This document shows, piece after piece, positions 1 to 64,000 of a stretch of 64,000 nucleotides of DNA. Source of the DNA: Balneola sp. EhC07. Its GTDB lineage: Bacteria > Bacteroidota > Rhodothermia > Balneolales > Balneolaceae. The stretch lies in contig NZ_LXYG01000008.1 in assembly GCF_001650905.1 (NCBI RefSeq), positions 1 to 64,000 of the forward strand, written 5' to 3'. Every line of letters begins with the position of its first letter. Positions within the stretch are counted from its first letter, which is position 1. The position numbers were made by a program, and so were the translations under genes. The notes below the pieces were generated by a model. That model searched no databases and had not been told where the DNA came from. It saw only the letters and a program-made list of their open reading frames with translations.

Positions 1-6
1 TTACTA

Positions 7-40
7 AAACCCGATTCTTAATAAGAATCGGGTTTTTTTT
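7..40 (+). terminator. Intrinsic terminator of an upstream gene
   Basis: The arms AACCCGATTCTTA and TAAGAATCGGGTT form a near-perfect hairpin, followed by a run of eight T. It ends transcription of a plus-strand gene that lies left of the window. The leading A-rich stretch is short, so bidirectional use is possible but less certain. Confidence 0.85.
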
Positions 41-120
41 ATGTTAAAGAGGCAGTAAAACCCGTTAAATAATCGTATATTTAATAGCTACTATTTTGTA
101 GAAATGATAAAACTGATAGA

Positions 121-1620
121 ATGAATTTCAATTTTCAAGAATTTATAAAAGAATACAAACAGAGATTGGCAGATGTTTTTTCAACGGAAGAAGAGAAGCA
201 TGAAGATAGTTTGGTTCGGGGTATAAAGCCTGCTACTTTTAATCAAATTATGGAATTAGCTCCACTAGGGGCGTTTATTCCTTCTAAATATGACGGGTTC
301 GGTGGACACACATCAGAAGCTCTTTCTATGCTTGAAGCGAGTTCTTATGAATCTCTACCTCTTTCTTTAATGATGGGAATTAATGGTGCTCTTTTTCTTC
401 AACCGGTTGCAAACTATGGTTCAGAGGAAGCGAAAACCGGTATCTACGACCGTGTTATGCATGACAGAAGAATGGGAGGTTTAATGATCACAGAACCGGA
501 TTACGGTTCAGATGCTCTCAAAATGCAAACTTCATTCACAAAGGTTGATGGAAAGTATAAGATTGAAGGATTGAAGCACTGGGCAGGTTTAACAGGCATG
601 GCTGATTACTGGCTCATGACTGCCAGAGGCAAAGATAAGAATGGTAATTTAACCAGAGATATCTCTTTCTTTATTCATGATACAAGAAATGGCGGTATCG
701 AAGTACAAGAGTATTATAACAATTTAGGATTGTATATGCTTCCTTATGGGAAGAACAAAATCAACATTCAGGTTGATGAATCTCACAAACTAGAGCCATC
801 AAGTACCGGTATTACGATGATGTTAGATCTTCTTCACAGAAGCAGACTTCAATTTCCGGGAATGGGAATGGGCTTTTTGAGAAGAATGCTTGATGAAGCC
901 ATAGATCATTGTAAGGAACGTTTTGTTGGTGGTCAAAGCTTGTTTAATTACGATCAGGTAAAAAGCAGGTTGTCTGAGTTACAAGCTTATTTTACGGTGT
1001 GTTCTGCTATGTGTAATTTTACAGGCAGCACAGTCCCTTTAGAAAGAAATACGTCTAAAATGGACCTGGAGGCAAATTCTATAAAGTCTGTTGTGACAGA
1101 TTTTATGCAAAGAGCTTCGCAATCACTTCTTCAGTTAACAGGAGCTAAAGGTTACAGACTTGATCATATCGCAGGAAGGTCTGTTGTTGACAGTCGGCCA
1201 TTTCAAATTTTTGAAGGCTCAAATGATATTTTATATCAACAGATATCAGAGTCTGTAATGAAGATGATGAGAAGAGTTAAAAGTTCTAATCTATATGATT
1301 TTCTAAGTGAGTTCGATCTTACGATAAAATCTTCTGACTATTTTAAGGATGCTCTAAATTTTGAAATAGATACCAAAATGCCTCAGCGTAAATTGGTTGA
1401 TCTTGGTAAAGCACTCGGAAGAATTATTTCTATGGAGTTCACAATCAATTTAGGTGAGCAAGGTTTCAACAAGGAATTAGTTGATAATGCTGTAAAGACC
1501 TTACAAGATGAAGTGAATTCGATCATGTGTTTATTCAAACATGGGGGAGAGGCTTCTGTTGTTGAAGACTATCAAATCGAAAGTTCTTGGTTTAACCTCC
1601 AAACGGTACATGCCGAATAA
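121..1620 (+). CDS. Acyl-CoA dehydrogenase family protein
   Basis: FAD-dependent alpha,beta-dehydrogenation of an acyl-CoA, probably in fatty or aromatic acid catabolism in the cytoplasm. The N-terminal helical domain (about 1-120) is followed by the middle beta-barrel with the flavin-contacting segment MITEPDYGSDA (about 121-131). The C-terminal helical domain contains IFEGSND, whose Glu365 sits where acyl-CoA dehydrogenases keep the catalytic base or the adjacent FEG/N motif. At 499 aa it is about 100 residues longer than short-chain family members, as in long-chain or FadE-like forms with a C-terminal extension. It is the first gene of an apparent operon: the sirtuin gene starts 11 bp before its stop. 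Substrate chain length cannot be read from sequence. Confidence 0.85.
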   Translation: MNFNFQEFIKEYKQRLADVFSTEEEKHEDSLVRGIKPATFNQIMELAPLGAFIPSKYDGFGGHTSEALSMLEASSYESLPLSLMMGINGALFLQPVANYGSEEAKTGIYDRVMHDRRMGGLMITEPDYGSDALKMQTSFTKVDGKYKIEGLKHWAGLTGMADYWLMTARGKDKNGNLTRDISFFIHDTRNGGIEVQEYYNNLGLYMLPYGKNKINIQVDESHKLEPSSTGITMMLDLLHRSRLQFPGMGMGFLRRMLDEAIDHCKERFVGGQSLFNYDQVKSRLSELQAYFTVCSAMCNFTGSTVPLERNTSKMDLEANSIKSVVTDFMQRASQSLLQLTGAKGYRLDHIAGRSVVDSRPFQIFEGSNDILYQQISESVMKMMRRVKSSNLYDFLSEFDLTIKSSDYFKDALNFEIDTKMPQRKLVDLGKALGRIISMEFTINLGEQGFNKELVDNAVKTLQDEVNSIMCLFKHGGEASVVEDYQIESSWFNLQTVHAE

Positions 1621-2311
1621 AAAGAAACTAATTGTTCTATCCGGTTCGGGTATAAGTGCTGAAAGTGGGTTGTCAACTTTCAGAGATTCAGGTGGTTTAT
1701 GGGAAGGTTACAACATAAATGAAGTAGCTACACCTGAAGGTTGGTACAGAAACCCGGAACAGGTTTTAGACTTTTATAATCTGAGAAGAGAGCAAACTGG
1801 TAAAGCACTGCCAAATAAGGCACACCTAAAACTTGTTGGCTTAGAGTCTTTATTTGATGTAGAAATTATTACACAAAATGTAGATGACTTACATGAGAGA
1901 GCAGGATCAAGTAAGATTCTTCATTTGCATGGTGAGTTAACCAAAGCCAGAAGTGTAGATAACGAAAACTTGATTGTTGAAATTGGAACAAACCCAATTC
2001 ACTTAGGAGATGTTGGATCTGATGGAAAGCAATTAAGACCTCATGTTGTTTGGTTTGGAGAAATGGTTCCTATGCTTGAAAAAGCAGCACTTATAGTTGA
2101 AGAAGCTGATATTTTGGTTGTGATAGGAACATCATTGGTCGTATATCCGGCAGCGAGTTTAATTGATTATGCTCCTGACTATTGTAAGAAATATATTATA
2201 GATCCATCAGCTCCTGAACTCTATTCATTTGATGGATGGAGACATATAAAAGAACCCGCTACTTCAGGAATAGAAAAATTAATTACAGAATTAGAGAAAG
2301 ATCATGGCTAA
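1610..2311 (+). CDS. cobB: Sir2-family NAD-dependent protein deacylase, zinc-less type
   Basis: Removes acyl groups from protein lysines using NAD+. Start chosen at the ATG at 1610, which places GSGISAESGLSTFRD (NAD-binding Rossmann motif) about ten residues from the N-terminus; a start at 1541 would add 23 residues lying inside the previous gene. TQNVDDLHERAG and HLHGEL (catalytic His107) are present. The family's usual four zinc-binding cysteines are missing: the stretch after HGEL has no Cys at all. Y56-N-L-R59 matches the YxxR pair that in SIRT5/CobB-type enzymes binds succinyl or malonyl groups, so desuccinylase or demalonylase activity is inferred. It overlaps both neighbours, which suggests translational coupling with acyl-CoA metabolism. 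Confidence 0.85.
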   Translation: MPNKKKLIVLSGSGISAESGLSTFRDSGGLWEGYNINEVATPEGWYRNPEQVLDFYNLRREQTGKALPNKAHLKLVGLESLFDVEIITQNVDDLHERAGSSKILHLHGELTKARSVDNENLIVEIGTNPIHLGDVGSDGKQLRPHVVWFGEMVPMLEKAALIVEEADILVVIGTSLVVYPAASLIDYAPDYCKKYIIDPSAPELYSFDGWRHIKEPATSGIEKLITELEKDHG

Positions 2312-3164
2312 GACCTCAGAAGAAATTAAAGCAATACTAGAGCAGTTTACTATTCCATTTTTTCATCTTGAAAAGAGATTTCCCTTACTTCCGGGAAAAG
2401 CAGATAAAAAGGCTGAAGCTTTATTGTTAGGCATTTCAGAAGAAGAATTAAAAAGCTATAGAGAAAATATAACTCAGAATGCAAAGCAAGCGGCACTTGA
2501 GTTGCTAAAAGAAGATGAAATCATCGATTGTCTTGATTCCTTACCTCTTGATGGCTCTGAAACAATCGCCGTTTTAGGTGACTCAATAACTGAAGATGGG
2601 CAGGGTTGGTTCGAAATCTTAAAACAAGTTTTAGAACTATCTGTTGAAAAAGCAGACTTTACTTTTATCAATGCTGCCATCGGAGAAGAAACATCTTCAG
2701 AGGCTTTAAAAAGGTTGGACAGAGATGTTCTTATCAATGAGCCGGATTGGGTATTTGTTGCTTTAGGAACTTATGATGCCCAAAGATTGAATATTGTTCC
2801 GGACCGAACTATAACCCCATTATCCGTAACCTGGGAAAATCTGGAGTCCATTCAAAATATTGTGGGCGAATATGTTTCCAATCCGGTTATTTGGATTACG
2901 CCAACACCAGTAATTTTAGAATTACTTTCAGAAAACCCTTTATATCAATACACAATTGAAGAAGAGGATCTGCAGCAAGTAAGGCAATTGGTTGCCGGTA
3001 AAGACGGAGTAATTATTGACTCTTTAGGAAGCCGAATGGGAAAAGAAGGACCTGAAGCCTGGAACTATGTTGCTGATGGTTTGCATCACTCACTTACCGG
3101 ACACATGAACACTGCTCGGCTGGTTATTAAAAAACTGTCAGAATCCAATGTGTCAACCGACTAA
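2304..3164 (+). CDS. SGNH/GDSL-type esterase or lipase
   Basis: Likely hydrolyses a carboxylic ester. The block I motif AVLGDSITEDG carries nucleophile Ser94. ALGTYD occupies the block III position (normally GxND), and DGLHH supplies the Asp258/His261 pair of block V. There is an N-terminal extension of about 85 mostly helical residues before the SGNH core and no signal peptide, so it is predicted to be cytoplasmic. The gene overlaps the sirtuin gene by 8 bp and ends 4 bp inside the convergent next gene. The substrate is unknown. The Asn of the classical G-x-N-D block is replaced by Tyr, so oxyanion-hole geometry may differ. Confidence 0.75.
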   Translation: MAKTSEEIKAILEQFTIPFFHLEKRFPLLPGKADKKAEALLLGISEEELKSYRENITQNAKQAALELLKEDEIIDCLDSLPLDGSETIAVLGDSITEDGQGWFEILKQVLELSVEKADFTFINAAIGEETSSEALKRLDRDVLINEPDWVFVALGTYDAQRLNIVPDRTITPLSVTWENLESIQNIVGEYVSNPVIWITPTPVILELLSENPLYQYTIEEEDLQQVRQLVAGKDGVIIDSLGSRMGKEGPEAWNYVADGLHHSLTGHMNTARLVIKKLSESNVSTD

Positions 3165-3826
3165 AAATTCAGTCTGAAATTCACAACTTCAACAGCGGGT
3201 TTAATGGAAGAGCTTATATCCGTTCTTGTTAATTGAGTTGTTTGAATAAGGGTTGGATTTAAGAAACCAAAGCTCGATTTATCTTCGAAATTCATTCCGA
3301 TTAATCCACTGGCATTTTGGTTTACGTTTGCTGCAGCAAGTGGAGCATATGTACGTTCAGCTAAAACGAACGTATCAAATATTCCAAAGCCAAAACCTGC
3401 CCAAGCCCCAATACCTGCTCCATATTGCAAGCCGGAAACAATGGGTTCATTTGCGACAAGAGTTACAGCTACCACAACTATTGATCCGAGCGCAGCACCA
3501 TAAAAAGTATCCAGTAAAACAATAATACTGCTGTTATTTCCATCATTAAAAAGACCGGAAACCAATACTTCTTGTCCCTCACCTTTTGTGATGTCAAAAC
3601 CTCCCATCCCAATTCCATAAAGTGTTCCAAGTCCTACTCCAACTCTGAGATTAGCAAAATCGTCGGAATTTGTAAGAGCCATTGTTGCACCACCAAGTAA
3701 TGTTCCTTGAACCGCACCATTTAATGTGTTACCTGCCAACAGTTCTACAGTTTGAGCTTTAGAGGATGTGATTCCGGTACAAAGACACAAGAGAATTGCT
3801 GCAAAAAATATAAAGGGCTTTTTCAT
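3161..3826 (-). CDS. Exported glycine-rich protein of unknown function
   Basis: Not recognised. It begins with a clear signal peptide (MKKPFIFFAAILLCLC..., predicted cut after SSKAQ, about residue 25). The mature part has three or four Gly/Ala-rich hydrophobic stretches (for example around residues 35-50, 65-80, 100-125 and 135-155), like the glycine-zipper helices of small envelope proteins. It ends in VVNFRLNF, a hydrophobic and aromatic terminus common in outer-membrane proteins. It converges on the SGNH gene with a 4-bp overlap. An envelope location is inferred; no enzymatic motif is visible. Confidence 0.65.
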   Translation of the reverse strand: MKKPFIFFAAILLCLCTGITSSKAQTVELLAGNTLNGAVQGTLLGGATMALTNSDDFANLRVGVGLGTLYGIGMGGFDITKGEGQEVLVSGLFNDGNNSSIIVLLDTFYGAALGSIVVVAVTLVANEPIVSGLQYGAGIGAWAGFGFGIFDTFVLAERTYAPLAAANVNQNASGLIGMNFEDKSSFGFLNPTLIQTTQLTRTDISSSIKPAVEVVNFRLNF

Positions 3827-3880
3827 TCTGTAGATATTTAGTTGAGCAAATTTAATGATTCTTGAGATGCTATTCCAAAG

Positions 3881-4573
3881 CTATTCAGGATTATTTAATG
3901 CAACCGGTATAATTTTTCCATTCATGAATTTATGTCCATGTAATACAAAGTCGGAAATATATGAGCCCATTTCATTTGCCTGAACAGGGGCTTGATAACC
4001 GGGGAAGGCTTCTTCGAGCATACTGGTTTGCACTGCTCCTAAACATAAACAATTAACCGAGATTTCATCAGATGAAAATTCGGTACTTAAACATTCAGAT
4101 AAGATACCTAAAGCTCCTTTTGCTGATGAATAGGCAGCTAAACCGGGAAATTTATCACTTCCCTGAAATCCACCCATACTCCCAATATTTACTATGTGAG
4201 ATCCTTTATTCAGATAGGGTTTCAGGGATTGAATGAGGTTTACAGGAGCAAATAAATTAACATCGAAAATATACTCCCACTCATCTGCCGTAGTTTCTGA
4301 AAAAGGTTTGTTTACAAGTGCTCCGGCATTATTTACCAGACCGTCAATTCCATTTGTGTCAGACACGCACTCCAGTATTTTCTGTATATCATCACTTTTA
4401 GTTAAGTCTGCAGATATAATTTTTAATAGAGATGAAGAAGTCTCTAACTCGAGTTCTTGGAGTTTTTCTGTAGACCGGGCAACGGCAATTACTTGACATT
4501 CTGATTCAAGAAGCTTTAATGCTGTTTGATATCCAATACCTTTACTGGCACCGGTAAGTACGATCGTTTTCAT
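3881..4573 (-). CDS. Short-chain dehydrogenase/reductase
   Basis: NAD(P)-dependent oxidoreductase of the classical SDR family. The cofactor motif TGASKGIG lies at residues 7-14, NNAG at about 81-84, the catalytic Ser in NIGSMGG at about 134 and the YxxxK pair in YSSAK near 148-152. At 230 aa it is close to the minimal SDR length. It stands alone, divergent from the aminotransferase gene across a 138-bp spacer. The substrate cannot be deduced; many such stand-alone SDRs act on 3-oxoacyl or carbonyl compounds. Confidence 0.85.
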   Translation of the reverse strand: MKTIVLTGASKGIGYQTALKLLESECQVIAVARSTEKLQELELETSSSLLKIISADLTKSDDIQKILECVSDTNGIDGLVNNAGALVNKPFSETTADEWEYIFDVNLFAPVNLIQSLKPYLNKGSHIVNIGSMGGFQGSDKFPGLAAYSSAKGALGILSECLSTEFSSDEISVNCLCLGAVQTSMLEEAFPGYQAPVQANEMGSYISDFVLHGHKFMNGKIIPVALNNPE

Positions 4574-4672
4574 GTATGATTTTTTTATTTCTTAAAGTTA
4601 AGGAATGCTGTTTGCATACAAAACATTTACTTTTTTATGTTAAAAGGGTTTAGAAAAAGCGCTTTTTCTCAA

Positions 4673-4680
4673 TATCTTTG
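4673..4680 (+). promoter_or_regulatory. Possible Bacteroidota-type -7 box
   Basis: TATCTTTG fits the TAnnTTTG -7 consensus known from Bacteroidota and lies 32 bp before the start of the aminotransferase gene. No convincing -33 TTG box is seen at the right distance, so this is tentative. Confidence 0.3.
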
Positions 4681-4711
4681 AGACCCTTATAATTCGAATT
4701 AAAAAGACTTC

Positions 4712-5827
4712 ATGAGCGAGAATACATCGCATCCGCTGGTACCAAAAAATATTGAACAGTTAAACAGGTATATAGCGGGAAAAACTATCGCTGAAGTAAA
4801 AGAAGCATATAATCCTGCTAAAATAGCTAAGCTTGCTTCCAATGAAAACAGATTGGGATGTAGTCCCAAAGTAGAATCAGCGATTTTAGAAGCATTCAAA
4901 GAAATTCAGGATTACCCTGATCCAATTGCCAGAAAATTACGAGCTGCAATTGCTCAGAAAAATGGGGTTAAAGAGTCAGAAGTTATTTTGACATCAGGCT
5001 CAGAAAGTCTGCTATCTATGTTATGCAGAACGTTCTTTCTGAACAAGCAAAATGCGATAACAGCAAATGCTACCTTTGTAGGATTTTTTGTCCAAGCCGG
5101 AGTAAGAGGTATTCATTTAAAGAAAATTCCGTTAACGGATGACTATCGTTTTGATGTAAAGGCAATGGTAAACGCTATTGATGATCAAACAAAAATGATC
5201 TATTTAGCCAATCCGAATAATCCAACCGGTACATATATCAACAAGAAGGAATATGAATGGTTGCTGGAGCAAGTTCCGGAGCATATTTTGATAGTAGCGG
5301 ATGAAGCTTACTATGAATTTGCTGAAAGTGTGGAAGATTATCCTAAAGCTTTAGAATATGATAACGATAACGTGATCGTATTAAGAACTTTTTCGAAAGC
5401 TTACGGACTTGCCGGATTCAGAGTTGGTTATGGTATTGCCAAAGAAGAGATCATCAATAACTTGTTGAAAACAAAACTTACATTTGAACCAACTACTCTT
5501 GCGCAGGCGGCAGCATTAGCGGCATATAAGGATGATGAGTTCTTAAATAAGAGTATTAAAGTTGTAAATGATGGTAAAGAAAGGTTATATAGATTTTTTG
5601 ATGAACATAATGTGAGTTACAAAAAGTCGATCTCTAATTCTGTAATGATGATTCTGCCTACAGAAGAAGAAGCGATAAGTTTTACTCAGAAAATGCTTGA
5701 ACTAGGAGTGATCCTCAGGAGAATAAATGCATTCGGTTTACCGGCTTGTGTAAGAATCACCATTGGAATTGAAGAAGAAATGGATCACTTTGAAGAGTGT
5801 TTCAAAAAAGTAATGACTAATAGTTAA
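4712..5827 (+). CDS. hisC: Histidinol-phosphate aminotransferase-like class I/II aminotransferase
   Basis: PLP-dependent transfer of an amino group; family members convert histidinol phosphate or aromatic amino acids. The PLP-binding lysine is Lys229 in TFSKAYGLAGFRVGYG, the substrate/PLP motif NPNNPTGT lies near residue 170 and ADEAYYEF near 198. Length (371 aa) is typical. It is not in a his operon: it precedes a fused 2-oxoacid dehydrogenase E1 gene by 16 bp. That pairing is compatible with amino-acid transamination followed by oxidative decarboxylation of the 2-oxo acid. The family is firm, the histidine role is not; an aromatic or branched-chain aminotransferase is equally possible. Confidence 0.75.
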   Translation: MSENTSHPLVPKNIEQLNRYIAGKTIAEVKEAYNPAKIAKLASNENRLGCSPKVESAILEAFKEIQDYPDPIARKLRAAIAQKNGVKESEVILTSGSESLLSMLCRTFFLNKQNAITANATFVGFFVQAGVRGIHLKKIPLTDDYRFDVKAMVNAIDDQTKMIYLANPNNPTGTYINKKEYEWLLEQVPEHILIVADEAYYEFAESVEDYPKALEYDNDNVIVLRTFSKAYGLAGFRVGYGIAKEEIINNLLKTKLTFEPTTLAQAAALAAYKDDEFLNKSIKVVNDGKERLYRFFDEHNVSYKKSISNSVMMILPTEEEAISFTQKMLELGVILRRINAFGLPACVRITIGIEEEMDHFEECFKKVMTNS

Positions 5828-5843
5828 GAATTTAAAAAGTTAC

Positions 5844-7913
5844 ATGGCTACTAAAAAGAAAAAAGGCAAAGGTAATTCTAAAGTAGATTGGCGTGATGTT
5901 GCTCGTTTAATGCTTACATCAAGGGCAATGGATGAGAAAGAAGAAACGGATCTGGTGCCTAATAAAAAAGTACTATACCAATTCTCGGCTCGTGGTCATG
6001 AACTTGGACAAATTCTTCTGGGCAAGCTATTAACCAATAACAATGACGCCGCGAGCGCTTACTATCGATCCCGTCCATTGTTGCTTTCTTTAGGATTAGA
6101 TCTTGAGGATGCAATGGCTGCGCCAATGGGTAAATCCGGTAGTTATAGTGATGGAAGAGATATTGGAGTGGTGTGTAATAAACCGGATGAAGATTCCGTA
6201 AAAGTATTACCGATGGCAGGCGATGTAGGTTCCCAATATACTCCGGCAATTGGTTGGGCTCAGGCAATTGAGTATAGAAGGAAAGTTTTAAAAGAGAAGA
6301 AATATGAAGGAGCTATTGCCGTAATTCTGGGTGGAGATGGTTCGGTCGCCACTAATGGTTTTTGGTCCGCTTTAACAATTGCTACAACTCAGAATCTTCC
6401 GGTGTTATTTTATATTGAGGATAATGGGTATGGAATTTCTGTGACCAGTGAATTTCAAACACCGGGTGGAGTTATTACTGATAACCTCCAATCTTTCAAA
6501 AACCTCAGAATTATAGAAGGAGATGGAACAGACCCTGAAGAAGCTGCTGAACTTATGGAAGAAGCAGTGAAATCAGTCAGGGATCGAAAGGGACCAACCA
6601 TGATCCGATTAAAAGTTCCAAGATTAAATGGTCATTCTTATCAGGATAATCAGGCATATAAGCCCGAAGAATTAGTTGAGAAGGAAAAGCAGAACGATCC
6701 GTTAGATACTCTGAAAAAATACCTGGTTCCTGATACTTTAACGGAAAGAGTTTGGAATAATCTGGAGAAAAAAGCTAAAGAAACTATTGAAGAAACAGCT
6801 GAAGCAGCACTAGCTCGTCCTGAGCCGGATACGTCAACTACAGAAAAACACGCATTTGCTGAAGAACTGCAAACCATCGGAGGTTTAGCAGTTGAAGGAC
6901 ATAAATTCCCGGAAGAAACCGAAACGCCGACTCCCGAAAAGCAGCGGATCAATATTGTGGAAGCCATTCGTAGAACATTAGCCTACGAACTGGAAACAAA
7001 CAAAAAACTTCTGGTTTTTGGTGAAGATGTTGGATTGAAAGGTGGAGTTCATGCTGCAACGATGGATCTTCAGTCAAAATTTGGTGAAGATCGTGTTTTC
7101 GATACCAGTTTATCAGAAGAAGGAATTATAGGTCGTTCGGTTGGTATGGCATATGCAGGATTGATGCCTGTTGCGGAAATTCAGTTCAGAAAATATGCAG
7201 ATCCTGCTACTGAACAGTTGAACAATTGCGGAACTACCAGATGGAGAACCGCTAACCGCTTCGCAGCTCCTATTGTGGTTAGAATGCCCGGAGGCTTTGC
7301 AAAATGTGGTGATCCTTGGCACAGTATGAGTAACGAAGTTTTCTTTACTCACGCGATTGGATGGCAAGTAGCCATGCCAAGTAATGCACAGGACGCTGTA
7401 GGACTTCTAAGAAGCGCAATGCGCTCAAATAACCCAACTATGTTCTTTGAGCACAGAAACCTCTTAGACGCAAAATACGCACGTAAACCCTATCCCGGAA
7501 ATGAGTTCGTCGTTCCTTTTGGAAAGGCTAAGCTTTTAAAAGAAGGAAGTGACGTAACCATAATAACCTGGGGCGCCATGTGTGAAAGAAGTGAGCAAGC
7601 TGTGGAAGAAACCGGTATTTCTGCAGATGTATTGGATCTCAGAACTTTGATGCCCTGGGATAAAGAAGCTTGTTTAAAATCTCTTGCCAAAACAAATAAA
7701 TGCCTTATTGTACATGAAGATAATAAGACAGCCGGTTTTGGTGCAGAAATTTCTGCTGTACTTTCAAAAGAAGGTTTTGATATGTTAGACGCTCCGGTTG
7801 AAAGAATAACAATGCCGGATATACCAGTTCCTTATAATGTAGGATTGATGGAATCAGTGCTACCTACCGTAGATAAAATTAAACAAAGACTAGAGTACTT
7901 GAGTAACTACTAG
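5844..7913 (+). CDS. 2-oxoacid dehydrogenase E1, fused alpha and beta subunits
   Basis: Thiamine-diphosphate-dependent decarboxylation of a 2-oxo acid and transfer to lipoyl-E2, as in branched-chain or pyruvate dehydrogenase complexes. Residues about 15-330 are the alpha part with the ThDP motif beginning GGDGSVATNGFW and ending in EDNGYGISV. Residues about 370-689 are the beta part (INIVEAIRRTL, LVFGEDVG, HEDNKTAGFGAEI). A Glu/Pro/Thr-rich linker (about 310-365) joins them. Separate alpha and beta genes are the commoner arrangement; the fused form is known in Bacteroidota-type genomes. No E2 or E3 gene lies nearby. The sequence resembles branched-chain E1 more than acetyl-transferring E1, but specificity is inferred. 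Confidence 0.85.
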   Translation: MATKKKKGKGNSKVDWRDVARLMLTSRAMDEKEETDLVPNKKVLYQFSARGHELGQILLGKLLTNNNDAASAYYRSRPLLLSLGLDLEDAMAAPMGKSGSYSDGRDIGVVCNKPDEDSVKVLPMAGDVGSQYTPAIGWAQAIEYRRKVLKEKKYEGAIAVILGGDGSVATNGFWSALTIATTQNLPVLFYIEDNGYGISVTSEFQTPGGVITDNLQSFKNLRIIEGDGTDPEEAAELMEEAVKSVRDRKGPTMIRLKVPRLNGHSYQDNQAYKPEELVEKEKQNDPLDTLKKYLVPDTLTERVWNNLEKKAKETIEETAEAALARPEPDTSTTEKHAFAEELQTIGGLAVEGHKFPEETETPTPEKQRINIVEAIRRTLAYELETNKKLLVFGEDVGLKGGVHAATMDLQSKFGEDRVFDTSLSEEGIIGRSVGMAYAGLMPVAEIQFRKYADPATEQLNNCGTTRWRTANRFAAPIVVRMPGGFAKCGDPWHSMSNEVFFTHAIGWQVAMPSNAQDAVGLLRSAMRSNNPTMFFEHRNLLDAKYARKPYPGNEFVVPFGKAKLLKEGSDVTIITWGAMCERSEQAVEETGISADVLDLRTLMPWDKEACLKSLAKTNKCLIVHEDNKTAGFGAEISAVLSKEGFDMLDAPVERITMPDIPVPYNVGLMESVLPTVDKIKQRLEYLSNY

Positions 7914-8011
7914 CCCAAATGTTACATGAGGATTTTATAACCTTCAGAAATGGTTATTGCTCATGTCTTTAGATAAATTCCAAAAATGGAAAATCGGGTT
8001 AAAGTTATATC

Positions 8012-9799
8012 TTGAATTTAGAGCGTAAGATAATATCAAGTTTTTTACTGTTGGCAGTTTTGCTCATTGGGATAGGATTCGTATGGGAATTCTACTATAC
8101 AGAGATCAATAACAAGCAGTTTTTAGAGAGTAAGGATGCTACTTCAATTGTTGATTTTACAAATCAGATGGAAGTAGGTTTGCATCAGACTCTGATCTAT
8201 TTGAACCTGATTCATGAATCCAGAACATCAAGAGAGAACATAAAAGATATCCGGGATTTACCATTACCATCGCAAGCAAAGGCAGGATTCGAAAAAGGAT
8301 TAACAGCTTTCCACACCTCACGAGAAGATCTGGAAAAAATTATTGCAGATAAACCGATGCTTCTGGAGGAAATGTATGAACTACAGCGGCGAGTACTATT
8401 GTATGAAAACTTATCGAAAGATTGGCTTGATATGGATGAAGACTCCAGGGCTCAGTCAAATGTGCTTTTTTTATCATCTATAGCGCCTTATTTTTTAAAT
8501 AATATCATTCCTAAATTTGAAGAGATACGATCATTAGCTATTGCCCGTCAAGACATGATGATCAATGATCTGGATACTAAGTTGAGTAGAGGAAGAATTA
8601 TTAATTATTCCGCTACTTTTATAATTCTGATAATTGGAATCGGAATTGCTCTGTATTTATATCGATCAATTATCAACCCACTCCAAGCACTTTCTGTTTC
8701 CGTAAAAAAAGTAGGTGAAGGAGATCTGGATGAACGAGTAGAAATAAAAACCAGGGATGAGTTTGGAGAAGTGGCCAGCGCCTTCAACACCATGGCAGAA
8801 AACCTTCAGAAACAAACTATTTCAAGTACCTATTTAGATAATGTGATGGAATCTATCAATGAAGGTATTTTTGTGATCAATAATGAAGGAAATGTAATAC
8901 GCCTCAATGAAGCTGCTGCCGAAATGTTGGAATTAGATAAAAGCGAGTTGATAGGAAAACCAATTTCTACATTTTTTAAGCTAATAGTGCCTGAAGAAAC
9001 CTCATCAGATAAAAGGGCACAAGAGTATCAACTGCAGACAATAAGAGACAACAAAGTTCCGGTTTTGTTTTCGGAATCCGGTTTATTTGAAGATGGTGAA
9101 AAGAAGGGAAGTGTGGTCGTAGTTCGTGATATTTCGGAGCTAAAAAATGCTGAAAATCAGATAAAAAAATCCTTAGACGAAAAGAATGTGATGTTGGCAG
9201 AAATTCATCACAGGGTTAAAAATAATCTAGCGGTGGTTTCGGGATTGCTTCAACTACAGGTGATGCAAACACAAAGCGAAGAAGTAATTAAAATGCTTAC
9301 CGAAAGTCAGCTTAGAGTTAAATCCATTGCTCTGATTCACGAAAAGTTGTACAGTAGTGATTCCTTAGCCTACATCGACTACGATAAATACACCAAGGAT
9401 TTAGTTGAAACCATTAGTAACACTTACAATCTTAGTAGCAAAAAGATCAAAGTCAGGACAAGCATCACAGATGTATCTTTAAATGTTAATCAAGCAATAC
9501 CTTGTTCTTTGCTGATCAACGAAGTTTTGGTTAATGCATATAAACATGCTTTTAACAAGCGCGAGCAAGGGGAGATATTAATTTCGATGACTGATAAAGA
9601 CGGGGAAATAAATATTGAAGTGAGTGATAACGGAGAAGGATTGAGAGAATTAGAGAAAGAAAAGTCTAAAACAAATTCACTCGGTTTTACCTTGATCAAG
9701 ACTTTAACAATGCAGCTTGAAGGTTCCTACTCATTTAATAACAGAAAAGATACTTCAGGTACTATTTTTCAACTTTCATTTTCTAAAGAGTACAGCTAG
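8012..9799 (+). CDS. Membrane sensor histidine kinase (HAMP-PAS-HisKA_2-HATPase)
   Basis: Signal-sensing kinase. TTG start: the next in-frame triplet group upstream ends in a stop at 8000-8002 and there is no ATG. Transmembrane helix 1 spans about residues 8-27, a mostly helical periplasmic domain about 28-196, helix 2 about 197-217, HAMP about 216-268 and PAS about 272-375. The phosphoacceptor helix has EIHHRVKNNLAVVSGLLQLQ (397-416), diagnostic of HisKA_2. The ATPase domain follows, with an N box (LLINEVLVNAYKHAF) and a G box (SDNGEGL). No response regulator is adjacent, so its partner must be elsewhere. Its closest relative in the window is the kinase at 14068. Confidence 0.85.
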   Translation: MNLERKIISSFLLLAVLLIGIGFVWEFYYTEINNKQFLESKDATSIVDFTNQMEVGLHQTLIYLNLIHESRTSRENIKDIRDLPLPSQAKAGFEKGLTAFHTSREDLEKIIADKPMLLEEMYELQRRVLLYENLSKDWLDMDEDSRAQSNVLFLSSIAPYFLNNIIPKFEEIRSLAIARQDMMINDLDTKLSRGRIINYSATFIILIIGIGIALYLYRSIINPLQALSVSVKKVGEGDLDERVEIKTRDEFGEVASAFNTMAENLQKQTISSTYLDNVMESINEGIFVINNEGNVIRLNEAAAEMLELDKSELIGKPISTFFKLIVPEETSSDKRAQEYQLQTIRDNKVPVLFSESGLFEDGEKKGSVVVVRDISELKNAENQIKKSLDEKNVMLAEIHHRVKNNLAVVSGLLQLQVMQTQSEEVIKMLTESQLRVKSIALIHEKLYSSDSLAYIDYDKYTKDLVETISNTYNLSSKKIKVRTSITDVSLNVNQAIPCSLLINEVLVNAYKHAFNKREQGEILISMTDKDGEINIEVSDNGEGLRELEKEKSKTNSLGFTLIKTLTMQLEGSYSFNNRKDTSGTIFQLSFSKEYS

Positions 9800-9822
9800 A
9801 CTTTTAAGAGCATCTCTGAAAG

Positions 9823-10563
9823 TCATAAGCCAAATATTTTTACAATGAAAATGGAAATTGTAAATCCTAAAAACGCATAGGTAGTCCAGGCTAAAACAGA
9901 TATAAGAAGGGATTTTAAAATGCGGAGAAACAAGTTTCCTGAATGAAAACTCGCTAATACATAAACGGGATATAAAAATACTACCAAATAGTTAAGTAGA
10001 AAAAATTTAGCAGAGATGGTACTTGCAATAAGGATAAAGATGGAAAAAAACATGTACTCGCCAATAATGAAAAATCCCAGTGTTAAATATTCTACGAAGT
10101 AAACCTTAGATTTGAGATTGAATAACTTGCTGAATAAAGCAATTGTCAGAGCAAAGATTAATAAGAAGGCATTGATATGATTCGAAAAATAATTCGATGC
10201 TTTTGCTATGGTTGTATCAGGGCTAGGAATCTGTTCCACACCTCTTAGATCAGAGACCATTTGGATTGGATCAAAATCCATAAAACTCTTAAGTATCAGA
10301 TAAATAGCCAATACAAAAATGAAGTAACGGAAAGGGTGAGAGTAAGATTTTCTCCTTCCGGCAATGTATTCTCTTATAAGTTTACCGGGATTTGTTATTA
10401 ATCCTCTAATTGTTCTGATAAGTGGTGTATCAAAATCGAAGTAATGCTCTAAAACATCCCGAACAGATTCTCGAAATATAATGCGACCACTATTTGGTTT
10501 TTGGCCACAGTTAGGACAAAAATTACCTTCGAATTCAGTTCTGCAATTATTACACACTATCAT
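9823..10563 (-). CDS. DUF3667-type membrane protein with N-terminal zinc ribbon
   Basis: The function of the family is unknown. The N-terminus has two CxxC knuckles (CNNC at 4-7 and CPNC at 16-19) expected to bind zinc. A conserved cytoplasmic segment (NPGKLIREYIAGRRKSY, about residues 57-73) is typical of DUF3667. Four or five hydrophobic helices follow from about residue 78 to the end. At 246 aa it has normal family length. It converges on the sensor kinase gene with only 23 bp between stops and is separated from the amidohydrolase by that gene's terminator, so it may have its own promoter. A membrane location is well supported. Confidence 0.75.
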   Translation of the reverse strand: MIVCNNCRTEFEGNFCPNCGQKPNSGRIIFRESVRDVLEHYFDFDTPLIRTIRGLITNPGKLIREYIAGRRKSYSHPFRYFIFVLAIYLILKSFMDFDPIQMVSDLRGVEQIPSPDTTIAKASNYFSNHINAFLLIFALTIALFSKLFNLKSKVYFVEYLTLGFFIIGEYMFFSIFILIASTISAKFFLLNYLVVFLYPVYVLASFHSGNLFLRILKSLLISVLAWTTYAFLGFTISIFIVKIFGL

Positions 10564-10575
10564 AGGAGAAGTAAT

Positions 10576-10610
10576 AAAAAAAAGACCTCTTAAAAAAGAG
10601 GCCTTTTAAA
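10576..10610 (-). terminator. Intrinsic terminator of the propeller-amidohydrolase gene
   Basis: On the minus strand the arms AAAAGGCCTCTT and AAGAGGTCTTTT pair and are followed by a T run, 20 bp after the stop codon. It lies immediately upstream of the DUF3667 gene and insulates it. Confidence 0.8.
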
Positions 10611-10629
10611 ATTAGGATGAAAAAAATAA

Positions 10630-13600
10630 TTACTGTTCTCCAAAACAAGTACACTGCAATCCTGCTGCTTCCAGAGAAATGGCATGCCAATCGAATTCAT
10701 CACCATAATCATTGCGCTCCCACCAAAATGGTAGTCGGTCTTTGGTTTGGTTTCCAACCTCATTCATAGTCGAAGCATCAAATAAACGACCATTTACCAT
10801 CGTGAATTGAACAGAATTGGTGTTTCGAATATCCTCTAAAGGATTTTTCTCCAAAACAATAAGATCAGCCAGTTTCCCAACTTCTAAAGAACCAATATCA
10901 TCATCAAGTCCGAGGTAATGTGCTCCGTTCAAAGTGGCTACTCTCAGCGCTTCCATATTTGTCATTCCACCTTGAGACATCATCCACAGTTCCCAGTGAG
11001 CACCGAGTCCCTGAAGTTGTCCGTGTGCTCCAAGATTAACTTTAACTCCGGCGTCAGTTAATAATTTAGAAGATTCCGCAGTCTTAATGTGACCATGCTC
11101 ATACTCCTCGTCCGGAATCATAGTTCTGTGACGAGAACGAGGGTCGATAACGCTTCTTGGTGTAAAAGTGAGCAGTTTTTCGTTTTCCCAAACATTGTCT
11201 TTTTGGTAGAAGTAATATTCACCGCTCATACTTCCGTAGTTTACAATGTGTGTTGGCGTGTAACCTGTAGCACTGTTACTCCATAATTCCCTTACGTCTT
11301 TATAGAGAGGAACTACAGGAATGTTGTGCTCAATCCCGGTATGTCCATCTAGTATCATACTCATGTTATGAAAAAAGAAAGAGCCGCCTTCAGGAACAAC
11401 CATCATTTCCAATTCTTTTGCAGCTTTCATGATCTGTTGGCGTTGTTCTCTTCGTGGCTGATTGTAACTCTTAACAGAAAAAGCGCCAAAAGCCTTGGTT
11501 CGTTTTAAGGCAAAAAGTGCGTCGTCATAATTATTGACAGTGGCTTTAAAGGCCCCGTCAGCACCATAAAGAATTACACCGGTCGAAAAGACTCTTGGCC
11601 CGATCATATTTCCTGCTTTAATAGCTTCGGAATGTGAAAATACCATTTCAGAATTCGAAGAAGGATCGTGAGCAGTAGTTACTCCGTATGCAAGATTTGC
11701 AAAGTATTCCCACTGCTGTTGAGGACTTAATCCTAATCTGAAGTTGCCCAAATGAGCATGTGCATCAACAATTCCCGGCATTATAGTTTTACCGGAAGCA
11801 TCAATTACTTTTGCACCATTTGGAACAGAAACGTCTGCTCCGATAGCTATGATCTTATTTCCTTCAACAACAATGGTTCCGTTTTCAATAACCTGGTCGC
11901 CATTCATGGTGATAATTCTGGCATTGGTAAATGCTATGGTTCCTTCGGGAACATAGGTATCTAGTTCCAAACCGATATTCAATCCTGTTTTAGGTGGCTC
12001 GGGCAAACTATCAGGTGCACCTTCAACAAATTTGAAACTGTCTTTCAGATCAACGTTGAAATATTCTTCGCCTAAAGTCCACATCAGTTTCTTGCTATCT
12101 GCAGACCAATGCATATGGTAACCGCCTTCCGAAGCAACTAATGAAACCGGAATGGATTTAGTATTTGGTGAAAGCTCAATTGTTTTTCCCGGACTGGTCA
12201 TCGGAGCGATATAGACCTTATACAAGTTTGAAAATGCCATCCATTTTCCATCAGGGCTTGGAACAAATTCATGGCCATAGCTGGAAGTGAATAATGTTTT
12301 TTGATCTTCTCCATCCAAATCTACACTGTTGTAAGACTTGTTTATTGCTCCGAAAATATATCCTCCGGATTGGTACATGATCCTTTCTCCAGTCGAATTG
12401 AATCTTGGAAAAGAGCCATTTACATCAAGCTTTTTTGGATCTCCTCCTGAAGTTGAAATGGTATAAATTCCGGGATTCAAAGTATGAACAAACCCTTGTT
12501 GACCATTTCCACTTTCTCTTCTGAATACAATAGTTTTTCCATCCGGAGAGAAAGAAGGTTCTCTGTAAATTCCTTTATCTTTTGTAAGTACAGTTGGTCT
12601 TTTGTAGAGATCTTTTGTGAGCAGATTAACAACATTCAAAGCACCCATATTTTCGTCACTCCAACTTACATAAGCGAGTAACTTTCCATCTGGAGAAAAA
12701 GCAGGTTCAAACTCGAAATCAGTTGCTCTGGTAAGACGTTTTGGTGTACCATTTGGCAATGCTTTGGTCCATAAATATCCTGCAGCGCTAAAGGCCAGAG
12801 TTTTTCCATCGGGAGAAGTAACCGCATTTCTGATAGCTTTTACAGTAAATTTATCAGGAGCAACTTCCTGTTTAAATCTGGCTGCATTATAAATAGTATG
12901 GCTGGACTCTACTTCAAACGGTATTACAGAAGCTTCTCTGGTTTCTACATTTATCTTATTGATCTTTCCATTAGCCCAAATGATGATCTCTTTGCCATTT
13001 GGCATCCAGTTAAAATTAGTATACACACCAAAAATAGCCCAGGCTTCTTGTTGGTCTTTACTCAGACTTTCATATAAAGGCCATTCTCTTCCTGTATCTA
13101 AATCTCGTAAAAATAAAACACTTTTAGTTCTCACTCTTCTAACGAAAGCTAAATGCTTTCCATCGGGAGATATTTGTGGTCTGGCTGCTCCTCCATTTCC
13201 TCCTGTTACCGTTTCGATATCACCTTCTTTAGTATCATACCGTCTGATCACATAGATCTGGCTGTTGGGGTCTTTATTATATTGGAAAAATCCCCCCGGA
13301 TAATTGTCTTCGCTATAGTAAATATATCTTCCATCCGGAGAAACAGAAGGCTCTCCGATGTCCTGTTGCTCATTTTTCTTTTCTACTAATTGAATTCCTG
13401 ATCCACCCGATTTATGATACATCCAGATTTCACCGGCACCCAAAGAACGAGAGGACGAAAAGTGTTTTTTAGCAATAATGTACTCTCCATCCGGCATCCA
13501 TGTTGAGTTGTTAAGTAAACGGAAATTTTCTTTGGTTACCTGAGTAGCGTTTTCTCCATTTCTATCCATAATCCAAATGTTATCTCCACCACCAGCATCA

Positions 13601-13902
13601 CTTGTAAACGAAATATGCTTTCCATTGGGACTGAATCTTGGCTGGACTTCAAAGGCATGTCCTCCTCTCAGCAGAGTTGCTTCGCCTCCTTTAACAGGCA
13701 TTAGGTAAATATCTCCCAAAAGATCGAAAACAATATGTTTTCCGTCAGGGCTTACATCCAGATTCATCCATGTACCTTCCGAAGTTGTAAACGTATGATT
13801 GGTTGATTCACCCAGATCTGGATTGGAAACCTCCCATTTATCCTGAGCCATAGTTGATGTAAAAAAAAGCAGAGCTAAAAGTAGCGTATAAAAGTAGTTC
13901 AT
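10630..13902 (-). CDS. Exported amidohydrolase with N-terminal TolB-like beta-propeller
   Basis: Predicted periplasmic or exported metal-dependent hydrolase. Signal peptide at 1-19 (cut after TMAQ). Residues about 40-620 contain a series of PD40/WD40-like repeats marked by SPDGK and SPNGK motifs at roughly 50-residue spacing, which fold as one or two propellers. Residues about 660-1050 are an amidohydrolase: GIVDAHAHLGNF gives the HxH metal site and ADLIVLEKNPLEDI is the usual C-terminal strand after the barrel. At 1090 aa it matches known propeller-amidohydrolase fusions, in which the propeller may gate peptides or cyclic amides. The gene is monocistronic with its own terminator. The substrate is unknown. 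Confidence 0.8.
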   Translation of the reverse strand: MNYFYTLLLALLFFTSTMAQDKWEVSNPDLGESTNHTFTTSEGTWMNLDVSPDGKHIVFDLLGDIYLMPVKGGEATLLRGGHAFEVQPRFSPNGKHISFTSDAGGGDNIWIMDRNGENATQVTKENFRLLNNSTWMPDGEYIIAKKHFSSSRSLGAGEIWMYHKSGGSGIQLVEKKNEQQDIGEPSVSPDGRYIYYSEDNYPGGFFQYNKDPNSQIYVIRRYDTKEGDIETVTGGNGGAARPQISPDGKHLAFVRRVRTKSVLFLRDLDTGREWPLYESLSKDQQEAWAIFGVYTNFNWMPNGKEIIIWANGKINKINVETREASVIPFEVESSHTIYNAARFKQEVAPDKFTVKAIRNAVTSPDGKTLAFSAAGYLWTKALPNGTPKRLTRATDFEFEPAFSPDGKLLAYVSWSDENMGALNVVNLLTKDLYKRPTVLTKDKGIYREPSFSPDGKTIVFRRESGNGQQGFVHTLNPGIYTISTSGGDPKKLDVNGSFPRFNSTGERIMYQSGGYIFGAINKSYNSVDLDGEDQKTLFTSSYGHEFVPSPDGKWMAFSNLYKVYIAPMTSPGKTIELSPNTKSIPVSLVASEGGYHMHWSADSKKLMWTLGEEYFNVDLKDSFKFVEGAPDSLPEPPKTGLNIGLELDTYVPEGTIAFTNARIITMNGDQVIENGTIVVEGNKIIAIGADVSVPNGAKVIDASGKTIMPGIVDAHAHLGNFRLGLSPQQQWEYFANLAYGVTTAHDPSSNSEMVFSHSEAIKAGNMIGPRVFSTGVILYGADGAFKATVNNYDDALFALKRTKAFGAFSVKSYNQPRREQRQQIMKAAKELEMMVVPEGGSFFFHNMSMILDGHTGIEHNIPVVPLYKDVRELWSNSATGYTPTHIVNYGSMSGEYYFYQKDNVWENEKLLTFTPRSVIDPRSRHRTMIPDEEYEHGHIKTAESSKLLTDAGVKVNLGAHGQLQGLGAHWELWMMSQGGMTNMEALRVATLNGAHYLGLDDDIGSLEVGKLADLIVLEKNPLEDIRNTNSVQFTMVNGRLFDASTMNEVGNQTKDRLPFWWERNDYGDEFDWHAISLEAAGLQCTCFGEQ

Positions 13903-14024
13903 AGAGCTTCAATAATTTATAGTTACAGCGATAATAGTGTATATATACTTAAAATTTTAGTGATTGAAGCAATTTTACAAAAGTATAAGTTTAGCTTAAT
14001 CATTATTAATTAATAAGCTCAAAA

Positions 14025-14038
14025 AATATGCGCATATT
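14025..14038. promoter_or_regulatory. Perfect 14-bp palindrome upstream of the beta-propeller sensor kinase
   Basis: AATATGCGCATATT reads the same on both strands and lies 29 bp before the TTG start at 14068, in an otherwise AT-rich spacer shared with the divergent amidohydrolase gene. Its position suits an operator for a dimeric regulator. No matching second site was seen. Confidence 0.4.
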
Positions 14039-14067
14039 GGACCGGTTTTATTTAATGATATAGAATA

Positions 14068-17058
14068 TTGAAATACTATTTATTCATTATAGCTTTTTGG
14101 GGATTTACAAGCGTTGGTTTAGCACAGAGGTATGATGTAAAGCGATACTCCGTAAATGAGGGTATGCCTTCAAGTCAGATTTATGATATTCAATTTGATG
14201 AAATCGGTTTTGCATGGCTGGCTACCGCTTATGGTGTAGTACGGACTGACGGTATAAATTTTATCACCATAGGAGAAGAACAAGGCCTAAAAGAGGAAAC
14301 AACATCCGATCTTTTCATAGACAGTCTCGGTAATTTTTGGGTAGCTTCAGTAGAACAGGGAGTAGGATTAATTAAGGAAGACACTGTAGTATATTTAGAA
14401 GACTTGTCATTCCTGAATGATAAGGATGTAAACTATATTACAGAGTCACCTCTGGGAAAATTATGGTTTGGAACCAATAACTCCGGAGTTTATTCCTGGG
14501 AAAGGGAAAGTAATAAAATAGATTCTCTTAATAGTTCAAATTCCTCGCTTCCATCAGATACTGTTTGGGATATATATTTTGATGATTCAGGACTTTTGTG
14601 GATTTCAACACAGGCAGGTCTGGCAATTTTAGATAGTGAATTGAATCAAAGAATGATCTACACGGAAGAAAATGGGTTGAACGGATTTGCAGCTTATCAA
14701 ACCTATGAAACCAGTGACGGTAATAAATGGATCGCCTCAACAAACGGAGTTACCATTGTAAAGCCTGATTTCACCACAGAAAATATTTCAGAATTAGCCG
14801 GTGCGAAATTAAACTATGTATATAATATTATAGAAGATGAACATGACCATGTTTGGATCGGAACAGAGAGGAATGGAGTATTTTGGTATACAGAAGAGGA
14901 ATCCAGACATATTACCAAAAAAAATGGGTTGAGCAGCAATTATGTGTATCGCTTTGCTAAAGATGAACACGGGTCAGTTTGGGTAGCAACTGATGGAGAT
15001 GGTGTTACTATTTTTAAGGATATGCACTTTCAAATATTCGATTCTAATTCCGAATATGGTGCGAATGAAGTTTTCGGTACTCACAAAGCAAATGATGGAA
15101 CACTTTGGTTCGCTAATAATAAAGGCTTAACGAGCTTTAAGAATGGCATGTTTAATTTTTTTGAATTTCCAGAGAAATATAAAAATGAGGAAATCTGGGA
15201 AATCGAAGAATTAGAAAGCGGTACGCTTGTTTTACTTTCATACGAAAGCAGTTTGTTTACATTTGATGGGGTCAATTATTCAGATTATAAATTTCAGATT
15301 GAAGAAACACCCCATTATAACACTGATATCTTAATAGAAGAAGACGGCACGTTAGTTCTTTCGGGGGAAGAAGGACTTTTATTTATTTGGGGAGACAAAG
15401 TAGACACACTAGTTACAATAGGAAAGGGGTACTGGGATAGATATGTGAATGTTGTTCACAAAGATAAAGAAGGTGTATACTGGTTAGGTACTGAAAATGG
15501 AGTTGTGGAATATAAAAATGGTAAACAGACCCGCTACAATAAAAAACAGGGGGTAGAAGGAGCTAGTGTTTATGAGATCAAAGAAGATGAGTTGGGAAAT
15601 ATCTGGTTTGGTACAAATAAAGGAATTACAGCTTTTACCAAATTAAAGAATCCTGAAAATCCATATTTGGTCAGAACTTTTGAAACAGATAAAAATTACC
15701 TCACTGAAACTATATTTATCCAGTTTGATTCTCTTGAGGGATTATGGCAAGGTACGAATGCAGGATTGAATTACTATAATTTACATGATTGGAATGATTC
15801 CGGGAAAACAAAGAGCATTCACTTTTCACTGCAAGGCTATGGAAGAGGAATAGAGTTTAATGGATCATCCAGCTTAATCGATGATGAGGGAGATTTATGG
15901 TTCGGAACAGCAGAAAATGGAGTGGTCAAATATAATGTTCCCAAAACTACAGGGATATTAAAGCAGGAAGAAGCTCCAAAACTGTTTTTCAATGATATTT
16001 ATGTGAACGGGGAAATGCTTGATCTAAGCAATTCAAACCAAGGACCTGTTGAGTTAAATTTTGATGAAAATAATATTGAAATAGATTTTGGAGTACTAAA
16101 CTTTAAAGATCCTCAGAGAGTGACTCTTAAGCATAAACTAGATGGGTTTGATAGAGAATTTATGTCGGATGGAGATGATAATACAAAGTTGTATACAAAC
16201 TTAGAACCGGGTCATTATACATTTCAGGTTTATGCAAGGTCTCCGGTTTCGGACTGGAATAAAAAACCTCTGAGTTTTGAGTTTGTTATCAAACAGCCTT
16301 ATTGGATGCAATGGTGGTTTATTATTCTATCATTAATATTGTTAATAACAGCTCTTTATTTGATCGTAAAATTCAGGGTCGCATATCTTGAAAAGAATAA
16401 ACTAAAGATATTGGTTGATGAGCAAACTTTGGAACTTCAAGGAGCGCTGGAAGAAAAGGAAGTCCTTATAAAAGAAATACATCACCGGGTTAAAAATAAC
16501 CTGGCCGTAATTTCAGGGTTGTTGGAAATGCAAAGTTGGACGTTAAAAAATAAAGAAGCTAAAAAAGCACTTAACGAATCCAAACTCAGGGTTTTAGCAA
16601 TTGCTAAGATTCATGAAAACCTATATCAAAATAAAAATCTCGGAAAGATCGATTTTGGGGTTTTTCTAAATGAGTTGAAAAGTGGGGTTGCTGCAACAAT
16701 GCAAGTGAGCGGAAAGGTTATTGATATTGATCTTAAAGTTAGATCAAATATGATCAGGTTAGACCAAGCTATTCCCTGTGGTTTAATAATAAATGAACTT
16801 TTGACAAACGCATTCAAACATGCTTTTGAGGATGTTAATGAAGGCAAAATTGAAATTTGCTTTGAAGCGAAAGAAGAGTTTTTGTACTTACAAGTACGTG
16901 ACAACGGAAAGGGGATAGACGAAGATATCGTAAAGAAAAGCAATTCGTCTTTGGGCATTACCTTAATAGAATCGTTAGTGGTTCAACTGGAAGCTGAATT
17001 TAGAATCACCAATGACAAAGGTGCTGTATTTGATTTTAAGATCCCGATCAATAACTGA
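14068..17058 (+). CDS. Two-component-propeller sensor histidine kinase (HisKA_2)
   Basis: Periplasmic-sensing kinase of the type common in Bacteroidota. TTG start; an in-frame stop at 14056-14058 rules out a longer form and there is no ATG. Signal peptide or anchor at 1-19. Reg_prop repeats from about 20 to 620 recur with the pattern LWFGT/VWIGT and form the sensor propellers. A Y_Y_Y domain follows (about 635-743), then one transmembrane helix (about 745-770), a short coiled coil and KEIHHRVKNNLAVISGLLEM (802-821) of HisKA_2. The ATPase domain has NELLTNAFKHAF and RDNGKGID. Unlike hybrid sensors, it lacks a receiver and an AraC domain. No response regulator is adjacent. Confidence 0.85.
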   Translation: MKYYLFIIAFWGFTSVGLAQRYDVKRYSVNEGMPSSQIYDIQFDEIGFAWLATAYGVVRTDGINFITIGEEQGLKEETTSDLFIDSLGNFWVASVEQGVGLIKEDTVVYLEDLSFLNDKDVNYITESPLGKLWFGTNNSGVYSWERESNKIDSLNSSNSSLPSDTVWDIYFDDSGLLWISTQAGLAILDSELNQRMIYTEENGLNGFAAYQTYETSDGNKWIASTNGVTIVKPDFTTENISELAGAKLNYVYNIIEDEHDHVWIGTERNGVFWYTEEESRHITKKNGLSSNYVYRFAKDEHGSVWVATDGDGVTIFKDMHFQIFDSNSEYGANEVFGTHKANDGTLWFANNKGLTSFKNGMFNFFEFPEKYKNEEIWEIEELESGTLVLLSYESSLFTFDGVNYSDYKFQIEETPHYNTDILIEEDGTLVLSGEEGLLFIWGDKVDTLVTIGKGYWDRYVNVVHKDKEGVYWLGTENGVVEYKNGKQTRYNKKQGVEGASVYEIKEDELGNIWFGTNKGITAFTKLKNPENPYLVRTFETDKNYLTETIFIQFDSLEGLWQGTNAGLNYYNLHDWNDSGKTKSIHFSLQGYGRGIEFNGSSSLIDDEGDLWFGTAENGVVKYNVPKTTGILKQEEAPKLFFNDIYVNGEMLDLSNSNQGPVELNFDENNIEIDFGVLNFKDPQRVTLKHKLDGFDREFMSDGDDNTKLYTNLEPGHYTFQVYARSPVSDWNKKPLSFEFVIKQPYWMQWWFIILSLILLITALYLIVKFRVAYLEKNKLKILVDEQTLELQGALEEKEVLIKEIHHRVKNNLAVISGLLEMQSWTLKNKEAKKALNESKLRVLAIAKIHENLYQNKNLGKIDFGVFLNELKSGVAATMQVSGKVIDIDLKVRSNMIRLDQAIPCGLIINELLTNAFKHAFEDVNEGKIEICFEAKEEFLYLQVRDNGKGIDEDIVKKSNSSLGITLIESLVVQLEAEFRITNDKGAVFDFKIPINN

Positions 17059-17062
17059 TTAA

Positions 17063-17827
17063 TTAATTTTTAGATTTAAATTTTTTGATGAAGTTTTTAG
17101 TGTAATCCGATAAAACTAATCGTCCGCTTACTTCCGCTCTTTGGTCTAAAAGTTCTTCCCACTTCTCAGTGCCCTTCCAAAGTACCTGCTTTAATTCCTT
17201 CATCGCTTCCGGGCTACTTTTAGCAAGTTGTTCAGCTAAATTTGAAACAGCTTCATCCAATTGTTCAGTAGTTTCAAACTCTTTGTTAAATAACCCTTTT
17301 TGGGTTGCCCATGTTGAATCATACCAAGTGGTAGCATCCACGGCCATTGTTGAGAATGCGGAAGTTCCTACTGCTCTTTCTACAGCCGGCCCTACAACAA
17401 AGGGACCAATTCCTAAAGCCAACTCACTAAGTTTTACAGACGCTCCTTTTTTGGCAAAGGTATAATCTCCGGCCGATGCAATTCCAACTCCACCACCTAC
17501 TGTTTTTCCATGAACCCGTACAATGATCAGTTTCGGTGATTGGCGCATGGCATTTAAGACCAAGGCAAATCCCATAAAAAATTGTTTACCTGTTTCGAAG
17601 TCTTCAATGGCAATTAACTCATCAAAAGAAGCCCCGGCACAAAATGCTCCTTCACCTGAACTTTTAATTACGATGACTTTTATGTCGTTATCTTTTCCCG
17701 CTTCATCAATTGTAGAAGCTAGTTTTCTGAGTATAGCTCCCGGCAATGAATTCCCTTTTGGATGAGAAAATTCGATGGTTCCGATATTGTTTGAGATCGC
17801 TAGTTCTACGTTTCCGTCTTTTGACAT
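17063..17827 (-). CDS. Enoyl-CoA hydratase/isomerase, last gene of the phenylacetate cluster
   Basis: Crotonase-fold enzyme acting on an enoyl-CoA intermediate. GAFCAGASFDEL (about 60-71) and VHGKTVGGGVGIASAGDY (about 104-121) form the oxyanion hole region. SELALGIGPFVVGP resembles methylglutaconyl-CoA hydratase-like members in keeping the first catalytic Glu and lacking the usual GGTQRL around the second. At 254 aa it has normal length. Lying 67 bp after paaZ and with no paaF elsewhere, it could be the hydratase for 2,3-dehydroadipyl-CoA. That role is inferred from context only. Confidence 0.7.
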   Translation of the reverse strand: MSKDGNVELAISNNIGTIEFSHPKGNSLPGAILRKLASTIDEAGKDNDIKVIVIKSSGEGAFCAGASFDELIAIEDFETGKQFFMGFALVLNAMRQSPKLIIVRVHGKTVGGGVGIASAGDYTFAKKGASVKLSELALGIGPFVVGPAVERAVGTSAFSTMAVDATTWYDSTWATQKGLFNKEFETTEQLDEAVSNLAEQLAKSSPEAMKELKQVLWKGTEKWEELLDQRAEVSGRLVLSDYTKNFIKKFKSKN

Positions 17828-17894
17828 AATTTTCTGTCGACTCGTTTAATTTTAGACCTTACAATTCAAAATTAAGAATTAAAAATTCAAAATT

Positions 17895-19970
17895 TTAAAT
17901 AAGATCGATATCTAATTTATTCTTTCTTTTCACTAAAGTTAGTATGGTATATTCGGCAACTAAAACGTCTTCCTGATTTTTTACTTCTACATCCCAATAC
18001 ACTACTCCAAAAGGGAATAGGTCCATTTCCCGTTGTTGGCGAACTGTTTTTCGCTTTACAATGAGTTTTGTTTGGATGGTATCTCCGGGAGCAACAGGAG
18101 CCAGAAAAGCCAGATTTTCTAATCCATAATTAAGTAATACAGGCCCTTCATCAGGATGAACAAACTGTCCGGCTGCTGCGGAAAGCACAAAATATCCATG
18201 AGCAACAATTTTACCAAACAAAGATCGGGAAGCAGCATCAGGATCTGTATGTGCATAGAAATGATCACCGGAAAGATTCGCAAAATCCTCAACATCCTGA
18301 TCTTTAACCTTTCGAACATCAGAAAGCAAAGACTGTCCCACTTCCAATTCCTCGAAGTACATTTGGAATGGATGCTTAGGCGCTTCCTTTGTTTCCGCTC
18401 CTTTAATGTGTTGCTTAACTATGTTCATTAATGTAGTAGGTGAACCTTGTAGAGCTATTCTCTGCATGTTGTGAAGCACAGCTCTGGCTCCACCAAGTTC
18501 TTCTCCACCTCCCGCTCTTCCGGGACCACCATGAACCATATGTGGCATCGGGGAACCATGTCCCGTTGACTCGCCTGCAGAATCTTTGTTGATGACCATA
18601 AAACGACCGTGATAAGGAGCGCATCCTAAAGTTATTTTTGCTGCAATATCATCATCCGCAGTAAAAAGAGAAGCCACTAAAGAACCATCAGATTTATTGG
18701 CAAGCTGAATAGCTTCTTCGGTAGAATCATAAGGCATAATGGTTGTCATTGGTCCGAAAGCTTCAACTTCATGTACTTTATCAACTTTCATCGGTTGATG
18801 ACAAACCAAAATTTTCGGGCTAGTGAAAGCACCTTCATGAGTTCCGTTAGAAAAAATAGAATCTGTCACGTCTTCAAGCACTGCAAGTTGTTCATCAAAT
18901 CTCTGAGATTGAAGACTGGAAGCCAAAGGTCCCATTCTGGTATCCTTATCTGTAGGATCGCCTATGGTTGTTTTTGAAAGAAAATTCTTTAATGCTTCGG
19001 ATACATCTTCAAGTCGTTCTCTTGGAACAATAGTCCGACGAATGGCGGTACATTTTTGACCTGTTTTCACAGTCATTTCCATGCCGACTTCCTTAATGAA
19101 AAGATTGAATTCTTCCATATCAGGAGTAACATCAGGACCAAGAATAGAAGCGTTCAATGAATCGGCTTCCATATTAAACTGAATAGAATTAGCTACAATA
19201 TTGGGATGCGATTTTAACTTCTTACCCGTAGTAGCCGATCCGGTAAAAGAAACAGAATCCTGACTGTTCAGGTGATCCAGAAGATCTCCGGGTTTATCTG
19301 CAGCTATGAACTGTACACTTCCTTCAGGAAGGATTTCAGACTCAATAATATCTTTAAAGACTTCATAAGCCAAGTATGATCCAACCGGTGAAGGTTTTAT
19401 GATACAAGGTTGCCCCGCCATAATTGCCGGCGCTAATTTTTCAACCATTCCCCAAACCGGGAAATTGAATGCATTGATATGAATGGCGATTCCATGCTTT
19501 GGAACGCAAATATGTTGCCCAACAAACGTTCCGCCTCTGGAAAGACGTTCAGTTCCTCCTTCAACGTGGAAGGGAAGGTCGGAAAGTTCACGTCTTGCTT
19601 TGCTAGAAAGTACAAACATAGATCCATATCCGCCTTCAATATCTATCCAGGAATCTTTACGGGTAGCTCCGGTATGAGAAGAAAGTTTGTAATGTTTTTC
19701 CTTCCTTTCCATCAAATAAGCAGCAAGAAACTTAATTTTAAAGGCACGCTCGTGGATGGTGAGTTTGCGAAGGGCAGGTCCACCAACATTTCGTCCATAT
19801 TCCAGTGCAGATTGATAATCGATATCAGCTTCGACTAATTGAGCAACCGGTTTTTCGTTAATAGCACTGATAAGATCAGTTTCTGATCCTTTTGATAGCC
19901 ACTTTCCTTGAATATAACTTTGTACTTTTAGCTCGCTACTCGTTTCTTGATTCTGGTTATCAGTTTCCAT
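17895..19970 (-). CDS. paaZ: Bifunctional oxepin-CoA hydrolase / 3-oxo-5,6-dehydrosuberyl-CoA semialdehyde dehydrogenase
   Basis: Opens the oxepin-CoA ring and oxidises the resulting aldehyde in phenylacetate degradation. Residues about 15-530 are an aldehyde dehydrogenase domain with TGSATTGKKL, the general-base region FNMEADSLN and the nucleophile motif GQKCTAIRR. Residues about 540-690 are a MaoC-type hydratase (GDHFYAHTDPDAA, KIVAHGYFVLS). At 691 aa it matches E. coli PaaZ. The first dozen residues are low complexity, and codons for NQETSSEL coincide with the left arm of the inverted repeat around the next upstream gene. The N-terminus may therefore have been reshaped by that element. Confidence 0.93.
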   Translation of the reverse strand: METDNQNQETSSELKVQSYIQGKWLSKGSETDLISAINEKPVAQLVEADIDYQSALEYGRNVGGPALRKLTIHERAFKIKFLAAYLMERKEKHYKLSSHTGATRKDSWIDIEGGYGSMFVLSSKARRELSDLPFHVEGGTERLSRGGTFVGQHICVPKHGIAIHINAFNFPVWGMVEKLAPAIMAGQPCIIKPSPVGSYLAYEVFKDIIESEILPEGSVQFIAADKPGDLLDHLNSQDSVSFTGSATTGKKLKSHPNIVANSIQFNMEADSLNASILGPDVTPDMEEFNLFIKEVGMEMTVKTGQKCTAIRRTIVPRERLEDVSEALKNFLSKTTIGDPTDKDTRMGPLASSLQSQRFDEQLAVLEDVTDSIFSNGTHEGAFTSPKILVCHQPMKVDKVHEVEAFGPMTTIMPYDSTEEAIQLANKSDGSLVASLFTADDDIAAKITLGCAPYHGRFMVINKDSAGESTGHGSPMPHMVHGGPGRAGGGEELGGARAVLHNMQRIALQGSPTTLMNIVKQHIKGAETKEAPKHPFQMYFEELEVGQSLLSDVRKVKDQDVEDFANLSGDHFYAHTDPDAASRSLFGKIVAHGYFVLSAAAGQFVHPDEGPVLLNYGLENLAFLAPVAPGDTIQTKLIVKRKTVRQQREMDLFPFGVVYWDVEVKNQEDVLVAEYTILTLVKRKNKLDIDLI

Positions 19971-20369
19971 AATTATTATTGTGTTCTTTCTACCGATTGG
20001 ATGAAGAGGTTCAATTTTTTCCCAAGTTTATCATTTAATTCTATCAGTTCAAGATAAAGTTCTTTGCTCTTTAATGATTGAGTTTCATATAGCGAGTCAA
20101 GATGATCTCTAGTCTCATCGTTAGACGCGAGAGCAAAAATTAAGAATCGAATATATTCCCTTTTATAACTTCTTCTACCATATCCTTCAACAATATTCGA
20201 GCGCATCGATTTTGAAGATCTTCTTATTTGACTTCCGGTTTCATAAAGCTCAAATCTTGGAAGTTTTAAACTCATAAAATGAATTTTATTTGATTGCTCC
20301 TTTGCAAGTTGCCAGATCTCTGAATTACGGTAGCTCATTATTATATTTCTAAGTTAAAAGAAACGAGTA
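19937..20369 (-). mobile_element. IVS-like element 1: inverted repeats around a four-helix-bundle gene
   Basis: TACTCGTTTCTT (19937-19948) and AAGAAACGAGTA (20358-20369) are perfectly complementary and enclose the 120-aa gene. The right arm is followed by further related words (CCAGTTACGAG). The left arm lies inside the first codons of paaZ. The arrangement, complementary ends with an S23-like reading frame in the loop, is that of 23S rRNA intervening sequences. Mobility is inferred. Confidence 0.5.
19976..20338 (-). CDS. Four-helix-bundle protein, S23/IVP family (copy 1)
   Basis: The family is named after the protein encoded in 23S rRNA intervening sequences and also includes the Avd accessory protein of diversity-generating retroelements; a biochemical role is known only for Avd. 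The N-terminus starts with the helix [15 protein letters not shown]. The family signature lies at residues about 38-55, [20 protein letters not shown], followed by a conserved Y-x-R-F-L-x-F-A-L-A helix. At 120 aa it is full length. It stands between paaZ (5 bp) and the tandem unknown family, enclosed by 12-bp inverted repeats. It has no evident link to phenylacetate chemistry. Confidence 0.8.
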
Positions 20370-20374
20370 ACCAG

Positions 20375-20818
20375 TTACGAGTTTTTTTGGCCGAGTCTTT
20401 TTGGGTGATCATCCGCTTCCTGCAGTTCATCGAATGCATGTTGAAAGGTCGACATCAATTCCATGTATTTTTTTGAATTCTTTACGTCATCTTGCAAATT
20501 TCGAGACTTCAAGCTTTCATTTTCAGACGACTTAATAAACCTCCAAAACTCAAATTGCACTGTTTCACCTTCATATTCCAGATAGATATTGCCTGTTTCA
20601 TCAACTGATTTATAGAAAAAATTAGCTTTGCCAAAACCACCGCTCATTTGTTCAGTAGCAGACATATACTTGTACAAATCTTTCGATTTGGCATTCAGAT
20701 AACCCAATGCCTTTGCAATATTCCAGCAAAAGATCTTATCACCCTCTCGCCAGTGTAATATTTCAGGATACCAAGTATGAGGTGGTTTCCCTTTTTTGTC
20801 GTTCTTGAAAAAACTCAT
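20375..20818 (-). CDS. Unknown protein, tandem family member 1
   Basis: Not recognised. One of four adjacent paralogues (20375-22058). It shares the N-terminal block FFKNDKKGKPPHTWYPEILH followed by WREGD, a central beta-rich part ending in QFEFWRFIK, and a C-terminal helix YMELMSTFQHAFDELQEAD. No signal peptide and no transmembrane segment, so it is predicted to be cytoplasmic. It is the longest of the four (147 aa), with an insertion around residues 40-62. Its ATG overlaps the stop of member 2 (TAATG), so translation is probably coupled. Position between paaY and paaZ implies co-transcription with the phenylacetate genes, but the motifs give no enzymatic hint. Confidence 0.8.
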   Translation of the reverse strand: MSFFKNDKKGKPPHTWYPEILHWREGDKIFCWNIAKALGYLNAKSKDLYKYMSATEQMSGGFGKANFFYKSVDETGNIYLEYEGETVQFEFWRFIKSSENESLKSRNLQDDVKNSKKYMELMSTFQHAFDELQEADDHPKRLGQKNS

Positions 20819-21237
20819 TATTTCAAACGTTTAGGATTGTCAGATTCTTCCAACTCATTATATGCATTTTGGAAATTTTTCATTAGCTCCATGTAACCTT
20901 CTGAGTCTTGTTGTTTTTGTTCAACCAATCTGCTTTTAAGAGTTTCATTGGTTGATACTTTAATAAATCTCCAAAATTCAAATTGTACAAGATGATCATC
21001 AGGATCAGTTAAGTAGATACTCCCGTCCTTATTAATTGATTTATATATAAACCGTACTTTGCCGATCACCTCATTTGGTTTCATATATTTAAGAATATCC
21101 TCTGTTTTCGCATTTTTATAACCAAAAGCTCTCGAGATATTTCTGCAGTAAATTGTATCACCTTCTTGCCAGTGCAAAATCGCAGGATACCATGTGTGAG
21201 GAGGTTTATTTTTTTTATCGTTCTTAAAAAATCCCAT
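20818..21237 (-). CDS. Unknown protein, tandem family member 2
   Basis: A 139-aa paralogue of its neighbours. The N-terminal block (GFFKNDKKNKPPHTWYPAIL) is nearly identical to member 1, HWQEGD replaces HWREGD, and QFEFWRFIK is retained. The C-terminal helix reads YMELMKNFQNAYNELEESD. It shares the strongest similarity with member 1 in the middle region (both have GY-NAK near residue 39 and a tail ending in PKRL), which suggests the most recent duplication produced this pair. TAATG overlaps link it to members 1 and 3. Function unknown. Confidence 0.8.
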   Translation of the reverse strand: MGFFKNDKKNKPPHTWYPAILHWQEGDTIYCRNISRAFGYKNAKTEDILKYMKPNEVIGKVRFIYKSINKDGSIYLTDPDDHLVQFEFWRFIKVSTNETLKSRLVEQKQQDSEGYMELMKNFQNAYNELEESDNPKRLK

Positions 21238-21659
21238 TAGTCCAACAGTTTTTTAGCTTTATCCGATTGGGAAAGTTCATCGTATGCATTCTGAAAATTT
21301 TTCATCAATTCCATATAATTTTCAGTTCCTTTTAGGCGATCCTGAACCATTCTGTTAGCCAAGCTCTCATTTTTTGATTTTTTTATAAATCGATAGAATT
21401 CGAATTCGAGCAAATTCTCTTTTTCATCTTTCACAAAAATTTTCCCTTCAGAATTCACTCCAACAAATGTAAAGTGAGCTTTAGCAAAACCACCCCCTTC
21501 AGGAGTATACCGGTGAACCACAGCCCAAGATTGTTTATTGTTACCAAGTGCAGACATCACATTCCAGCAATAAATAGAATCGCCTTCTCTCCAATGTAAA
21601 ATATCAGGATACCAGATATGCGGAGGCTTTCCTTTTTTCTCGTTTTTAAAAAATCCCAT
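21237..21659 (-). CDS. Unknown protein, tandem family member 3
   Basis: A 140-aa paralogue. The block GFFKNEKKGKPPHIWYPDIL, then HWREGD, opens it; EFEFYRFIK and YMELMKNFQNAYDELSQSD close it. The middle (about residues 38-75) is the least conserved part and contains a Gly-rich segment, PEGGGFAKAHF, also hinted at in member 1 (SGGFGKANF). The stop of member 4 is followed directly by this gene's ATG (TAAATG). No catalytic residue pattern is evident; invariant His, Trp, Glu and Asp of the HWxEGD motif could be functional. Confidence 0.8.
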   Translation of the reverse strand: MGFFKNEKKGKPPHIWYPDILHWREGDSIYCWNVMSALGNNKQSWAVVHRYTPEGGGFAKAHFTFVGVNSEGKIFVKDEKENLLEFEFYRFIKKSKNESLANRMVQDRLKGTENYMELMKNFQNAYDELSQSDKAKKLLD

Positions 21660-22058
21660 TTATTCTAATAATTTTGGGTTGTCTGATTCCTGAAGTTCGG
21701 TATATGCTTTTTGAAACGACTCAATTAATTCCATGTAATTATTAGATTCTTTAATCTCTAATGAAATTATACGATTCTGGAAACTTATATTTTTAGCAGT
21801 TTTTATAAACTTTCGGAACTCATACTTATTCAGATTTCCTGATTCTTTTTCTTCAATAATAATATAACCTTCGGAAGACAGGCTCTTATAAAAACCGTGC
21901 TTCTTATTTTTATCTTCGTATGTATCAATATCAATTTCAAAAGGACCGTTTAGAACAACATTCATGTATACTAACTCATCACCTTCTCTCCAGTGCAAAA
22001 CATCAGGATGAAGTTTATGAGGGGGTAAGTTTTTCTTACTTCTTTTAAAAAATCCCAT
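21660..22058 (-). CDS. Unknown protein, tandem family member 4 (first translated, most divergent)
   Basis: At 132 aa it is the shortest and most diverged copy and the first in transcription order. It keeps GFFKRSKKNLPPH and LHWREGD, but the following region is replaced by an acidic and lysine-rich stretch (about 40-60) and the FEFWRFIK core reads YEFRKFIK. The C-terminal helix YMELIESFQKAYTELQESD is conserved. The retained ends and divergent middle suggest a common scaffold with a variable central part. A GTGATTAG-type inverted repeat separates it from paaY. Confidence 0.78.
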   Translation of the reverse strand: MGFFKRSKKNLPPHKLHPDVLHWREGDELVYMNVVLNGPFEIDIDTYEDKNKKHGFYKSLSSEGYIIIEEKESGNLNKYEFRKFIKTAKNISFQNRIISLEIKESNNYMELIESFQKAYTELQESDNPKLLE

Positions 22059-22072
22059 GTGTTCTGCTGATG

Positions 22073-22144
22073 GTGATTAGTTATTGGTTTTATGGACAGA
22101 GTAGAAAATAACGTAAAGCAACGACTCTCCAAATAACGAATCAC
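22073..22144. repeat. Gene-less inverted-repeat pair between the tandem family and paaY
   Basis: GTGATTAGTTATTGG (22073-22087) pairs with CCAAATAACGAATCAC (22129-22144) with one mismatch and one bulge; the loop is about 41 bp. The right arm ends 2 bp before the stop codon of paaY. It could act as a weak processing or stability hairpin. Confidence 0.6.
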
Positions 22145-22146
22145 TA

Positions 22147-22746
22147 TTAACCGCCTTTCGATTTGCCCCAAGTCTCATAGTCAGAGTCCTGATCTTTTCT
22201 ATTCTCAGGAACTTCTCTTAACGGCTCACATTCATTCAAAGTTTCATGTAGCTCCTTTGGTAATCTTTGATACCAACCGGTTCCCTCTGTTTTCCATTTC
22301 AGCATTTCATCAGAAACATCTTTCACTATTTTAGCAGGATTCCCAACTACCACTTTACGATTCGGAATATCCATTCCTTCTTTGATAAATGTCAAAGCAC
22401 CTACAATACAGCCGGAACCAATTTTCACATTATCCATGATTACAGCATTCATTCCGATCAAACAGTTCTTACCAAGATGCGAACCATGAATTATTGCCCC
22501 GTGCCCAACATGTGAGCCTTCTTCCAGAGTAACTGTAACTCCCGGAAACATATGAATGGTACAATTTTCTTGAACATTGCAGCCATCTTTAATTACGATC
22601 TTTCCCCAATCACCTCGAATTGCTGCCCCGGGACCGATATACACATTCTTGCCGATGATCACATTTCCTGTCACCGCAGCAAGAGGGTGGATGTAAGCAC
22701 TTTCGTGAATTACAGGTTTATAGTTTTTGTATTCGTAGATCGCCAT
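22147..22746 (-). CDS. paaY: PaaY-like hexapeptide-repeat thioesterase
   Basis: Left-handed beta-helix protein of the gamma-carbonic-anhydrase fold; PaaY is a thioesterase that rescues trapped CoA adducts in the phenylacetate pathway. Hexapeptide repeats run from about residue 15 to 135 (for example AAVTGNVIIGKNVYIGPGAA). Metal-site histidines occur in ENCTIHMFPG, SHVGHGAIIHGSHLG. The C-terminal tail is helical. At 199 aa it matches PaaY (about 196). It is placed between paaJ and the unknown tandem family, with an IVS-like element on its upstream side. Confidence 0.85.
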   Translation of the reverse strand: MAIYEYKNYKPVIHESAYIHPLAAVTGNVIIGKNVYIGPGAAIRGDWGKIVIKDGCNVQENCTIHMFPGVTVTLEEGSHVGHGAIIHGSHLGKNCLIGMNAVIMDNVKIGSGCIVGALTFIKEGMDIPNRKVVVGNPAKIVKDVSDEMLKWKTEGTGWYQRLPKELHETLNECEPLREVPENRKDQDSDYETWGKSKGG

Positions 22747-22758
22747 TCGGCTTGGTGT

Positions 22759-23188
22759 TTAAGAGATTAAGTTATTGAGTGATTAAGTGGATTTCTTTGC
22801 TTTTTTAAGATACTGAACATATCCATTTAATATTTTTAGGCATTCAAGAACTTGATCATTCAAATCTTGAAATTGCTCAGCGGTAATATAGCCTTCATCT
22901 TTAGCGCACATTAGATGTTCAAGAGTTTCATATAGTGAGCCGCGCGCTATTCTACAAAACTGAATGTTTTCTTGATAATGAAAACGACCAAACCCTTCCG
23001 CTATATTAGCGGGAATTGATCTTGAAGATCTGACAATCTGATCCTTCAATCTAAATTTTTCATCAGCTGGAAATGATTTTACTAATTCAGAAATAGCAAT
23101 TCGTAATTGCCGTGCTGATTTCCAAGATTCTAATTCAGATAGTTTATACATGGTAGAAACTCAATAACTCAATAGCATAATCTCTTAA
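22759..23188 (-). mobile_element. IVS-like element 2: 30-bp inverted repeats around a four-helix-bundle gene
   Basis: The arms 22759-22788 and 23159-23188 are complementary at 26 of 30 positions. The innermost 11 bases of the left arm's outer end, TTAAGAGATTA, are a perfect match. The left arm overlaps the stop codon of the enclosed gene and the right arm abuts the stop codon of paaJ exactly. The arm sequence is unrelated to that of elements 1 and 3, except for a shared 7- to 8-base rhythm such as GTTATTGAGT. Confidence 0.6.
22783..23151 (-). CDS. Four-helix-bundle protein, S23/IVP family (copy 2)
   Basis: A 122-aa full-length member. It opens with LSELESWKSARQLRIAISEL, the helix with conserved Trp, then FPADEKFRLKDQIVRSSRSI and PANIAEGFGR, the family signature (about residues 28-56), then the FCRIARGSLYETLEHL helix. 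It lies between paaY and paaJ within a 30-bp inverted-repeat pair. Compared with copies 3 and 4 it is clearly diverged, so the copies were not all made by one recent amplification. Function is unknown; nucleic-acid association is inferred from relatives such as Avd. Confidence 0.82.
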   Translation of the reverse strand: MYKLSELESWKSARQLRIAISELVKSFPADEKFRLKDQIVRSSRSIPANIAEGFGRFHYQENIQFCRIARGSLYETLEHLMCAKDEGYITAEQFQDLNDQVLECLKILNGYVQYLKKAKKST

Positions 23189-24406
23189 TTAACTTGCCTT
23201 CTCCAAAACAACAGCAAATCCCTGTCCAACTCCTACACACAAAGTACAAAGTGCGTATTTGTTATCAGAATTTTCATGTAGTTCGATGGTAGCCGTTTGA
23301 AGTAATCTTTGTCCGGTCATTCCTAATGGATGTCCAATTGCAATTGCGCCACCGTTGGGATTTAGTCTTGAATCATTGTCTTCCAGTCCAAGTTTTCTGG
23401 TTACTCCAAGAGATTGTCCGGCGAAAGCTTCATTCAGCTCAATGATATCCATATCGTCTAAGGAAAGTCCGGCGCGTTTCAAAGCTTTTTGAGAAGCTTC
23501 CACTGGCCCTAGTCCCATAATTCTCGGTTCTATTCCGGAAACGGCAGAAGCAACAATTCTGGCTTTTGGTTTAAATCCATATTTCTCAACAGCAGATCCA
23601 GAAGCGATCAATAAAGCTCCGGCTCCATCATTCAAGCCCGAAGCATTTCCTGCAGTTACTGATCCATCTTTTCTAAATGCAGGTTTAAGCTTTCCAAGAA
23701 TTTCAGCAGTTGTATCCGGACGCATAAACTCATCATGTTCAAAAACGATCGGGTCGCCTTTTCTTTGTGGGATTTCGACTTTTACAATTTCTTTAGCCAA
23801 ACGACCTGAATCTCTTGCGGTTCCTGCCTTTTGCTGACTCCATGCCGCAAATTTATCCTGATCTTCCCGGGATATCTTATGCATTTCAACTACATTTTCA
23901 GCAGTCATTCCCATGCCGTCTGTTCCATGCATTTCATGCATTTTTGGATTTACAAATCTCCATCCGAAAGTAGAATCATGCATTTCAGTTGTTCCTGAAT
24001 ATGGAGAACTTCCTTTTCCGAGGACAATCGGTCCACGAGTCATATGTTCTACACCTCCGGTGATGAAAACATCACCTTCACCGGCTTTTATTGCATGAAA
24101 AGCACGAATTGTTGCACTCATTCCTGATGCGCATAAACGATTCACGGTTTCGCCCGGAACTGATACCGGAAGTCCTGCAAGTAAAGCAGCCATTCGGGCA
24201 ACATTTCTGTTGTCCTCTCCGGCTTGGTTTGCACAACCCAGGATTACATCTTCAATTGAAGCCGGATCTAATTCGGGATTTCTCTTCAAAAGTTCTTTAA
24301 TAGGGATCGCTGCAAGATCATCCGCTCTGATAGAAGAGAGAGAGCCTTTCAACTTTCCAATTGGAGTTCTGATTCCGTCGATAATAAAAGCTTCGCTTTT
24401 GGACAT
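23189..24406 (-). CDS. paaJ: Acetyl-CoA acyltransferase (3-oxoadipyl-CoA / 3-oxo-5,6-dehydrosuberyl-CoA thiolase)
   Basis: Thiolase that cleaves the beta-keto intermediates of phenylacetate degradation to acetyl-CoA and succinyl-CoA. NRLCASGMSA (about residues 86-95) contains the nucleophilic Cys. NEAFAGQ lies near 324, GGAIAIGHPLGMTG near 354-367 with the catalytic His, and CTLCVGVGQG near 387 with the second Cys. At 405 aa it has normal length for PaaJ/PcaF. Neighbours on both sides are IVS-like elements, so its spacers are occupied by hairpins rather than conventional signals. Distinguishing it from a general beta-oxidation thiolase rests on the cluster. Confidence 0.88.
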   Translation of the reverse strand: MSKSEAFIIDGIRTPIGKLKGSLSSIRADDLAAIPIKELLKRNPELDPASIEDVILGCANQAGEDNRNVARMAALLAGLPVSVPGETVNRLCASGMSATIRAFHAIKAGEGDVFITGGVEHMTRGPIVLGKGSSPYSGTTEMHDSTFGWRFVNPKMHEMHGTDGMGMTAENVVEMHKISREDQDKFAAWSQQKAGTARDSGRLAKEIVKVEIPQRKGDPIVFEHDEFMRPDTTAEILGKLKPAFRKDGSVTAGNASGLNDGAGALLIASGSAVEKYGFKPKARIVASAVSGIEPRIMGLGPVEASQKALKRAGLSLDDMDIIELNEAFAGQSLGVTRKLGLEDNDSRLNPNGGAIAIGHPLGMTGQRLLQTATIELHENSDNKYALCTLCVGVGQGFAVVLEKAS

Positions 24407-24407
24407 G

Positions 24408-24851
24408 AGATGGTAGTATTGAGTATTTAGAAATTAGTTTTCATCACCTAGTTCAAACTGTTAGACAGAGAGTAGATCATTTTTTGAATTTCATTAATTG
24501 ATTCAGATAAAACAGGCAATGAGTCTGGATTTAAAAATCCTAAATTTTTTGAGATGATAAGTTGAGTTTCGAGTTCAGAACATGACCCATATGCATAGTT
24601 TAGAAATAGTTTGAATTCTTTTTTTGATTTTCTTCCAGCTCCTTCTGCAATATTTGAGCCTATAGAAACAACGCTTCTTCTAATTTGAGAAGTTATTCCA
24701 AATTTCTCTTCAGGTGGAAAATTCTTGGTAGAATTATAAACTTCAGTAGCCAATTCTACAGATTTTTGCCAAACTTTTAATTCTTTAAACTGATGCATAA
24801 AAATACTCTTACTTTCGATACTTAAAATCTAACTACTGAATACTAACATCT
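24408..24851 (-). mobile_element. IVS-like element 3: 24-bp inverted repeats around a four-helix-bundle gene
   Basis: The arms 24408-24431 and 24828-24851 match at 21 of 24 positions (core words TAGTATT and TTAGA). The left arm begins one base upstream of the paaJ start codon, so it probably covers its ribosome-binding region. The right arm overlaps the paaI stop codon. Insertion exactly between stop and start of adjacent operon genes is the same as for element 2. Confidence 0.6.
24448..24798 (-). CDS. Four-helix-bundle protein, S23/IVP family (copy 3)
   Basis: A 116-aa member: HQFKELKVWQKSVELATEVY, then FPPEEKFGITSQIRRS and SIGSNIAEGAGR, the signature, then FLNYAYGSCSELETQLIISK. It resembles copy 4 (58224) most, sharing the order F-EL/DLK-W-Q, EEK-G-TSQ and an ELQTQ/ELETQ helix. 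Intact reading frame and conserved signature suggest selection on the protein. It lies between paaJ and paaI within a 24-bp inverted-repeat pair. The biochemical role is not known. Confidence 0.82.
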   Translation of the reverse strand: MHQFKELKVWQKSVELATEVYNSTKNFPPEEKFGITSQIRRSVVSIGSNIAEGAGRKSKKEFKLFLNYAYGSCSELETQLIISKNLGFLNPDSLPVLSESINEIQKMIYSLSNSLN

Positions 24852-25257
24852 AATGTCTGCCAGTCCTATAAACCGTGCCTCTAAAATCGGCCACAAGATC
24901 ATCATTCTGATTCACAACTTTGATCTTATATACACCGATGGTTCTTCCGTTTTGAATTTCTTCTGTTTCGGCAATTAGTGTATCACCTACTTCTACTTTT
25001 TTAGTGTAGTTGATATTATTTTCCAGGGCGACAGATACAGATCCTCTGGAGTTGGATGCAAAAGCTAGAGCGCTGTCAGCTAAAGAGAATGTAATTCCGC
25101 CATGACAAATCCCAAATCCATTGCACATTTCCTGGCGGATCTCCATGGATAATTTCACATATCCAGGTTCTGATTCCAATATCTCAATTTCCATCCACCG
25201 TGAAAAGGCATCTTTTTCCATCATGGATTGAATAATATTTTTGTAGTCTTTGCTCAT
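24850..25257 (-). CDS. paaI: Phenylacetyl-CoA-pathway hotdog thioesterase
   Basis: Hydrolyses hydroxyphenylacetyl-CoA or other dead-end CoA esters. Hotdog fold of 135 aa with the signature NGFGICHGGITFSLADSALA (about residues 45-64), whose HGG and Asp are the active-site elements of PaaI. Strands end in VADFRGTVYRTGRH. It follows paaH after a 77-bp spacer filled by a gene-less inverted repeat. The stop codon lies inside the right arm of IVS-like element 3. Confidence 0.88.
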   Translation of the reverse strand: MSKDYKNIIQSMMEKDAFSRWMEIEILESEPGYVKLSMEIRQEMCNGFGICHGGITFSLADSALAFASNSRGSVSVALENNINYTKKVEVGDTLIAETEEIQNGRTIGVYKIKVVNQNDDLVADFRGTVYRTGRH

Positions 25258-25272
25258 ATTGTTGTTAGCTGT

Positions 25273-25340
25273 CAGTAATCAGGAGTTCAGAATTCAGCAG
25301 AGTTCTACTCATATTCTGAACTCCTGAATTCTGATTACTG
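25273..25340. repeat. Gene-less inverted-repeat pair between paaI and paaH
   Basis: CAGTAATCAG (25273-25282) pairs with CTGATTACTG (25331-25340), and GGAGTTCAGAA (25282-25292) pairs with TTCTGAACTCC (25314-25324). The two word pairs cannot all pair in one nested order without internal loops because intervening words are duplicated. The right arm overlaps the paaH stop codon. Confidence 0.65.
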
Positions 25341-26498
25341 CTTTTCTCTTACCATTCTTTTCAAAAGTGGATTAGGTCTGTAGCGATCTTCCTGATATTC
25401 CTCATAAAGCGCATTCATTCTACCGAGTACATTTTCTAATCCGATCTCTTCCGCCCATGCAAGTAAGCCTTTTGGGTAATTCACTCCGTTTTGCATTGCA
25501 AGATCAACATCCTCCGCTGAACCGATATTCATAAATACGGCATCGAAAGCTTCGTTGATCAACATTACGAGTATTCTATGAAGGATTTCTTCGCCTAATT
25601 CTTTGTCAGTGTTTGGATCAGGATTTTTAGCGCCTTCTCCGTAATTATAAAATCCTTTACCTGATTTTCTGCCTAACCAACCGGCTTCAACCAGTCGTTT
25701 TTGAGTAAAGGATGGTTTGAACCTTGGGTCGTAGTAAAATTCTTTGAATACGCTTGATGTCACTTCATAATTTACATCATGACCGATAAGATCCATTAGT
25801 TTGAAAGGTCCCATTCTGAAACCGCCGATCTCTTTCATTGCCCAATCGATGGTTGGAACATCAGCGACACCTTCCTCTAAAATCCTGAGTGCTTCAGAAT
25901 AAAAAGGTCGTGCCACGCGGTTCACGATAAATCCGGGAGTATCTTTTGCCAGTACAGTGATCTTTCCCCATCCGGAAATAAACTCTTTGGTTGATTGTGC
26001 CAGATCAGAATCAGTGGCTACACTTGGGATGATCTCCACCAATTTCATTAGCGGAGCAGGATTGAAAAAATGGACACCCAAGAACCGTTCCGGCTTTTTT
26101 AATGCCGATGAGATCGAAGCAATGGAAAGGGAAGAGGTATTGGAAGCAAGAATACATTCTTTAGAAACAATTCCCTCTAAACGTTGAAAAGCATCTTTTT
26201 TGATATCTATATTTTCCACGATCGCTTCAATCACAAAACCGCACTTTCCAAATTCTGTAATGTCTTCTACAAAATGGATTCGGGAAAGAATTCCATCCAC
26301 TTCTTCTTGTGACATTCTCCCTTTTTCAACCTGACGGTTCAGGATCTTTTCTAACCCTGATTTAGCTTTTGGAAGCTGTTCGGCGTAAGCATCATACAGA
26401 TAAACTTCATGTCCGTTTGTGGATGCTATTTGTGCGATTCCGGCGCCCATTGTACCTGCGCCTATGATTCCAACTACTGTTTCTTTATCTAAAGTCAT
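25335..26498 (-). CDS. paaH: 3-hydroxyacyl-CoA dehydrogenase (3-hydroxyadipyl-CoA)
   Basis: NAD-dependent oxidation of 3-hydroxyadipyl-CoA. The N-terminal Rossmann motif GIIGAGTMGAGIAQIAS lies at about 10-26; NTSSLSI near 119 and HFFNPAPLMKLVEII near 142 hold the catalytic Ser and His. The C-terminal 3HCDH domain is GPFKLMDLIGHDVN, and a second, shorter 3HCDH-like segment follows, giving 387 aa compared with about 280 for single-domain enzymes. The Bacteroidota and PaaH-type two-segment form fits. The start codon lies 4 bp inside the preceding DUF4260 gene. Confidence 0.88.
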   Translation of the reverse strand: MTLDKETVVGIIGAGTMGAGIAQIASTNGHEVYLYDAYAEQLPKAKSGLEKILNRQVEKGRMSQEEVDGILSRIHFVEDITEFGKCGFVIEAIVENIDIKKDAFQRLEGIVSKECILASNTSSLSIASISSALKKPERFLGVHFFNPAPLMKLVEIIPSVATDSDLAQSTKEFISGWGKITVLAKDTPGFIVNRVARPFYSEALRILEEGVADVPTIDWAMKEIGGFRMGPFKLMDLIGHDVNYEVTSSVFKEFYYDPRFKPSFTQKRLVEAGWLGRKSGKGFYNYGEGAKNPDPNTDKELGEEILHRILVMLINEAFDAVFMNIGSAEDVDLAMQNGVNYPKGLLAWAEEIGLENVLGRMNALYEEYQEDRYRPNPLLKRMVREKQ

Positions 26499-26857
26499 TT
26501 TTTGTTATTACCAATTATTCCAAGATGCGTATTGTGAAAACTATCGAAATACTTTAATCCATATCCAAAAATTCTGTCAAAAGCAGAGTGCCCGACAAAT
26601 GTAATTCCTAGCCCCAACAGCCATTCAGTGCCTGTCGAGAACCCTATCAAAGCAACTATCATCCAGATTCCCTGATGGTGTAATATATTATAGAGAATAG
26701 CGCCAATTTTTGAGTTTACGGAATATCCTATAAAAGCTAAGTCTGGAGCAAAAAACAAACCTGCATAAAAGTACCAAGGCAGGTTTGTAGCAAAAGGGAA
26801 GAAAATCACAGTAAGAAAGAACAGAACCAGTTGCTCTGATTTAAGAACGTATTTCAT
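26495..26857 (-). CDS. DUF4260-like small membrane protein
   Basis: 120 aa, with three or four hydrophobic helices (about 9-45, 58-75, 78-95) and the conserved-looking segments FAPDLAFIGYSVNSKIG and GHSAFDRIFGYGLKYFDSFH, which I associate with DUF4260. The function of the family is unknown. The ATG of paaH overlaps its stop (ATGA-type, 4 bp), so it is probably translated with the phenylacetate genes. Its place in the operon is not standard for paa clusters. Confidence 0.7.
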   Translation of the reverse strand: MKYVLKSEQLVLFFLTVIFFPFATNLPWYFYAGLFFAPDLAFIGYSVNSKIGAILYNILHHQGIWMIVALIGFSTGTEWLLGLGITFVGHSAFDRIFGYGLKYFDSFHNTHLGIIGNNKK

Positions 26858-26952
26858 TTATCACAAATTAATTTAAACGGTCAGTTAGACCATTTCCAAG
26901 ATAACAAATCTTAAGGGGAATTTGAGTATAGCATTGTAAACATCATTACAAT

Positions 26953-26980
26953 TTGCTATCATTATGATATCATATAACAA
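26953..26980. promoter_or_regulatory. Candidate FitA operator
   Basis: TTGCTATCA (26953-26961) opens and ATAACAA closes an interrupted dyad (TTGnTAT ... ATAnCAA), and a perfect ATGATATCAT palindrome lies inside it (26964-26973), 11-39 bp before the antitoxin start. The half-site TGCTATCA is the one I recall for the gonococcal FitAB operator (TGCTATCA-N12-TGATAGCA), although the second half-site here is degenerate. Confidence 0.5.
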
Positions 26981-26991
26981 TCCCAGTGATT

Positions 26992-27228
26992 ATGCCTGAT
27001 GTACTTATTAGAAATATCGATGAGAAAACACTGAATACCTTAAAAAAGAGAGCAGAAAAGAATAATCGTTCGCTTCAATCAGAACTTAAAAAAATGCTTG
27101 AAGAATACGCCGGAACGGATATGGACGAAGCAAGAAATATGGTCAGTGAAATCTTAGAAAAATATAGAGCTGAAGGAAGAATCTTTTCAGATAGTACCAA
27201 AGACATCAGAGAAGATAGAAATCGATGA
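26992..27228 (+). CDS. FitA/VapB-type ribbon-helix-helix antitoxin
   Basis: A 78-aa antitoxin. MPDVLIRNIDEKTLNTLKKR gives the DNA-contacting strand and first helix, and AEKNNRSLQSELKKMLEEY the second helix of a ribbon-helix-helix fold. The C-terminal part (about 45-78) is the expected toxin-binding tail. ATG at 26992 preferred over an upstream GTG at 26986. The toxin gene overlaps by 4 bp (ATGA). It presumably represses its own promoter through the palindromic site just upstream. It runs on the plus strand, opposite to every surrounding phenylacetate gene. Confidence 0.85.
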   Translation: MPDVLIRNIDEKTLNTLKKRAEKNNRSLQSELKKMLEEYAGTDMDEARNMVSEILEKYRAEGRIFSDSTKDIREDRNR

Positions 27229-27638
27229 AGAACTACATAATTGATGCTTCAATAGCAGCAAAATGGATTTTCTATGAAAAGGACTCTGATCAAGCAGAAA
27301 TTTTTTTAAAGAAAATAGATCGGATGCTAGTGCCGTACCTATTTCTTATAGAAATGAGTTCGATAATTAGTAAAAAAGTTAGGAAAAGGGAGTTAAGTAT
27401 TAGCGAAGCCTTAGAGAAAAGAAAAGAGCTGGAAGATTTGAATTTCCAAGTATTTTCAGAAAAGGCAATTTTAAAATTAGCATTCGATATTTCAATTTCT
27501 CTTCCAATTACAATTTATGATGCCAATTATTTAGCATTAGCGATCAAGAAAGAAGGAAAATTATATACCTCTGATAACAGACTGGTAAACGGATTATCTA
27601 CTACTGTTTTTAAAGACTATGTAGAAAATCCACTATAA
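27225..27638 (+). CDS. PIN-domain ribonuclease toxin (FitB/VapC-type)
   Basis: A 137-aa Mg-dependent RNase toxin. The acidic PIN residues are visible: Asp7 in IIDASIAAKW, Glu about 45 in LIEMSSII, Asp about 104 in TIYDANYLALA and Asp about 122 in TSDNRL. It is full length with an intact active site. It overlaps the antitoxin by 4 bp and ends 9 bp from the convergent paaG stop. The target is probably tRNA or rRNA as in relatives, but the sequence does not tell. Confidence 0.87.
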   Translation: MKNYIIDASIAAKWIFYEKDSDQAEIFLKKIDRMLVPYLFLIEMSSIISKKVRKRELSISEALEKRKELEDLNFQVFSEKAILKLAFDISISLPITIYDANYLALAIKKEGKLYTSDNRLVNGLSTTVFKDYVENPL

Positions 27639-27647
27639 ATTAAATTT

Positions 27648-28439
27648 TCACTTCCCCTTAAACTCAGGTTTTCTCTTCTCAAGAAAAGCAGCAACTCCTT
27701 CATGATAATCTTCCGTGCTGCCTGCTTCCGCTTGCAGGTCAGCTTCCAGTTTTAGTTGGGTTTCCAGGTCATTATTAAACCCTTCATTAAATCCTTTTTT
27801 GGTAAGTCCGTAGCCGCGAGTGGGCATTTTTGCGAATTTCCTACAAAGAGCCATCGCTTCATTCATTAATTCATCGGCAGGAACTGACTTGTAGATCATT
27901 CCCATTTCAACAGCTTCAGGTGATTTAACAGGTCGACCGGTAAAAGTGAGTTCGGTTGCTCTGGCAAGTCCGATTAGTCTGGGCAGAATGTACGTTCCTC
28001 CGCTGTCAGGAATCAATCCAATATTTGAAAACGATTGAATAAACTTGGCTTCTTCAGTTGCGAAAACCATATCACAAGCTAGTGCAATATTAGCTCCTGC
28101 TCCGGCAGCGGTTCCGTTCACCGCACAGATAACAGGTTTTTCTAAAGTCCGAATGGCTTTGATGATCGGGTTGTAAGTATGATGAACAACTTCACCCAGT
28201 TCGCGATCGGGATCTTTGGCAATTTCGGTTACTTCTTTCAGATCCTGACCGGCGCAAAATCCTTTGCCGTTTGCGGTGAGTAAAACACAACGGATCTCAT
28301 CATTGGATTCGGCTTCTTTAAATGCATTCTGGACTTCTTCAGCCATTCCGTAGTTGAAACTGTTCAATACATCAGGACGATTTAATGTTATGGTTAAAAC
28401 GCCTTCTTCTAAATTGGTTTCAATAAACTGTAGACTCAT
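27648..28439 (-). CDS. paaG: Ring-1,2-epoxyphenylacetyl-CoA isomerase
   Basis: Converts the ring epoxide to oxepin-CoA. Crotonase fold, 263 aa, with TLNRPDVLNSFNYGM near the N-terminus, GKGFCAGQDLKEV (about 59-71) and NGTAAGAGANIALACDMVFA (about 107-126) for the oxyanion hole, and SFSNIGLIPDSGGTYILPRL, which keeps the PaaG-type Asp. The start overlaps the upstream gene's stop (ATGA). The segment to its left on the same strand is interrupted by the antisense toxin-antitoxin pair. Confidence 0.9.
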   Translation of the reverse strand: MSLQFIETNLEEGVLTITLNRPDVLNSFNYGMAEEVQNAFKEAESNDEIRCVLLTANGKGFCAGQDLKEVTEIAKDPDRELGEVVHHTYNPIIKAIRTLEKPVICAVNGTAAGAGANIALACDMVFATEEAKFIQSFSNIGLIPDSGGTYILPRLIGLARATELTFTGRPVKSPEAVEMGMIYKSVPADELMNEAMALCRKFAKMPTRGYGLTKKGFNEGFNNDLETQLKLEADLQAEAGSTEDYHEGVAAFLEKRKPEFKGK

Positions 28440-28789
28440 TTTATAGGCTGTATAGAATTTTGAAGTAAATAATTTGATTGGATAGTCTGTGAAAAAGAAC
28501 TGAAATTCAGCGGTTCGTAAGCCCTGATATCGAATGGAGCAACGGCATTAAACTGATCGATAAGTGAACTGAATTTTAATCCCTGAAGTAAAAAGCCCGT
28601 TCCGACCAAAACTTTACTCGATTTAACTTGAAGAGGCTTTATCTGAAACCGATGATTATGGTCAGGAATAAAATTAAATGAGATCTTTGCATCATCAGTA
28701 CGATTATTCTTTTGTTCAAGAACCTGAGCACTTGCTGAAAGACTGATTAAACAAAGAAATAATGTCAGGACGAAAATTTTTCGTTTCAT
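28436..28789 (-). CDS. Small exported protein of unknown function inside the paa operon
   Basis: Not recognised. 117 aa from the ATG at 28789 (an ATG two codons upstream is possible). The signal peptide KRKIFVLTLFLCLISLSASA ends near residue 22. The mature part (about 95 aa) is basic and polar with few features; ending in NSIQPIK. Its ATG overlaps the paaD stop and its stop overlaps the paaG start, both by 4 bp. It is therefore locked into the operon between cytoplasmic enzymes although it is predicted to be secreted to the periplasm. Confidence 0.65.
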   Translation of the reverse strand: MKRKIFVLTLFLCLISLSASAQVLEQKNNRTDDAKISFNFIPDHNHRFQIKPLQVKSSKVLVGTGFLLQGLKFSSLIDQFNAVAPFDIRAYEPLNFSSFSQTIQSNYLLQNSIQPIK

Positions 28790-29295
28790 ATGCATTTAAA
28801 ATGTTCAAAGGGTTGATGACAAGAATTGCAAAAATATTGAGATTTACAAGCCGTGGATCCAAACTGACTTTGAAGTTCAGTTTCAAAAGAATCACAAAAA
28901 GGGCAGGGGACAATCTTAGTTCCTGATAAACTCTTCAAAAAATCATCATCGGTCACAGATTTTTCAGGAGGGGCGATACCATAATCTTTAAGCTTAACTT
29001 TGGCTTCATCCGTCATCCAGTCAGTAGTCCATGCTTCAGAAAAATCCAGCTTTATTTCAAAATCTTCGATGTCTTTTTCTTCCAGTTTTTCCTTCACCAT
29101 TTTTTCGATGGCATTCATAGCCGGACAACCGGAATAAGTCGGAGTAATTTTAACGGTCACTTTTCCTGAACTATCTACATCAACACTACGCGCGATACCC
29201 ATTTCGATAATATTGAGAACAGGAATCTCCGGATCTGTTACCTCGCGGATATAATCCCAGATTTGCTCTTCGGTATGTAGGGTTTTGGTTGACAT
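28786..29295 (-). CDS. paaD: Phenylacetyl-CoA epoxidase subunit PaaD
   Basis: Maturation or accessory subunit of the ring epoxidase, with a MIP18/DUF59 fold in residues about 5-95 (TDPEIPVLNIIEMGIARSV, TYSGCPAMNAIEKMV). The C-terminal zinc ribbon shows CPFC near 132-135 and the cysteines of YFCNSCH near 155-161. At 169 aa it is the usual length. It lies 83 bp after paaC with a perfect 17-bp hairpin in the spacer. Needed for Fe-S or metal insertion into the complex in known systems. Confidence 0.9.
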   Translation of the reverse strand: MSTKTLHTEEQIWDYIREVTDPEIPVLNIIEMGIARSVDVDSSGKVTVKITPTYSGCPAMNAIEKMVKEKLEEKDIEDFEIKLDFSEAWTTDWMTDEAKVKLKDYGIAPPEKSVTDDDFLKSLSGTKIVPCPFCDSFETELQSQFGSTACKSQYFCNSCHQPFEHFKCI

Positions 29296-29312
29296 TATAG
29301 TATTGAGATATT

Positions 29313-29374
29313 AGTACTTAGTATTGAGATTAATTTAAGCGACGCTAAAATCTAACGTCTCAATACTAAGTACT
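29313..29374. repeat. Gene-less 17-bp inverted repeat between paaC and paaD
   Basis: AGTACTTAGTATTGAGA (29313-29329) and TCTCAATACTAAGTACT (29358-29374) are exactly complementary, with a 28-bp loop. Additional half-copies (AGTATTGAGATATT) flank the left arm. It would form a strong mRNA hairpin between the paaC stop and paaD start. Confidence 0.75.
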
Positions 29375-29378
29375 GTTC

Positions 29379-30161
29379 CTACTTCCAATCAGCATCAGAA
29401 TGCGAGCGTCTTAAAAACTGCATCTGAGCAAGCATATGGCCTAAATGCTCCGTATGCATTCCCGTTCGACTTCCTGTCATCATAAACTGATCCCAATCGG
29501 GAACGCTTAATGTGGCTTCAGTTAAAGTGTCTTCCACCAATTTCTTCCACTCATCTTTGAATTTTAACAGATCAGCTCCGTTTCCATCTGCCAACATCAT
29601 TTCATCAACGCCATCTATGTAAAATAATTCTCCGGTGTACATCCAAAGTTCATCGAAAGCCTCTTGCATTCTTTTTTTGCTTTCTTCTGTTCCATCGCCA
29701 AGTTTGAGTACCCAGTCTCTGGAGTGTCTTAAATGATATTTGACCTCTTTAAAATGCTTGTCGATCATTCCTGCAAACTGTTCGTCTTTAGCTTCTTTAA
29801 GTTGCTGATATTGAAAATAGCTGAAAGAACTGAACAAAAACTGTCGGGCAATGGTGAAAGCAAAATCGCCTTTCGGGAGTTCACATAGCTGGAGATTCGT
29901 AAATTCGTAGTCATCTCGGAAATAAGCAAAGTGATCTTCATCACGACCTTCATCTTCAACTTCTGCAGCATAGGCGTATAGTGAAGAAGCATGTCCGATC
30001 AGATCTAAAGCCATGTTTGCCAAAGCAAGATCTTCTTCCAAAACCGGACCATGACCGCACCACTCTGACATTCGCTGACCTAGTATTAATCTATCATCGG
30101 CCAACCTGAGCAGGTAAGTTATTTTAGATTCTTTAACTGAAAATTCTTTCGTTGTATTCAT
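29379..30161 (-). CDS. paaC: Phenylacetyl-CoA epoxidase structural subunit PaaC
   Basis: Ferritin-like structural partner of PaaA in the PaaABCE epoxidase. All-helical, 260 aa, with LRLADDRLILGQRMSEWCGH (residues about 14-33), PVLEEDLALANMALDLIGHA and the C-terminal AHML-equivalent HLGHMLAQMQFLRRSHSDA. PaaC keeps the fold but has degenerate iron ligands, consistent with a scaffold role. It sits between paaB and paaD in the canonical order. Confidence 0.92.
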   Translation of the reverse strand: MNTTKEFSVKESKITYLLRLADDRLILGQRMSEWCGHGPVLEEDLALANMALDLIGHASSLYAYAAEVEDEGRDEDHFAYFRDDYEFTNLQLCELPKGDFAFTIARQFLFSSFSYFQYQQLKEAKDEQFAGMIDKHFKEVKYHLRHSRDWVLKLGDGTEESKKRMQEAFDELWMYTGELFYIDGVDEMMLADGNGADLLKFKDEWKKLVEDTLTEATLSVPDWDQFMMTGSRTGMHTEHLGHMLAQMQFLRRSHSDADWK

Positions 30162-30167
30162 TTGATA

Positions 30168-30218
30168 GTTATTGGTTATTAGTTATTTGGTTTCACAAAC
30201 ACACTAATAACAATTAAC
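30168..30218. repeat. Gene-less inverted-repeat pair between paaB and paaC
   Basis: GTTATTGGTTATTAGT (30168-30183) pairs with ACTAATAACAATTAAC (30203-30218) at 14 of 16 positions; 19-bp loop. The words resemble those in the spacer before paaY. Confidence 0.6.
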
Positions 30219-30221
30219 GAA

Positions 30222-30521
30222 TTAGCTTCTTTTTTTAACGGCTCTTGGTACACTGTAAAATTGTGGATGTCTGTACGGCTTGTCAGATGCCGGATCAAAA
30301 AATGATCCCATATCTTCCGGTGTGGAAGCGGTGATCTGATCCGACGGAACTACCCAGATTCCGATTCCTTCATTTCTTCGTGCATACACATCACGGGCAT
30401 TTTGCAAAGCATTTTCAGCATCAGAAGCATGTAAGCTTCCGGCATGCTCGTACGGTTTACCATTTTTAGGTTGATAAAAAACCTCCCACAGAGGCCAATC
30501 TTTTTCGTTGTTTTCGCTCAT
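30222..30521 (-). CDS. paaB: Phenylacetyl-CoA epoxidase subunit PaaB
   Basis: Small regulatory or bridging subunit of the epoxidase. 99 aa from the ATG at 30521: WPLWEVFYQPKNGKPYEHAG, then LHASDAENALQNARDVYARR, and the Gly-Ile-Trp-Val strand GIGIWVVPSDQI. The reading frame is open further upstream to 30563, but those 14 codons come from a palindromic intergenic repeat and do not resemble PaaB. The length matches E. coli PaaB (95 aa). Confidence 0.9.
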   Translation of the reverse strand: MSENNEKDWPLWEVFYQPKNGKPYEHAGSLHASDAENALQNARDVYARRNEGIGIWVVPSDQITASTPEDMGSFFDPASDKPYRHPQFYSVPRAVKKRS

Positions 30522-30540
30522 TAAATAAAAATTAGTTTTA

Positions 30541-30637
30541 CACACCCCTGAATCCCCTCTCAAGAGGGGACTTTGTTAATGTTAACAAAATCCCCCTTTG
30601 AAGGGGGTGATCCGATGACTATCGGATCGGGGGATGT
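30541..30637. repeat. Multi-hairpin CCCCTC-type palindromic repeat, copy 1
   Basis: Successive hairpins are visible: CCCCTCTCAAGAGGGG, TTTGTTAATGTTAACAAA, CCCCCTTTGAAGGGGG and GATCCGATGACTATCGGATC. The first 29 bases match the reverse complement of 43343-43371 at 27 positions, so this is a dispersed family. It lies between paaA and paaB and ends 5 bp before the paaA stop. Confidence 0.8.
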
Positions 30638-30641
30638 CCGT

Positions 30642-31586
30642 TTAAGAAGCCTTTTCGCGGCTTAAATTTTTCTTTCTGGCATACGCTTGTGCTGCTTCAC
30701 GAACCCAAGCGCCATCTTCATGTGCTTTTCTGCGCGATTTCATTCGCTCGCGGTTCATAACACCATTTCCTTTTACTACGTCCCAAAATTCATCCCACGG
30801 AATTTCACCAAATTCCCAGTGTCCGGTTTCGTCATTAAACTTCAGATCCGGATCCGGAAGTGTTAACCCAACTGCTTCAGCTTCCATAACCACTCTGTCA
30901 ACAAAATGCTGACGAAGCTCATCGTTGGTATTCAATTTCACTTGCCATTTCAGTAATTCAGCACTGTTAGGAGAGTTAGAATCGTTTGGTCCAAACATCA
31001 TTAAAGTTGGCCACCAAAAACGATCAACAGCACTTTGCACCATTTTGCGTTGAGCAGGAGTTCCTTCAGCAAGCTTGGCTACCATTTCGTAACCCTGCTT
31101 TTTATGGAAACTTTCTTCCTTGCAAATTCTAAGGTTCGCTCTTGCATAAGGACCGTAACTGGAGTGCGCCAATTTAGTTTGATTTACAATAGCCGCACCA
31201 TCAACCAACCAACCGATAATGCAAACATCTGCATAGCTTAAGGTCGGATAATTGAAAATACTGGAATATTTAGCGTTTCCGTACAAATACTGATCGATGA
31301 GTTCGCTACGTCTCACACCTAAAGTTTCGATAGCGCTGTATAAATATAATCCGTGCCCGGCTTCATCCTGAACTTTAGCAAGAAGCACTAATTTTCTTTT
31401 TAGTGATGGAGCTCTGGAGATCCAATTTCCTTCAGGAAGCATACCTACGATCTCAGAATGTGCGTGCTGGCTACCCATGCGAATGATCTGTTCGCGATAG
31501 CGTTCAGGCATCCAGTCTTTGGGTTCTATCTTTTCGCCGGCATCAATTCGGGCTTGAAAGTCGTCTAATTGCTGTTGTGTTTCCAT
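30642..31586 (-). CDS. paaA: Phenylacetyl-CoA epoxidase catalytic subunit PaaA
   Basis: Di-iron monooxygenase subunit that epoxidises phenylacetyl-CoA. 314 aa; helix ligands in [18 protein letters not shown] (ExxH, about residues 68-85) and [16 protein letters not shown] (about 150-165). The substrate-binding stretch [19 protein letters not shown] lies near 188-206. First gene of the operon; its upstream region contains a 21-bp palindrome 49 bp before the ATG. PaaE, the electron-supplying reductase, is not found in the window. Confidence 0.95.
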
Positions 31587-31958
31587 ATGGTGTAAGCGCT
31601 TTTTTAGTTCAGTGGCATAACATCCTTTAAAAGAATTATATTCCTTGAATATAATAAAAGCAGACTATTGATTTTTGTTTATTCATTTCCTTTCATACAT
31701 TTTATACAGTTATTATTAAAGATCATTCCAAATTTAAATATCCGGAGATAAAATGGATCAAAAATGACGTGCTTAGCAACATTTATAGTTCTACTCAATG
31801 AAGTATAATTATCTAGTAAAAGGCAAAGCAGTCATTTATTTTCAAAATCGGATAAAAGTAGTAGTTGGGTAGACCGAAATTTCATTCAAGAGCTACAGCA
31901 ACTCAATATTTTGCAGTACTGTTGAATGCCAACCTGAACAGTTTGTAAAAATATTACG
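31587..31958. other. Divergent control region between paaA and hppD
   Basis: 372 bp without a supported gene. It is AT-rich and must hold the divergent promoters for the paa operon and for hppD-hmgA. Apart from the palindrome at 31635-31655 I see no known operator. The longest plus-strand frame with an ATG (from 31798) is only about 24 codons. Confidence 0.7.
31635..31655. promoter_or_regulatory. 21-bp palindrome, candidate operator of the paa operon
   Basis: ATTATATTC-CTT-GAATATAAT has perfect 9-bp arms and a 3-bp centre, 49 bp upstream of the paaA start codon. Position and symmetry suit a TetR- or GntR-type repressor site. No regulator gene lies in the window. Confidence 0.55.
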
Positions 31959-33095
31959 ATGAAAGATCAAGACAACGTATTGGAAAGAGAAATAGAAGAA
32001 GAATTTGATGACCATTTGGGATTACAGGATGTGGATTATGTGGAGCACTATGTAAGTAATGCTAAACAGACCGCTCACTACTACATAACCACTTTCGGAT
32101 TTCAACTAAAAGCTTACTCAGGTTTGGAAACCGGAGTTCGGGATAGATCTTCCTACTACTTAGAACAGGGAAATATTCGGTTTGTAATTACAGCTCCGCT
32201 AAGCAGTAAGTCACCCATTTCGGAGTTTGTGCATAAGCATGGTGATGGAATCAAAGATATTGCAATGCATGTGGAAGATGTAGATCGGGCTTTCAAGGAA
32301 AGCGTTAAAAGAGGAGCGGAAGTTGTTGAAGAACCACATTCCATTACTGATGGCGACGGAACGATCAGAAAAGCAGCCATCAGAACCTACGGTGATGTAA
32401 TTCACTCTTTCATTAACAGAACGGAATATGATGGGATTTTCTTTCCGAAATTTGTTGCCAAGGAAAATTTGATCAGCACCGAACCTGTTGGTGTTCAGTT
32501 TGTGGATCATTGTGTGGGCAATGTGGAACTCGGAGAAATGGACACCTGGGTAGCTTTTTACAGAGATGTTCTTGGTTTCACGCAATACATCAGTTTTGAT
32601 GATAAAGATATCTCAACCGAATACACCGCTTTGATGAGTAAAGTGATGGCAGGCGGTAGGGGAATGATCAAGTTTCCGATCAATGAGCCGGCTGATGGTG
32701 TGAAGAAATCGCAAATTGAAGAATATCTGGATTTCTTTGAAGGACCTGGAGTTCAGCATGTGGCTTTACTAACAGCTGATATTATTGATACGGTGACCAA
32801 ACTTCGTGACAGAGGCGTGGACTTTCTTAAAGTGCCGACAACTTATTACGAAGAACTGGAAGATCGTGTAGGTAAGATCGATGAACCCATTGATGTACTC
32901 GCTGATCTTGGAATTTTAGTAGATCGAGATGATGAAGGATATTTGCTTCAGATCTTTACGAAGCCGGTAGTTGATAGACCAACGCTTTTTTATGAAATCA
33001 TTCAGCGAAAAGGTGCTCGAGGATTCGGAAAAGGAAATTTCAAAGCACTTTTCGAAGCCATCGAACGCGAACAAGAGCTGAGAGGAAACCTCTAA
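31959..33095 (+). CDS. hppD: 4-Hydroxyphenylpyruvate dioxygenase
   Basis: Fe(II)-dependent conversion of 4-hydroxyphenylpyruvate to homogentisate. Two vicinal-oxygen-chelate modules: residues about 20-150 and 170-350. Iron ligands are His184 in VDHCVGN, a His near 265 in GVQHVALLT, and the Glu in FYEIIQRKG near 345. The C-terminal helix GNFKALFEAIEREQ is the family's gate helix. At 378 aa it is typical. First gene of a plus-strand unit with hmgA, divergent from paaA. Confidence 0.95.
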   Translation: MKDQDNVLEREIEEEFDDHLGLQDVDYVEHYVSNAKQTAHYYITTFGFQLKAYSGLETGVRDRSSYYLEQGNIRFVITAPLSSKSPISEFVHKHGDGIKDIAMHVEDVDRAFKESVKRGAEVVEEPHSITDGDGTIRKAAIRTYGDVIHSFINRTEYDGIFFPKFVAKENLISTEPVGVQFVDHCVGNVELGEMDTWVAFYRDVLGFTQYISFDDKDISTEYTALMSKVMAGGRGMIKFPINEPADGVKKSQIEEYLDFFEGPGVQHVALLTADIIDTVTKLRDRGVDFLKVPTTYYEELEDRVGKIDEPIDVLADLGILVDRDDEGYLLQIFTKPVVDRPTLFYEIIQRKGARGFGKGNFKALFEAIEREQELRGNL

Positions 33096-33113
33096 ACGAA
33101 TTATTAATTATGG

Positions 33114-33153
33114 ATTATGAATTTTGAATGGCAGCTAATTCAAAATTCATAAT
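33114..33153. repeat. 16-bp hairpin between hppD and hmgA
   Basis: ATTATGAATTTTGAAT (33114-33129) and ATTCAAAATTCATAAT (33138-33153) are exactly complementary with an 8-bp loop. Partial copies of the same words flank both arms. A looser relative (two AATTCAAAATT words) occupies the spacer at 17852-17885. Confidence 0.75.
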
Positions 33154-33173
33154 TAAACATTCAAAATTAAGCC

Positions 33174-34331
33174 ATGTATTATCACGCATTAGGAACCATC
33201 CCACATAAACGTCATACGGTATTTCGCCGACCGGACGGAGAATTGTTTACGGAAGAATTATTCGGAGCTGAAGGCTTTCACGGAAACAGTTCGTTGCTGT
33301 ACCATTACCATATGCCGACGCGAGTGACCAAGATCGAGCAAGGAGCAAAGATCGAAGTAAAAGCGGCAGACGATCAAACACTTCGTCATCGTCATTTGAA
33401 GACCAAAGATATTCCAACAGGCGGAGATGCCATTACCGGGCGAAAGGTTTTGATGTTCAATAATGATCTTCAGATTGGAATCATGCGACCAACCGATGCC
33501 ATGAATTACTTTTATCGCAATGGCGAACATGACGAATTGTTGTTCATTCACGAGGGGACCGGACATCTGCAAACCAATTTTGGTCGACTAGATTTCGGAT
33601 ACGGAGATTACATTTACATCCCGCGTGGAACAACCTACCAAATGAATTTTGATACGGACAAGAACCGTGTACTTACTGTAGATTCTACCGGACCCATTGA
33701 TTTTCCGAAGCGCTATTTATCTGAAATGGGGCAATTCATGGAAAACTCACCGTTTTGTGAACGTGATTTCCGTTTACCACAAGAGCAATTGTTCTTTGAG
33801 GAAGAAGGAGAGTTTGAAGTTCGTATCAAGAAAGGTGGAAGAATGCATCATTATACTTTTGATCATCATCCGTTAGATGTAGTTGGCTGGGATGGATATT
33901 TGTATCCGTGGATCTTCAACATCAAGGATTTTGAGCCGATCACCGGACGAGTTCACCAACCACCACCCGTACATCAAACTTTCCGTGGACATAACTATGT
34001 AGTATGTAGTTTCTGTCCAAGGAAATTCGATTATCATCCGGATGCCATTCCGGCGCCATATAATCACTCCAATGTAGATTCAGACGAAATGCTGTACTAC
34101 GTGGAGGGCGATTTCATGAGCAGAAAAGGAATGGATTATGCGAGTATCACGCTTCACCCCGGAGGAATTCCGCACGGTCCACATCCCGGAAAAGCAGAAG
34201 CCAGCATCGGCGCTGAAGAAACGGACGAATACGCAGTTATGATCGATACCTTCAAACCCATGTACGTGACTGAAGAAGCAATGCGACTAGACGATCCGAG
34301 TTATCCGTATTCGTGGTTGGAGGGGAAGTGA
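33174..34331 (+). CDS. hmgA: Homogentisate 1,2-dioxygenase
   Basis: Opens the aromatic ring of homogentisate to maleylacetoacetate in tyrosine degradation. Cupin-type, 385 aa; iron-ligand motifs PPPVHQTFRGHNYVVCSFCP (about 262-281) and DEMLYYVEGDFMSRKG (about 303-318), then HPGGIPHGPHPG (about 327-338). The gene is complete. Its last 264 bp plus 3 bp are repeated 804 bp downstream with only synonymous differences. The next steps, maleylacetoacetate isomerase and fumarylacetoacetase, are not in the window. Confidence 0.93.
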   Translation: MYYHALGTIPHKRHTVFRRPDGELFTEELFGAEGFHGNSSLLYHYHMPTRVTKIEQGAKIEVKAADDQTLRHRHLKTKDIPTGGDAITGRKVLMFNNDLQIGIMRPTDAMNYFYRNGEHDELLFIHEGTGHLQTNFGRLDFGYGDYIYIPRGTTYQMNFDTDKNRVLTVDSTGPIDFPKRYLSEMGQFMENSPFCERDFRLPQEQLFFEEEGEFEVRIKKGGRMHHYTFDHHPLDVVGWDGYLYPWIFNIKDFEPITGRVHQPPPVHQTFRGHNYVVCSFCPRKFDYHPDAIPAPYNHSNVDSDEMLYYVEGDFMSRKGMDYASITLHPGGIPHGPHPGKAEASIGAEETDEYAVMIDTFKPMYVTEEAMRLDDPSYPYSWLEGK

Positions 34332-34370
34332 AAGCAAGTAGAATCAATATTAAAAATTTTTGCTTCAACT

Positions 34371-34865
34371 TTGATTTGTTGTGGATTAATTTTTCTATTT
34401 ACAAATAATGTTTTGGGGCAAACAAAAGCTAAAAATAAAGCAATATATATAGAATCCTTTGGGACTAGTTTTTCTGGCTTTACTTTGAATGTTGCATATA
34501 GGATTCCATTTCATAAAGAGGAAGATACAGGTGTGCTTTTCAGTTTGGGAGCAGGTTTAAACCCATTCAATATCGGTTACAGAGAAGAAAAAAATCAATA
34601 TGTTATTCCTCTAAATGTATCACTATTCTATAGAAAATTAGAAATAGGAATCGGTATCACTCACACCAATATCTTCAAAATGGAATATATTCCAACTAGC
34701 AGTATATCATATTCATTTCAGAGGGAAAATATATTTCTTAAACCATCTATTAATGGGCTATATATACAAACAGACATTAATTCAGAAGGGTGTGGCCACC
34801 GAGATTCTTGTGATCCGAAAAGAGTCCTTCCTTTTCCAGGTCTTAGTGTTGGGTATAAGTTTTGA
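34371..34865 (+). CDS. Exported beta-rich protein with abnormal 5' end, between the two hmgA ends
   Basis: Not recognised. The frame is open from just after the hmgA stop (34329-34331), reading through a signal-peptide-like stretch LKIFASTLICCGLIF and cleavage site VLGQ, but contains no ATG or GTG; TTG at 34371 is the first usual start and would drop the basic N-region. The mature part (about 145 aa) alternates aromatic and polar residues and ends in GLSVGYKF, like a small outer-membrane beta-barrel. It lies in the same frame as hmgA and stops at 34863-34865, seven bases before the second hmgA end. It was probably joined to hmgA by a recombination that removed its own start region, so it may be a truncated pseudogene. 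Confidence 0.5.
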   Translation: MICCGLIFLFTNNVLGQTKAKNKAIYIESFGTSFSGFTLNVAYRIPFHKEEDTGVLFSLGAGLNPFNIGYREEKNQYVIPLNVSLFYRKLEIGIGITHTNIFKMEYIPTSSISYSFQRENIFLKPSINGLYIQTDINSEGCGHRDSCDPKRVLPFPGLSVGYKF

Positions 34866-34871
34866 TTAGGT

Positions 34872-35135
34872 TCCAATGTAGATTCAGATGAAATGCTGTA
34901 TTACGTGGAAGGCGATTTTATGAGCAGAAAAGGAATGGATTATGCGAGTATCACGCTACATCCAGGGGGAATTCCACACGGTCCGCACCCCGGAAAAGCA
35001 GAAGCCAGCATCGGCGCTGAAGAAACGGATGAATATGCCGTGATGATCGATACCTTTAAGCCGATGTACGTCACCGAAGAAGCAATGCGATTAGACGATC
35101 CGAGTTATCCGTATTCTTGGTTGGAGGGGAAGTGA
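34872..35135 (+). pseudogene. hmgA: Detached 3' end of a second hmgA allele
   Basis: 34872-35138 aligns without gaps to 34068-34334, the last 87 codons of hmgA plus the stop and 3 bp. I count 22 base differences, all at synonymous positions, so the encoded sequence is identical. Homology stops at exactly 34872 on the left and after GTGAAAG on the right. There is no catalytic upstream part, so it cannot encode a working enzyme. An internal ATG at 34893 could make an 80-aa peptide. Confidence 0.85.
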
Positions 35136-35148
35136 AAGTTTAATATTT

Positions 35149-35186
35149 GAAAAAAAAAACGGATTTTAAGATCTAGTTTTTCCGTT
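35149..35186 (-). terminator. Possible terminator of the PHP-ATPase unit
   Basis: On the minus strand AACGGA and TCCGTT pair across a 17-bp loop and are followed by ten T. It is located 65 bp after the last gene of the unit. The stem is short, hence modest confidence. Confidence 0.4.
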
Positions 35187-35250
35187 ATGTATTGATCTTT
35201 AACTTTTAATTTAAGAGCAAAATCGCTGTTAATTATTTTTGGATATTATC

Positions 35251-35547
35251 TTATTGATATTTCTCTAATTCTTCTTTGTATAGGCTTTCAGTTTGGTCCT
35301 TAAATCTGTCTTTATTGCTTAGAAAAGTACTTAGTTTTTCGTGCAGGCTTTTGTAAATAATTTGATGTGCTTTATGACCTAAAGTTATTTCGTCATAATC
35401 GTCCATCTCAAAATCCACTTCAGTCGCGAAATTTAAGAGTTTTAATAAATCCTCTTTTTCAATTTTATCAATTTCAGTCCAATCTTCAGGTTGAGCCTTG
35501 TCTTTAATAAAAAATGCTTTATTATCTTCAATCTTTAAGTATTTCAT
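35251..35547 (-). CDS. Small acidic partner protein of the PHP-ATPase
   Basis: Not recognised. 98 aa from the ATG at 35547, which overlaps the end of the ATPase gene by 20 bp and is preceded by AAAGAG; starts at 35577 or 35583 are also open. Strongly charged, mainly helical (KIEKEDLLKLLNFATEVDFE, then KSLHEKLSTFLSN), no signal peptide and no membrane helix. Overlap with the ATPase gene implies coupled expression and a joint function. AT-rich like its neighbour and unlike the surrounding core genes. Confidence 0.65.
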   Translation of the reverse strand: MKYLKIEDNKAFFIKDKAQPEDWTEIDKIEKEDLLKLLNFATEVDFEMDDYDEITLGHKAHQIIYKSLHEKLSTFLSNKDRFKDQTESLYKEELEKYQ

Positions 35548-37540
35548 AGCTCTTTTTATGACGTTCGTTATATGCATCTTCACCCGCTTCTAAACAATTT
35601 AAAAGTACATCCAGATTTTTTATACTTTCACCATTTGCGCTCTTTAATATTTTACTAGTTGGGTGACCGAAAAACACTTTATACTCAACATCGTCAGGCT
35701 TCACAATTTTTTGAGTAAATACAACATGATTTGGATTTATTGAAGCCCCGATAGTGCTATTATGTGTAACTACAATAACAGGAATTTCTTTTGCTATTTC
35801 TTTAATTAATTCATTCACTTCATTTTTGAGGAAAATATTGTCGAAAGATGATTCAGGTTCATCAATTAACAAGAGGTCATACTTCAAGGCATCACTTATT
35901 TCGTGTAGCAAATTAAACTCAGAACGTTCTCCCCCAGAAACTTCATAACCGTGTTTATTTAGTGTTCTGTAGTCAATATCAACAAAGTATTTGTAATACT
36001 CAGTTTCTTCAATTCCAACATTTTGCAAGGCTATCAAAAATTTATATGGGTCTTCATAGTTATTGAATGCTTCACTAAAACTAAGTTTACTTTTACTTTT
36101 ATTTTTTAACTGGATAGCGCCAGTATATTTTTTTGTTTTAGCCAAGACCTTAAAGCCTCTAATTTCTTTACTATCGATTACTTTTTCGTGTTGAATAGAC
36201 TTAACAAGCTGTTTGAATTTCTGCACCTTAATTTTTTCAAGTTGTATCTTGGTAAAATCTATGTCTTCAACTGTTGTAGTAGTTGAACGAAATTTCAAGC
36301 TATCCTTAATCGATTCAATAAGATTATTAGTCCATTCTTTTTTTAGATTATTTTCGTGAATTTCATTGTGCTTTTGAATTAATTCAGAAATCAGGCTTTT
36401 AAGATTTACACCTGAGATGTGCTTATCCACTATATCTTTGTACTCATTAGCTTCAACCAATGTCTTAGTTGCATTAATAAGCTTTTTTAAATTCTCTAAA
36501 TTATCAAGTGTAAACTTATTTTCATTATACAAAGCACATTTTGAGAAAGTGTCCAGACTATCGCTTTCTGAGGCAAATTTCTTTAAGGAGGTTAGATATT
36601 TTTCAATCGAAATTTCATTAGCTTTTAAGTCAATATCATTTACATCATATACTACATCTTTAAATTCTTTAAGATAATTTTCTGTTATAAGGCTGTGTCT
36701 AGTTGTTACCAGTTTTTTGAAGTTTTCTTTGTCATTTTGTAATAAAGAAAACTGTTTTAAATATTTTACATTATCAAAATTGTCACAAATTTTATCTAGA
36801 GTATAAGTCTTTCCAGATGAACGACCACCGACAATGACATTGAGACTGGTCGACAACATAATTCCATCATCAGTAGCTTGAAAGAAATCGTTTCCTTCTT
36901 CTTTTGAAAGGAAAACTTTCGTTTTGTCAAACAAACAACCTTTTATAGCATTTAAAGAGGTTTCTTCAACGTCAAGGTATGTTTGTCTAGTTGGATAGGA
37001 CGTCATATTCTCAACGAACCTTTCATCACTAAAAATAACAGGTGTTAATTTATCTTGTTCTTTGATACATGCTTTAAACTTTCTCAAGCTAGCTACTTCT
37101 CCAGCAAAAATACTATCTCCAAATTTTGCTAGTGTATCAGGTTGTAATTTTGGTTTTTTGTCATAATGAGGTATCAACAAGTAATTATTTAGATCACCAT
37201 AGATTTCGATCAATTCATCATAGCTAATGTCATCATTGGGCGATTTAATTAAGTCACTTACTTTTTGAGATTTGGTAGCAAAATCATCAAGATTTTCAAT
37301 TTCAGATATCAACAATAAATGACCGCCTTCTAAGTCAATTTCTATCCCTGGGAAAACCTTAACATCTAATTCATTTGATATTTGTACATACTGAGCTTTA
37401 TCAAATAAATTATGGTTAGTTATTGCAATACAGTCAATTTCAAGTAAATCAACATATTCTTTCAATGATCCTATATGAAAATCAAAGGGACTATCGCTAA
37501 TGGATTTAACTGTATGAATATGGAAATCAATTTTCTTCAA
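35528..37540 (-). CDS. PHP-domain phosphoesterase fused to an ABC/SMC-type ATPase
   Basis: 670 aa. Residues 1-215 are a PHP domain (DFHIHTVKSISD at 5-16, AITNHN near 40, GIEIDLEGGH near 64-73), predicted to cut phosphodiester bonds or nucleotides. The ATPase part has Walker A GGRSSGKT (about 236-243), a long helical insertion (about 280-510), an ABC-like signature YEVSGGERSEF (about 533-543), Walker B LLLIDEPESS (about 553-562) and the switch His in VVTHNST. The order PHP then ATPase recalls TrlF-like proteins and toxin-ATPase defence proteins. AT-rich coding and placement next to a recombinant hmgA end suggest acquisition by transfer. A role in phage defence is inferred. Confidence 0.75.
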   Translation of the reverse strand: MKKIDFHIHTVKSISDSPFDFHIGSLKEYVDLLEIDCIAITNHNLFDKAQYVQISNELDVKVFPGIEIDLEGGHLLLISEIENLDDFATKSQKVSDLIKSPNDDISYDELIEIYGDLNNYLLIPHYDKKPKLQPDTLAKFGDSIFAGEVASLRKFKACIKEQDKLTPVIFSDERFVENMTSYPTRQTYLDVEETSLNAIKGCLFDKTKVFLSKEEGNDFFQATDDGIMLSTSLNVIVGGRSSGKTYTLDKICDNFDNVKYLKQFSLLQNDKENFKKLVTTRHSLITENYLKEFKDVVYDVNDIDLKANEISIEKYLTSLKKFASESDSLDTFSKCALYNENKFTLDNLENLKKLINATKTLVEANEYKDIVDKHISGVNLKSLISELIQKHNEIHENNLKKEWTNNLIESIKDSLKFRSTTTTVEDIDFTKIQLEKIKVQKFKQLVKSIQHEKVIDSKEIRGFKVLAKTKKYTGAIQLKNKSKSKLSFSEAFNNYEDPYKFLIALQNVGIEETEYYKYFVDIDYRTLNKHGYEVSGGERSEFNLLHEISDALKYDLLLIDEPESSFDNIFLKNEVNELIKEIAKEIPVIVVTHNSTIGASINPNHVVFTQKIVKPDDVEYKVFFGHPTSKILKSANGESIKNLDVLLNCLEAGEDAYNERHKKSYEILKD

Positions 37541-37729
37541 TTTTCTTTTTTACTCAAATTACAGACAGCATATAGCAATGATTATTCATATAAGGGTGTC
37601 TTATTTTGTTAAGCATTTTACCGTGCCAAATAATAGACGAATGTAATTGATAAAATTATAGGTTACAAAAAATAATTTGAATCTTTGTGTTATACCGATT
37701 CCAAATCAAGTCCGGAATGTCCTCGAGGC

Positions 37730-37826
37730 TGTCATTTCGATCCCGACAATTCGGGAGAGAAATCTAAGAATCAGTATTAAAGGCGATCTTTAGATTTCTC
37801 AGTCGTCAGGCTCCTTCGAAATGACA
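37730..37826. repeat. GTCATTTCGA / GAGAAATCTA palindromic element, copy 1
   Basis: TGTCATTTCGA (37730-37740) pairs with TTCGAAATGACA (37815-37826), and GAGAAATCTAA (37757-37767) with TTAGATTTCTC (37790-37800). CCCGACAATTCGGG lies between the left words. A second copy in the same orientation is at 40120-40225, on the other side of the peptidase gene. Confidence 0.8.
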
Positions 37827-37849
37827 AAACTGATGATGCTGAGGGTGAC

Positions 37850-37978
37850 TTCCATTTGCGAGGAGGACTGATCGTATCTCTAGGTTAAAAAGTAATCGAC
37901 GAAGCAATCCCCCATAAAAAAGCTGGAATAAGGAGATTGCTTCAGGATTTGCTTCGCGTAATCCTTCGCAAATGGGAA
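37850..37978. repeat. Degenerate GCGAGGA / GAAGCAATC palindromic element
   Basis: TTCCATTTGCGAGGA (37850-37864) is complementary to TCCTTCGCAAATGGGAA (37962-37978) with small differences, and GAAGCAATC (37901-37909) to GATTGCTTC (37935-37943). The word order resembles the widespread TCATTGCGAGGA...GACGAAGCAATC repeat of many environmental bacteria. Confidence 0.65.
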
Positions 37979-38072
37979 ATGAGATTATAAAAAAAGTCAA
38001 CATTCGGCATTCATATTGGATGTTCAATGTTCTTTTCTCATCTTCCATCGTTCAATTCAAAAAATTACATCC

Positions 38073-39878
38073 ATGAAGAAGTATTCCCTATTCCTAATTC
38101 CTGTATTCCTAATTTCACTATTCAGCGAAGCGACGGCCCAAACCCATAATCAGTACGAAATTTCATTCGAAAATGCGGTTCATCACGAAGCAGAGATCTC
38201 AGTCACCTTTCCAAATGTAGAAAACAAAGTGCTGGAAGTGAGAATGAGCAGGACATCTCCGGGACGATATGCACTTCATGAATTTGCCAAGAACGTTTAT
38301 AATGTAACCGCGGTAGACGGAAACGGAAATGAATTGGAAATAACACGACCAAATCCACATCAATGGAATGTAAGCGGTCATGACGGAACCGTGAAGTTCA
38401 GCTACACTTTATACGCGAACAGAGGAGGAGGGACGTACACCGGAATTGACGAAACGCATGCACATATGAACATGCCGGCGACTTTTGCGTGGGCACGAAA
38501 CTACGAATACCGTCCGATCGAGATCACCTTCAACAAAAGAGACGACCTGAACTGGGAAATAGCTACACAGCTAAAGCATGTGGAAGGAAATACCTATTAC
38601 GCGGAAGATCTTCAGTACTTTTTAGACAGTCCGACCGAAATTGCAGATATGCATTTTCGAGAAGAAAAAGTAGACGGACAGAATATTCGATTGGCTTTAC
38701 ACACTCCGGCTTCAGATAAAGAAGTGGACGAATATTTCGGGAAGGTAATGGCGATCGTAAAAGCGCAGAGAGATATTTATGGTGAAATGCCAACGTTCGA
38801 TTACGGTGAGTACACATTTTTGACTTGCTACATGCCCAACGCCAGCGGAGATGGAATGGAGCACCGAAATTCTACCTATGTGGTAAGTTCAAAACCATTA
38901 GACCGACCTTTGGGAGAAACCAGCATTGGAACCATTTCTCATGAATTTTTCCATGCTTGGAACGTAGAACGAATTCGTCCGGCAAGTCTGGAACCATTCG
39001 ATTTTGAAGAAGCGAATATGAGCGGTGAACTTTGGTTTGCCGAAGGATTTACGAGCTATTATACAGGCTTGACACTTGCCAGAGCTGACATCAGAACAGA
39101 TCAGCAATATGTAGAAGGATTGGACGGTGGACTGAATTACGTGGTCAATTCTCCGGGAAGGAATTACTTTAATCCGATCGAAATGAGCTATCAGGCTCCG
39201 TTTGTAGATGCGGCGCGATCAGTAGATCCTGTGAATCGCTCGAATACGTTTGTGTCATACTATACATACGGAAGTGTGCTTGGATTAGGATTAGATCTTT
39301 CACTTAGAACAATGGATAAAGGCTTAAATCTCGATGATTATTTCAAGCTAGTTTGGATGAAATACGGCAAGACAGAAGTTCCGTATACCGTTAAAGATCT
39401 TCAGGTTGCTTTAGCAGAATATGCGGGCAAAGAATTTGCTGACAACTATTTTGAGAATTACATCTTTGATAGCAAACTTCCTCATTACAAATCTCTGTTT
39501 ACGAAAGTAGGAGTGAAGCTAGAATTAGCGGAACCGAACAAAGCGAGTTTAGGCGAAACCATCCGAAAGCGAAATGACGAATGGAAGATGACTTCAAATG
39601 CAACGGTTGGAAGTCCGATCTACAAGGCAGGAATTGAATCAGAAGATGTGTTTATTTCCATTGCAGGAACGGACCTGAATTCCGTAGAAAACGTAGATGA
39701 GATCTTAGCAAATCATAAACCGGGCGATGTTATTAAAGTAGTCATCGAAAGATGGGGACAAGAAAAAACCTTTGATGTTACACTGGAAGGTTCTAAGCGA
39801 TTACAAACTACTCTTGATGAAAATGCAGGTAGAAAAGAGATGGAGAGAAGAAATGCTTGGATCGGGGTTAAGAAGTGA
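38073..39878 (+). CDS. M61-family glycyl aminopeptidase, exported
   Basis: Zinc metallopeptidase. Start placed at the ATG at 38073, which gives a proper signal peptide (KKYSLFLIPVFLISLFSEAT, cut near 23); the open frame to 38016 adds residues from spacer DNA. The N-terminal beta domain (about 25-180) precedes the catalytic domain with HEFFH (His290, Glu291, His294) and WFAEGFTSYY, whose Glu is the third ligand. A PDZ domain closes it (about 500-590, SPIYKAGIESEDVFISIAG). At 601 aa it matches the family. Isolated between two repeat-rich spacers; its stop codon lies inside a 25-bp tandem array. Confidence 0.87.
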   Translation: MKKYSLFLIPVFLISLFSEATAQTHNQYEISFENAVHHEAEISVTFPNVENKVLEVRMSRTSPGRYALHEFAKNVYNVTAVDGNGNELEITRPNPHQWNVSGHDGTVKFSYTLYANRGGGTYTGIDETHAHMNMPATFAWARNYEYRPIEITFNKRDDLNWEIATQLKHVEGNTYYAEDLQYFLDSPTEIADMHFREEKVDGQNIRLALHTPASDKEVDEYFGKVMAIVKAQRDIYGEMPTFDYGEYTFLTCYMPNASGDGMEHRNSTYVVSSKPLDRPLGETSIGTISHEFFHAWNVERIRPASLEPFDFEEANMSGELWFAEGFTSYYTGLTLARADIRTDQQYVEGLDGGLNYVVNSPGRNYFNPIEMSYQAPFVDAARSVDPVNRSNTFVSYYTYGSVLGLGLDLSLRTMDKGLNLDDYFKLVWMKYGKTEVPYTVKDLQVALAEYAGKEFADNYFENYIFDSKLPHYKSLFTKVGVKLELAEPNKASLGETIRKRNDEWKMTSNATVGSPIYKAGIESEDVFISIAGTDLNSVENVDEILANHKPGDVIKVVIERWGQEKTFDVTLEGSKRLQTTLDENAGRKEMERRNAWIGVKK

Positions 39879-39989
39879 CAAAGTGGGGAAAGTGACTGAG
39901 TGACAGAGTGGGGAAAGTGACTGAGTGACAGAGTGGGGAAAGTGACTGAGTGACAGAGTGGGGAAAGTGACTGAGTGACAAAGTGGATT
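39875..39989 (+). repeat. 25-bp tandem array overlapping the peptidase stop codon
   Basis: Four 25-bp units start at 39875, 39900, 39925 and 39950, followed by a 15-bp partial unit. Units 2-4 are identical and unit 1 differs at one base (GTGACAAAG versus GTGACAGAG). The unit itself looks like three copies of an 8-9 base word (AGTGACTG, AGTGACAG, AGTGGGGAA). The TGA stop codon of the peptidase gene is part of unit 1. Confidence 0.9.
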
Positions 39990-40119
39990 AGTTATTGGTG
40001 GATAAGGGAATAAGTAATAGGTGTGGTAGCAGCTAACTTAGTTTTTTGTTGTAATTTCACAATTGATTTAAACCTTAAACAAGGAGACCCTTCAGGGTTG
40101 GGGAGCAGGTAACGTCTCT

Positions 40120-40225
40120 GTCATTATGAACAGATGTGAGAAATCTACAAATAGTGGAGTAGGTTTCGTAGATGTTTAGATTTCTCGGTCACTCAGGCTA
40201 CGCCTTCGCTCATCTCGAAATGACA
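40120..40225. repeat. GTCATTTCGA / GAGAAATCTA palindromic element, copy 2
   Basis: TGTCATT (40120-40126) with TCGAAATGACA (40215-40225), and GAGAAATCTA (40138-40147) with TTTAGATTTCTC (40175-40186). It keeps the order of copy 1, but the left end has drifted (TATGA in place of TCGA). The rest of the 39990-40369 spacer has no supported gene; it holds phrases such as CCCTTCAGGGTT. Confidence 0.75.
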
Positions 40226-40368
40226 AGTTATAAAATGAAATCCAATAAATGTTAATAAAGTAAACAAGCCTGCCATCGTAAAGCTTCAGTATAGGCAAGT
40301 GAGGACGACAGTCCGAAACGAAGAAAATCAGCGGAATCATTGTTTCTAAATCAGCGAAATCAGTGATC

Positions 40369-40399
40369 AAAAAAGAAGCCCCTTATCCAGAGGCTTCTC
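40369..40399 (-). terminator. Terminator of the division cluster after ftsZ
   Basis: On the minus strand GAAGCC and GGCTTC pair (extended by AAGA/TCTT) and are followed by TTTTTT. It lies about 120 bp after the ftsZ stop, the only clear terminator in the whole mraZ-ftsZ run. Confidence 0.8.
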
Positions 40400-40519
40400 T
40401 TGTTGTTAGCAATCTATAGCCGTCTCACAAAGAGTGAGCAGCAACTATAATCCAGTAAAATCATGATTCATGAGACACCTTTCCCAAGGCGGTTCAAAAA
40501 TCAGTAAAACAAAAACAGA

Positions 40520-41863
40520 TCAATCCATGATCTTGCGCAAGAATGCGGGCTGATCAGAATCGTCTTTTTGAATACGCTCGGTTCTGCTTTGGAACGGAGC
40601 TATATTATCTCTGCTTCTAGTTTCCTGCTTTGGTTCTTCAGCGCGGTAACTTTCTTCTTCCTCATCATTTTCCTGTTCTTTTTGTCGAACAGAAAGATCA
40701 CGACGCAGGTAAGAAGGCGTATCTAATTTTTTCAGATTCCCTTCTCCCTTGTAATAATCACTAGGAGTGCGGGCAATTCTGCTTGGAACTCCCTGAGGTT
40801 TTATTTCCTGATTATTCAAAGCATTTTCCGCTGCTTTATTTAAACCTGCAGAAGCATTTGGTGCTACTTTCGCTGTAGTTCTGTCTTCAGCTAAGTCAAA
40901 ACCGGTAGCAATTACGGTAACTCTGATCTCATCAGTAAATGTTTCGTCAAGAACAGTACCTAAGATGATCTCTGCATTGTCACCGGCTTCCTGCTGAACA
41001 ATACTTGTAGCAGTAGTGGTTTCACGCATACCCAAAGCCGAACCGGCGCTGATGTTAACAAGAACGCTTCTTGCTCCGCGAATACTAACTCCATCCAATA
41101 ACGGAGAGTTAATAGCAGAACGAGCGGCGATTTCAGCTCTGTCAGGGCCTTCAGCTGTTGCTGATCCCATGATCGCTGCACCACCGTCGGTCATTGTAGT
41201 TCTAACATCCGCGAAATCAAGATTGATCAGGCCGGGCATTAGAATTAAGTCGCTGATACCACGCGTTGCGTTATATAAAACTTCATTTGCCAGTGCGAAA
41301 GCATCCATCAATGTGGTGTTTTCGTCCGCGATGTCCAGAAGTCGTTCGTTAGGAATAACGATAACGGTGTCACAGTTCTTTTTTAGTTCTGTGATTCCTT
41401 CCAGTGCAAATTTCTTACGGATCTTACCCTCGCAATCGAATGGAGTGGTAATAATTCCTACTGTAAGAATTCCTTTACGTTTGGCCATTCCTGCAACTAC
41501 AGGTGCGCCTCCGGTTCCGGTACCGCCACCCATTCCTGCAGTCACGAATATCATATCCGCAGTTTCGATGGCTTCTTCAATTTCGTGTCGGTTTTCTTCA
41601 ACCGCTTCTCTACCAACTTCCGGACGAGCTCCTGCTCCTAAACCGTTAGTAAGTGAGGTTCCAACCTGAATTTTTACATCAGCCTGGCTGTTTTTCAGTG
41701 CTTGGGCGTCGGTGTTAAGTGCGATGTATTCCACACTGTCGAGGCCCATATTTATCATATTGTTGATTGCGTTTCCGCCGCCGCCGCCAACGCCGACCAC
41801 TTTGATCTTTGCGTTTTCCTGGCTTTGTTCGTCGAAAAAGAATCGAGTATTATGGTTAGCCAT
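40520..41863 (-). CDS. ftsZ: Cell division GTPase FtsZ
   Basis: Tubulin homologue forming the Z-ring at midcell. KVVGVGGGGGNAINNMI near residue 20 and the signature GGGTGTGGAPVVA near 111-123 bind GTP; the T7-loop region LINLDFADVRTTM is present. The C-terminal tail (about 330-447) is a long, charged, disordered linker with repeated Glu/Arg, ending in QPAFLRKIMD, the conserved peptide that contacts FtsA. The extended linker is typical for Bacteroidota-like FtsZ. 60 bp after ftsA; terminator downstream. Confidence 0.97.
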   Translation of the reverse strand: MANHNTRFFFDEQSQENAKIKVVGVGGGGGNAINNMINMGLDSVEYIALNTDAQALKNSQADVKIQVGTSLTNGLGAGARPEVGREAVEENRHEIEEAIETADMIFVTAGMGGGTGTGGAPVVAGMAKRKGILTVGIITTPFDCEGKIRKKFALEGITELKKNCDTVIVIPNERLLDIADENTTLMDAFALANEVLYNATRGISDLILMPGLINLDFADVRTTMTDGGAAIMGSATAEGPDRAEIAARSAINSPLLDGVSIRGARSVLVNISAGSALGMRETTTATSIVQQEAGDNAEIILGTVLDETFTDEIRVTVIATGFDLAEDRTTAKVAPNASAGLNKAAENALNNQEIKPQGVPSRIARTPSDYYKGEGNLKKLDTPSYLRRDLSVRQKEQENDEEEESYRAEEPKQETRSRDNIAPFQSRTERIQKDDSDQPAFLRKIMD

Positions 41864-41923
41864 GATTACTCCTTGTTTTTGTATTTATTTACTGGATTGT
41901 TTTTTGTAGATGATTGCTGTTTG

Positions 41924-43183
41924 CTAAAGTTCTTTGAACCAACTTTTCATACGGTCGGCGATCTTGTTCATCACCTGTTCCATATTTTTTCCGCCTTTTT
42001 GTGATGATGGCATCATCGTTTGATTGTTGCCCATGCCTGTTTTTAAAGCATGAACCACAAGACCAACACCTGTAGCGTAAATTGGACTGTTTACTTCTTC
42101 CACTAAACCGCCTGTGATTCCTAACGGAATCCCGATCTTGGCATCTATTCCTAAGATCTCGTTAGCCAGTGGACAAATATTCTTGATCAAAGATCCACCG
42201 CCTGTAAGAACTACTCCTGCACTTAGTGCTTCTGAGTAGCCACTGCGTTTGATCTCGATCCCAACTATTTCCATGATTTCTTCCATTCTCGCCTGTATAA
42301 TTTTGGAAAGAATGCTTTTTGTAATTTCTTTTGGTGGACGTCCGGCAATTCCCGGAACGGTGATCACTTCGTCTTCTTCGATCATATCAGCATAGCTTTC
42401 GCCGTGCTTTCTTTTCAGCATTTCGGCCTGATCGTCAAGAACACTTAAACCAAGACGTATATCGTCCGTTACTTTCTGTCCGGCAATGGCAACAACTGCT
42501 GTATGTCGGATGGTATTATCCTGGAAAATGGCTACATCTGTAGTACCACCACCGATATCCACCAACACAACTCCGGCTTCTTTTTCTTCCTCATCCAATA
42601 CTGAATAAGAAGAAGCTAAAGGTTCTAAAATCAGATCTGCCACCTGATAACCGGCGCGTTCCACACAGCGATACATGTTTTTAGCTGCAGAAACCAAACC
42701 TGTGATAATGTGAACTTCTGCTTCCATGCGCATTCCGCTCATTCCAACCGGGTCGCTGATTCCATCCTGACCATCAACCACAAACTCCTGAGGAATTACA
42801 TGAAGGATTTGTTGATCAGTAGGCAACATAATGCGCTGACAGTCTTCCAAAAGACGTTCAACATCATGTGCGGTGATCTCATTGTCTTTATTGTTGATGG
42901 TGATCACACCTTTACTTCTCATGCTTCTGATGTGATCGCCTGCAATACCCACATTCACAGAATTCACCTGAATTCCGGAAGCAAGTTCAGCCTGTGCAAT
43001 GGCGTCCTTGATTGCGTTTACGGTCTTATCAATGTTAACAACCACGCCACGATTTAAGCCATCGCTGGGAGCTTTACCAACTCCAAGGATGTTGATTCTT
43101 TCGTGCTCGATGGAAGCAACGATTGCGCAAATTTTTGTAGTCCCAATATCGAGACCGACCATGATGTTTTCTTGTTCAGACAT
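41924..43183 (-). CDS. ftsA: Cell division protein FtsA
   Basis: Actin-like ATPase that anchors FtsZ to the membrane. MVGLDIGTTKICAIVA (phosphate 1) is at residues 8-23, VVLVDIGGGTTDVAIF near 205 (phosphate 2) and GVVLTGGGSLIKNI near 325 (adenosine). The 1C subdomain is present, and the C-terminus, NKIADRMKSWFKEL, is the amphipathic membrane-targeting helix. 419 aa. A spacer of 218 bp containing a CCCCTC-type repeat separates it from ftsQ, unlike the tight joins elsewhere in the cluster. Confidence 0.96.
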   Translation of the reverse strand: MSEQENIMVGLDIGTTKICAIVASIEHERINILGVGKAPSDGLNRGVVVNIDKTVNAIKDAIAQAELASGIQVNSVNVGIAGDHIRSMRSKGVITINNKDNEITAHDVERLLEDCQRIMLPTDQQILHVIPQEFVVDGQDGISDPVGMSGMRMEAEVHIITGLVSAAKNMYRCVERAGYQVADLILEPLASSYSVLDEEEKEAGVVLVDIGGGTTDVAIFQDNTIRHTAVVAIAGQKVTDDIRLGLSVLDDQAEMLKRKHGESYADMIEEDEVITVPGIAGRPPKEITKSILSKIIQARMEEIMEIVGIEIKRSGYSEALSAGVVLTGGGSLIKNICPLANEILGIDAKIGIPLGITGGLVEEVNSPIYATGVGLVVHALKTGMGNNQTMMPSSQKGGKNMEQVMNKIADRMKSWFKEL

Positions 43184-43257
43184 TATTGATACCGCTTTGT
43201 TTGTTGATTGCTAAAATTGATTGCAGATTTTTTAGAGTAAATCGAGACAAATTTTGA

Positions 43258-43371
43258 CCCACCCCTCAATCCCCTCCGTGGGAGGGGAAGCTCTTTAAAT
43301 TCATTAAGTCTTCGCAAAATGAATTGCGAAAAGGTGAATAGTCCCCTCTTGAGAGGGGAAACAGGGGTGTG
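43258..43371. repeat. Multi-hairpin CCCCTC-type palindromic repeat, copy 2
   Basis: The left part CCCACCCCTCAATCCCCTCC (43258-43277) leads into GGGAGGGG; the right part is CCCCTCTTGAGAGGGG (43343-43358) and CAGGGGTGTG. The ends pair with each other over CACCCCT/AGGGGTG. TTCGCAA/TTGCGAA and AATTCATT/AATGAATT hairpins lie between. It matches copy 1 at 30541. Confidence 0.8.
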
Positions 43372-43401
43372 TTTTATATGAAATTGATTGTTGTTCATAT
43401 C

Positions 43402-44148
43402 TTAACCTTCCCTTGTTACCACTTGATTGTTAAATCTGAGATCTACCTGTTGCATGGTTTGGATTCCTTTCACCCGAATCACCTCCGTGTAAAAAGCTTC
43501 CCAGTTTTCAAGCTTGATCCTGAAGTCATTACTTCCGAATAAAAGCTTTACTCCGTTTTCCTGACTAAGTGCTACAACGCCTTCTTCTTTGTTATAAGCC
43601 ACTTCACTGATGGTCAACCATCCGAATTTGTTTTGCTTTGCTTCCGTTAAAAAAGTACTTATTTGCTTGAATGCTTCACTTTTAAGTGTGTCAGAATGTG
43701 AGGAAGCATCAAATCCATAAACCAAAGGCAGATTGAATGTTTTATTTTCAAAGATCGGAAGTTTTACTCCTTCAGCATCTACATAAGCTCTTTTTTCATC
43801 TTTAATAAGTAATGCAACTGGAGTACGTTCTTTTATTTCAATATTCAGATCGCCGTTTGGTTCTATATAAGGAGTAGCACTTTTTACGTAATCTACTTTT
43901 TCAATGCGTTGAACAATCGCACTCAGATCCAGACTGTCGGGATGAACACCAAATTCTACATTTGCAGCTTCTGTCAGCACTTCGATCTCTGTAATTACAT
44001 TTCCGGAAAATGACAATTCATCAACAGTCACATTTCTGTTCCAATAGACAGCCGCAAGCACAGCAACTCCAACAACCAGCATGATCGCTGTTGCCCAAGG
44101 GAGAAGCTTACTCTTCTTCACGTCGCTATTTGTGCTGTTGACCGACAT
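43402..44148 (-). CDS. ftsQ: Cell division protein FtsQ
   Basis: Bitopic divisome protein linking cytoplasmic and periplasmic division factors. One transmembrane helix (about residues 17-36, WATAIMLVVGVAVLAAVYW), then a POTRA-like domain (VDELSFSGNVITEIEVLTEA) and the FtsQ beta domain to the end. At 248 aa it is a standard length. Follows murC after 3 bp. Sequence conservation is low, so the call rests on topology, POTRA-like start and position. Confidence 0.88.
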   Translation of the reverse strand: MSVNSTNSDVKKSKLLPWATAIMLVVGVAVLAAVYWNRNVTVDELSFSGNVITEIEVLTEAANVEFGVHPDSLDLSAIVQRIEKVDYVKSATPYIEPNGDLNIEIKERTPVALLIKDEKRAYVDAEGVKLPIFENKTFNLPLVYGFDASSHSDTLKSEAFKQISTFLTEAKQNKFGWLTISEVAYNKEEGVVALSQENGVKLLFGSNDFRIKLENWEAFYTEVIRVKGIQTMQQVDLRFNNQVVTREG

Positions 44149-44151
44149 TAA

Positions 44152-45585
44152 CTATTGAGCTCCTGTTTTATAATTTCCGCTTTCCAATTCGTTTGCAAAT
44201 TCTTCACCATATTTATAGATATCACCGGCACCCATGGTTATGATGATGTCTCCGGCTTTTGAAATCTCTTTAAGAGTTTCCGTTACATCTGCTTTGTCCT
44301 CAACATAGATCACATTCTTGTGACCGTATTGTTCAGCAGTGTCAGAGATCAATTTTCCTGTTACGCCTTCAATTGGTTTTTCTCTGGATGGATATACATC
44401 TGTAATCACCAAAACCTCTGCATCAGAAAATGAAAGACCAAATTCCTTATACAGATCCTGAGTTCTGGAATACAAGTGAGGCTGGAACACAGCTACAACT
44501 CGTCTGTCAGGCCACCCTTTGCGAGCAGCGTTCAATGTTGCAGCAACTTCTGTTGGATGATGAGCATAATCATCAATAACCATCACGCCTTGCTCTTCAA
44601 CTTTTTTCTGAAATCTTCTGAATACACCCTGATAGCGTTCTAGTCCTTTCTTGATCAGTTTAAAATCAATATTTAACTCAATTCCGGTAGCAACCGCAGC
44701 CAGTGCATTTTTTACATTATGATCTCCGGGAGCTTTTAAAGTGATCACTCCAAGTTTCTGATCATCATTCATCACCGTAAAAGTGCTGGTAAATTGATTC
44801 ATTTTAATATCAACCGCACGAACCTGAGCTTGAGGGCTTAATCCGTATGAAATAATTCGTCTTTCCAGATCAGGAAGGATACTTCGCACATTCGGGTCAT
44901 CCAGACAAACGATTACAGCTCCGTAAAAAGGAACTTTGTTAGCATAATCGATGAACGCACCTTTTACATCTTCCAGATCATCGTAGATGTCTAAGTGTTC
45001 CGCTTCAATATTGGTAATAATAGCAATAGAAGGGGTGAGGCGAAGGAATGTTCGGTCAAACTCATCTGCTTCCACAACGATCACATCACCTTTACCTACA
45101 ACAGCATTGGTTTTATCAAAACTGTGCACTTTCCCGCCAACCATGATAGTAGGGTCGTAATTTCCATCCTGCGTCACGTGACCGATCATAGTCGTCGTAG
45201 TGGTTTTACCATGTGTTCCGGCTACACCGATTCCAAACTTCATCTTCATCAACTCAGCGAGCATTTCCGCTCTTTTGATGGTAGGAATACGATTTTCTAA
45301 AGCAGCTTTGGTTTCTTCGTTTTCAGTTGCTTTAACTGCACTGGTATAAACCACAACATCGGCGCCTTCAATGTTTTTAGGAGCGTGTCCTTGGTAAATA
45401 GTAGCACCAAGTTCTTTCAGGCGATCTGTAGTTTCATTCGACGCACCATCAGAACCGGTTACTTTATAGCCTCGTTGTATCAAGATCTCAGCCATCCCGC
45501 TCATACCAATTCCACCGATTCCAACCATATGAATATGTTTGGTTCGTCCAAATACGGGTTGTGTTTGAATTCTGTTTTCCATCAA
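44152..45585 (-). CDS. murC: UDP-N-acetylmuramate--L-alanine ligase
   Basis: Adds L-alanine to UDP-MurNAc, first of the Mur ligases. The N-terminal Rossmann part begins HMVGIGGIGMSGMAEILIQRG (about 19-39). The ATP-binding P-loop GVAGTHGKTTTTTMIGHV lies near 120; DDYAHHPTEVAATL near 350 is the MurC-specific motif. 477 aa. Start codons at 45585 or 45582 are both ATG; it overlaps murG by 4 bp. Confidence 0.96.
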   Translation of the reverse strand: MMENRIQTQPVFGRTKHIHMVGIGGIGMSGMAEILIQRGYKVTGSDGASNETTDRLKELGATIYQGHAPKNIEGADVVVYTSAVKATENEETKAALENRIPTIKRAEMLAELMKMKFGIGVAGTHGKTTTTTMIGHVTQDGNYDPTIMVGGKVHSFDKTNAVVGKGDVIVVEADEFDRTFLRLTPSIAIITNIEAEHLDIYDDLEDVKGAFIDYANKVPFYGAVIVCLDDPNVRSILPDLERRIISYGLSPQAQVRAVDIKMNQFTSTFTVMNDDQKLGVITLKAPGDHNVKNALAAVATGIELNIDFKLIKKGLERYQGVFRRFQKKVEEQGVMVIDDYAHHPTEVAATLNAARKGWPDRRVVAVFQPHLYSRTQDLYKEFGLSFSDAEVLVITDVYPSREKPIEGVTGKLISDTAEQYGHKNVIYVEDKADVTETLKEISKAGDIIITMGAGDIYKYGEEFANELESGNYKTGAQ

Positions 45586-46682
45586 CTGTTCTTCGATTTA
45601 GCGAGTTCTAAAATTTCTTTTGCGATCATCTTTGCTGCATCCGGTTTTGCCAGCTTTAGTGCAGCTTTGTTCATTTCCTTCAATTTTTCCTGATTCTTGA
45701 TCAATGAATGAACCAGTTCAGGTAAAGCATTTACTGCATCGGCATCTTTCAATAATTCAGAAGCTCCGGCATCAACCATGCTTTGTGCGTTTTGTGTTTG
45801 ATGGTCTCCGGCTACATTGGGAGAAGGAATCAATACACTGGGTTTTCCTGTCATCATAAATTCAGAACATGAACTAGCTCCGGCCCTGCTCACAATTAAG
45901 TCTGCAGCAGCATACGCTTCCGGCATGTTGTCTATGAAAGCGGTTAAACGAATATTCTTGTTGTTTTCTAAGTCAACTTCCTTCATCAAAGCATCGATGT
46001 ATCGGCTTCCGCACTGCCAGATCACTTGCAGATCAGACAGCTTATCAAGGTTTTCTTTAACTGCTTCATTGATCGATCTTGCTCCACCACTTCCTCCAAG
46101 AACCATCAATACTGGTTTGGAGTCATCAAAGTTGAAGGAATTGAGTCCAACCTTCTTTTCGACCTTATCCAAAGTGTTTCTGGTCGGATTTCCTGATTCC
46201 ACGATTTTATCAGAAGGCAGATATTTCGCTGCTTCCTTGAAAGCTGTAAATATTCTGGATGCGAACTTAGCAAGCATTCGGTTAGTAACTCCCGGGAAAC
46301 TGTTTTGCTCCTGAATCACCACTTTTACTCCACGCTTTCCTGCAACCCAGCCAACCGGTCCTGCGGCATATCCGCCACAAGAAACCATAACCTGAGGTTT
46401 GAAAGAGCTCACTATTCCAAAACTCTGAATTATACTTGTCACAAGTTTTAATGGGAACAGCATGTTCTTCAAAGTAAGTCTTCGATGAAACCCACTGATC
46501 CAAACACTTTTGATCTTATAGCCTGCTTTTGGAACAACTTTCCATTCCATATGATCTTTGGTTCCTACAAATAAGATCTCAGAGTCAGCATTTTCGTTTT
46601 TAATAGCATCAGCAATAGCAATGGCCGGATATACATGTCCACCGGTTCCGCCTGCAGCAATTAAGATTCTCGGATTATCCAT
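45582..46682 (-). CDS. murG: UDP-GlcNAc transferase MurG
   Basis: Makes lipid II from lipid I at the inner face of the cytoplasmic membrane. GT-B fold, 366 aa: AAGGTGGHVYPAIAIADAI (residues 9-27) is the acceptor-side glycine loop, VLGGSGGARSINEAV near 195 the second, and SRAGASSCSEFMMTGKPSVL near 267-286 the UDP-GlcNAc site. Overlaps ftsW by 8 bp and murC by 4 bp. Confidence 0.96.
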   Translation of the reverse strand: MDNPRILIAAGGTGGHVYPAIAIADAIKNENADSEILFVGTKDHMEWKVVPKAGYKIKSVWISGFHRRLTLKNMLFPLKLVTSIIQSFGIVSSFKPQVMVSCGGYAAGPVGWVAGKRGVKVVIQEQNSFPGVTNRMLAKFASRIFTAFKEAAKYLPSDKIVESGNPTRNTLDKVEKKVGLNSFNFDDSKPVLMVLGGSGGARSINEAVKENLDKLSDLQVIWQCGSRYIDALMKEVDLENNKNIRLTAFIDNMPEAYAAADLIVSRAGASSCSEFMMTGKPSVLIPSPNVAGDHQTQNAQSMVDAGASELLKDADAVNALPELVHSLIKNQEKLKEMNKAALKLAKPDAAKMIAKEILELAKSKNS

Positions 46683-47865
46683 AATACATAGTCCTCCGAT
46701 CTTTATGATGTTTCGAAATATTCAATAAGATTCCAACCATCAATCCTGCAAAAAGCATACTGGTACCGCCATAACTTACAAAGGGCATAGGAAGCCCGGT
46801 TACCGGCAGCAATCCACTTGCTACAGCGGCATTTACAAATCCATATAAAACGATTGTGAGTGTACAGCCAATTGCCAGAAGAGAACCAAGAGTATCTTCC
46901 GCATTTTTGGAAATGAAAACCACTCCACGGAATAAAATAAGAGTGAAAATGAGTATCAAACTCATAGCTCCGAAAATTCCATATTCTTCGGCTATAATTG
47001 CGAAAATGAAATCGTTGTAAGGAGCAGGGAGGAAGTCACGTTGTGAACTTTTACCAATTCCCACTCCAAAAAATTCTCCTTTGGCGATAGCAATATGCGC
47101 TTGCTGTGCCTGATAACCTGCCCCCTGAAGGATCTTAGTACTTTCAATATCCTTAACCTGTGTGATGTAATTATCAATCCTACTTTGACGATTCTCAGAT
47201 TGATTCAGGAGTAACATTCCGCCAAAAACGCCAATCAATACAAGAGTTCCCAATTGCAAAGTACTGGCTCGACCTATAAACATTACGATCAGACAAATTC
47301 CGAATAGAATTCCGGCACTGCTGAAATCCTGAACGCCAATCAATGCACAGGTAATACTTACCCAAACCATAATAGGAATAAAGCTTCTTTTGAAGTCTTT
47401 GACGTAATCCTGTTTCTCAGAGAGAAGTACACAGATATGGAGCAGAAGAGCTACCGTTGCTACTGTGGACGGCTGGAATGTAAAACCACCAAGGTTTAGC
47501 CATCTTTTGGCACCAAATTGTTCCGTTCCAAACATAAGAACGGCTACAAGAAGCACCCAGCTTATTACCATACCAATACGACTGAATTTTGCCAGAGTGT
47601 GATAATTGATCTTCGAAACGATCAGCATTACAACAAAAGCAATTCCAAGTTTTATGATATGTCCTGTGATCAAGGTAAAAGCCGTTGTAGACTTAGATTC
47701 AGCGAAGTAAGCGATAGAAGAATACACGGCAAGTACACCAAACATCATAAGCGCAACAACGGCCATCAGCAAAAAGCGATCGCTGCCTTGCTTACGGTTG
47801 TCAATATCTTCAGGGCTGGTGCCTATGATATTAGATAAGTTGCTATGTGGACTCGTGTATATCAC
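46675..47865 (-). CDS. ftsW: Septal peptidoglycan polymerase FtsW
   Basis: SEDS-family glycosyltransferase working with the FtsI-type transpeptidase. 396 aa with about ten transmembrane helices after a 30-residue cytoplasmic N-terminus. Motifs include GAKRWLNLGGFTFQPSTVA (about 108-126), the large periplasmic loop with GEFFGVGIGKSSQRDFLPAP and NDFIFAIIAEEYG, and the terminal VSYGGTSML. A hairpin-rich 97-bp spacer separates it from murD. Confidence 0.94.
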   Translation of the reverse strand: MIYTSPHSNLSNIIGTSPEDIDNRKQGSDRFLLMAVVALMMFGVLAVYSSIAYFAESKSTTAFTLITGHIIKLGIAFVVMLIVSKINYHTLAKFSRIGMVISWVLLVAVLMFGTEQFGAKRWLNLGGFTFQPSTVATVALLLHICVLLSEKQDYVKDFKRSFIPIMVWVSITCALIGVQDFSSAGILFGICLIVMFIGRASTLQLGTLVLIGVFGGMLLLNQSENRQSRIDNYITQVKDIESTKILQGAGYQAQQAHIAIAKGEFFGVGIGKSSQRDFLPAPYNDFIFAIIAEEYGIFGAMSLILIFTLILFRGVVFISKNAEDTLGSLLAIGCTLTIVLYGFVNAAVASGLLPVTGLPMPFVSYGGTSMLFAGLMVGILLNISKHHKDRRTMYYG

Positions 47866-47881
47866 TTAGTTGTAGTTTTAG

Positions 47882-47955
47882 AGTAACAAAGTGGTAAAGT
47901 TACAGAGCAGCCTTTTTGAGGCTGGAAAACTGTGTAACTTTGATTCTTTGTCACT
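47882..47955. repeat. Gene-less 26-bp inverted-repeat pair between ftsW and murD
   Basis: 47882-47907 and 47930-47955 match at 20 of 26 positions (AAAGTTACA/TGTAACTTT core); the loop has its own CAGCC/GGCTG hairpin. Words of the type AGTAACAAAG/AGTGACAAAG recur in the 25-bp array at 39875 and in the arms of the element at 58183. It is the only sizeable gap in the otherwise tight murE-murC block. Confidence 0.65.
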
Positions 47956-47962
47956 TCTTTAT

Positions 47963-49315
47963 TCATAGCTTATAAACTTCTTCTTTAAATACTTTTCCTC
48001 TGTGTTCGTAATCGTCGAACATATCGAATGAAGCACATGCAGGACTCAGCAAAACAACTTCACCTCGTTTCGCTACTTTTTGAGCTGCACGAACGGCTTT
48101 CATCATACTTTCAGCTTTTACAAAATTAGGAACCACTTCACCAAGTTGATCTTCAACCCGATCCTTTGATTCTCCAATGGCGATGATCGTATGAACCTTT
48201 TCTTTGATCTGATCAACGATTTCGCTGTAATCATTTCCTTTATCGCGACCGCCGAGAATCAATGTCATTGGAACCTGAAAACTGTCTAAAGCAAACCAAA
48301 CAGCATTTACGTTAGTAGCTTTGCTATCGTTTATATATTTAACTCCGTCTACATCACGAACTTTCTCAAGGCGATGTTCAACGCCCATGAAAGATTGCAG
48401 ACTTTCACGAATAGCTTCGTTTTTAATTTCAGCCGCACGAGCAGCTAAAGCCGTTGCTAATCCATTGTTCAGGTTGTGATTTCCACTAAGGCCTACTTCA
48501 TAAACCGGCATAAGCGTTTCTTCCTTGTTGTTGAATTTGAAGATGATATGTTCGTCGCGTACAAAAGCACCTTCCGGCACTTCATTGTTGTATGAAAAAG
48601 CCCATAATTTTGGAGCGTCTTCTTTTTTCTGAAGCGATTCCACGTGGCTTTTTATGATCGGATCATCATAATTGAATATGAACCAATCCTCTTCCGTCTG
48701 ATTTTCTGTAATTCTGAATTTTGAAGCGGCATAAGCCTCAAAGCTGTCTCCGTATCTGTTTAAATGATCTGGTGTAATATTCAGCAACAAACTTATTGTT
48801 GGCTTGAATGTGTCAATGTGATCTAATTGAAAGCTGCTGATCTCAAGTATGAAGTCGCCACCTGAGCCATCAACAACATCCGAAAATGCTACTCCTATAT
48901 TTCCTGAAACGGAATGATCTCTTTTAGCCGTTTTCCAAACATGATCCAACCAGTTAGTAACGGTAGTTTTTCCATTACTACCGGTTGTAGCTATAATTCT
49001 TTGATCCGTAAACCAACTCGCTGCTTCTATTTCAGAATAGACTTTTTTCCCTGTATTCAGATAGAATTGAATAATTGGAGACTCCGTAGGAACGCCCGGA
49101 CTTAATACAACAAAATCAGCTTGTTTTGCTTTATCCGAATGCCCGTTTTCTTCAAAATCTATTTGAGCATCTACAAGATTCTGTTTCCAGTCATCTTTAA
49201 TGATTCCATAATCAGACACAAAAACATCAGCTCCCTTTTTCTTAAGAAGAATAGCAGCAGCAATACCACTTCTGGCAGCACCAATAACAACGATATGTTT
49301 GTTAGCTACATCCAT
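47963..49315 (-). CDS. murD: UDP-N-acetylmuramoylalanine--D-glutamate ligase
   Basis: Adds D-glutamate to UDP-MurNAc-L-Ala. Start set at the ATG at 49315, overlapping the mraY stop (TAATG); it places VVIGAARSGIAAAILLKKKG at residues 9-28, the proper N-terminus. The P-loop TTGSNGKTTVTNWLDH lies near 110 and KYINDSKATNVNAV near 320. C-terminal LLSPACASFDMFDDYEHRG is the MurD hallmark. 450 aa. Confidence 0.95.
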   Translation of the reverse strand: MDVANKHIVVIGAARSGIAAAILLKKKGADVFVSDYGIIKDDWKQNLVDAQIDFEENGHSDKAKQADFVVLSPGVPTESPIIQFYLNTGKKVYSEIEAASWFTDQRIIATTGSNGKTTVTNWLDHVWKTAKRDHSVSGNIGVAFSDVVDGSGGDFILEISSFQLDHIDTFKPTISLLLNITPDHLNRYGDSFEAYAASKFRITENQTEEDWFIFNYDDPIIKSHVESLQKKEDAPKLWAFSYNNEVPEGAFVRDEHIIFKFNNKEETLMPVYEVGLSGNHNLNNGLATALAARAAEIKNEAIRESLQSFMGVEHRLEKVRDVDGVKYINDSKATNVNAVWFALDSFQVPMTLILGGRDKGNDYSEIVDQIKEKVHTIIAIGESKDRVEDQLGEVVPNFVKAESMMKAVRAAQKVAKRGEVVLLSPACASFDMFDDYEHRGKVFKEEVYKL

Positions 49316-50451
49316 TATCTGATCTTCAATGTTAGAAGGCTCAAAATTCCAAGCATCACCGTGATGATCCAGAATCGAACTACGATCTTTTGTTCCGACC
49401 ATCCTTTTTTCTCAAAATGATGATGGATCGGAGTCATTAAAAACACTCGTTTTCCTACACCATACTTCTTTTTAGTATATTTGAAGTAGGTAGTTTGAAT
49501 GATCACAGAAAGCGTTTCAAAGAAAAATACACCGCAAATGAAGGGGAGAAGCAGTTCTTTGTGAAGCATCAATCCCAAAGCACCAAAAGCACCACCAAGT
49601 GCCAAAGAACCGGTGTCGCCCATGAATACAGATGCAGGGTTGGTGTTATACCACAAAAATCCCATACAGCCTCCAATCAGTGCAGCACAAAAAATAGTGA
49701 GTTCACCGGCGCCCGGTAAATACATAATGTCTAAATATCCAGATAAGTCAGTTCTTCCGGAGACATAAGCAAAAATTGCGAATACAAATCCGCAGATCGC
49801 AGAGACACCTGAAGCCAATCCATCCAAGCCATCTGTTAAGTTTGTGGCATTGCTTACCGCAGTTATCACAAATACGGCAACTGGGATAAATATCATCCAG
49901 CCAAGGTCTTCTCCAAAGAAAGCGTAATCAATATTCACGTTCTTGAGGAAAGGAACTGTTGAAAGTGTATTCACATCAGCAAAATCAGGATGGAAATACA
50001 ATACAGCTCCTACAACAATTCCAACGCTGACTTGACCAACTATCTTAAATCGTCCGGCAAGACCACTTTTGTCTTTCTTCACAACTTTGATGTAATCATC
50101 CACAAAACCAACAAGCCCTAGGGCAATTATCACAAATACAATAAGCCAGGCATATACGCTATCCATTTTCATGAACAGGATAGAAGGTATGATCACTGCC
50201 AGCAGAATAATGACTCCGCCCATTGATGGAGTTCCGGCTTTAGCTTGGTGATGGTCTAAACCAACGTCGTCTCGGATCACTTCTTTAAGCTGCATGCTGC
50301 TCAGCCATTTGATAATTCTTCGTCCGATGATCAGACTTATGATCACGGAAGTCACAGCAGCCAAACCTGTTCGTGTGGAGATATATTCAAACGCTCCGGC
50401 GCCCGGGAAGTCAAATGCAGTATCAAGCCAGGAGAATAATTCGTATAGCAT
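49315..50451 (-). CDS. mraY: Phospho-N-acetylmuramoyl-pentapeptide-transferase
   Basis: Integral membrane enzyme that makes lipid I. Ten predicted helices in 378 aa. GTPSMGGVIIL near 73-83, LGLVGFVDDYIKVVKK (about 116-131) with the catalytic Asp pair, NATNLTDGLDGLASG near 205-219, and FMGDTGSLALGGAFG near 277. HHHFEKKGWSE at the C-terminal side is the His-rich cytoplasmic motif. Starts within the murE stop (TGATG). Confidence 0.96.
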   Translation of the reverse strand: MLYELFSWLDTAFDFPGAGAFEYISTRTGLAAVTSVIISLIIGRRIIKWLSSMQLKEVIRDDVGLDHHQAKAGTPSMGGVIILLAVIIPSILFMKMDSVYAWLIVFVIIALGLVGFVDDYIKVVKKDKSGLAGRFKIVGQVSVGIVVGAVLYFHPDFADVNTLSTVPFLKNVNIDYAFFGEDLGWMIFIPVAVFVITAVSNATNLTDGLDGLASGVSAICGFVFAIFAYVSGRTDLSGYLDIMYLPGAGELTIFCAALIGGCMGFLWYNTNPASVFMGDTGSLALGGAFGALGLMLHKELLLPFICGVFFFETLSVIIQTTYFKYTKKKYGVGKRVFLMTPIHHHFEKKGWSEQKIVVRFWIITVMLGILSLLTLKIR

Positions 50452-51911
50452 CAGAATCCTCCTTTGGCTTTAAGTTCGAGAGCTTCTTTTGCAACTAATC
50501 GGTCGTCAAAAGGATATCGTTTTCCGTCAATTTCCTGATAATCTTCATGTCCTTTTCCGGCAATAAGAATAATATCATTTGATGAAGCCAGCTCAATAGC
50601 TTTAAAAATGGCTTCTTTTCGGGAAGTGATGGTTACAACATTGTCAGTATTTTCAAATCCCTGCAAAATATCAGCGATGATCAGATCGGGATTTTCAGTT
50701 CTTGGATTATCACTGGTTACAATAATTTCATCAGCAAATTCTAAAGCTGCTTTTGCCATTTCCGGTCTCTTGCCTGAATCTCTGTCACCGCCGGCACCAA
50801 AAACACAATAAATAAACTGATTTTGAGTACGTGATTCTGATAGTGTTTTTAGAACATTTTCAAGAGCGTCAGGGGTGTGAGCATAATCAACAATAACTTT
50901 CGGTAGATCTGTTTCTAAATCTAAATTTACAGATTCCATTCTTCCGGGAGCCCCCGGTACAGATGAAAGTGCTGAAGCAATTCTTTGCTTGTCATGACCA
51001 AGTTCGTTACAGATCATAAAAGCCTCAGCCAGATTAAACGCATTGAAGTGTCCCACCAATGACGAAGAGATCTCAGATCCATCGACTGAAATTTTTAGCC
51101 CTTGTGCAGAATTACTTAAGACGTGGGCATTTTTTCCGAATGAAAGTTCTGAAATTTGAGCGGAGATTCCATCAGCCATAAAAACCCCATAAGAATCATC
51201 CATATTGATTACTGCAGATGATCCTGGTTTCAATCCATCAAAAAGGATTTTCTTGGCAGCGGCATATTCTTCAATGGTCTCATGATAATCGAGATGATCC
51301 TGCGAAAGATTAGTGAAGGCAGCTACTTTGAAATCAAAACCACCAACCCGGGCCTGATGAAGAGCGTGAGAAGACACTTCCATAACCAAATATTCTGAGC
51401 CTGCTTCAACCATCTTTTTCATATCGGCAGCAAGCTCTATTGGATCGGCCGTAGTTAATTTACTATCTAATGCTTCCGTTAGGATCTTTTTCTCCACAGT
51501 TCCTAAAAGAGAAACTTTCTCGCCGAGTTTGGTAAGTGCCTGATAGACTAAAGTAGCAGTAGTAGTTTTACCGTTTGTGCCGGTGATTCCAATGATCTTT
51601 AGTTTATCACCCGGGTTCCCGGCCATTTTTTGAGCTAAAGGACCTATCAATGATCGCGTATTTTCTACTTCAATTACGCATACTTCAGCATCGGTGTAAT
51701 AAGATTCTTCACAGATAATTACTTTTGCTCCGCGATGGATAGCATCTTCCAAAAACATATGTCCATCTACTTCTGTGCCTCGGATGGCTATGAAAACAGA
51801 GCTTTCTGTAACCTGACGCGAATCCTGAACAAGCGGACCAACTTCACCTTCCGGTTTAAAACGGGAAGTGTTTAATGGGTTAATAAATTCTATGAGATCA
51901 TGTGTATTCAA
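50451..51911 (-). CDS. murE: UDP-MurNAc-L-Ala-D-Glu--meso-diaminopimelate ligase
   Basis: Adds the third stem-peptide residue. P-loop GITGTNGKTTTATLVYQAL near residues 107-125; SHALHQARVGGF near 180. The motif SDNPRTENP (about 395-403) contains the DNPR signature that specifies meso-diaminopimelate rather than lysine. 486 aa. Overlaps ftsI by 4 bp and mraY by 1 bp. It indicates an A1-gamma, Gram-negative type peptidoglycan. Confidence 0.96.
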   Translation of the reverse strand: MNTHDLIEFINPLNTSRFKPEGEVGPLVQDSRQVTESSVFIAIRGTEVDGHMFLEDAIHRGAKVIICEESYYTDAEVCVIEVENTRSLIGPLAQKMAGNPGDKLKIIGITGTNGKTTTATLVYQALTKLGEKVSLLGTVEKKILTEALDSKLTTADPIELAADMKKMVEAGSEYLVMEVSSHALHQARVGGFDFKVAAFTNLSQDHLDYHETIEEYAAAKKILFDGLKPGSSAVINMDDSYGVFMADGISAQISELSFGKNAHVLSNSAQGLKISVDGSEISSSLVGHFNAFNLAEAFMICNELGHDKQRIASALSSVPGAPGRMESVNLDLETDLPKVIVDYAHTPDALENVLKTLSESRTQNQFIYCVFGAGGDRDSGKRPEMAKAALEFADEIIVTSDNPRTENPDLIIADILQGFENTDNVVTITSRKEAIFKAIELASSNDIILIAGKGHEDYQEIDGKRYPFDDRLVAKEALELKAKGGF

Positions 51912-54076
51912 TCTCGATCCTCCATGGCTACAAGTTCAAGTGATTTTGCTTTGCCACGAATGGTAACAGAACTGCCAAGTCTCATCATATCACCTGCTTT
52001 TGGAAACTGTCGTTCAACAGTGCCGGAACGGTAAGTTTTAACATCTAATCCAAGTTCCGCTAAAATGGTGGTTGCCTGACGCATACTCATTCCTCGAAGT
52101 TCGGGAACTTCTGCAAAGCCTTCTTTAACCTTCGAACTGTCAACAGGTAAATAGGTTTCCGATAAAGTGAGAATAATTTTGTCTTTTCCGGGAAGAGGGC
52201 TGCCGGGTTCAATAGTTTGTGAAACTACATACCCTGATTTCCCTTCAATGCTATAAGGAATGTCAAATTTCTTAAGGATCTCTTCGCTTTCTTCTTTTCC
52301 GATACCGATGAGTGAAGGAGCCTTTGTGATAAATTCAGGTTCATCTTGTGGTAACATACTTCGTTGTATATCACTATCTAGACCTGCAATTCTTTTTGCG
52401 GTTTCTCTGAAAATAGGACCTGCGGTAAAGCCTCCATATCCACTGGTTTTTGGCTCATTCAACATGATCAGGCAAACATATTTTGGGTCTTCGGTTGGGA
52501 AAAACCCTACAAAAGAGGCGAGATATTTATTGGAATAGCGCCCTTGATATACTTTTTTAGCTGTACCTGTTTTTCCGGCAATTCTCAATCCATCGATCTG
52601 AGCCCATTCTCCGGTTCCGGAATCTGTTACAACGCTTTCAAAAATTGGAAGTATTTTTTGAAGTGTTTTCTTTCTCGCAACACGACGAATTTCTACCGGA
52701 GTGTTATCCAAAACAACATTACCATTTTGATCTTCAATTTTGTCGACCAGATAAGGACGCATCAACATTCCTTCATTAGCAAAAGCAGCATAAGCCTGAG
52801 TTACTTGTAATGGTGTAGCTAAAACTTCGTATCCATGGCTCATCCACGGAAGGCTTACCAAACTCCAGTCATATGGTTTGTTCAGAATTCCGGCTACTTC
52901 ACCGGAAAGATCAATATTCGTTTCAGCACCAAACCCGAGATTTCTGGCATATTGATAAAAAACTTCAGGTTTTAACCTCATGGCAATTTCAGCGGTAGCC
53001 ACATTGGAAGATTTCTGAATGACTTCCTGAAAGGTCATATTTCCAAGAGGGTCGTGATCACGGAGAGTTAATCCATGAATTTCTACTTCGCCGGATTCAG
53101 GAGTTTCAAAAATTTCATTAAAATCTACCTTATTTTGCTCCACAGCAGCGATTGCAGTCACCAGCTTAAAGGTTGAACCCGGTTCCACCATATCAGAAAT
53201 AGCAAAATTTCTTCGGTTTTCATTTTCGTTACTACCCGGGTAATTCGGATCATAAGTTGGATAGTTAGCCATTGCTTTAATGGCTCCGGTCTTAGGATCT
53301 ATAATAATTCCCGTTCCGTATTCAGCAAGATGCTTTTCCACACCTTTCTTTAGCTCATCTTCCAGAATAGCCTGAATGTAGGAGTCAATAGTGGTGTGGA
53401 TGGAATGACCATTCTCCGGAAGTTTCTTTGGAGCTCCTACATAAGCAGAAATTTGATTTCTTGGGTCACGACGAACTTGCTGAACTCCATTTTCACCTTT
53501 TAACTCTGTGTCATAATAGGCTTCCAGACCTGTTTTGCCATCCATATTATGATTTACAAAGCCTAAAGAATGTGCAGCCAGAGAACCAAAGGTGTATTTT
53601 CTACTGAAGCTCTCCTCAATGATGACTCCTTTAATATCTAATTCCCGAACTGCATCTCTTGAAACAGGAGACAAGTTCTTTGCAAGAATGATATACTGAG
53701 AATGTGAAGGAGCGTCACTAATTCTTTTTTTGAAGTAAGATGGAGACTGATTGGTTTGCTTAGCTAAAGTAACTGCTAATTGGTTGATCTGCTCCTGTGT
53801 AACCGATTTTCCATTCACATCTTTAACTTTAGGATCCAATGCGATCAGATAATTAGCAGCATTAGTAGCAAGCAGTGTTCCGTTAGCATCGTAGATATTT
53901 CCACGCTGTGCGGGGATAGGAATGGAATCGATCGCTTGTTTACTCCAAAGTAACCGCAAATCTTCTCCTTCCAGATAATTGATGCGAACTAATTGAAAAG
54001 CCAATACACAAGGTATAAGCAACAACAACCCGAACACCAAAAACATCCTGCTTAATATGGAAGTTCTTTCTGTCAT
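51908..54076 (-). CDS. ftsI: Division transpeptidase FtsI/PBP with two PASTA domains
   Basis: Class B penicillin-binding protein that cross-links septal peptidoglycan. One N-terminal anchor (about 9-27), a dimerisation/pedestal domain to about 240, then the transpeptidase domain: EPGSTFKLV with nucleophile Ser, KSSNVATAE, and AGKTGTAKKV. Two PASTA domains close it (about 590-650, KAPSLIGIGKEE; about 660-718, VPELRGMSMRQAT). PASTA tails on FtsI-like proteins are usual in Bacteroidota but absent from proteobacterial FtsI. 722 aa. Abuts ftsL directly. Confidence 0.92.
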   Translation of the reverse strand: MTERTSILSRMFLVFGLLLLIPCVLAFQLVRINYLEGEDLRLLWSKQAIDSIPIPAQRGNIYDANGTLLATNAANYLIALDPKVKDVNGKSVTQEQINQLAVTLAKQTNQSPSYFKKRISDAPSHSQYIILAKNLSPVSRDAVRELDIKGVIIEESFSRKYTFGSLAAHSLGFVNHNMDGKTGLEAYYDTELKGENGVQQVRRDPRNQISAYVGAPKKLPENGHSIHTTIDSYIQAILEDELKKGVEKHLAEYGTGIIIDPKTGAIKAMANYPTYDPNYPGSNENENRRNFAISDMVEPGSTFKLVTAIAAVEQNKVDFNEIFETPESGEVEIHGLTLRDHDPLGNMTFQEVIQKSSNVATAEIAMRLKPEVFYQYARNLGFGAETNIDLSGEVAGILNKPYDWSLVSLPWMSHGYEVLATPLQVTQAYAAFANEGMLMRPYLVDKIEDQNGNVVLDNTPVEIRRVARKKTLQKILPIFESVVTDSGTGEWAQIDGLRIAGKTGTAKKVYQGRYSNKYLASFVGFFPTEDPKYVCLIMLNEPKTSGYGGFTAGPIFRETAKRIAGLDSDIQRSMLPQDEPEFITKAPSLIGIGKEESEEILKKFDIPYSIEGKSGYVVSQTIEPGSPLPGKDKIILTLSETYLPVDSSKVKEGFAEVPELRGMSMRQATTILAELGLDVKTYRSGTVERQFPKAGDMMRLGSSVTIRGKAKSLELVAMEDRD

Positions 54077-54493
54077 CTACTTTTTAACCTCGATCAGTTT
54101 ATCAGCAGGACCACCGTTTATAAAACCGGCTTTTTCTGCTTTTTCGTAGATTTCAGCCGGACCAACCATGCGGTCGTACTGTAATTTTAAGGCATCATGT
54201 TGAGTGCGCACTTTATTGTATTCGCTTTCAAGCTTTTGGACTTCTTCTAACAGCTTTTGAGTAGCAAAAACATGTGTCAGATACAGAAATCCGAATACAC
54301 CTATAGCAATAGTTGTAAGAATCACTTTCCAGGGCTTAATATCCCGAATAGTATTTCTTACCGACTTTCCTGCTTTTTTACCTGAAGATCTTTTTCCTTT
54401 TGGGGATGAAGATGGGGATTCTATGTCAGGTAAAGGAACTTTACGGAGGTTAGGTCGGGTTTCGCGCTTTTTAAGTGGGGATTGCACGATCAT
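54077..54493 (-). CDS. ftsL: FtsL-like divisome protein
   Basis: 138 aa. Basic, Ser/Lys-rich cytoplasmic N-terminus (about 1-50), one transmembrane helix (VILTTIAIGVFGFLYLTHVF, about 56-75), then a leucine/heptad coiled coil (KLLEEVQKLESEYNKVRTQH) and a short tail. This is the FtsL topology that partners FtsB/FtsQ. Primary sequence is poorly conserved, so the name depends on topology and on the slot between rsmH and ftsI. Its start overlaps the rsmH stop by 4 bp (ATGA). Confidence 0.82.
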   Translation of the reverse strand: MIVQSPLKKRETRPNLRKVPLPDIESPSSSPKGKRSSGKKAGKSVRNTIRDIKPWKVILTTIAIGVFGFLYLTHVFATQKLLEEVQKLESEYNKVRTQHDALKLQYDRMVGPAEIYEKAEKAGFINGGPADKLIEVKK

Positions 54494-55416
54494 TGACTAC
54501 CTCCGCTGTTTTTCTCAGCTATCCGGAGTTTAGCGCTCCGGGCAGCGGGGTTTTTAGCAACCTCTTCGGGTGAAGGGGTTATGATCTGTCGATTGACAGC
54601 TTTTAGTGGGGAAATTATGTTGCCGTAGAAATCTTTTTCGAGCTTTCCGTCCAGATTTCCGGCTTTAAAGAATTTTTTAACAATACGATCTTCCAGTGAA
54701 TGATAAGACATCACCACAATACGACCGCCTGGTTTCAAGACCTCTAAAGATTGAGTCAGAACGTCTTTTAAAACGTCTAATTCACGGTTTACTTCAATTC
54801 GTATTCCTTGAAATACTCTTGCCAGCGATTTCACAGCAAATTTAGCAGGAACCAATTCCTTTACAATAGCTGCAAGTTCACCGGTAGTTTCAATAGGTCT
54901 GTTATTGATAATTTCTTTGGCGATCTGACGACTTGCACGCTCTTCACCATAATGGAAGATCACGTCGCGAAGTGTTTCATAGTCGTAATTGTTAACCACT
55001 TGATAAGCAGAAACACCTGAAAGATTCCCCATTCTCATATCAAGAGGACCATCTTCCTGAAAACTGAATCCACGTTCTGCTTCTTTGATCTGATGTGTTG
55101 AAACTCCAAGATCAAGTAGGATTCCGGCTACCTGTCCTTTTACAGGGGGAGGTAGAAGTGTTGACAGATAGCCGAAATTGCCTTTTATCGTTTTAAATCG
55201 TTCATCTTCGCCGATACGCGCCGTGGCTGCAGCAATAGCTTCATCATCCTGATCGATGCCATAAAGCGTTGCATTTTCACCAAGACGAGCGAGAATTTCT
55301 TTTGAATGTCCACCGCCACCAAGAGTAGCGTCTATATATATAGCGTTATCGTCAGTGATCAATCCTTCCATACATTCGTTCAGCATTACCGGAATATGCT
55401 CGTGGTATGTAGTCAT
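54490..55416 (-). CDS. rsmH: 16S rRNA (cytosine(1402)-N(4))-methyltransferase
   Basis: Methylates C1402 in the ribosomal P site. Start set at the ATG at 55416, one base after the mraZ stop, so that the protein starts TTYHEHIPVMLNECMEGL, the usual N-terminus; a start at 55461 would add 15 residues overlapping mraZ. YIDATLGGGGHSKEILARLG is the SAM site (about 24-43), LLDLGVSTHQIKEAERGFSF near 103-122, and VMSYHSLEDRIVK near 235. 308 aa. Confidence 0.95.
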   Translation of the reverse strand: MTTYHEHIPVMLNECMEGLITDDNAIYIDATLGGGGHSKEILARLGENATLYGIDQDDEAIAAATARIGEDERFKTIKGNFGYLSTLLPPPVKGQVAGILLDLGVSTHQIKEAERGFSFQEDGPLDMRMGNLSGVSAYQVVNNYDYETLRDVIFHYGEERASRQIAKEIINNRPIETTGELAAIVKELVPAKFAVKSLARVFQGIRIEVNRELDVLKDVLTQSLEVLKPGGRIVVMSYHSLEDRIVKKFFKAGNLDGKLEKDFYGNIISPLKAVNRQIITPSPEEVAKNPAARSAKLRIAEKNSGGSQ

Positions 55417-55417
55417 C

Positions 55418-55888
55418 TCAATCACCATCATTTTCGAGATCTCCTCCGAGCACTTGCTCAAAGATTTCTTCTATTGATTCAGCGCTTACATTCTCGTCGG
55501 CTTCTTCTAATTTAGCTGGGGACCAAATTTCTATGTGTTCACCCATTCCGATAAAAACTACTTTTGAGTCTATAGCAGAATAATTGATATGATCGGAGGG
55601 GAGGGCGATACGGTTTTGCTTATCGAGGGATAGATCTTCTGCAAAACGTAGTAAATATCTTTTAACTAGACGGCCTTTTTTGCTGAAGGAATTTACGGTA
55701 GAAAGTTTCTTTTCCACAGCTTGCCATTCATTTTCGGGGTATAGATAGAGGCATTCTTCAGATTGACCGCGTACAATTGTGAACTTTTCTTGTGCGTCCG
55801 GACTGAGATTTTTGCGTAGTTTGGCAGGGAAGGCTACACGACCTTTATCGTCTATAGAATGCTCGTATTGTCCTTTAAAACTAGGCAC
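55418..55888 (-). CDS. mraZ: Transcriptional regulator MraZ
   Basis: Regulator of the division cluster, AbrB-like ring-forming DNA-binding protein. Two tandem MraZ repeats: HSIDDKGRVAFPAKLRKNL (about 10-28) and LSLDKQNRIALPSDHINY (about 90-107). 156 aa with an acidic C-terminal extension after about 130. First gene of the cluster; three GTGGG boxes at 10-bp spacing lie between its promoter and start codon, so it presumably represses its own operon. Confidence 0.95.
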   Translation of the reverse strand: MPSFKGQYEHSIDDKGRVAFPAKLRKNLSPDAQEKFTIVRGQSEECLYLYPENEWQAVEKKLSTVNSFSKKGRLVKRYLLRFAEDLSLDKQNRIALPSDHINYSAIDSKVVFIGMGEHIEIWSPAKLEEADENVSAESIEEIFEQVLGGDLENDGD

Positions 55889-55940
55889 GATTCCCTCAGA
55901 GGTATTGAAGATTGCTAAATTATGTGATTAAGGAGTAGTC

Positions 55941-55965
55941 CCCACTATCTCCCACATCACCCCAC
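55941..55965 (-). promoter_or_regulatory. MraZ operator: three GTGGG boxes with 10-bp period
   Basis: On the minus strand GTGGG occurs at 55965, 55955 and 55945, each followed by five variable bases, the direct-repeat pattern (TGGGN with 5-bp spacers) described for E. coli MraZ. The boxes lie 53-77 bp upstream of mraZ and just downstream of its promoter. Confidence 0.85.
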
Positions 55966-55995
55966 AATGTACCCTAAATTTATAATATGTGTCAA
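55966..55995 (-). promoter_or_regulatory. Promoter of the mraZ-ftsZ cluster
   Basis: Minus strand: TTGACA (55995-55990), 18-bp spacer, TACATT (55971-55966). The -35 is a perfect match to the housekeeping consensus and the -10 has four of six bases. The predicted start of transcription falls within the MraZ boxes, which fits repression by promoter occlusion. Confidence 0.65.
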
Positions 55996-56124
55996 GAAAT
56001 TTGTTTATGAATGTGAAAAAAGTTTTCCACAGTATATTTGGGGTGCTTTTTTAAGGATTAGGAAATAGCGTGGGAGAGAGTGGAAGGATTTTTGAATAAT
56101 GAATACTGAAGTAGCTCTTGTCCG

Positions 56125-56187
56125 AACTCTTCCAGAGTTGGATAGAGACAGATAATAAATTTCAGAAAGGTTAACTCTGGAAGAGTT
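56125..56187. repeat. AACTCTTCCAGAGTT inverted-repeat pair
   Basis: AACTCTTCCAGAGTT (56125-56139) and its exact reverse complement AACTCTGGAAGAGTT (56173-56187). Each 15-mer is itself a small hairpin. It looks like a dispersed palindromic repeat. Confidence 0.75.
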
Positions 56188-56188
56188 A

Positions 56189-56582
56189 TTTAAATCCGAA
56201 AGATTTTAGAATCAAACTTTGAATATTCTTAATGACCGCAAGATTCTCCCCTTGAGGGGAGATGAAAGTCCAAACAGTTCTTTGGGCTTTCCGAGAGATA
56301 TAGTTAAGATTAAGGTTTGGCTAAGTATATCTATTTAGGGTGACACTTTTGTCTTGACACAAAAGTGTCCGAAAAGTCAATAAGATTCCAAACTCCTTAC
56401 ATCGGAATTTATTTAGTTACTTCGAACTGATATATGCCGATGTTTCGTCAAACAAGGAATCTTAGGTTTGTCTTCAAGCTTTCTACGGAGATAGGCGATG
56501 ACTATTCAGCATGACGATGCATCATCTATCTTAAGCAGTTGTCATTCTGAATTTGTCTGTCGATAGGCGGGCTGATTTTTAA
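56189..56582. other. Spacer with further short palindromes between punA and mraZ
   Basis: No gene supported. Contains TCTCCCCTTGAGGGGAGA (56245-56262), related to the CCCCTC repeats, and an 11-bp hairpin GACACTTTTGT (56342-56352) / ACAAAAGTGTC (56359-56369). A fragment GTTGTCATTCTGAAT (near 56537) recalls the GTCATTTCGA elements. It could hold a terminator for neither gene, because both flanking genes point the same way and mraZ is transcribed from it toward lower coordinates. Confidence 0.55.
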
Positions 56583-57377
56583 TCAAAACTCTTTTATCAA
56601 CCCTTTCACCAACTCAGCAAACTCGCCTTTTTTCATTTCGGCGGCTTCTTTTACTTCGGCATGATCTAATTTTTGATCGGTAACTCCGGCTGCCGCATTA
56701 GTGATAAGTGAAACAGCAGCTGATTTTATTCCAAGTCGGGCAGCTTCCATCAATTCTGGAGCGGTACTCATTCCAACCGAATCTCCACCAATCATTCGGT
56801 AAGCTTTGATCTCTGCTTTGGTTTCGTAGTTTGGTCCTTTCACGTAAAGATAGGTTCCTCGCTTGGTAGCTACCCCAACATCATGAGCTATTTGTTGAAC
56901 CCGGTCTGCAACCGAATAAAGATCAAGTGACCACTTTTTAGAAGAAGGAGCTGCTTTCAAGTCCATATTCTGTTTGATGATATCTTCGATCACCATCAGA
57001 TCGCCAACTCTGAAATCAAGATTAATTCCACCGGCGGCGTTGGAAACCAGCAGTTTATCAGCATTAAATGCATAAGCCAAATGAACAGGTATAACCGTTT
57101 TATCAAATCCATATCCTTCGTAGAAATGGAATCGTCCGGAAAATGCTAATGTGGTTTTTCCTTCTACTTCGCCAAATATCAAAGCTCCGGAATGTCCTTG
57201 TACGGTCGATTGTGGGAAGTTTGGGATTTCTGAATACGGAATAACCGTTTGATTCTGAATTTCATCCCCAAAATCACCAAGTCCGGATCCTAATATTACT
57301 ACGGCTTCGATCTTATCGGGAAACCCCTTTCCAACAAGAAAGTCTTTAATTTCAAAAATATGATCAGGCAGGGACAT
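56583..57377 (-). CDS. punA: Purine nucleoside phosphorylase
   Basis: Phosphorolysis of inosine and guanosine in purine salvage, trimeric type. VILGSGLGDFGDEI near residues 28-41; TVQGHSGALIFGEV near 78; FSGRFHFYEGY near 100-110 (phosphate and base contacts); SNAAGGINLDFRVGDLMVI near 132; VGMSTAPELMEAARLG near 196-211; SLITNAAAG near 220. 264 aa. Its start overlaps the end of the hydrolase gene by 14 bp, so the two are cotranscribed. Confidence 0.92.
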   Translation of the reverse strand: MSLPDHIFEIKDFLVGKGFPDKIEAVVILGSGLGDFGDEIQNQTVIPYSEIPNFPQSTVQGHSGALIFGEVEGKTTLAFSGRFHFYEGYGFDKTVIPVHLAYAFNADKLLVSNAAGGINLDFRVGDLMVIEDIIKQNMDLKAAPSSKKWSLDLYSVADRVQQIAHDVGVATKRGTYLYVKGPNYETKAEIKAYRMIGGDSVGMSTAPELMEAARLGIKSAAVSLITNAAAGVTDQKLDHAEVKEAAEMKKGEFAELVKGLIKEF

Positions 57378-58173
57378 AAGAATCTATTGCTTCAGTAGTG
57401 TAACCGGTTTTATCGTCGTAACCGGTAAGTTTAATAATTGGAGTGCTGTCGTCATGGTAGCCTAAAATAATATAACCTTCATCAAAAGCCAGTTTTGCCA
57501 ATCGCTCGCGTTGCTGTTGACTGGTTTTAGGATCAAAATCGTATTTCGCAGCAAATTTTCGGTTCACCTGACTTCGGGTTGCGATCACATCACCGGCTTG
57601 CATGAACTTGTTCTCTCCGTCATTAAAAAGAAGAACCTGATGGAATTCTGTATGACCGCCGATCTTTTCCACTTTTAATTCCGGATAAGCTTCATCTTCT
57701 GCATCCAAAAAATGAAGATCAGCTTTAGCATCTATAAAAGAAACGAATTCCGTTTTTTCTTCATCGTAATACACTTCTTTGTTCATCACCTTTTCCCAGC
57801 TTTTTTTTGAAACCCAGATCTTGGCTTCAGGAAAAGTGAGCTCCCAATATCCATTCTCTTTGTGTGCCAGTCCACCGATGTGATCATAATGCAAGTGGCT
57901 GCAAACGACATCTGTGATATCAAACTCGGTCAGATCATGAGCTTCAAGGTTTTCACGAATAACATGAGGTCCGGTATCTTCTCCGAATACTCCGATTCCG
58001 CAATCAAAAAGAAATTTTCTATCCGGAGTAGATATCAAAAAGGGATTCAAAGAAATTTTGAGAGCACCTTTAGCGGGTTTGTCATCTCTGGAAATACGAT
58101 TGAATTTTTTATCTAATCCTACCGAGAAAGTACCTTCATAAAGTGCAGCTGCGTAAGTGTTTTTAAGTGACAT
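57364..58173 (-). CDS. Metallo-beta-lactamase-fold hydrolase
   Basis: Zinc hydrolase of the MBL superfamily, 269 aa. Start set at the ATG at 58173; the frame is open ten codons further but those codons are repeat DNA. CSHLHYDHIGGLAHK (about 92-106) is the HxHxDH metal motif; GGHTEFHQVLLF and MQAGDVIAT supply the next His and Asp, and ILGYHDDSTPI the last His. Resembles lactonase/quorum-quenching and glyoxalase II-like members, but the substrate is not deducible. An IVS-like element lies immediately upstream. Confidence 0.82.
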   Translation of the reverse strand: MSLKNTYAAALYEGTFSVGLDKKFNRISRDDKPAKGALKISLNPFLISTPDRKFLFDCGIGVFGEDTGPHVIRENLEAHDLTEFDITDVVCSHLHYDHIGGLAHKENGYWELTFPEAKIWVSKKSWEKVMNKEVYYDEEKTEFVSFIDAKADLHFLDAEDEAYPELKVEKIGGHTEFHQVLLFNDGENKFMQAGDVIATRSQVNRKFAAKYDFDPKTSQQQRERLAKLAFDEGYIILGYHDDSTPIIKLTGYDDKTGYTTEAIDSYVPA

Positions 58174-58182
58174 AGTGTAAGA

Positions 58183-58604
58183 AGTGACAGAGTTGCAAAG
58201 CAACCTTTAATTCAAAGTGTTTTCTATTTTAATGTTCTGATAAAGCTACTCATCATGCGCTCTATTTCCCGTGAGCGATCGTATAAGTTTTCAAAAATTT
58301 CTTTGGAGATGAATTCTAAGTTTTTAGCTACTTCAATTTGAGTTTGTAATTCGAATAGCGAGCCCATTGAAATGTTTACAAATCGTTTAAAGTCTCCCTG
58401 AGAATTTCTTCCAAAGCCCTCAGATATATTCGAAGGTATTGAAACTGATGATCTTCTCAACTGCGATGTTAACCCATATTTTTCTTCCTCAGGAAAAGAA
58501 GATGTAGCGCGATATATCTCAGTCACCAACTCCATGGATTGCTGCCAGATTTTTAAGTCTCGAAATGTTTTAATCATAATCACTTACTTTGTTACTGTGT
58601 CACT
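58183..58604 (-). mobile_element. IVS-like element 4: inverted repeats around a four-helix-bundle gene
   Basis: 58183-58200 and 58587-58604 (AGTGACAGAGTTGCAAAG and CTTTGTTACTGTGTCACT) are complementary at 15 of 18 positions. TTGCAAAG (58193) and CTTTGCAA (58611) add a second, shifted pairing. The left end lies 9 bp before the hydrolase start codon and the right end 17 bp after the phoH stop. Arms use the same AGTGACA words as the array at 39875 and the spacer at 47882. Confidence 0.5.
58224..58577 (-). CDS. Four-helix-bundle protein, S23/IVP family (copy 4)
   Basis: 117 aa from the ATG at 58577 (a GTG two codons upstream is also open). KTFRDLKIWQQSMELVTEIY, then FPEEEKYGLTSQLRRSSVSI with SNISEGFGR, then FVNISMGSLFELQTQIEVAK. 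It is closest to copy 3 of the phenylacetate cluster. It stands between phoH and the hydrolase gene, showing that these elements are not restricted to one pathway. Confidence 0.82.
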   Translation of the reverse strand: MIKTFRDLKIWQQSMELVTEIYRATSSFPEEEKYGLTSQLRRSSVSIPSNISEGFGRNSQGDFKRFVNISMGSLFELQTQIEVAKNLEFISKEIFENLYDRSREIERMMSSFIRTLK

Positions 58605-58621
58605 AAGATACTTTGCAACAG

Positions 58622-59569
58622 TTATGATTCAAACTTTTCGTAAGCGTTGATAATATCCTTCACCAACTTATGACGTACTACATCTTCTTCACTCAAGTAC
58701 ACAAAATCAATTCCGTCCACATCTTTTAAAATATCCTGAACTGTAATCAAACCTGACTCTTGTTTTCTGGGAAGATCGGTTTGGGTAACATCTCCGGTAA
58801 TGATCGCACGACTATTGAACCCGATTCTGGTCAGGAACATCTTCATTTGAGCATTGGTAGCATTCTGAGCTTCATCCAAGATCACAAATGCATTGTTCAA
58901 GGTTCTACCTCTCATATATGCCAATGGGGCAATTTCGATCATATTCTTGGTGAGATAATAATCGAGTTTATCGGGCTCGATCATGTCTTCCAAAGCATCA
59001 TAAAGTGGGCGAAGATAAGGATCGATCTTTTCTTTCAAGTCGCCGGGTAAGAAACCTAAACTTTCTCCGGCTTCCACTGCAGGTCTTGCAAGGATGATCT
59101 TTTTTACTCGTTGTTCCTTCATCGCTTTTACAGCAAGAGCAACAGAAGTGTATGTTTTTCCGGTTCCGGCAGGACCAATTGAAAAAAGAATATCACTTTG
59201 GTTTGATGTGGTAACGATTCGTTTCTGTCCGGGAGTTTTAGCATGAACAGGAATCCCATCATACGTATAAAGAATCAAGTCGCCTTCCTTGATATTTTTA
59301 GGAAGAGGAGTTCTGGCTTTTCTTTCACCTGATTTAAGAGTGATCAGTGTTTTAACCTCGTTTTCAGAAACAGAGCCTTTGCGATCAGCAACACCTATCA
59401 TGCCTTCAATGATATTCTTTACCAGATCAACTTCCTCGCTGGAGCCAATTACTTTAACACGATTACCACGGGCATTGATCTTCACTTCCGGGAATGATCT
59501 ATCCAGAATCTGAATATTTTTATCGTGTAATCCGAATAGTGAAACCGGGTCGGAGCCGGAAATATCCAC
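58622..59569 (-). CDS. phoH: PhoH-like ATPase
   Basis: Cytoplasmic P-loop ATPase linked to RNA metabolism. Walker A SIGPAGTGKTYTSVALAV (about 132-149); Walker B NAFVILDEAQNATNAQMKMF (about 228-247); TGDVTQTDLP near 258. An N-terminal KH-like region (about 1-85) precedes the ATPase. Start at GTG 59569 gives DISGSDPVSLFGLHDKN; the frame is open to 59647 and the upstream residues EDERTLLEQV could belong to the protein, but only CTG (59632) or ATT codons would initiate there. 315 aa as annotated. Confidence 0.9.
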   Translation of the reverse strand: MDISGSDPVSLFGLHDKNIQILDRSFPEVKINARGNRVKVIGSSEEVDLVKNIIEGMIGVADRKGSVSENEVKTLITLKSGERKARTPLPKNIKEGDLILYTYDGIPVHAKTPGQKRIVTTSNQSDILFSIGPAGTGKTYTSVALAVKAMKEQRVKKIILARPAVEAGESLGFLPGDLKEKIDPYLRPLYDALEDMIEPDKLDYYLTKNMIEIAPLAYMRGRTLNNAFVILDEAQNATNAQMKMFLTRIGFNSRAIITGDVTQTDLPRKQESGLITVQDILKDVDGIDFVYLSEEDVVRHKLVKDIINAYEKFES

Positions 59570-59659
59570 GACTTGTTCTAAGAGGGTACGTTCGTCTTCG
59601 ATGGAACTTTGAATTGAGTTAGAATTAAGCAGTAAAGATAAGAAAAATTAAGCTCGCTA

Positions 59660-60331
59660 TCAGCTTTCAAGCTTACCCATCAACTCATTAACTCTGGCTG
59701 TAATATCGTCCGCTTTAAATACACTACTGCCTGCCACAAGCACATCGGCTCCGGCTTCAGCTACTTTTTCGATATTTTTGAGCGAGACTCCACCATCTAT
59801 TTCAATTAAAAAACCATGACCACCTGCATCTCGAAGATCAGCAAGTTCCTGAAGTTTTTCATAGCTGGATTCAATAAAACTTTGTCCACCAAAGCCAGGG
59901 TTTACACTCATGATCAAAACAAGATCAACATATTCCAGAATGGGTTCGATATTGAATAAAGAGGTGGCGGGATTTACAACCACTCCTGCCATAATCCCAT
60001 GTTTCTTTATGTTTTGAATGGATCGGTGTAAATGAGGGCAGGCTTCATAATGAACCGAAATAAGATCAGCACCGGCTTGCACATAATCATCCACGAATTT
60101 ATCGGGATCTTCAATCATTAAATGAACATCCATAAAAGCTTCAGGAGCAGACTTTTTTGCCGCTTTCACGATACTTGGTCCGTAACTGATATTTGGTACA
60201 AAATGTCCATCCATGATATCACAGTGGATCCAAGTTACTCCGCCATCTACACAGTCTTTAATATCACTTCCAAGTTGAGTGAAATCTGCTGCCAGAATTG
60301 ATGGTGCCAGGATGGGAAGTTGAAAATCCAT
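59660..60331 (-). CDS. rpe: Ribulose-phosphate 3-epimerase
   Basis: Interconverts ribulose 5-phosphate and xylulose 5-phosphate. (beta/alpha)8 barrel of 223 aa: APSILAADFTQLGSDI (8-23), WIHCDIMDGHFVPNISYGPS (about 34-53) with metal His/Asp, DVHLMIEDP near 68, LIMSVNPGFGGQSF near 138-151, IEIDGGVSLKNI near 178 and the phosphate-binding GSSVFKADD. Overlaps the PASTA gene by one base. Confidence 0.95.
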   Translation of the reverse strand: MDFQLPILAPSILAADFTQLGSDIKDCVDGGVTWIHCDIMDGHFVPNISYGPSIVKAAKKSAPEAFMDVHLMIEDPDKFVDDYVQAGADLISVHYEACPHLHRSIQNIKKHGIMAGVVVNPATSLFNIEPILEYVDLVLIMSVNPGFGGQSFIESSYEKLQELADLRDAGGHGFLIEIDGGVSLKNIEKVAEAGADVLVAGSSVFKADDITARVNELMGKLES

Positions 60332-61158
60332 TAGTCTTTATTTGGTTGTGGAAGTTGTTTTGGGATCGGAGTACCGGTTGAGTCAATATTCACTACTCCA
60401 CCTTCATCAGGTTCAATTGCTTCAAAACGTTCAGAGATAACCAGATTTATAGTTTCCCCTTCTATAATTTCAGCAACGTTTGGAGTGTATTCCAGAACAG
60501 TGTTCGGAGTCACATCTTTTGTCGGGCGAAATCTTATTTCACCTAATCGGAGACCTGCTTCCCTAAGTTTTAATTGTGCCTGAGGAAGTCTTAACCCAAT
60601 AATTTCAGGAATAGTAACAATTTTATTACCCAAACCGTCACTTACAACAAGATCAATGGTGGTTCCTTTAGCAACCGTATCACCTTGGGGGATCGATTGA
60701 CGTAAGATCACATTTTTGAACCTTGAAGATTCATAACTGGTAGAGCCAACTTCCAAACCATAATTTTGTAATTGAATTTGAGCGTTTCTGATAGAAAGAC
60801 TTACCACATTCGGAACTACAACTACTGGTTTTACTTCTGTATTAACCGTGAGATAAATTTTTCGGTTTGGCTTAACAATAGTGTTGGCAGCGGGTTGTTG
60901 GTCAATTACATAGTTTGCAGGAAAAGCAGAATTAGCGCGTCTATCTGCAACTTCATATCTAAGACCAATACTTGTTAATTCTTCTTCGGCTTCTTCAAGA
61001 GTAACCCTTGTTAGATCCGGTACAGTTAACCCTTCATAGTAGTTTGTATAGCCGGGCATAACCACTTTATCAAAAAGGAGAAGAAAAAGTGAGCCGAATA
61101 GAACGAGTCCCAGAATGGAAAAATAGAATTTTTTACTTGTGAATATCCGTTTGAGCAT
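60331..61158 (-). CDS. Membrane-anchored PASTA-domain protein
   Basis: 275 aa from the ATG at 61158 (basic N-terminus LKRIFTSKKFYF); a start at 61176 is possible. One transmembrane helix (about 13-31). Three PASTA domains: about 45-112 (LTVPDLTRVTLEEAEEEL), 113-185 (VPNVVSLSIRNAQIQLQNYG) and 186-250 (IPEIIGLRLPQAQLKLREAG), then a Pro-rich tail. PASTA domains bind peptidoglycan fragments. There is no kinase domain, so it is not a PknB homologue; probably a periplasmic wall-binding protein. Confidence 0.85.
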   Translation of the reverse strand: MLKRIFTSKKFYFSILGLVLFGSLFLLLFDKVVMPGYTNYYEGLTVPDLTRVTLEEAEEELTSIGLRYEVADRRANSAFPANYVIDQQPAANTIVKPNRKIYLTVNTEVKPVVVVPNVVSLSIRNAQIQLQNYGLEVGSTSYESSRFKNVILRQSIPQGDTVAKGTTIDLVVSDGLGNKIVTIPEIIGLRLPQAQLKLREAGLRLGEIRFRPTKDVTPNTVLEYTPNVAEIIEGETINLVISERFEAIEPDEGGVVNIDSTGTPIPKQLPQPNKD

Positions 61159-61187
61159 ATTCGAAAAGTACGGCATTACAGACGATG

Positions 61188-62135
61188 TTAAAAGTGTAAG
61201 GTTAGTGAAAATGAATCAGGTCGCATCATATTTGCCGAAGCTTGTACTTGGGCGTTTTTCAGTTTTACAGAAAAGAGTGCGTCAAAGGCTGAAACTACAT
61301 GGTTTATCACTAATAGATTCAAAATGTTCCCTGCGCGACGATAATTATTGTTAAAACGGTCGGCTCGTTCTGCACCGAGTAAAAATAATGGAGATGCAAG
61401 ATCGCCTTTATTATCGTACAGATAATTATAATTTGGGTTATTCACTGCTACATTTTCAGCATAAAAATCAGACCATCCACCTTCAAATTGATAGTACTTG
61501 CTTATCAATTCATAGTATTGTTGAGAACCATATGCCGGAAGAACATGAGAAAAATCACCACTACCACAGGTACCGCAAACCAGATCGGTTTCTCTTTCAA
61601 TTTCCTGTAAGAGATTTATATTTACTCTGTTCCAGTCGTTTCGTGTATCTGAAAAGTCCGGATCCAATCCACCAACCATCGTTCGAAGTTGATCCAACTT
61701 GTCATGCGATAACCCGTTGTTGTCATAGTAGCCAATAAGCCATTGAGAATATGCAACCACACTCCATTCTTGATGAGTGAATGCTTCGTAAGCTCGCTCT
61801 TGATCTTTGGCTACATTATTTCGATTTATGTAATAGAAAATGCTAAAAGCCTCAACTGCAAGATAGACTCCTGCACGTGCCCATTTTCCATTTGCAGCCT
61901 GAGCTGAACCAGGTAAGATTGCCGAAGATAAGAATGCAACTCCGGGAACTGTCTGCTGTGCATTTATAAATCCATTTGAACTTTGCTGAAATGAAAAATC
62001 ATTGATAGACAAATCTCTTTCAGCAGGAAGATCTTCAACTTTTATAATATTACCCGCCAGATCAGATTTCAACTGTGCGAAGTTAACACCGGTGAACAGG
62101 GCAGAAATAACTAATATTAAAACCAGATTTTTCAT
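61188..62135 (-). CDS. DUF5683-type exported protein
   Basis: Family of unknown function found in Bacteroidota. Signal peptide 1-20 (KNLVLILVISALFTGVNFA). SSAILPGSAQAANGKWARAG (about 70-89) is the conserved segment, followed by a hydrophobic helix VYLAVEAFSIFYYI. The central part (about 110-260) is helical and rich in Tyr/Trp/Asp with a CGTCGSG pair. A second hydrophobic helix NILNLLVINHVVSAFDALFS precedes a beta-like C-terminus ending in LTLHF. 315 aa. Start overlaps the end of the next gene by 4 bp. Confidence 0.75.
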   Translation of the reverse strand: MKNLVLILVISALFTGVNFAQLKSDLAGNIIKVEDLPAERDLSINDFSFQQSSNGFINAQQTVPGVAFLSSAILPGSAQAANGKWARAGVYLAVEAFSIFYYINRNNVAKDQERAYEAFTHQEWSVVAYSQWLIGYYDNNGLSHDKLDQLRTMVGGLDPDFSDTRNDWNRVNINLLQEIERETDLVCGTCGSGDFSHVLPAYGSQQYYELISKYYQFEGGWSDFYAENVAVNNPNYNYLYDNKGDLASPLFLLGAERADRFNNNYRRAGNILNLLVINHVVSAFDALFSVKLKNAQVQASANMMRPDSFSLTLHF

Positions 62136-64000
62136 AGCAATTCAAAATCAAAAGTTAATCCAAAATGGAACAGGAGCTCACGTCCATAAGTAACGGAGTT
62201 ATTTCCTGTTCCTGTTACAAATTCATCAGGGAGTGTCAGTTGAAATTCATTGAATCCATATGAAGCACTTACAAAAAACTTGAGGGGAAATAAGTAATAT
62301 CCGTTCATTGCTAATCTGAGTTCAGTACCAATACCTGTTTTGAGCGAATTACTTGTTCCAAAAGGTGAATTCCATGCATTCCCAGCTTCAAAGAACACTC
62401 TGGCATAAAGTTTATCAAAAGTATAAGGGCCTGCTTGTTTCGTGATCTTTTTGAAAATTGGAAGAAAATAAGAAAGGCTTGTAAAGGCGGTTCTGTCTCC
62501 ACCCAAAGCAAAATAAGGATAGCTTCTCATTCCAAGAAACCCTCCGATGTAATCGGTGTAAAAAGAATCATTCGGGTTATTGAAATAAGCAAAACCTCTA
62601 GCTCTGGCTTGAAGAGCCTGACCGGAAGGAAGCTTGAACCCATATCGCACATGAAATTCAGTAGAATGATTCTTTGAAGTCTTGAATATTGGAATCAATG
62701 AACCATCTTCAATATCATATTCTTCCAATAATTTTCCGGGTTGATATTGGTATCGTAAGTAACCTTTCAGACCGGTAGGAGCGATATCAGCATCCGTAGT
62801 AAATTCGTAATAGTCGACCGTGTAAGAAGCAGATAAAGTAGTTCCTTTGAAATATTCTGATGAAGATCCGGTGATAAAGGATTGTAATTCATTAGAATAA
62901 AAATTGTCCGTTTCAACCCTATAAGGACTGTAACCAATTCCAAGTTCGAGCAAAGATCGTCGGCTAAGTTTACTTCTGAAATACAAATTTGCCTCCCAGA
63001 TCTGATAAGCTATATCAACATTTACAGTGTCTTTCTGAGCACATGATGTACAAGGAAATTCTTCAATTTGTAAGCCATCTTTTACGTTTCGGCGAAGATT
63101 ATACAATTCAAGAGAAACAGTAGGGGACCAACTTCTTTTTATAAAAGGGAGCCCGCGGTATTCGGCGATCAGAAAAAGATCTCTGTCTAATTCAAAAAGT
63201 CGGTTTGGTTTAAAAAATCCTCCGATGCTTTCGGCAGGAAGAGAGCCGACACCAAGCATTGCCCCACCAAAAATACTTAATTTGTCTAGCACATCACGAG
63301 AGGCAAAATAGGCACCGGGTTTTACATCCCGAAGTAAGTTCTCTCCAAGCTTACCAAATTTTCCATTTTTAATGAGAGAGCCATTACTTCCATTTAGCTT
63401 CGTATAATTATCAAATCTGATTATAGGGAAGAAAGAGAAGTCGGTAAAAGTGTCTTCGTATTCCCGGTAAGTGTAGTCGTTTTCTCCTCCCACAGTGTTT
63501 ATTTCAAAAGCATAAGATCCGGTATCTGCAATTGCATTTTCTGATGCGTTAAACTCTGAAAGGTCGTTATCATTAAAATTATTCAACTGAGAGAATGTGT
63601 CCGAATCATAATAAGTGTCAGCATCCAGATCTTTAAAACTAGGATTGTAGGAAACGTATTCCTTGTTACTACTATCTATGCTGATTTTTTTGATCTTGTA
63701 ACCATCAGACTCATATTCTGAATAAAACAGATCACCATTGCTATCTGCAAATGGCATAAAAGCTCCACCCAACACATTAGTTAGTTGTGTTTTATTTCCT
63801 GTTTTTAAAGTGAGCCTGTAAATATTAAAGATCCCATCTTCATCACCGGAATAAAATAGATACTTGCCGTCATCAGAAATCATTGGGTCACGGCTATCAG
63901 CAAAATTATCTTCTACGATCGGTGCAATAGTTTCAGAGGCGATATCATAAGCGAAAATGGAGCGATTACCTCTATCTGCGTATGCAAAATAGATGTTTTT
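62132..64000 (-). CDS. TolB-like propeller / outer-membrane beta-barrel protein (5' part outside window)
   Basis: Partial: the frame is open to the window edge at 64000, so the N-terminus is missing; at least 622 residues are present. The first visible part shows propeller repeats (MISDDGKYLFYSGDEDGIFN and SRD motif), as in TolB/PD40. The C-terminal about 400 residues alternate aromatic and polar residues with many Gly/Tyr strands, end in LLFHFGLTFDFEL, and resemble a BamA/surface-antigen-like barrel. A CTSC pair lies mid-way. An outer-membrane location is inferred. Followed by the DUF5683 gene with a 4-bp overlap. Confidence 0.75.
   Translation of the reverse strand, partial: KNIYFAYADRGNRSIFAYDIASETIAPIVEDNFADSRDPMISDDGKYLFYSGDEDGIFNIYRLTLKTGNKTQLTNVLGGAFMPFADSNGDLFYSEYESDGYKIKKISIDSSNKEYVSYNPSFKDLDADTYYDSDTFSQLNNFNDNDLSEFNASENAIADTGSYAFEINTVGGENDYTYREYEDTFTDFSFFPIIRFDNYTKLNGSNGSLIKNGKFGKLGENLLRDVKPGAYFASRDVLDKLSIFGGAMLGVGSLPAESIGGFFKPNRLFELDRDLFLIAEYRGLPFIKRSWSPTVSLELYNLRRNVKDGLQIEEFPCTSCAQKDTVNVDIAYQIWEANLYFRSKLSRRSLLELGIGYSPYRVETDNFYSNELQSFITGSSSEYFKGTTLSASYTVDYYEFTTDADIAPTGLKGYLRYQYQPGKLLEEYDIEDGSLIPIFKTSKNHSTEFHVRYGFKLPSGQALQARARGFAYFNNPNDSFYTDYIGGFLGMRSYPYFALGGDRTAFTSLSYFLPIFKKITKQAGPYTFDKLYARVFFEAGNAWNSPFGTSNSLKTGIGTELRLAMNGYYLFPLKFFVSASYGFNEFQLTLPDEFVTGTGNNSVTYGRELLFHFGLTFDFELL

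Follow-up and report, generated by a model that had tools for sequence, protein, structure and literature searches.

The window analysed here is a stretch of 64,000 nucleotides (positions 1 to 64,000, forward strand, of contig NZ_LXYG01000008.1) from the genome of Balneola sp. EhC07. It carries the 3' end, about the last quarter, of an hmgA-like gene of amino acid degradation twice, once in an intact gene and once, further downstream, as a fragment. How did this second gene end arise, and what kind of recombination could have left it there? The features of the locus are as follows.

31959 to 33095, plus strand: gene resembling 4-hydroxyphenylpyruvate dioxygenase (HPPD-like), upstream neighbour of hmgA, with Pfam Glyoxalase and HPPD N-terminal matches
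33174 to 34331, plus strand: intact hmgA-like gene of 385 amino acids, Pfam HgmA_N at 50.9 bits (cut-off 20.2)
34068 to 34334, plus strand: first copy of the 267-nt repeat (W), the hmgA 3' end from codon 299 onward and 3 nt past the stop codon
34332 to 34865, plus strand: orphan ORF between W and W2, no match in Pfam, PADLOC or NCBIfam
34866 to 34872, no strand: junction of the ORF end with the hmgA fragment, hmgA homology starting at 34872
34872 to 35138, plus strand: second copy of the 267-nt repeat (W2), an hmgA fragment made of codons 299-385, the stop codon and AAG
35251 to 35583, minus strand: candidate phage-defence protein PDC-M49B (PADLOC, E = 2.9e-35)
35528 to 37540, minus strand: candidate phage-defence protein PDC-M49A, TrlF/AAA-like (PADLOC, E = 3.7e-294)
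37631 to 37843, no strand: right flank of the slot between hmgA and M61, common to the congeners G004 and G007 (about 81%)
38073 to 39878, plus strand: gene of an M61 glycyl aminopeptidase, which forms the conserved right-hand border of the slot (the ORF is listed from TTG at 38016; ATG at 38073 chosen by eye)

We use the name hmgA on the basis of the Pfam HgmA_N match and of the HPPD-like gene next door. Since the protein reaches 61 bits against TIGR01015, far under the cut-off of 511, the window's hmgA is, judging from these scores, a divergent form of the family. The intergenic region between the HPPD-like gene and hmgA contains an AT-rich inverted repeat (33099-33168).

W and W2 lie 804 nt apart, start to start, and align over 267 nt without gaps and with 92% identity. 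The alignment of both copies returned 22 differences, 21 at the third codon position and one at the first, and the two translations give the same 87 residues, followed by the same stop codon and the same AAG. When the repeat was searched against its own assembly (3.62 Mb in 20 contigs, 98.56% completeness, contamination 0), only these two places were found (E = 7.7e-137 and 4.9e-107, far above chance), and a third copy was absent from the 20 contigs. The alignment and the search thus confirm the original prediction that 34872-35138 repeats 34068-34334 gap-free with silent differences only. The sole other direct repeat of at least 60 nt found in the window is a 126-nt unit present four times at 20694-22059 (399-422 apart, with 60-74% similarity of the copies to the reference). 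No tRNA genes were found in the window, and the Rfam scan of 33000-38200 returned one miRNA-family match only (23 bits, cut-off 53).

To read the 22 silent differences, we compared the tails with those of 11 relatives (five congeners and six others) among the hmgA carriers found. G003 and G006, which belong to the same genus and have a homologue of hmgA that is just 52-53% identical, were left out. The 87-residue tail is identical in W, W2 and four congeners (G001, G002, G004 and G007). All 15 pairwise distances between these six Balneola tails fall between 19 and 29 and are silent throughout, with no nonsynonymous change, and the distance of 22 between W and W2 is one of them. As every pair among the six is separated by silent changes in this range, the ratio of 22 silent to no nonsynonymous differences is, at the level of sequence, an ordinary between-species distance and no special sign. 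A more distant congener, G005, differs from the six tails at 36-47 positions, two to three of them nonsynonymous. The same ratio speaks against a long neutral decay of W2. Private changes are silent in all six tails and similar in number (five in W, five in W2, five to six in each of the other species); that all five of W2 are silent has a probability of about 7e-4 without constraint, and the unconstrained changes in W2 since it was cut off amount to at most about two at 95%. The silence of all five makes it most likely that W2 acquired them as part of a working gene and was severed recently. The two tails look like two alleles of one gene end that are separated by a between-species distance and were constrained until recently. 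The claim that both copies had diverged inside working genes is borne out by the six tails and by the private changes of W2 alike.

We then asked how often the gene occurs in relatives and which of the tails might be the resident one. At E <= 0.001 the hmgA protein was detected in 36 of the 58 genomes searched, own genome included; two matches occur in the window's genome only, and each of the 35 other carriers has a single match. W2 differs from G004 and G007 at 19 and 20 positions, as compared to 23 and 22 for W. Counting only the 22 sites at which the two copies differ, agreement with W2 and with W, respectively, is 13:9 for G004, 11:9 for G007, 10:11 for G001 and 9:12 for G002. In the outgroups as well, agreement is more frequent with W2 (11:7 for G005, and 9:7 for each of two Gracilimonas-type genomes), so that the lean of W2 to G004 and G007 may only reflect more change in W. 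In the trees of the tails, the branches of interest reach supports of 43-75 and the relationships are star-like; forcing W and W2 to be sisters costs 1.6 log units and is not rejected (AU p = 0.37). As to allele halves swapped between the copies, the 22 differing sites do not sort by relative. The original prediction had expected one tail to group with the backbone of this genome and the other with a donor; the distances, sites and trees described above point clearly neither to such a split nor away from it. It had also named an outcome that would speak against it, namely that the copies are each other's closest relatives and the fragment shows relaxed selection. Relaxed selection was not seen in W2, and a sister grouping is not rejected by the AU test.

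The sequence between the copies offers further indications. The orphan ORF starts directly 3' of the hmgA stop codon and in frame with it; neither ATG nor GTG occurs there, and the first listed start is a TTG at 34371. Inspection by eye shows a hydrophobic, signal-peptide-like start and an end in ...GYKF, and by eye only the product would be outer-membrane-protein-like. Since it has a signal-peptide-like start without ATG or GTG, the ORF was probably beheaded where it joined hmgA. We counted the position of W, adjoining an ORF without a start, in favour of the allele swap proposed below. The ORF matched only itself at E <= 0.001 in 92 genomes of the family and 394 of the phylum (overlapping sets, own genome included), and it had no match at E <= 0.01 among plasmids or phages and none confirmed among viral contigs. 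Weak matches at E <= 0.1 were found in 18 others of the 128 genomes of the order, the best with E = 0.0054 over 33 residues. The ORF therefore appears to have no credible relatives in the sets searched. W2 begins at codon 299, six bases past the stop codon of the ORF. As the end of the ORF and hmgA at codon 299 have no visible homology, the join at the left edge of W2 is, on this comparison, illegitimate, whichever copy is resident. The hairpin score of the sequence past W2 is z 0.30.

The repeat lies in a slot whose content varies among relatives. Measured from the end of hmgA to where the M61 match begins, the gap spans 190-251 bp in three genomes that belong to two other genera, and 612, 1227, 1460, 3730 (window), 4045 and 6446 bp in six Balneola. 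The slot of the window holds the orphan ORF, the hmgA fragment and the PDC-M49B and PDC-M49A genes. PDC-M49A has two further matches under the cut-offs, PHP at 21.5 bits (Pfam cut-off 26.4) and TrlF_fam_ATP at 88 bits (cut-off 350); among the 92 family genomes one further full-length relative occurs, in G082 (59% identity), and none was found in the seven other genomes of the genus. In the other species, PADLOC was run on seven cargo ORFs and Pfam on five, and not on all of them. These scans identified a CBASS-type cyclase, E2 and NucC in G001 (locus L048, 9169-11590) and YaaC-like, LigB-type dioxygenase and NmrA-like genes, among others, in G002. The slot of G005 contains a 113-aa ORF with no Pfam match, and those of G004 and G007 a common 195-aa ORF with no PADLOC or Pfam match. 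A dispersed intergenic repeat at 37720-37840 is also found in intergenic regions of several congeners, once between the HPPD-like gene and hmgA.

The same two core borders thus enclose varied cargo among relatives. Because the borders are nearly adjacent elsewhere and the cargo varies in the six Balneola, the slot has the appearance of an exchange hotspot with a conserved gene on either side and with a cargo that would be partly antiviral. Core defence hotspots have reportedly been described for bacteria. Hotspots of gene exchange between core genes and without recognisable mobile elements are known in other bacteria and, as described there, resemble the present slot in that a variable cargo, partly of defence genes, is flanked by two conserved genes (PMC5635113). 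Unlike what that source describes, the window shows a single event as a scar inside a border gene. We found no literature joining homogentisate 1,2-dioxygenase, genomic islands and hotspots.

Taken together, we consider it likely that W and W2 are two interspecies alleles that were joined by one recombination event, which left the old tail as a scar. In the resident locus, hmgA would have ended in one tail (probably W2), with the PDC-M49 genes and M61 behind it. The incoming DNA, from another Balneola species, would have brought its own hmgA tail (probably W) and, next to it, the headless orphan ORF. At one junction a homologous crossover inside hmgA would have kept the gene intact as a hybrid; at the other an illegitimate join would have linked the sequence past the ORF (34871) to codon 299 of the resident hmgA. 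The outcome would be a gain of 804 bp, with the former 3' end standing ahead of its old neighbours. W2 would be a non-functional scar, and is probably the former resident tail. The intermediate might have been a trimmed and recircularised fragment of about 804 bp (267 bp of hmgA tail and 537 bp with the ORF) that entered by a single crossover, which would yield precisely the duplication observed. We infer the circle intermediate, the identity of the resident tail and uptake by natural transformation. All eight genomes of the genus have a ComEC-like competence domain; since 10 of the 14 controls, E. coli among them, have one as well, it says little on transformation. That an incoming related allele left the former 3' end downstream, as originally proposed, is the best reading of the present evidence.

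A trimmed circle entering by single crossover accounts for the duplication better than classical HFIR, because a duplication is what is seen, while HFIR generally deletes resident DNA. The locus resembles HFIR in having one homologous and one illegitimate junction; however, HFIR as described usually removes a similar length of resident DNA and relies in most cases on microhomologies of 3-10 bp (PMC3240628). Opposite the insertion, no loss of resident DNA is seen here, and the partial homologous segment is instead directly duplicated around the added DNA, which is the feature of the single crossover. In the E. coli lacZ assay of the same study, 56 of the 60 tested clones had a PCR sign of partial duplication of the homologous segment, and the duplications of the 14 sequenced clones measured 109-950 bp, a range that includes the 267 bp of the window (PMC3240628). 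That account attributes the duplications to single crossovers by trimmed, recircularised DNA, and regards four clones as apparent true HFIR (PMC3240628). Unlike in the assay, the event in the window is natural and involves species-level alleles, and here the circle and the route are deduced.

Similar arrangements have been reported elsewhere. In the displacement of T6SS effector-immunity genes in Vibrio cholerae, the hybrid gene is followed by the new neighbour, the old 3' end and the old neighbour, as in the window (PMC5361080). The source proposes the order of hybrid gene, new neighbour and old 3' end for T6SS loci and extends it by citation to rhs orphan 3' ends. In these systems the cargo is the variable domain of the gene itself (PMC5361080), whereas in the window hmgA serves as a border and the protein sequence of its tail has not changed. 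With prophage e14 in icd, too, the intact hybrid of a metabolic gene is followed by a displaced 3' end that has diverged almost silently; the duplicated end is 165 bp long, with 12 nucleotide and two amino acid changes (PMC11148124). However, e14 is described as a prophage with its own integrase gene (PMC11148124), and none is seen in the interval of the window. The scar of an allele swap is a known kind of event, here unusually well preserved. It offers a readable intermediate of cargo uptake at exchange spots without integrases. The leftover tail would record how the allele of a foreign species entered via the border gene and shifted an older candidate defence cargo further along, leaving the tail of the enzyme unchanged. 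Silently diverged 3' fragments of core genes, downstream of intact copies, may serve as a handle to search for further cases.

The two tails could also derive from a tandem duplication of hmgA in this lineage, in which both genes remained functional for long and the second was recently truncated by insertion of the ORF or by deletion. Silent-only differences would be expected in this case too, and the tree test leaves W and W2 free to be sisters. We nevertheless regard it as unlikely: none of the 35 other hmgA-bearing genomes has a second copy, the distance between W and W2 is that between species, with W2 slightly nearer to G004 and G007 than to W, and two hmgA genes would have to be kept for long before most of one was lost. 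Import of an already scarred locus from another species, through a double homologous exchange in the core genes on either side and with the junctions formed elsewhere, agrees with the published hotspot model as far as it is described (PMC5635113). It also fits the local shift in flank similarity to G007: in bins of 400 bp, G007 is the nearest relative at 31273-33273 and none is clear within hmgA, and the distance to it is 0.8-1.5% at 31273-32073 and 5.8-9.0% at 32073-34331. However, such import adds a step, the scarred form occurs in none of the relatives searched, and the arrival of the scar would be accounted for but not its origin. We therefore consider it quite improbable. An assembly chimera of two strains, conceivable in an assembly of 20 contigs, has next to no likelihood, given the high completeness and zero contamination and the lack of visible common sequence between the ORF end and hmgA codon 299 on which an assembler could have based the join.

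A further alternative is a site-specific element that, like e14 in icd (PMC11148124), brought its own hmgA 3' end, had its core at codon 299 and later shrank to about 540 bp. The layout of the locus agrees with that of e14, and the 17-bp left edge TCCAATGTAGATTCAGA is the same in both copies. Against this, the three interval ORFs scanned contain no recombinase, and the only sizeable plus-strand ORF between the copies (34332-34865) has no family match that would make it an integrase. The genome has eight tyrosine-recombinase-type matches, none of them on the hmgA contig. The inserts of five other Balneola (G001, G002, G004, G005 and G007) start at the hmgA stop region, so codon 299 is not reused. 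Integron integrases over the cut-off occur in six of the eight genomes of the genus, the window's genome and G005 not being among them, and the attC type of the genus is missing from the window and from the loci of five congeners at up to four mismatches per arm. We consider such an element very unlikely, and the part of the original prediction that invoked integration at a gene end is not supported, given that no recombinase was seen among the interval ORFs scanned, that no tyrosine-recombinase-type match lies on the contig and that the other inserts do not use codon 299.

The preferred reading, an allele swap that left the old tail behind, leaves room to ask whether the hmgA 3' end is used as a site in the genus. 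The inserts of G004 and G007 directly 3' of hmgA differ at one position in about 750 bp (loci L050 and L051, about 9150-9905). This near-identity starts six bases ahead of the hmgA stop codon and extends to +750, whereas the flanks are overall 7-9% different: the left one has 22 differing sites in 300 bp, the closest of them seven bases ahead of the stop codon, and the right one 11 in 119 bp, from +751. Since homologous exchange normally carries flanking sequence along, a precise insertion appears possible in these two genomes. Sequence related to their right-hand side (81%) adjoins the PDC-M49 block of the window. There is a slim chance that Balneola has an unrecognised system for moving cassettes that truly inserts at the hmgA 3' end; the tails in the window would then be traces of such insertions.

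Integron arrays with attC-type repeats of the form TAACGACC...TTGTTAT are found elsewhere in Balneola (L170 in G007, L172 in G002 and L174 in G003), and the attC type of the genus was derived from the repeats of the arrays. At four or fewer mismatches per arm it has no match in the window and the five congeners' loci, and 1-14 matches in each of five control arrays. The scans at six and five mismatches returned scattered matches in every source, mostly on both strands, which we took as background. Rfam returned no match on the G004 insert. At the insert starts, the hairpin signal is z -0.18 in G004 and G007 and z -3.09 in G002, where a 9-bp stem is possibly a terminator.
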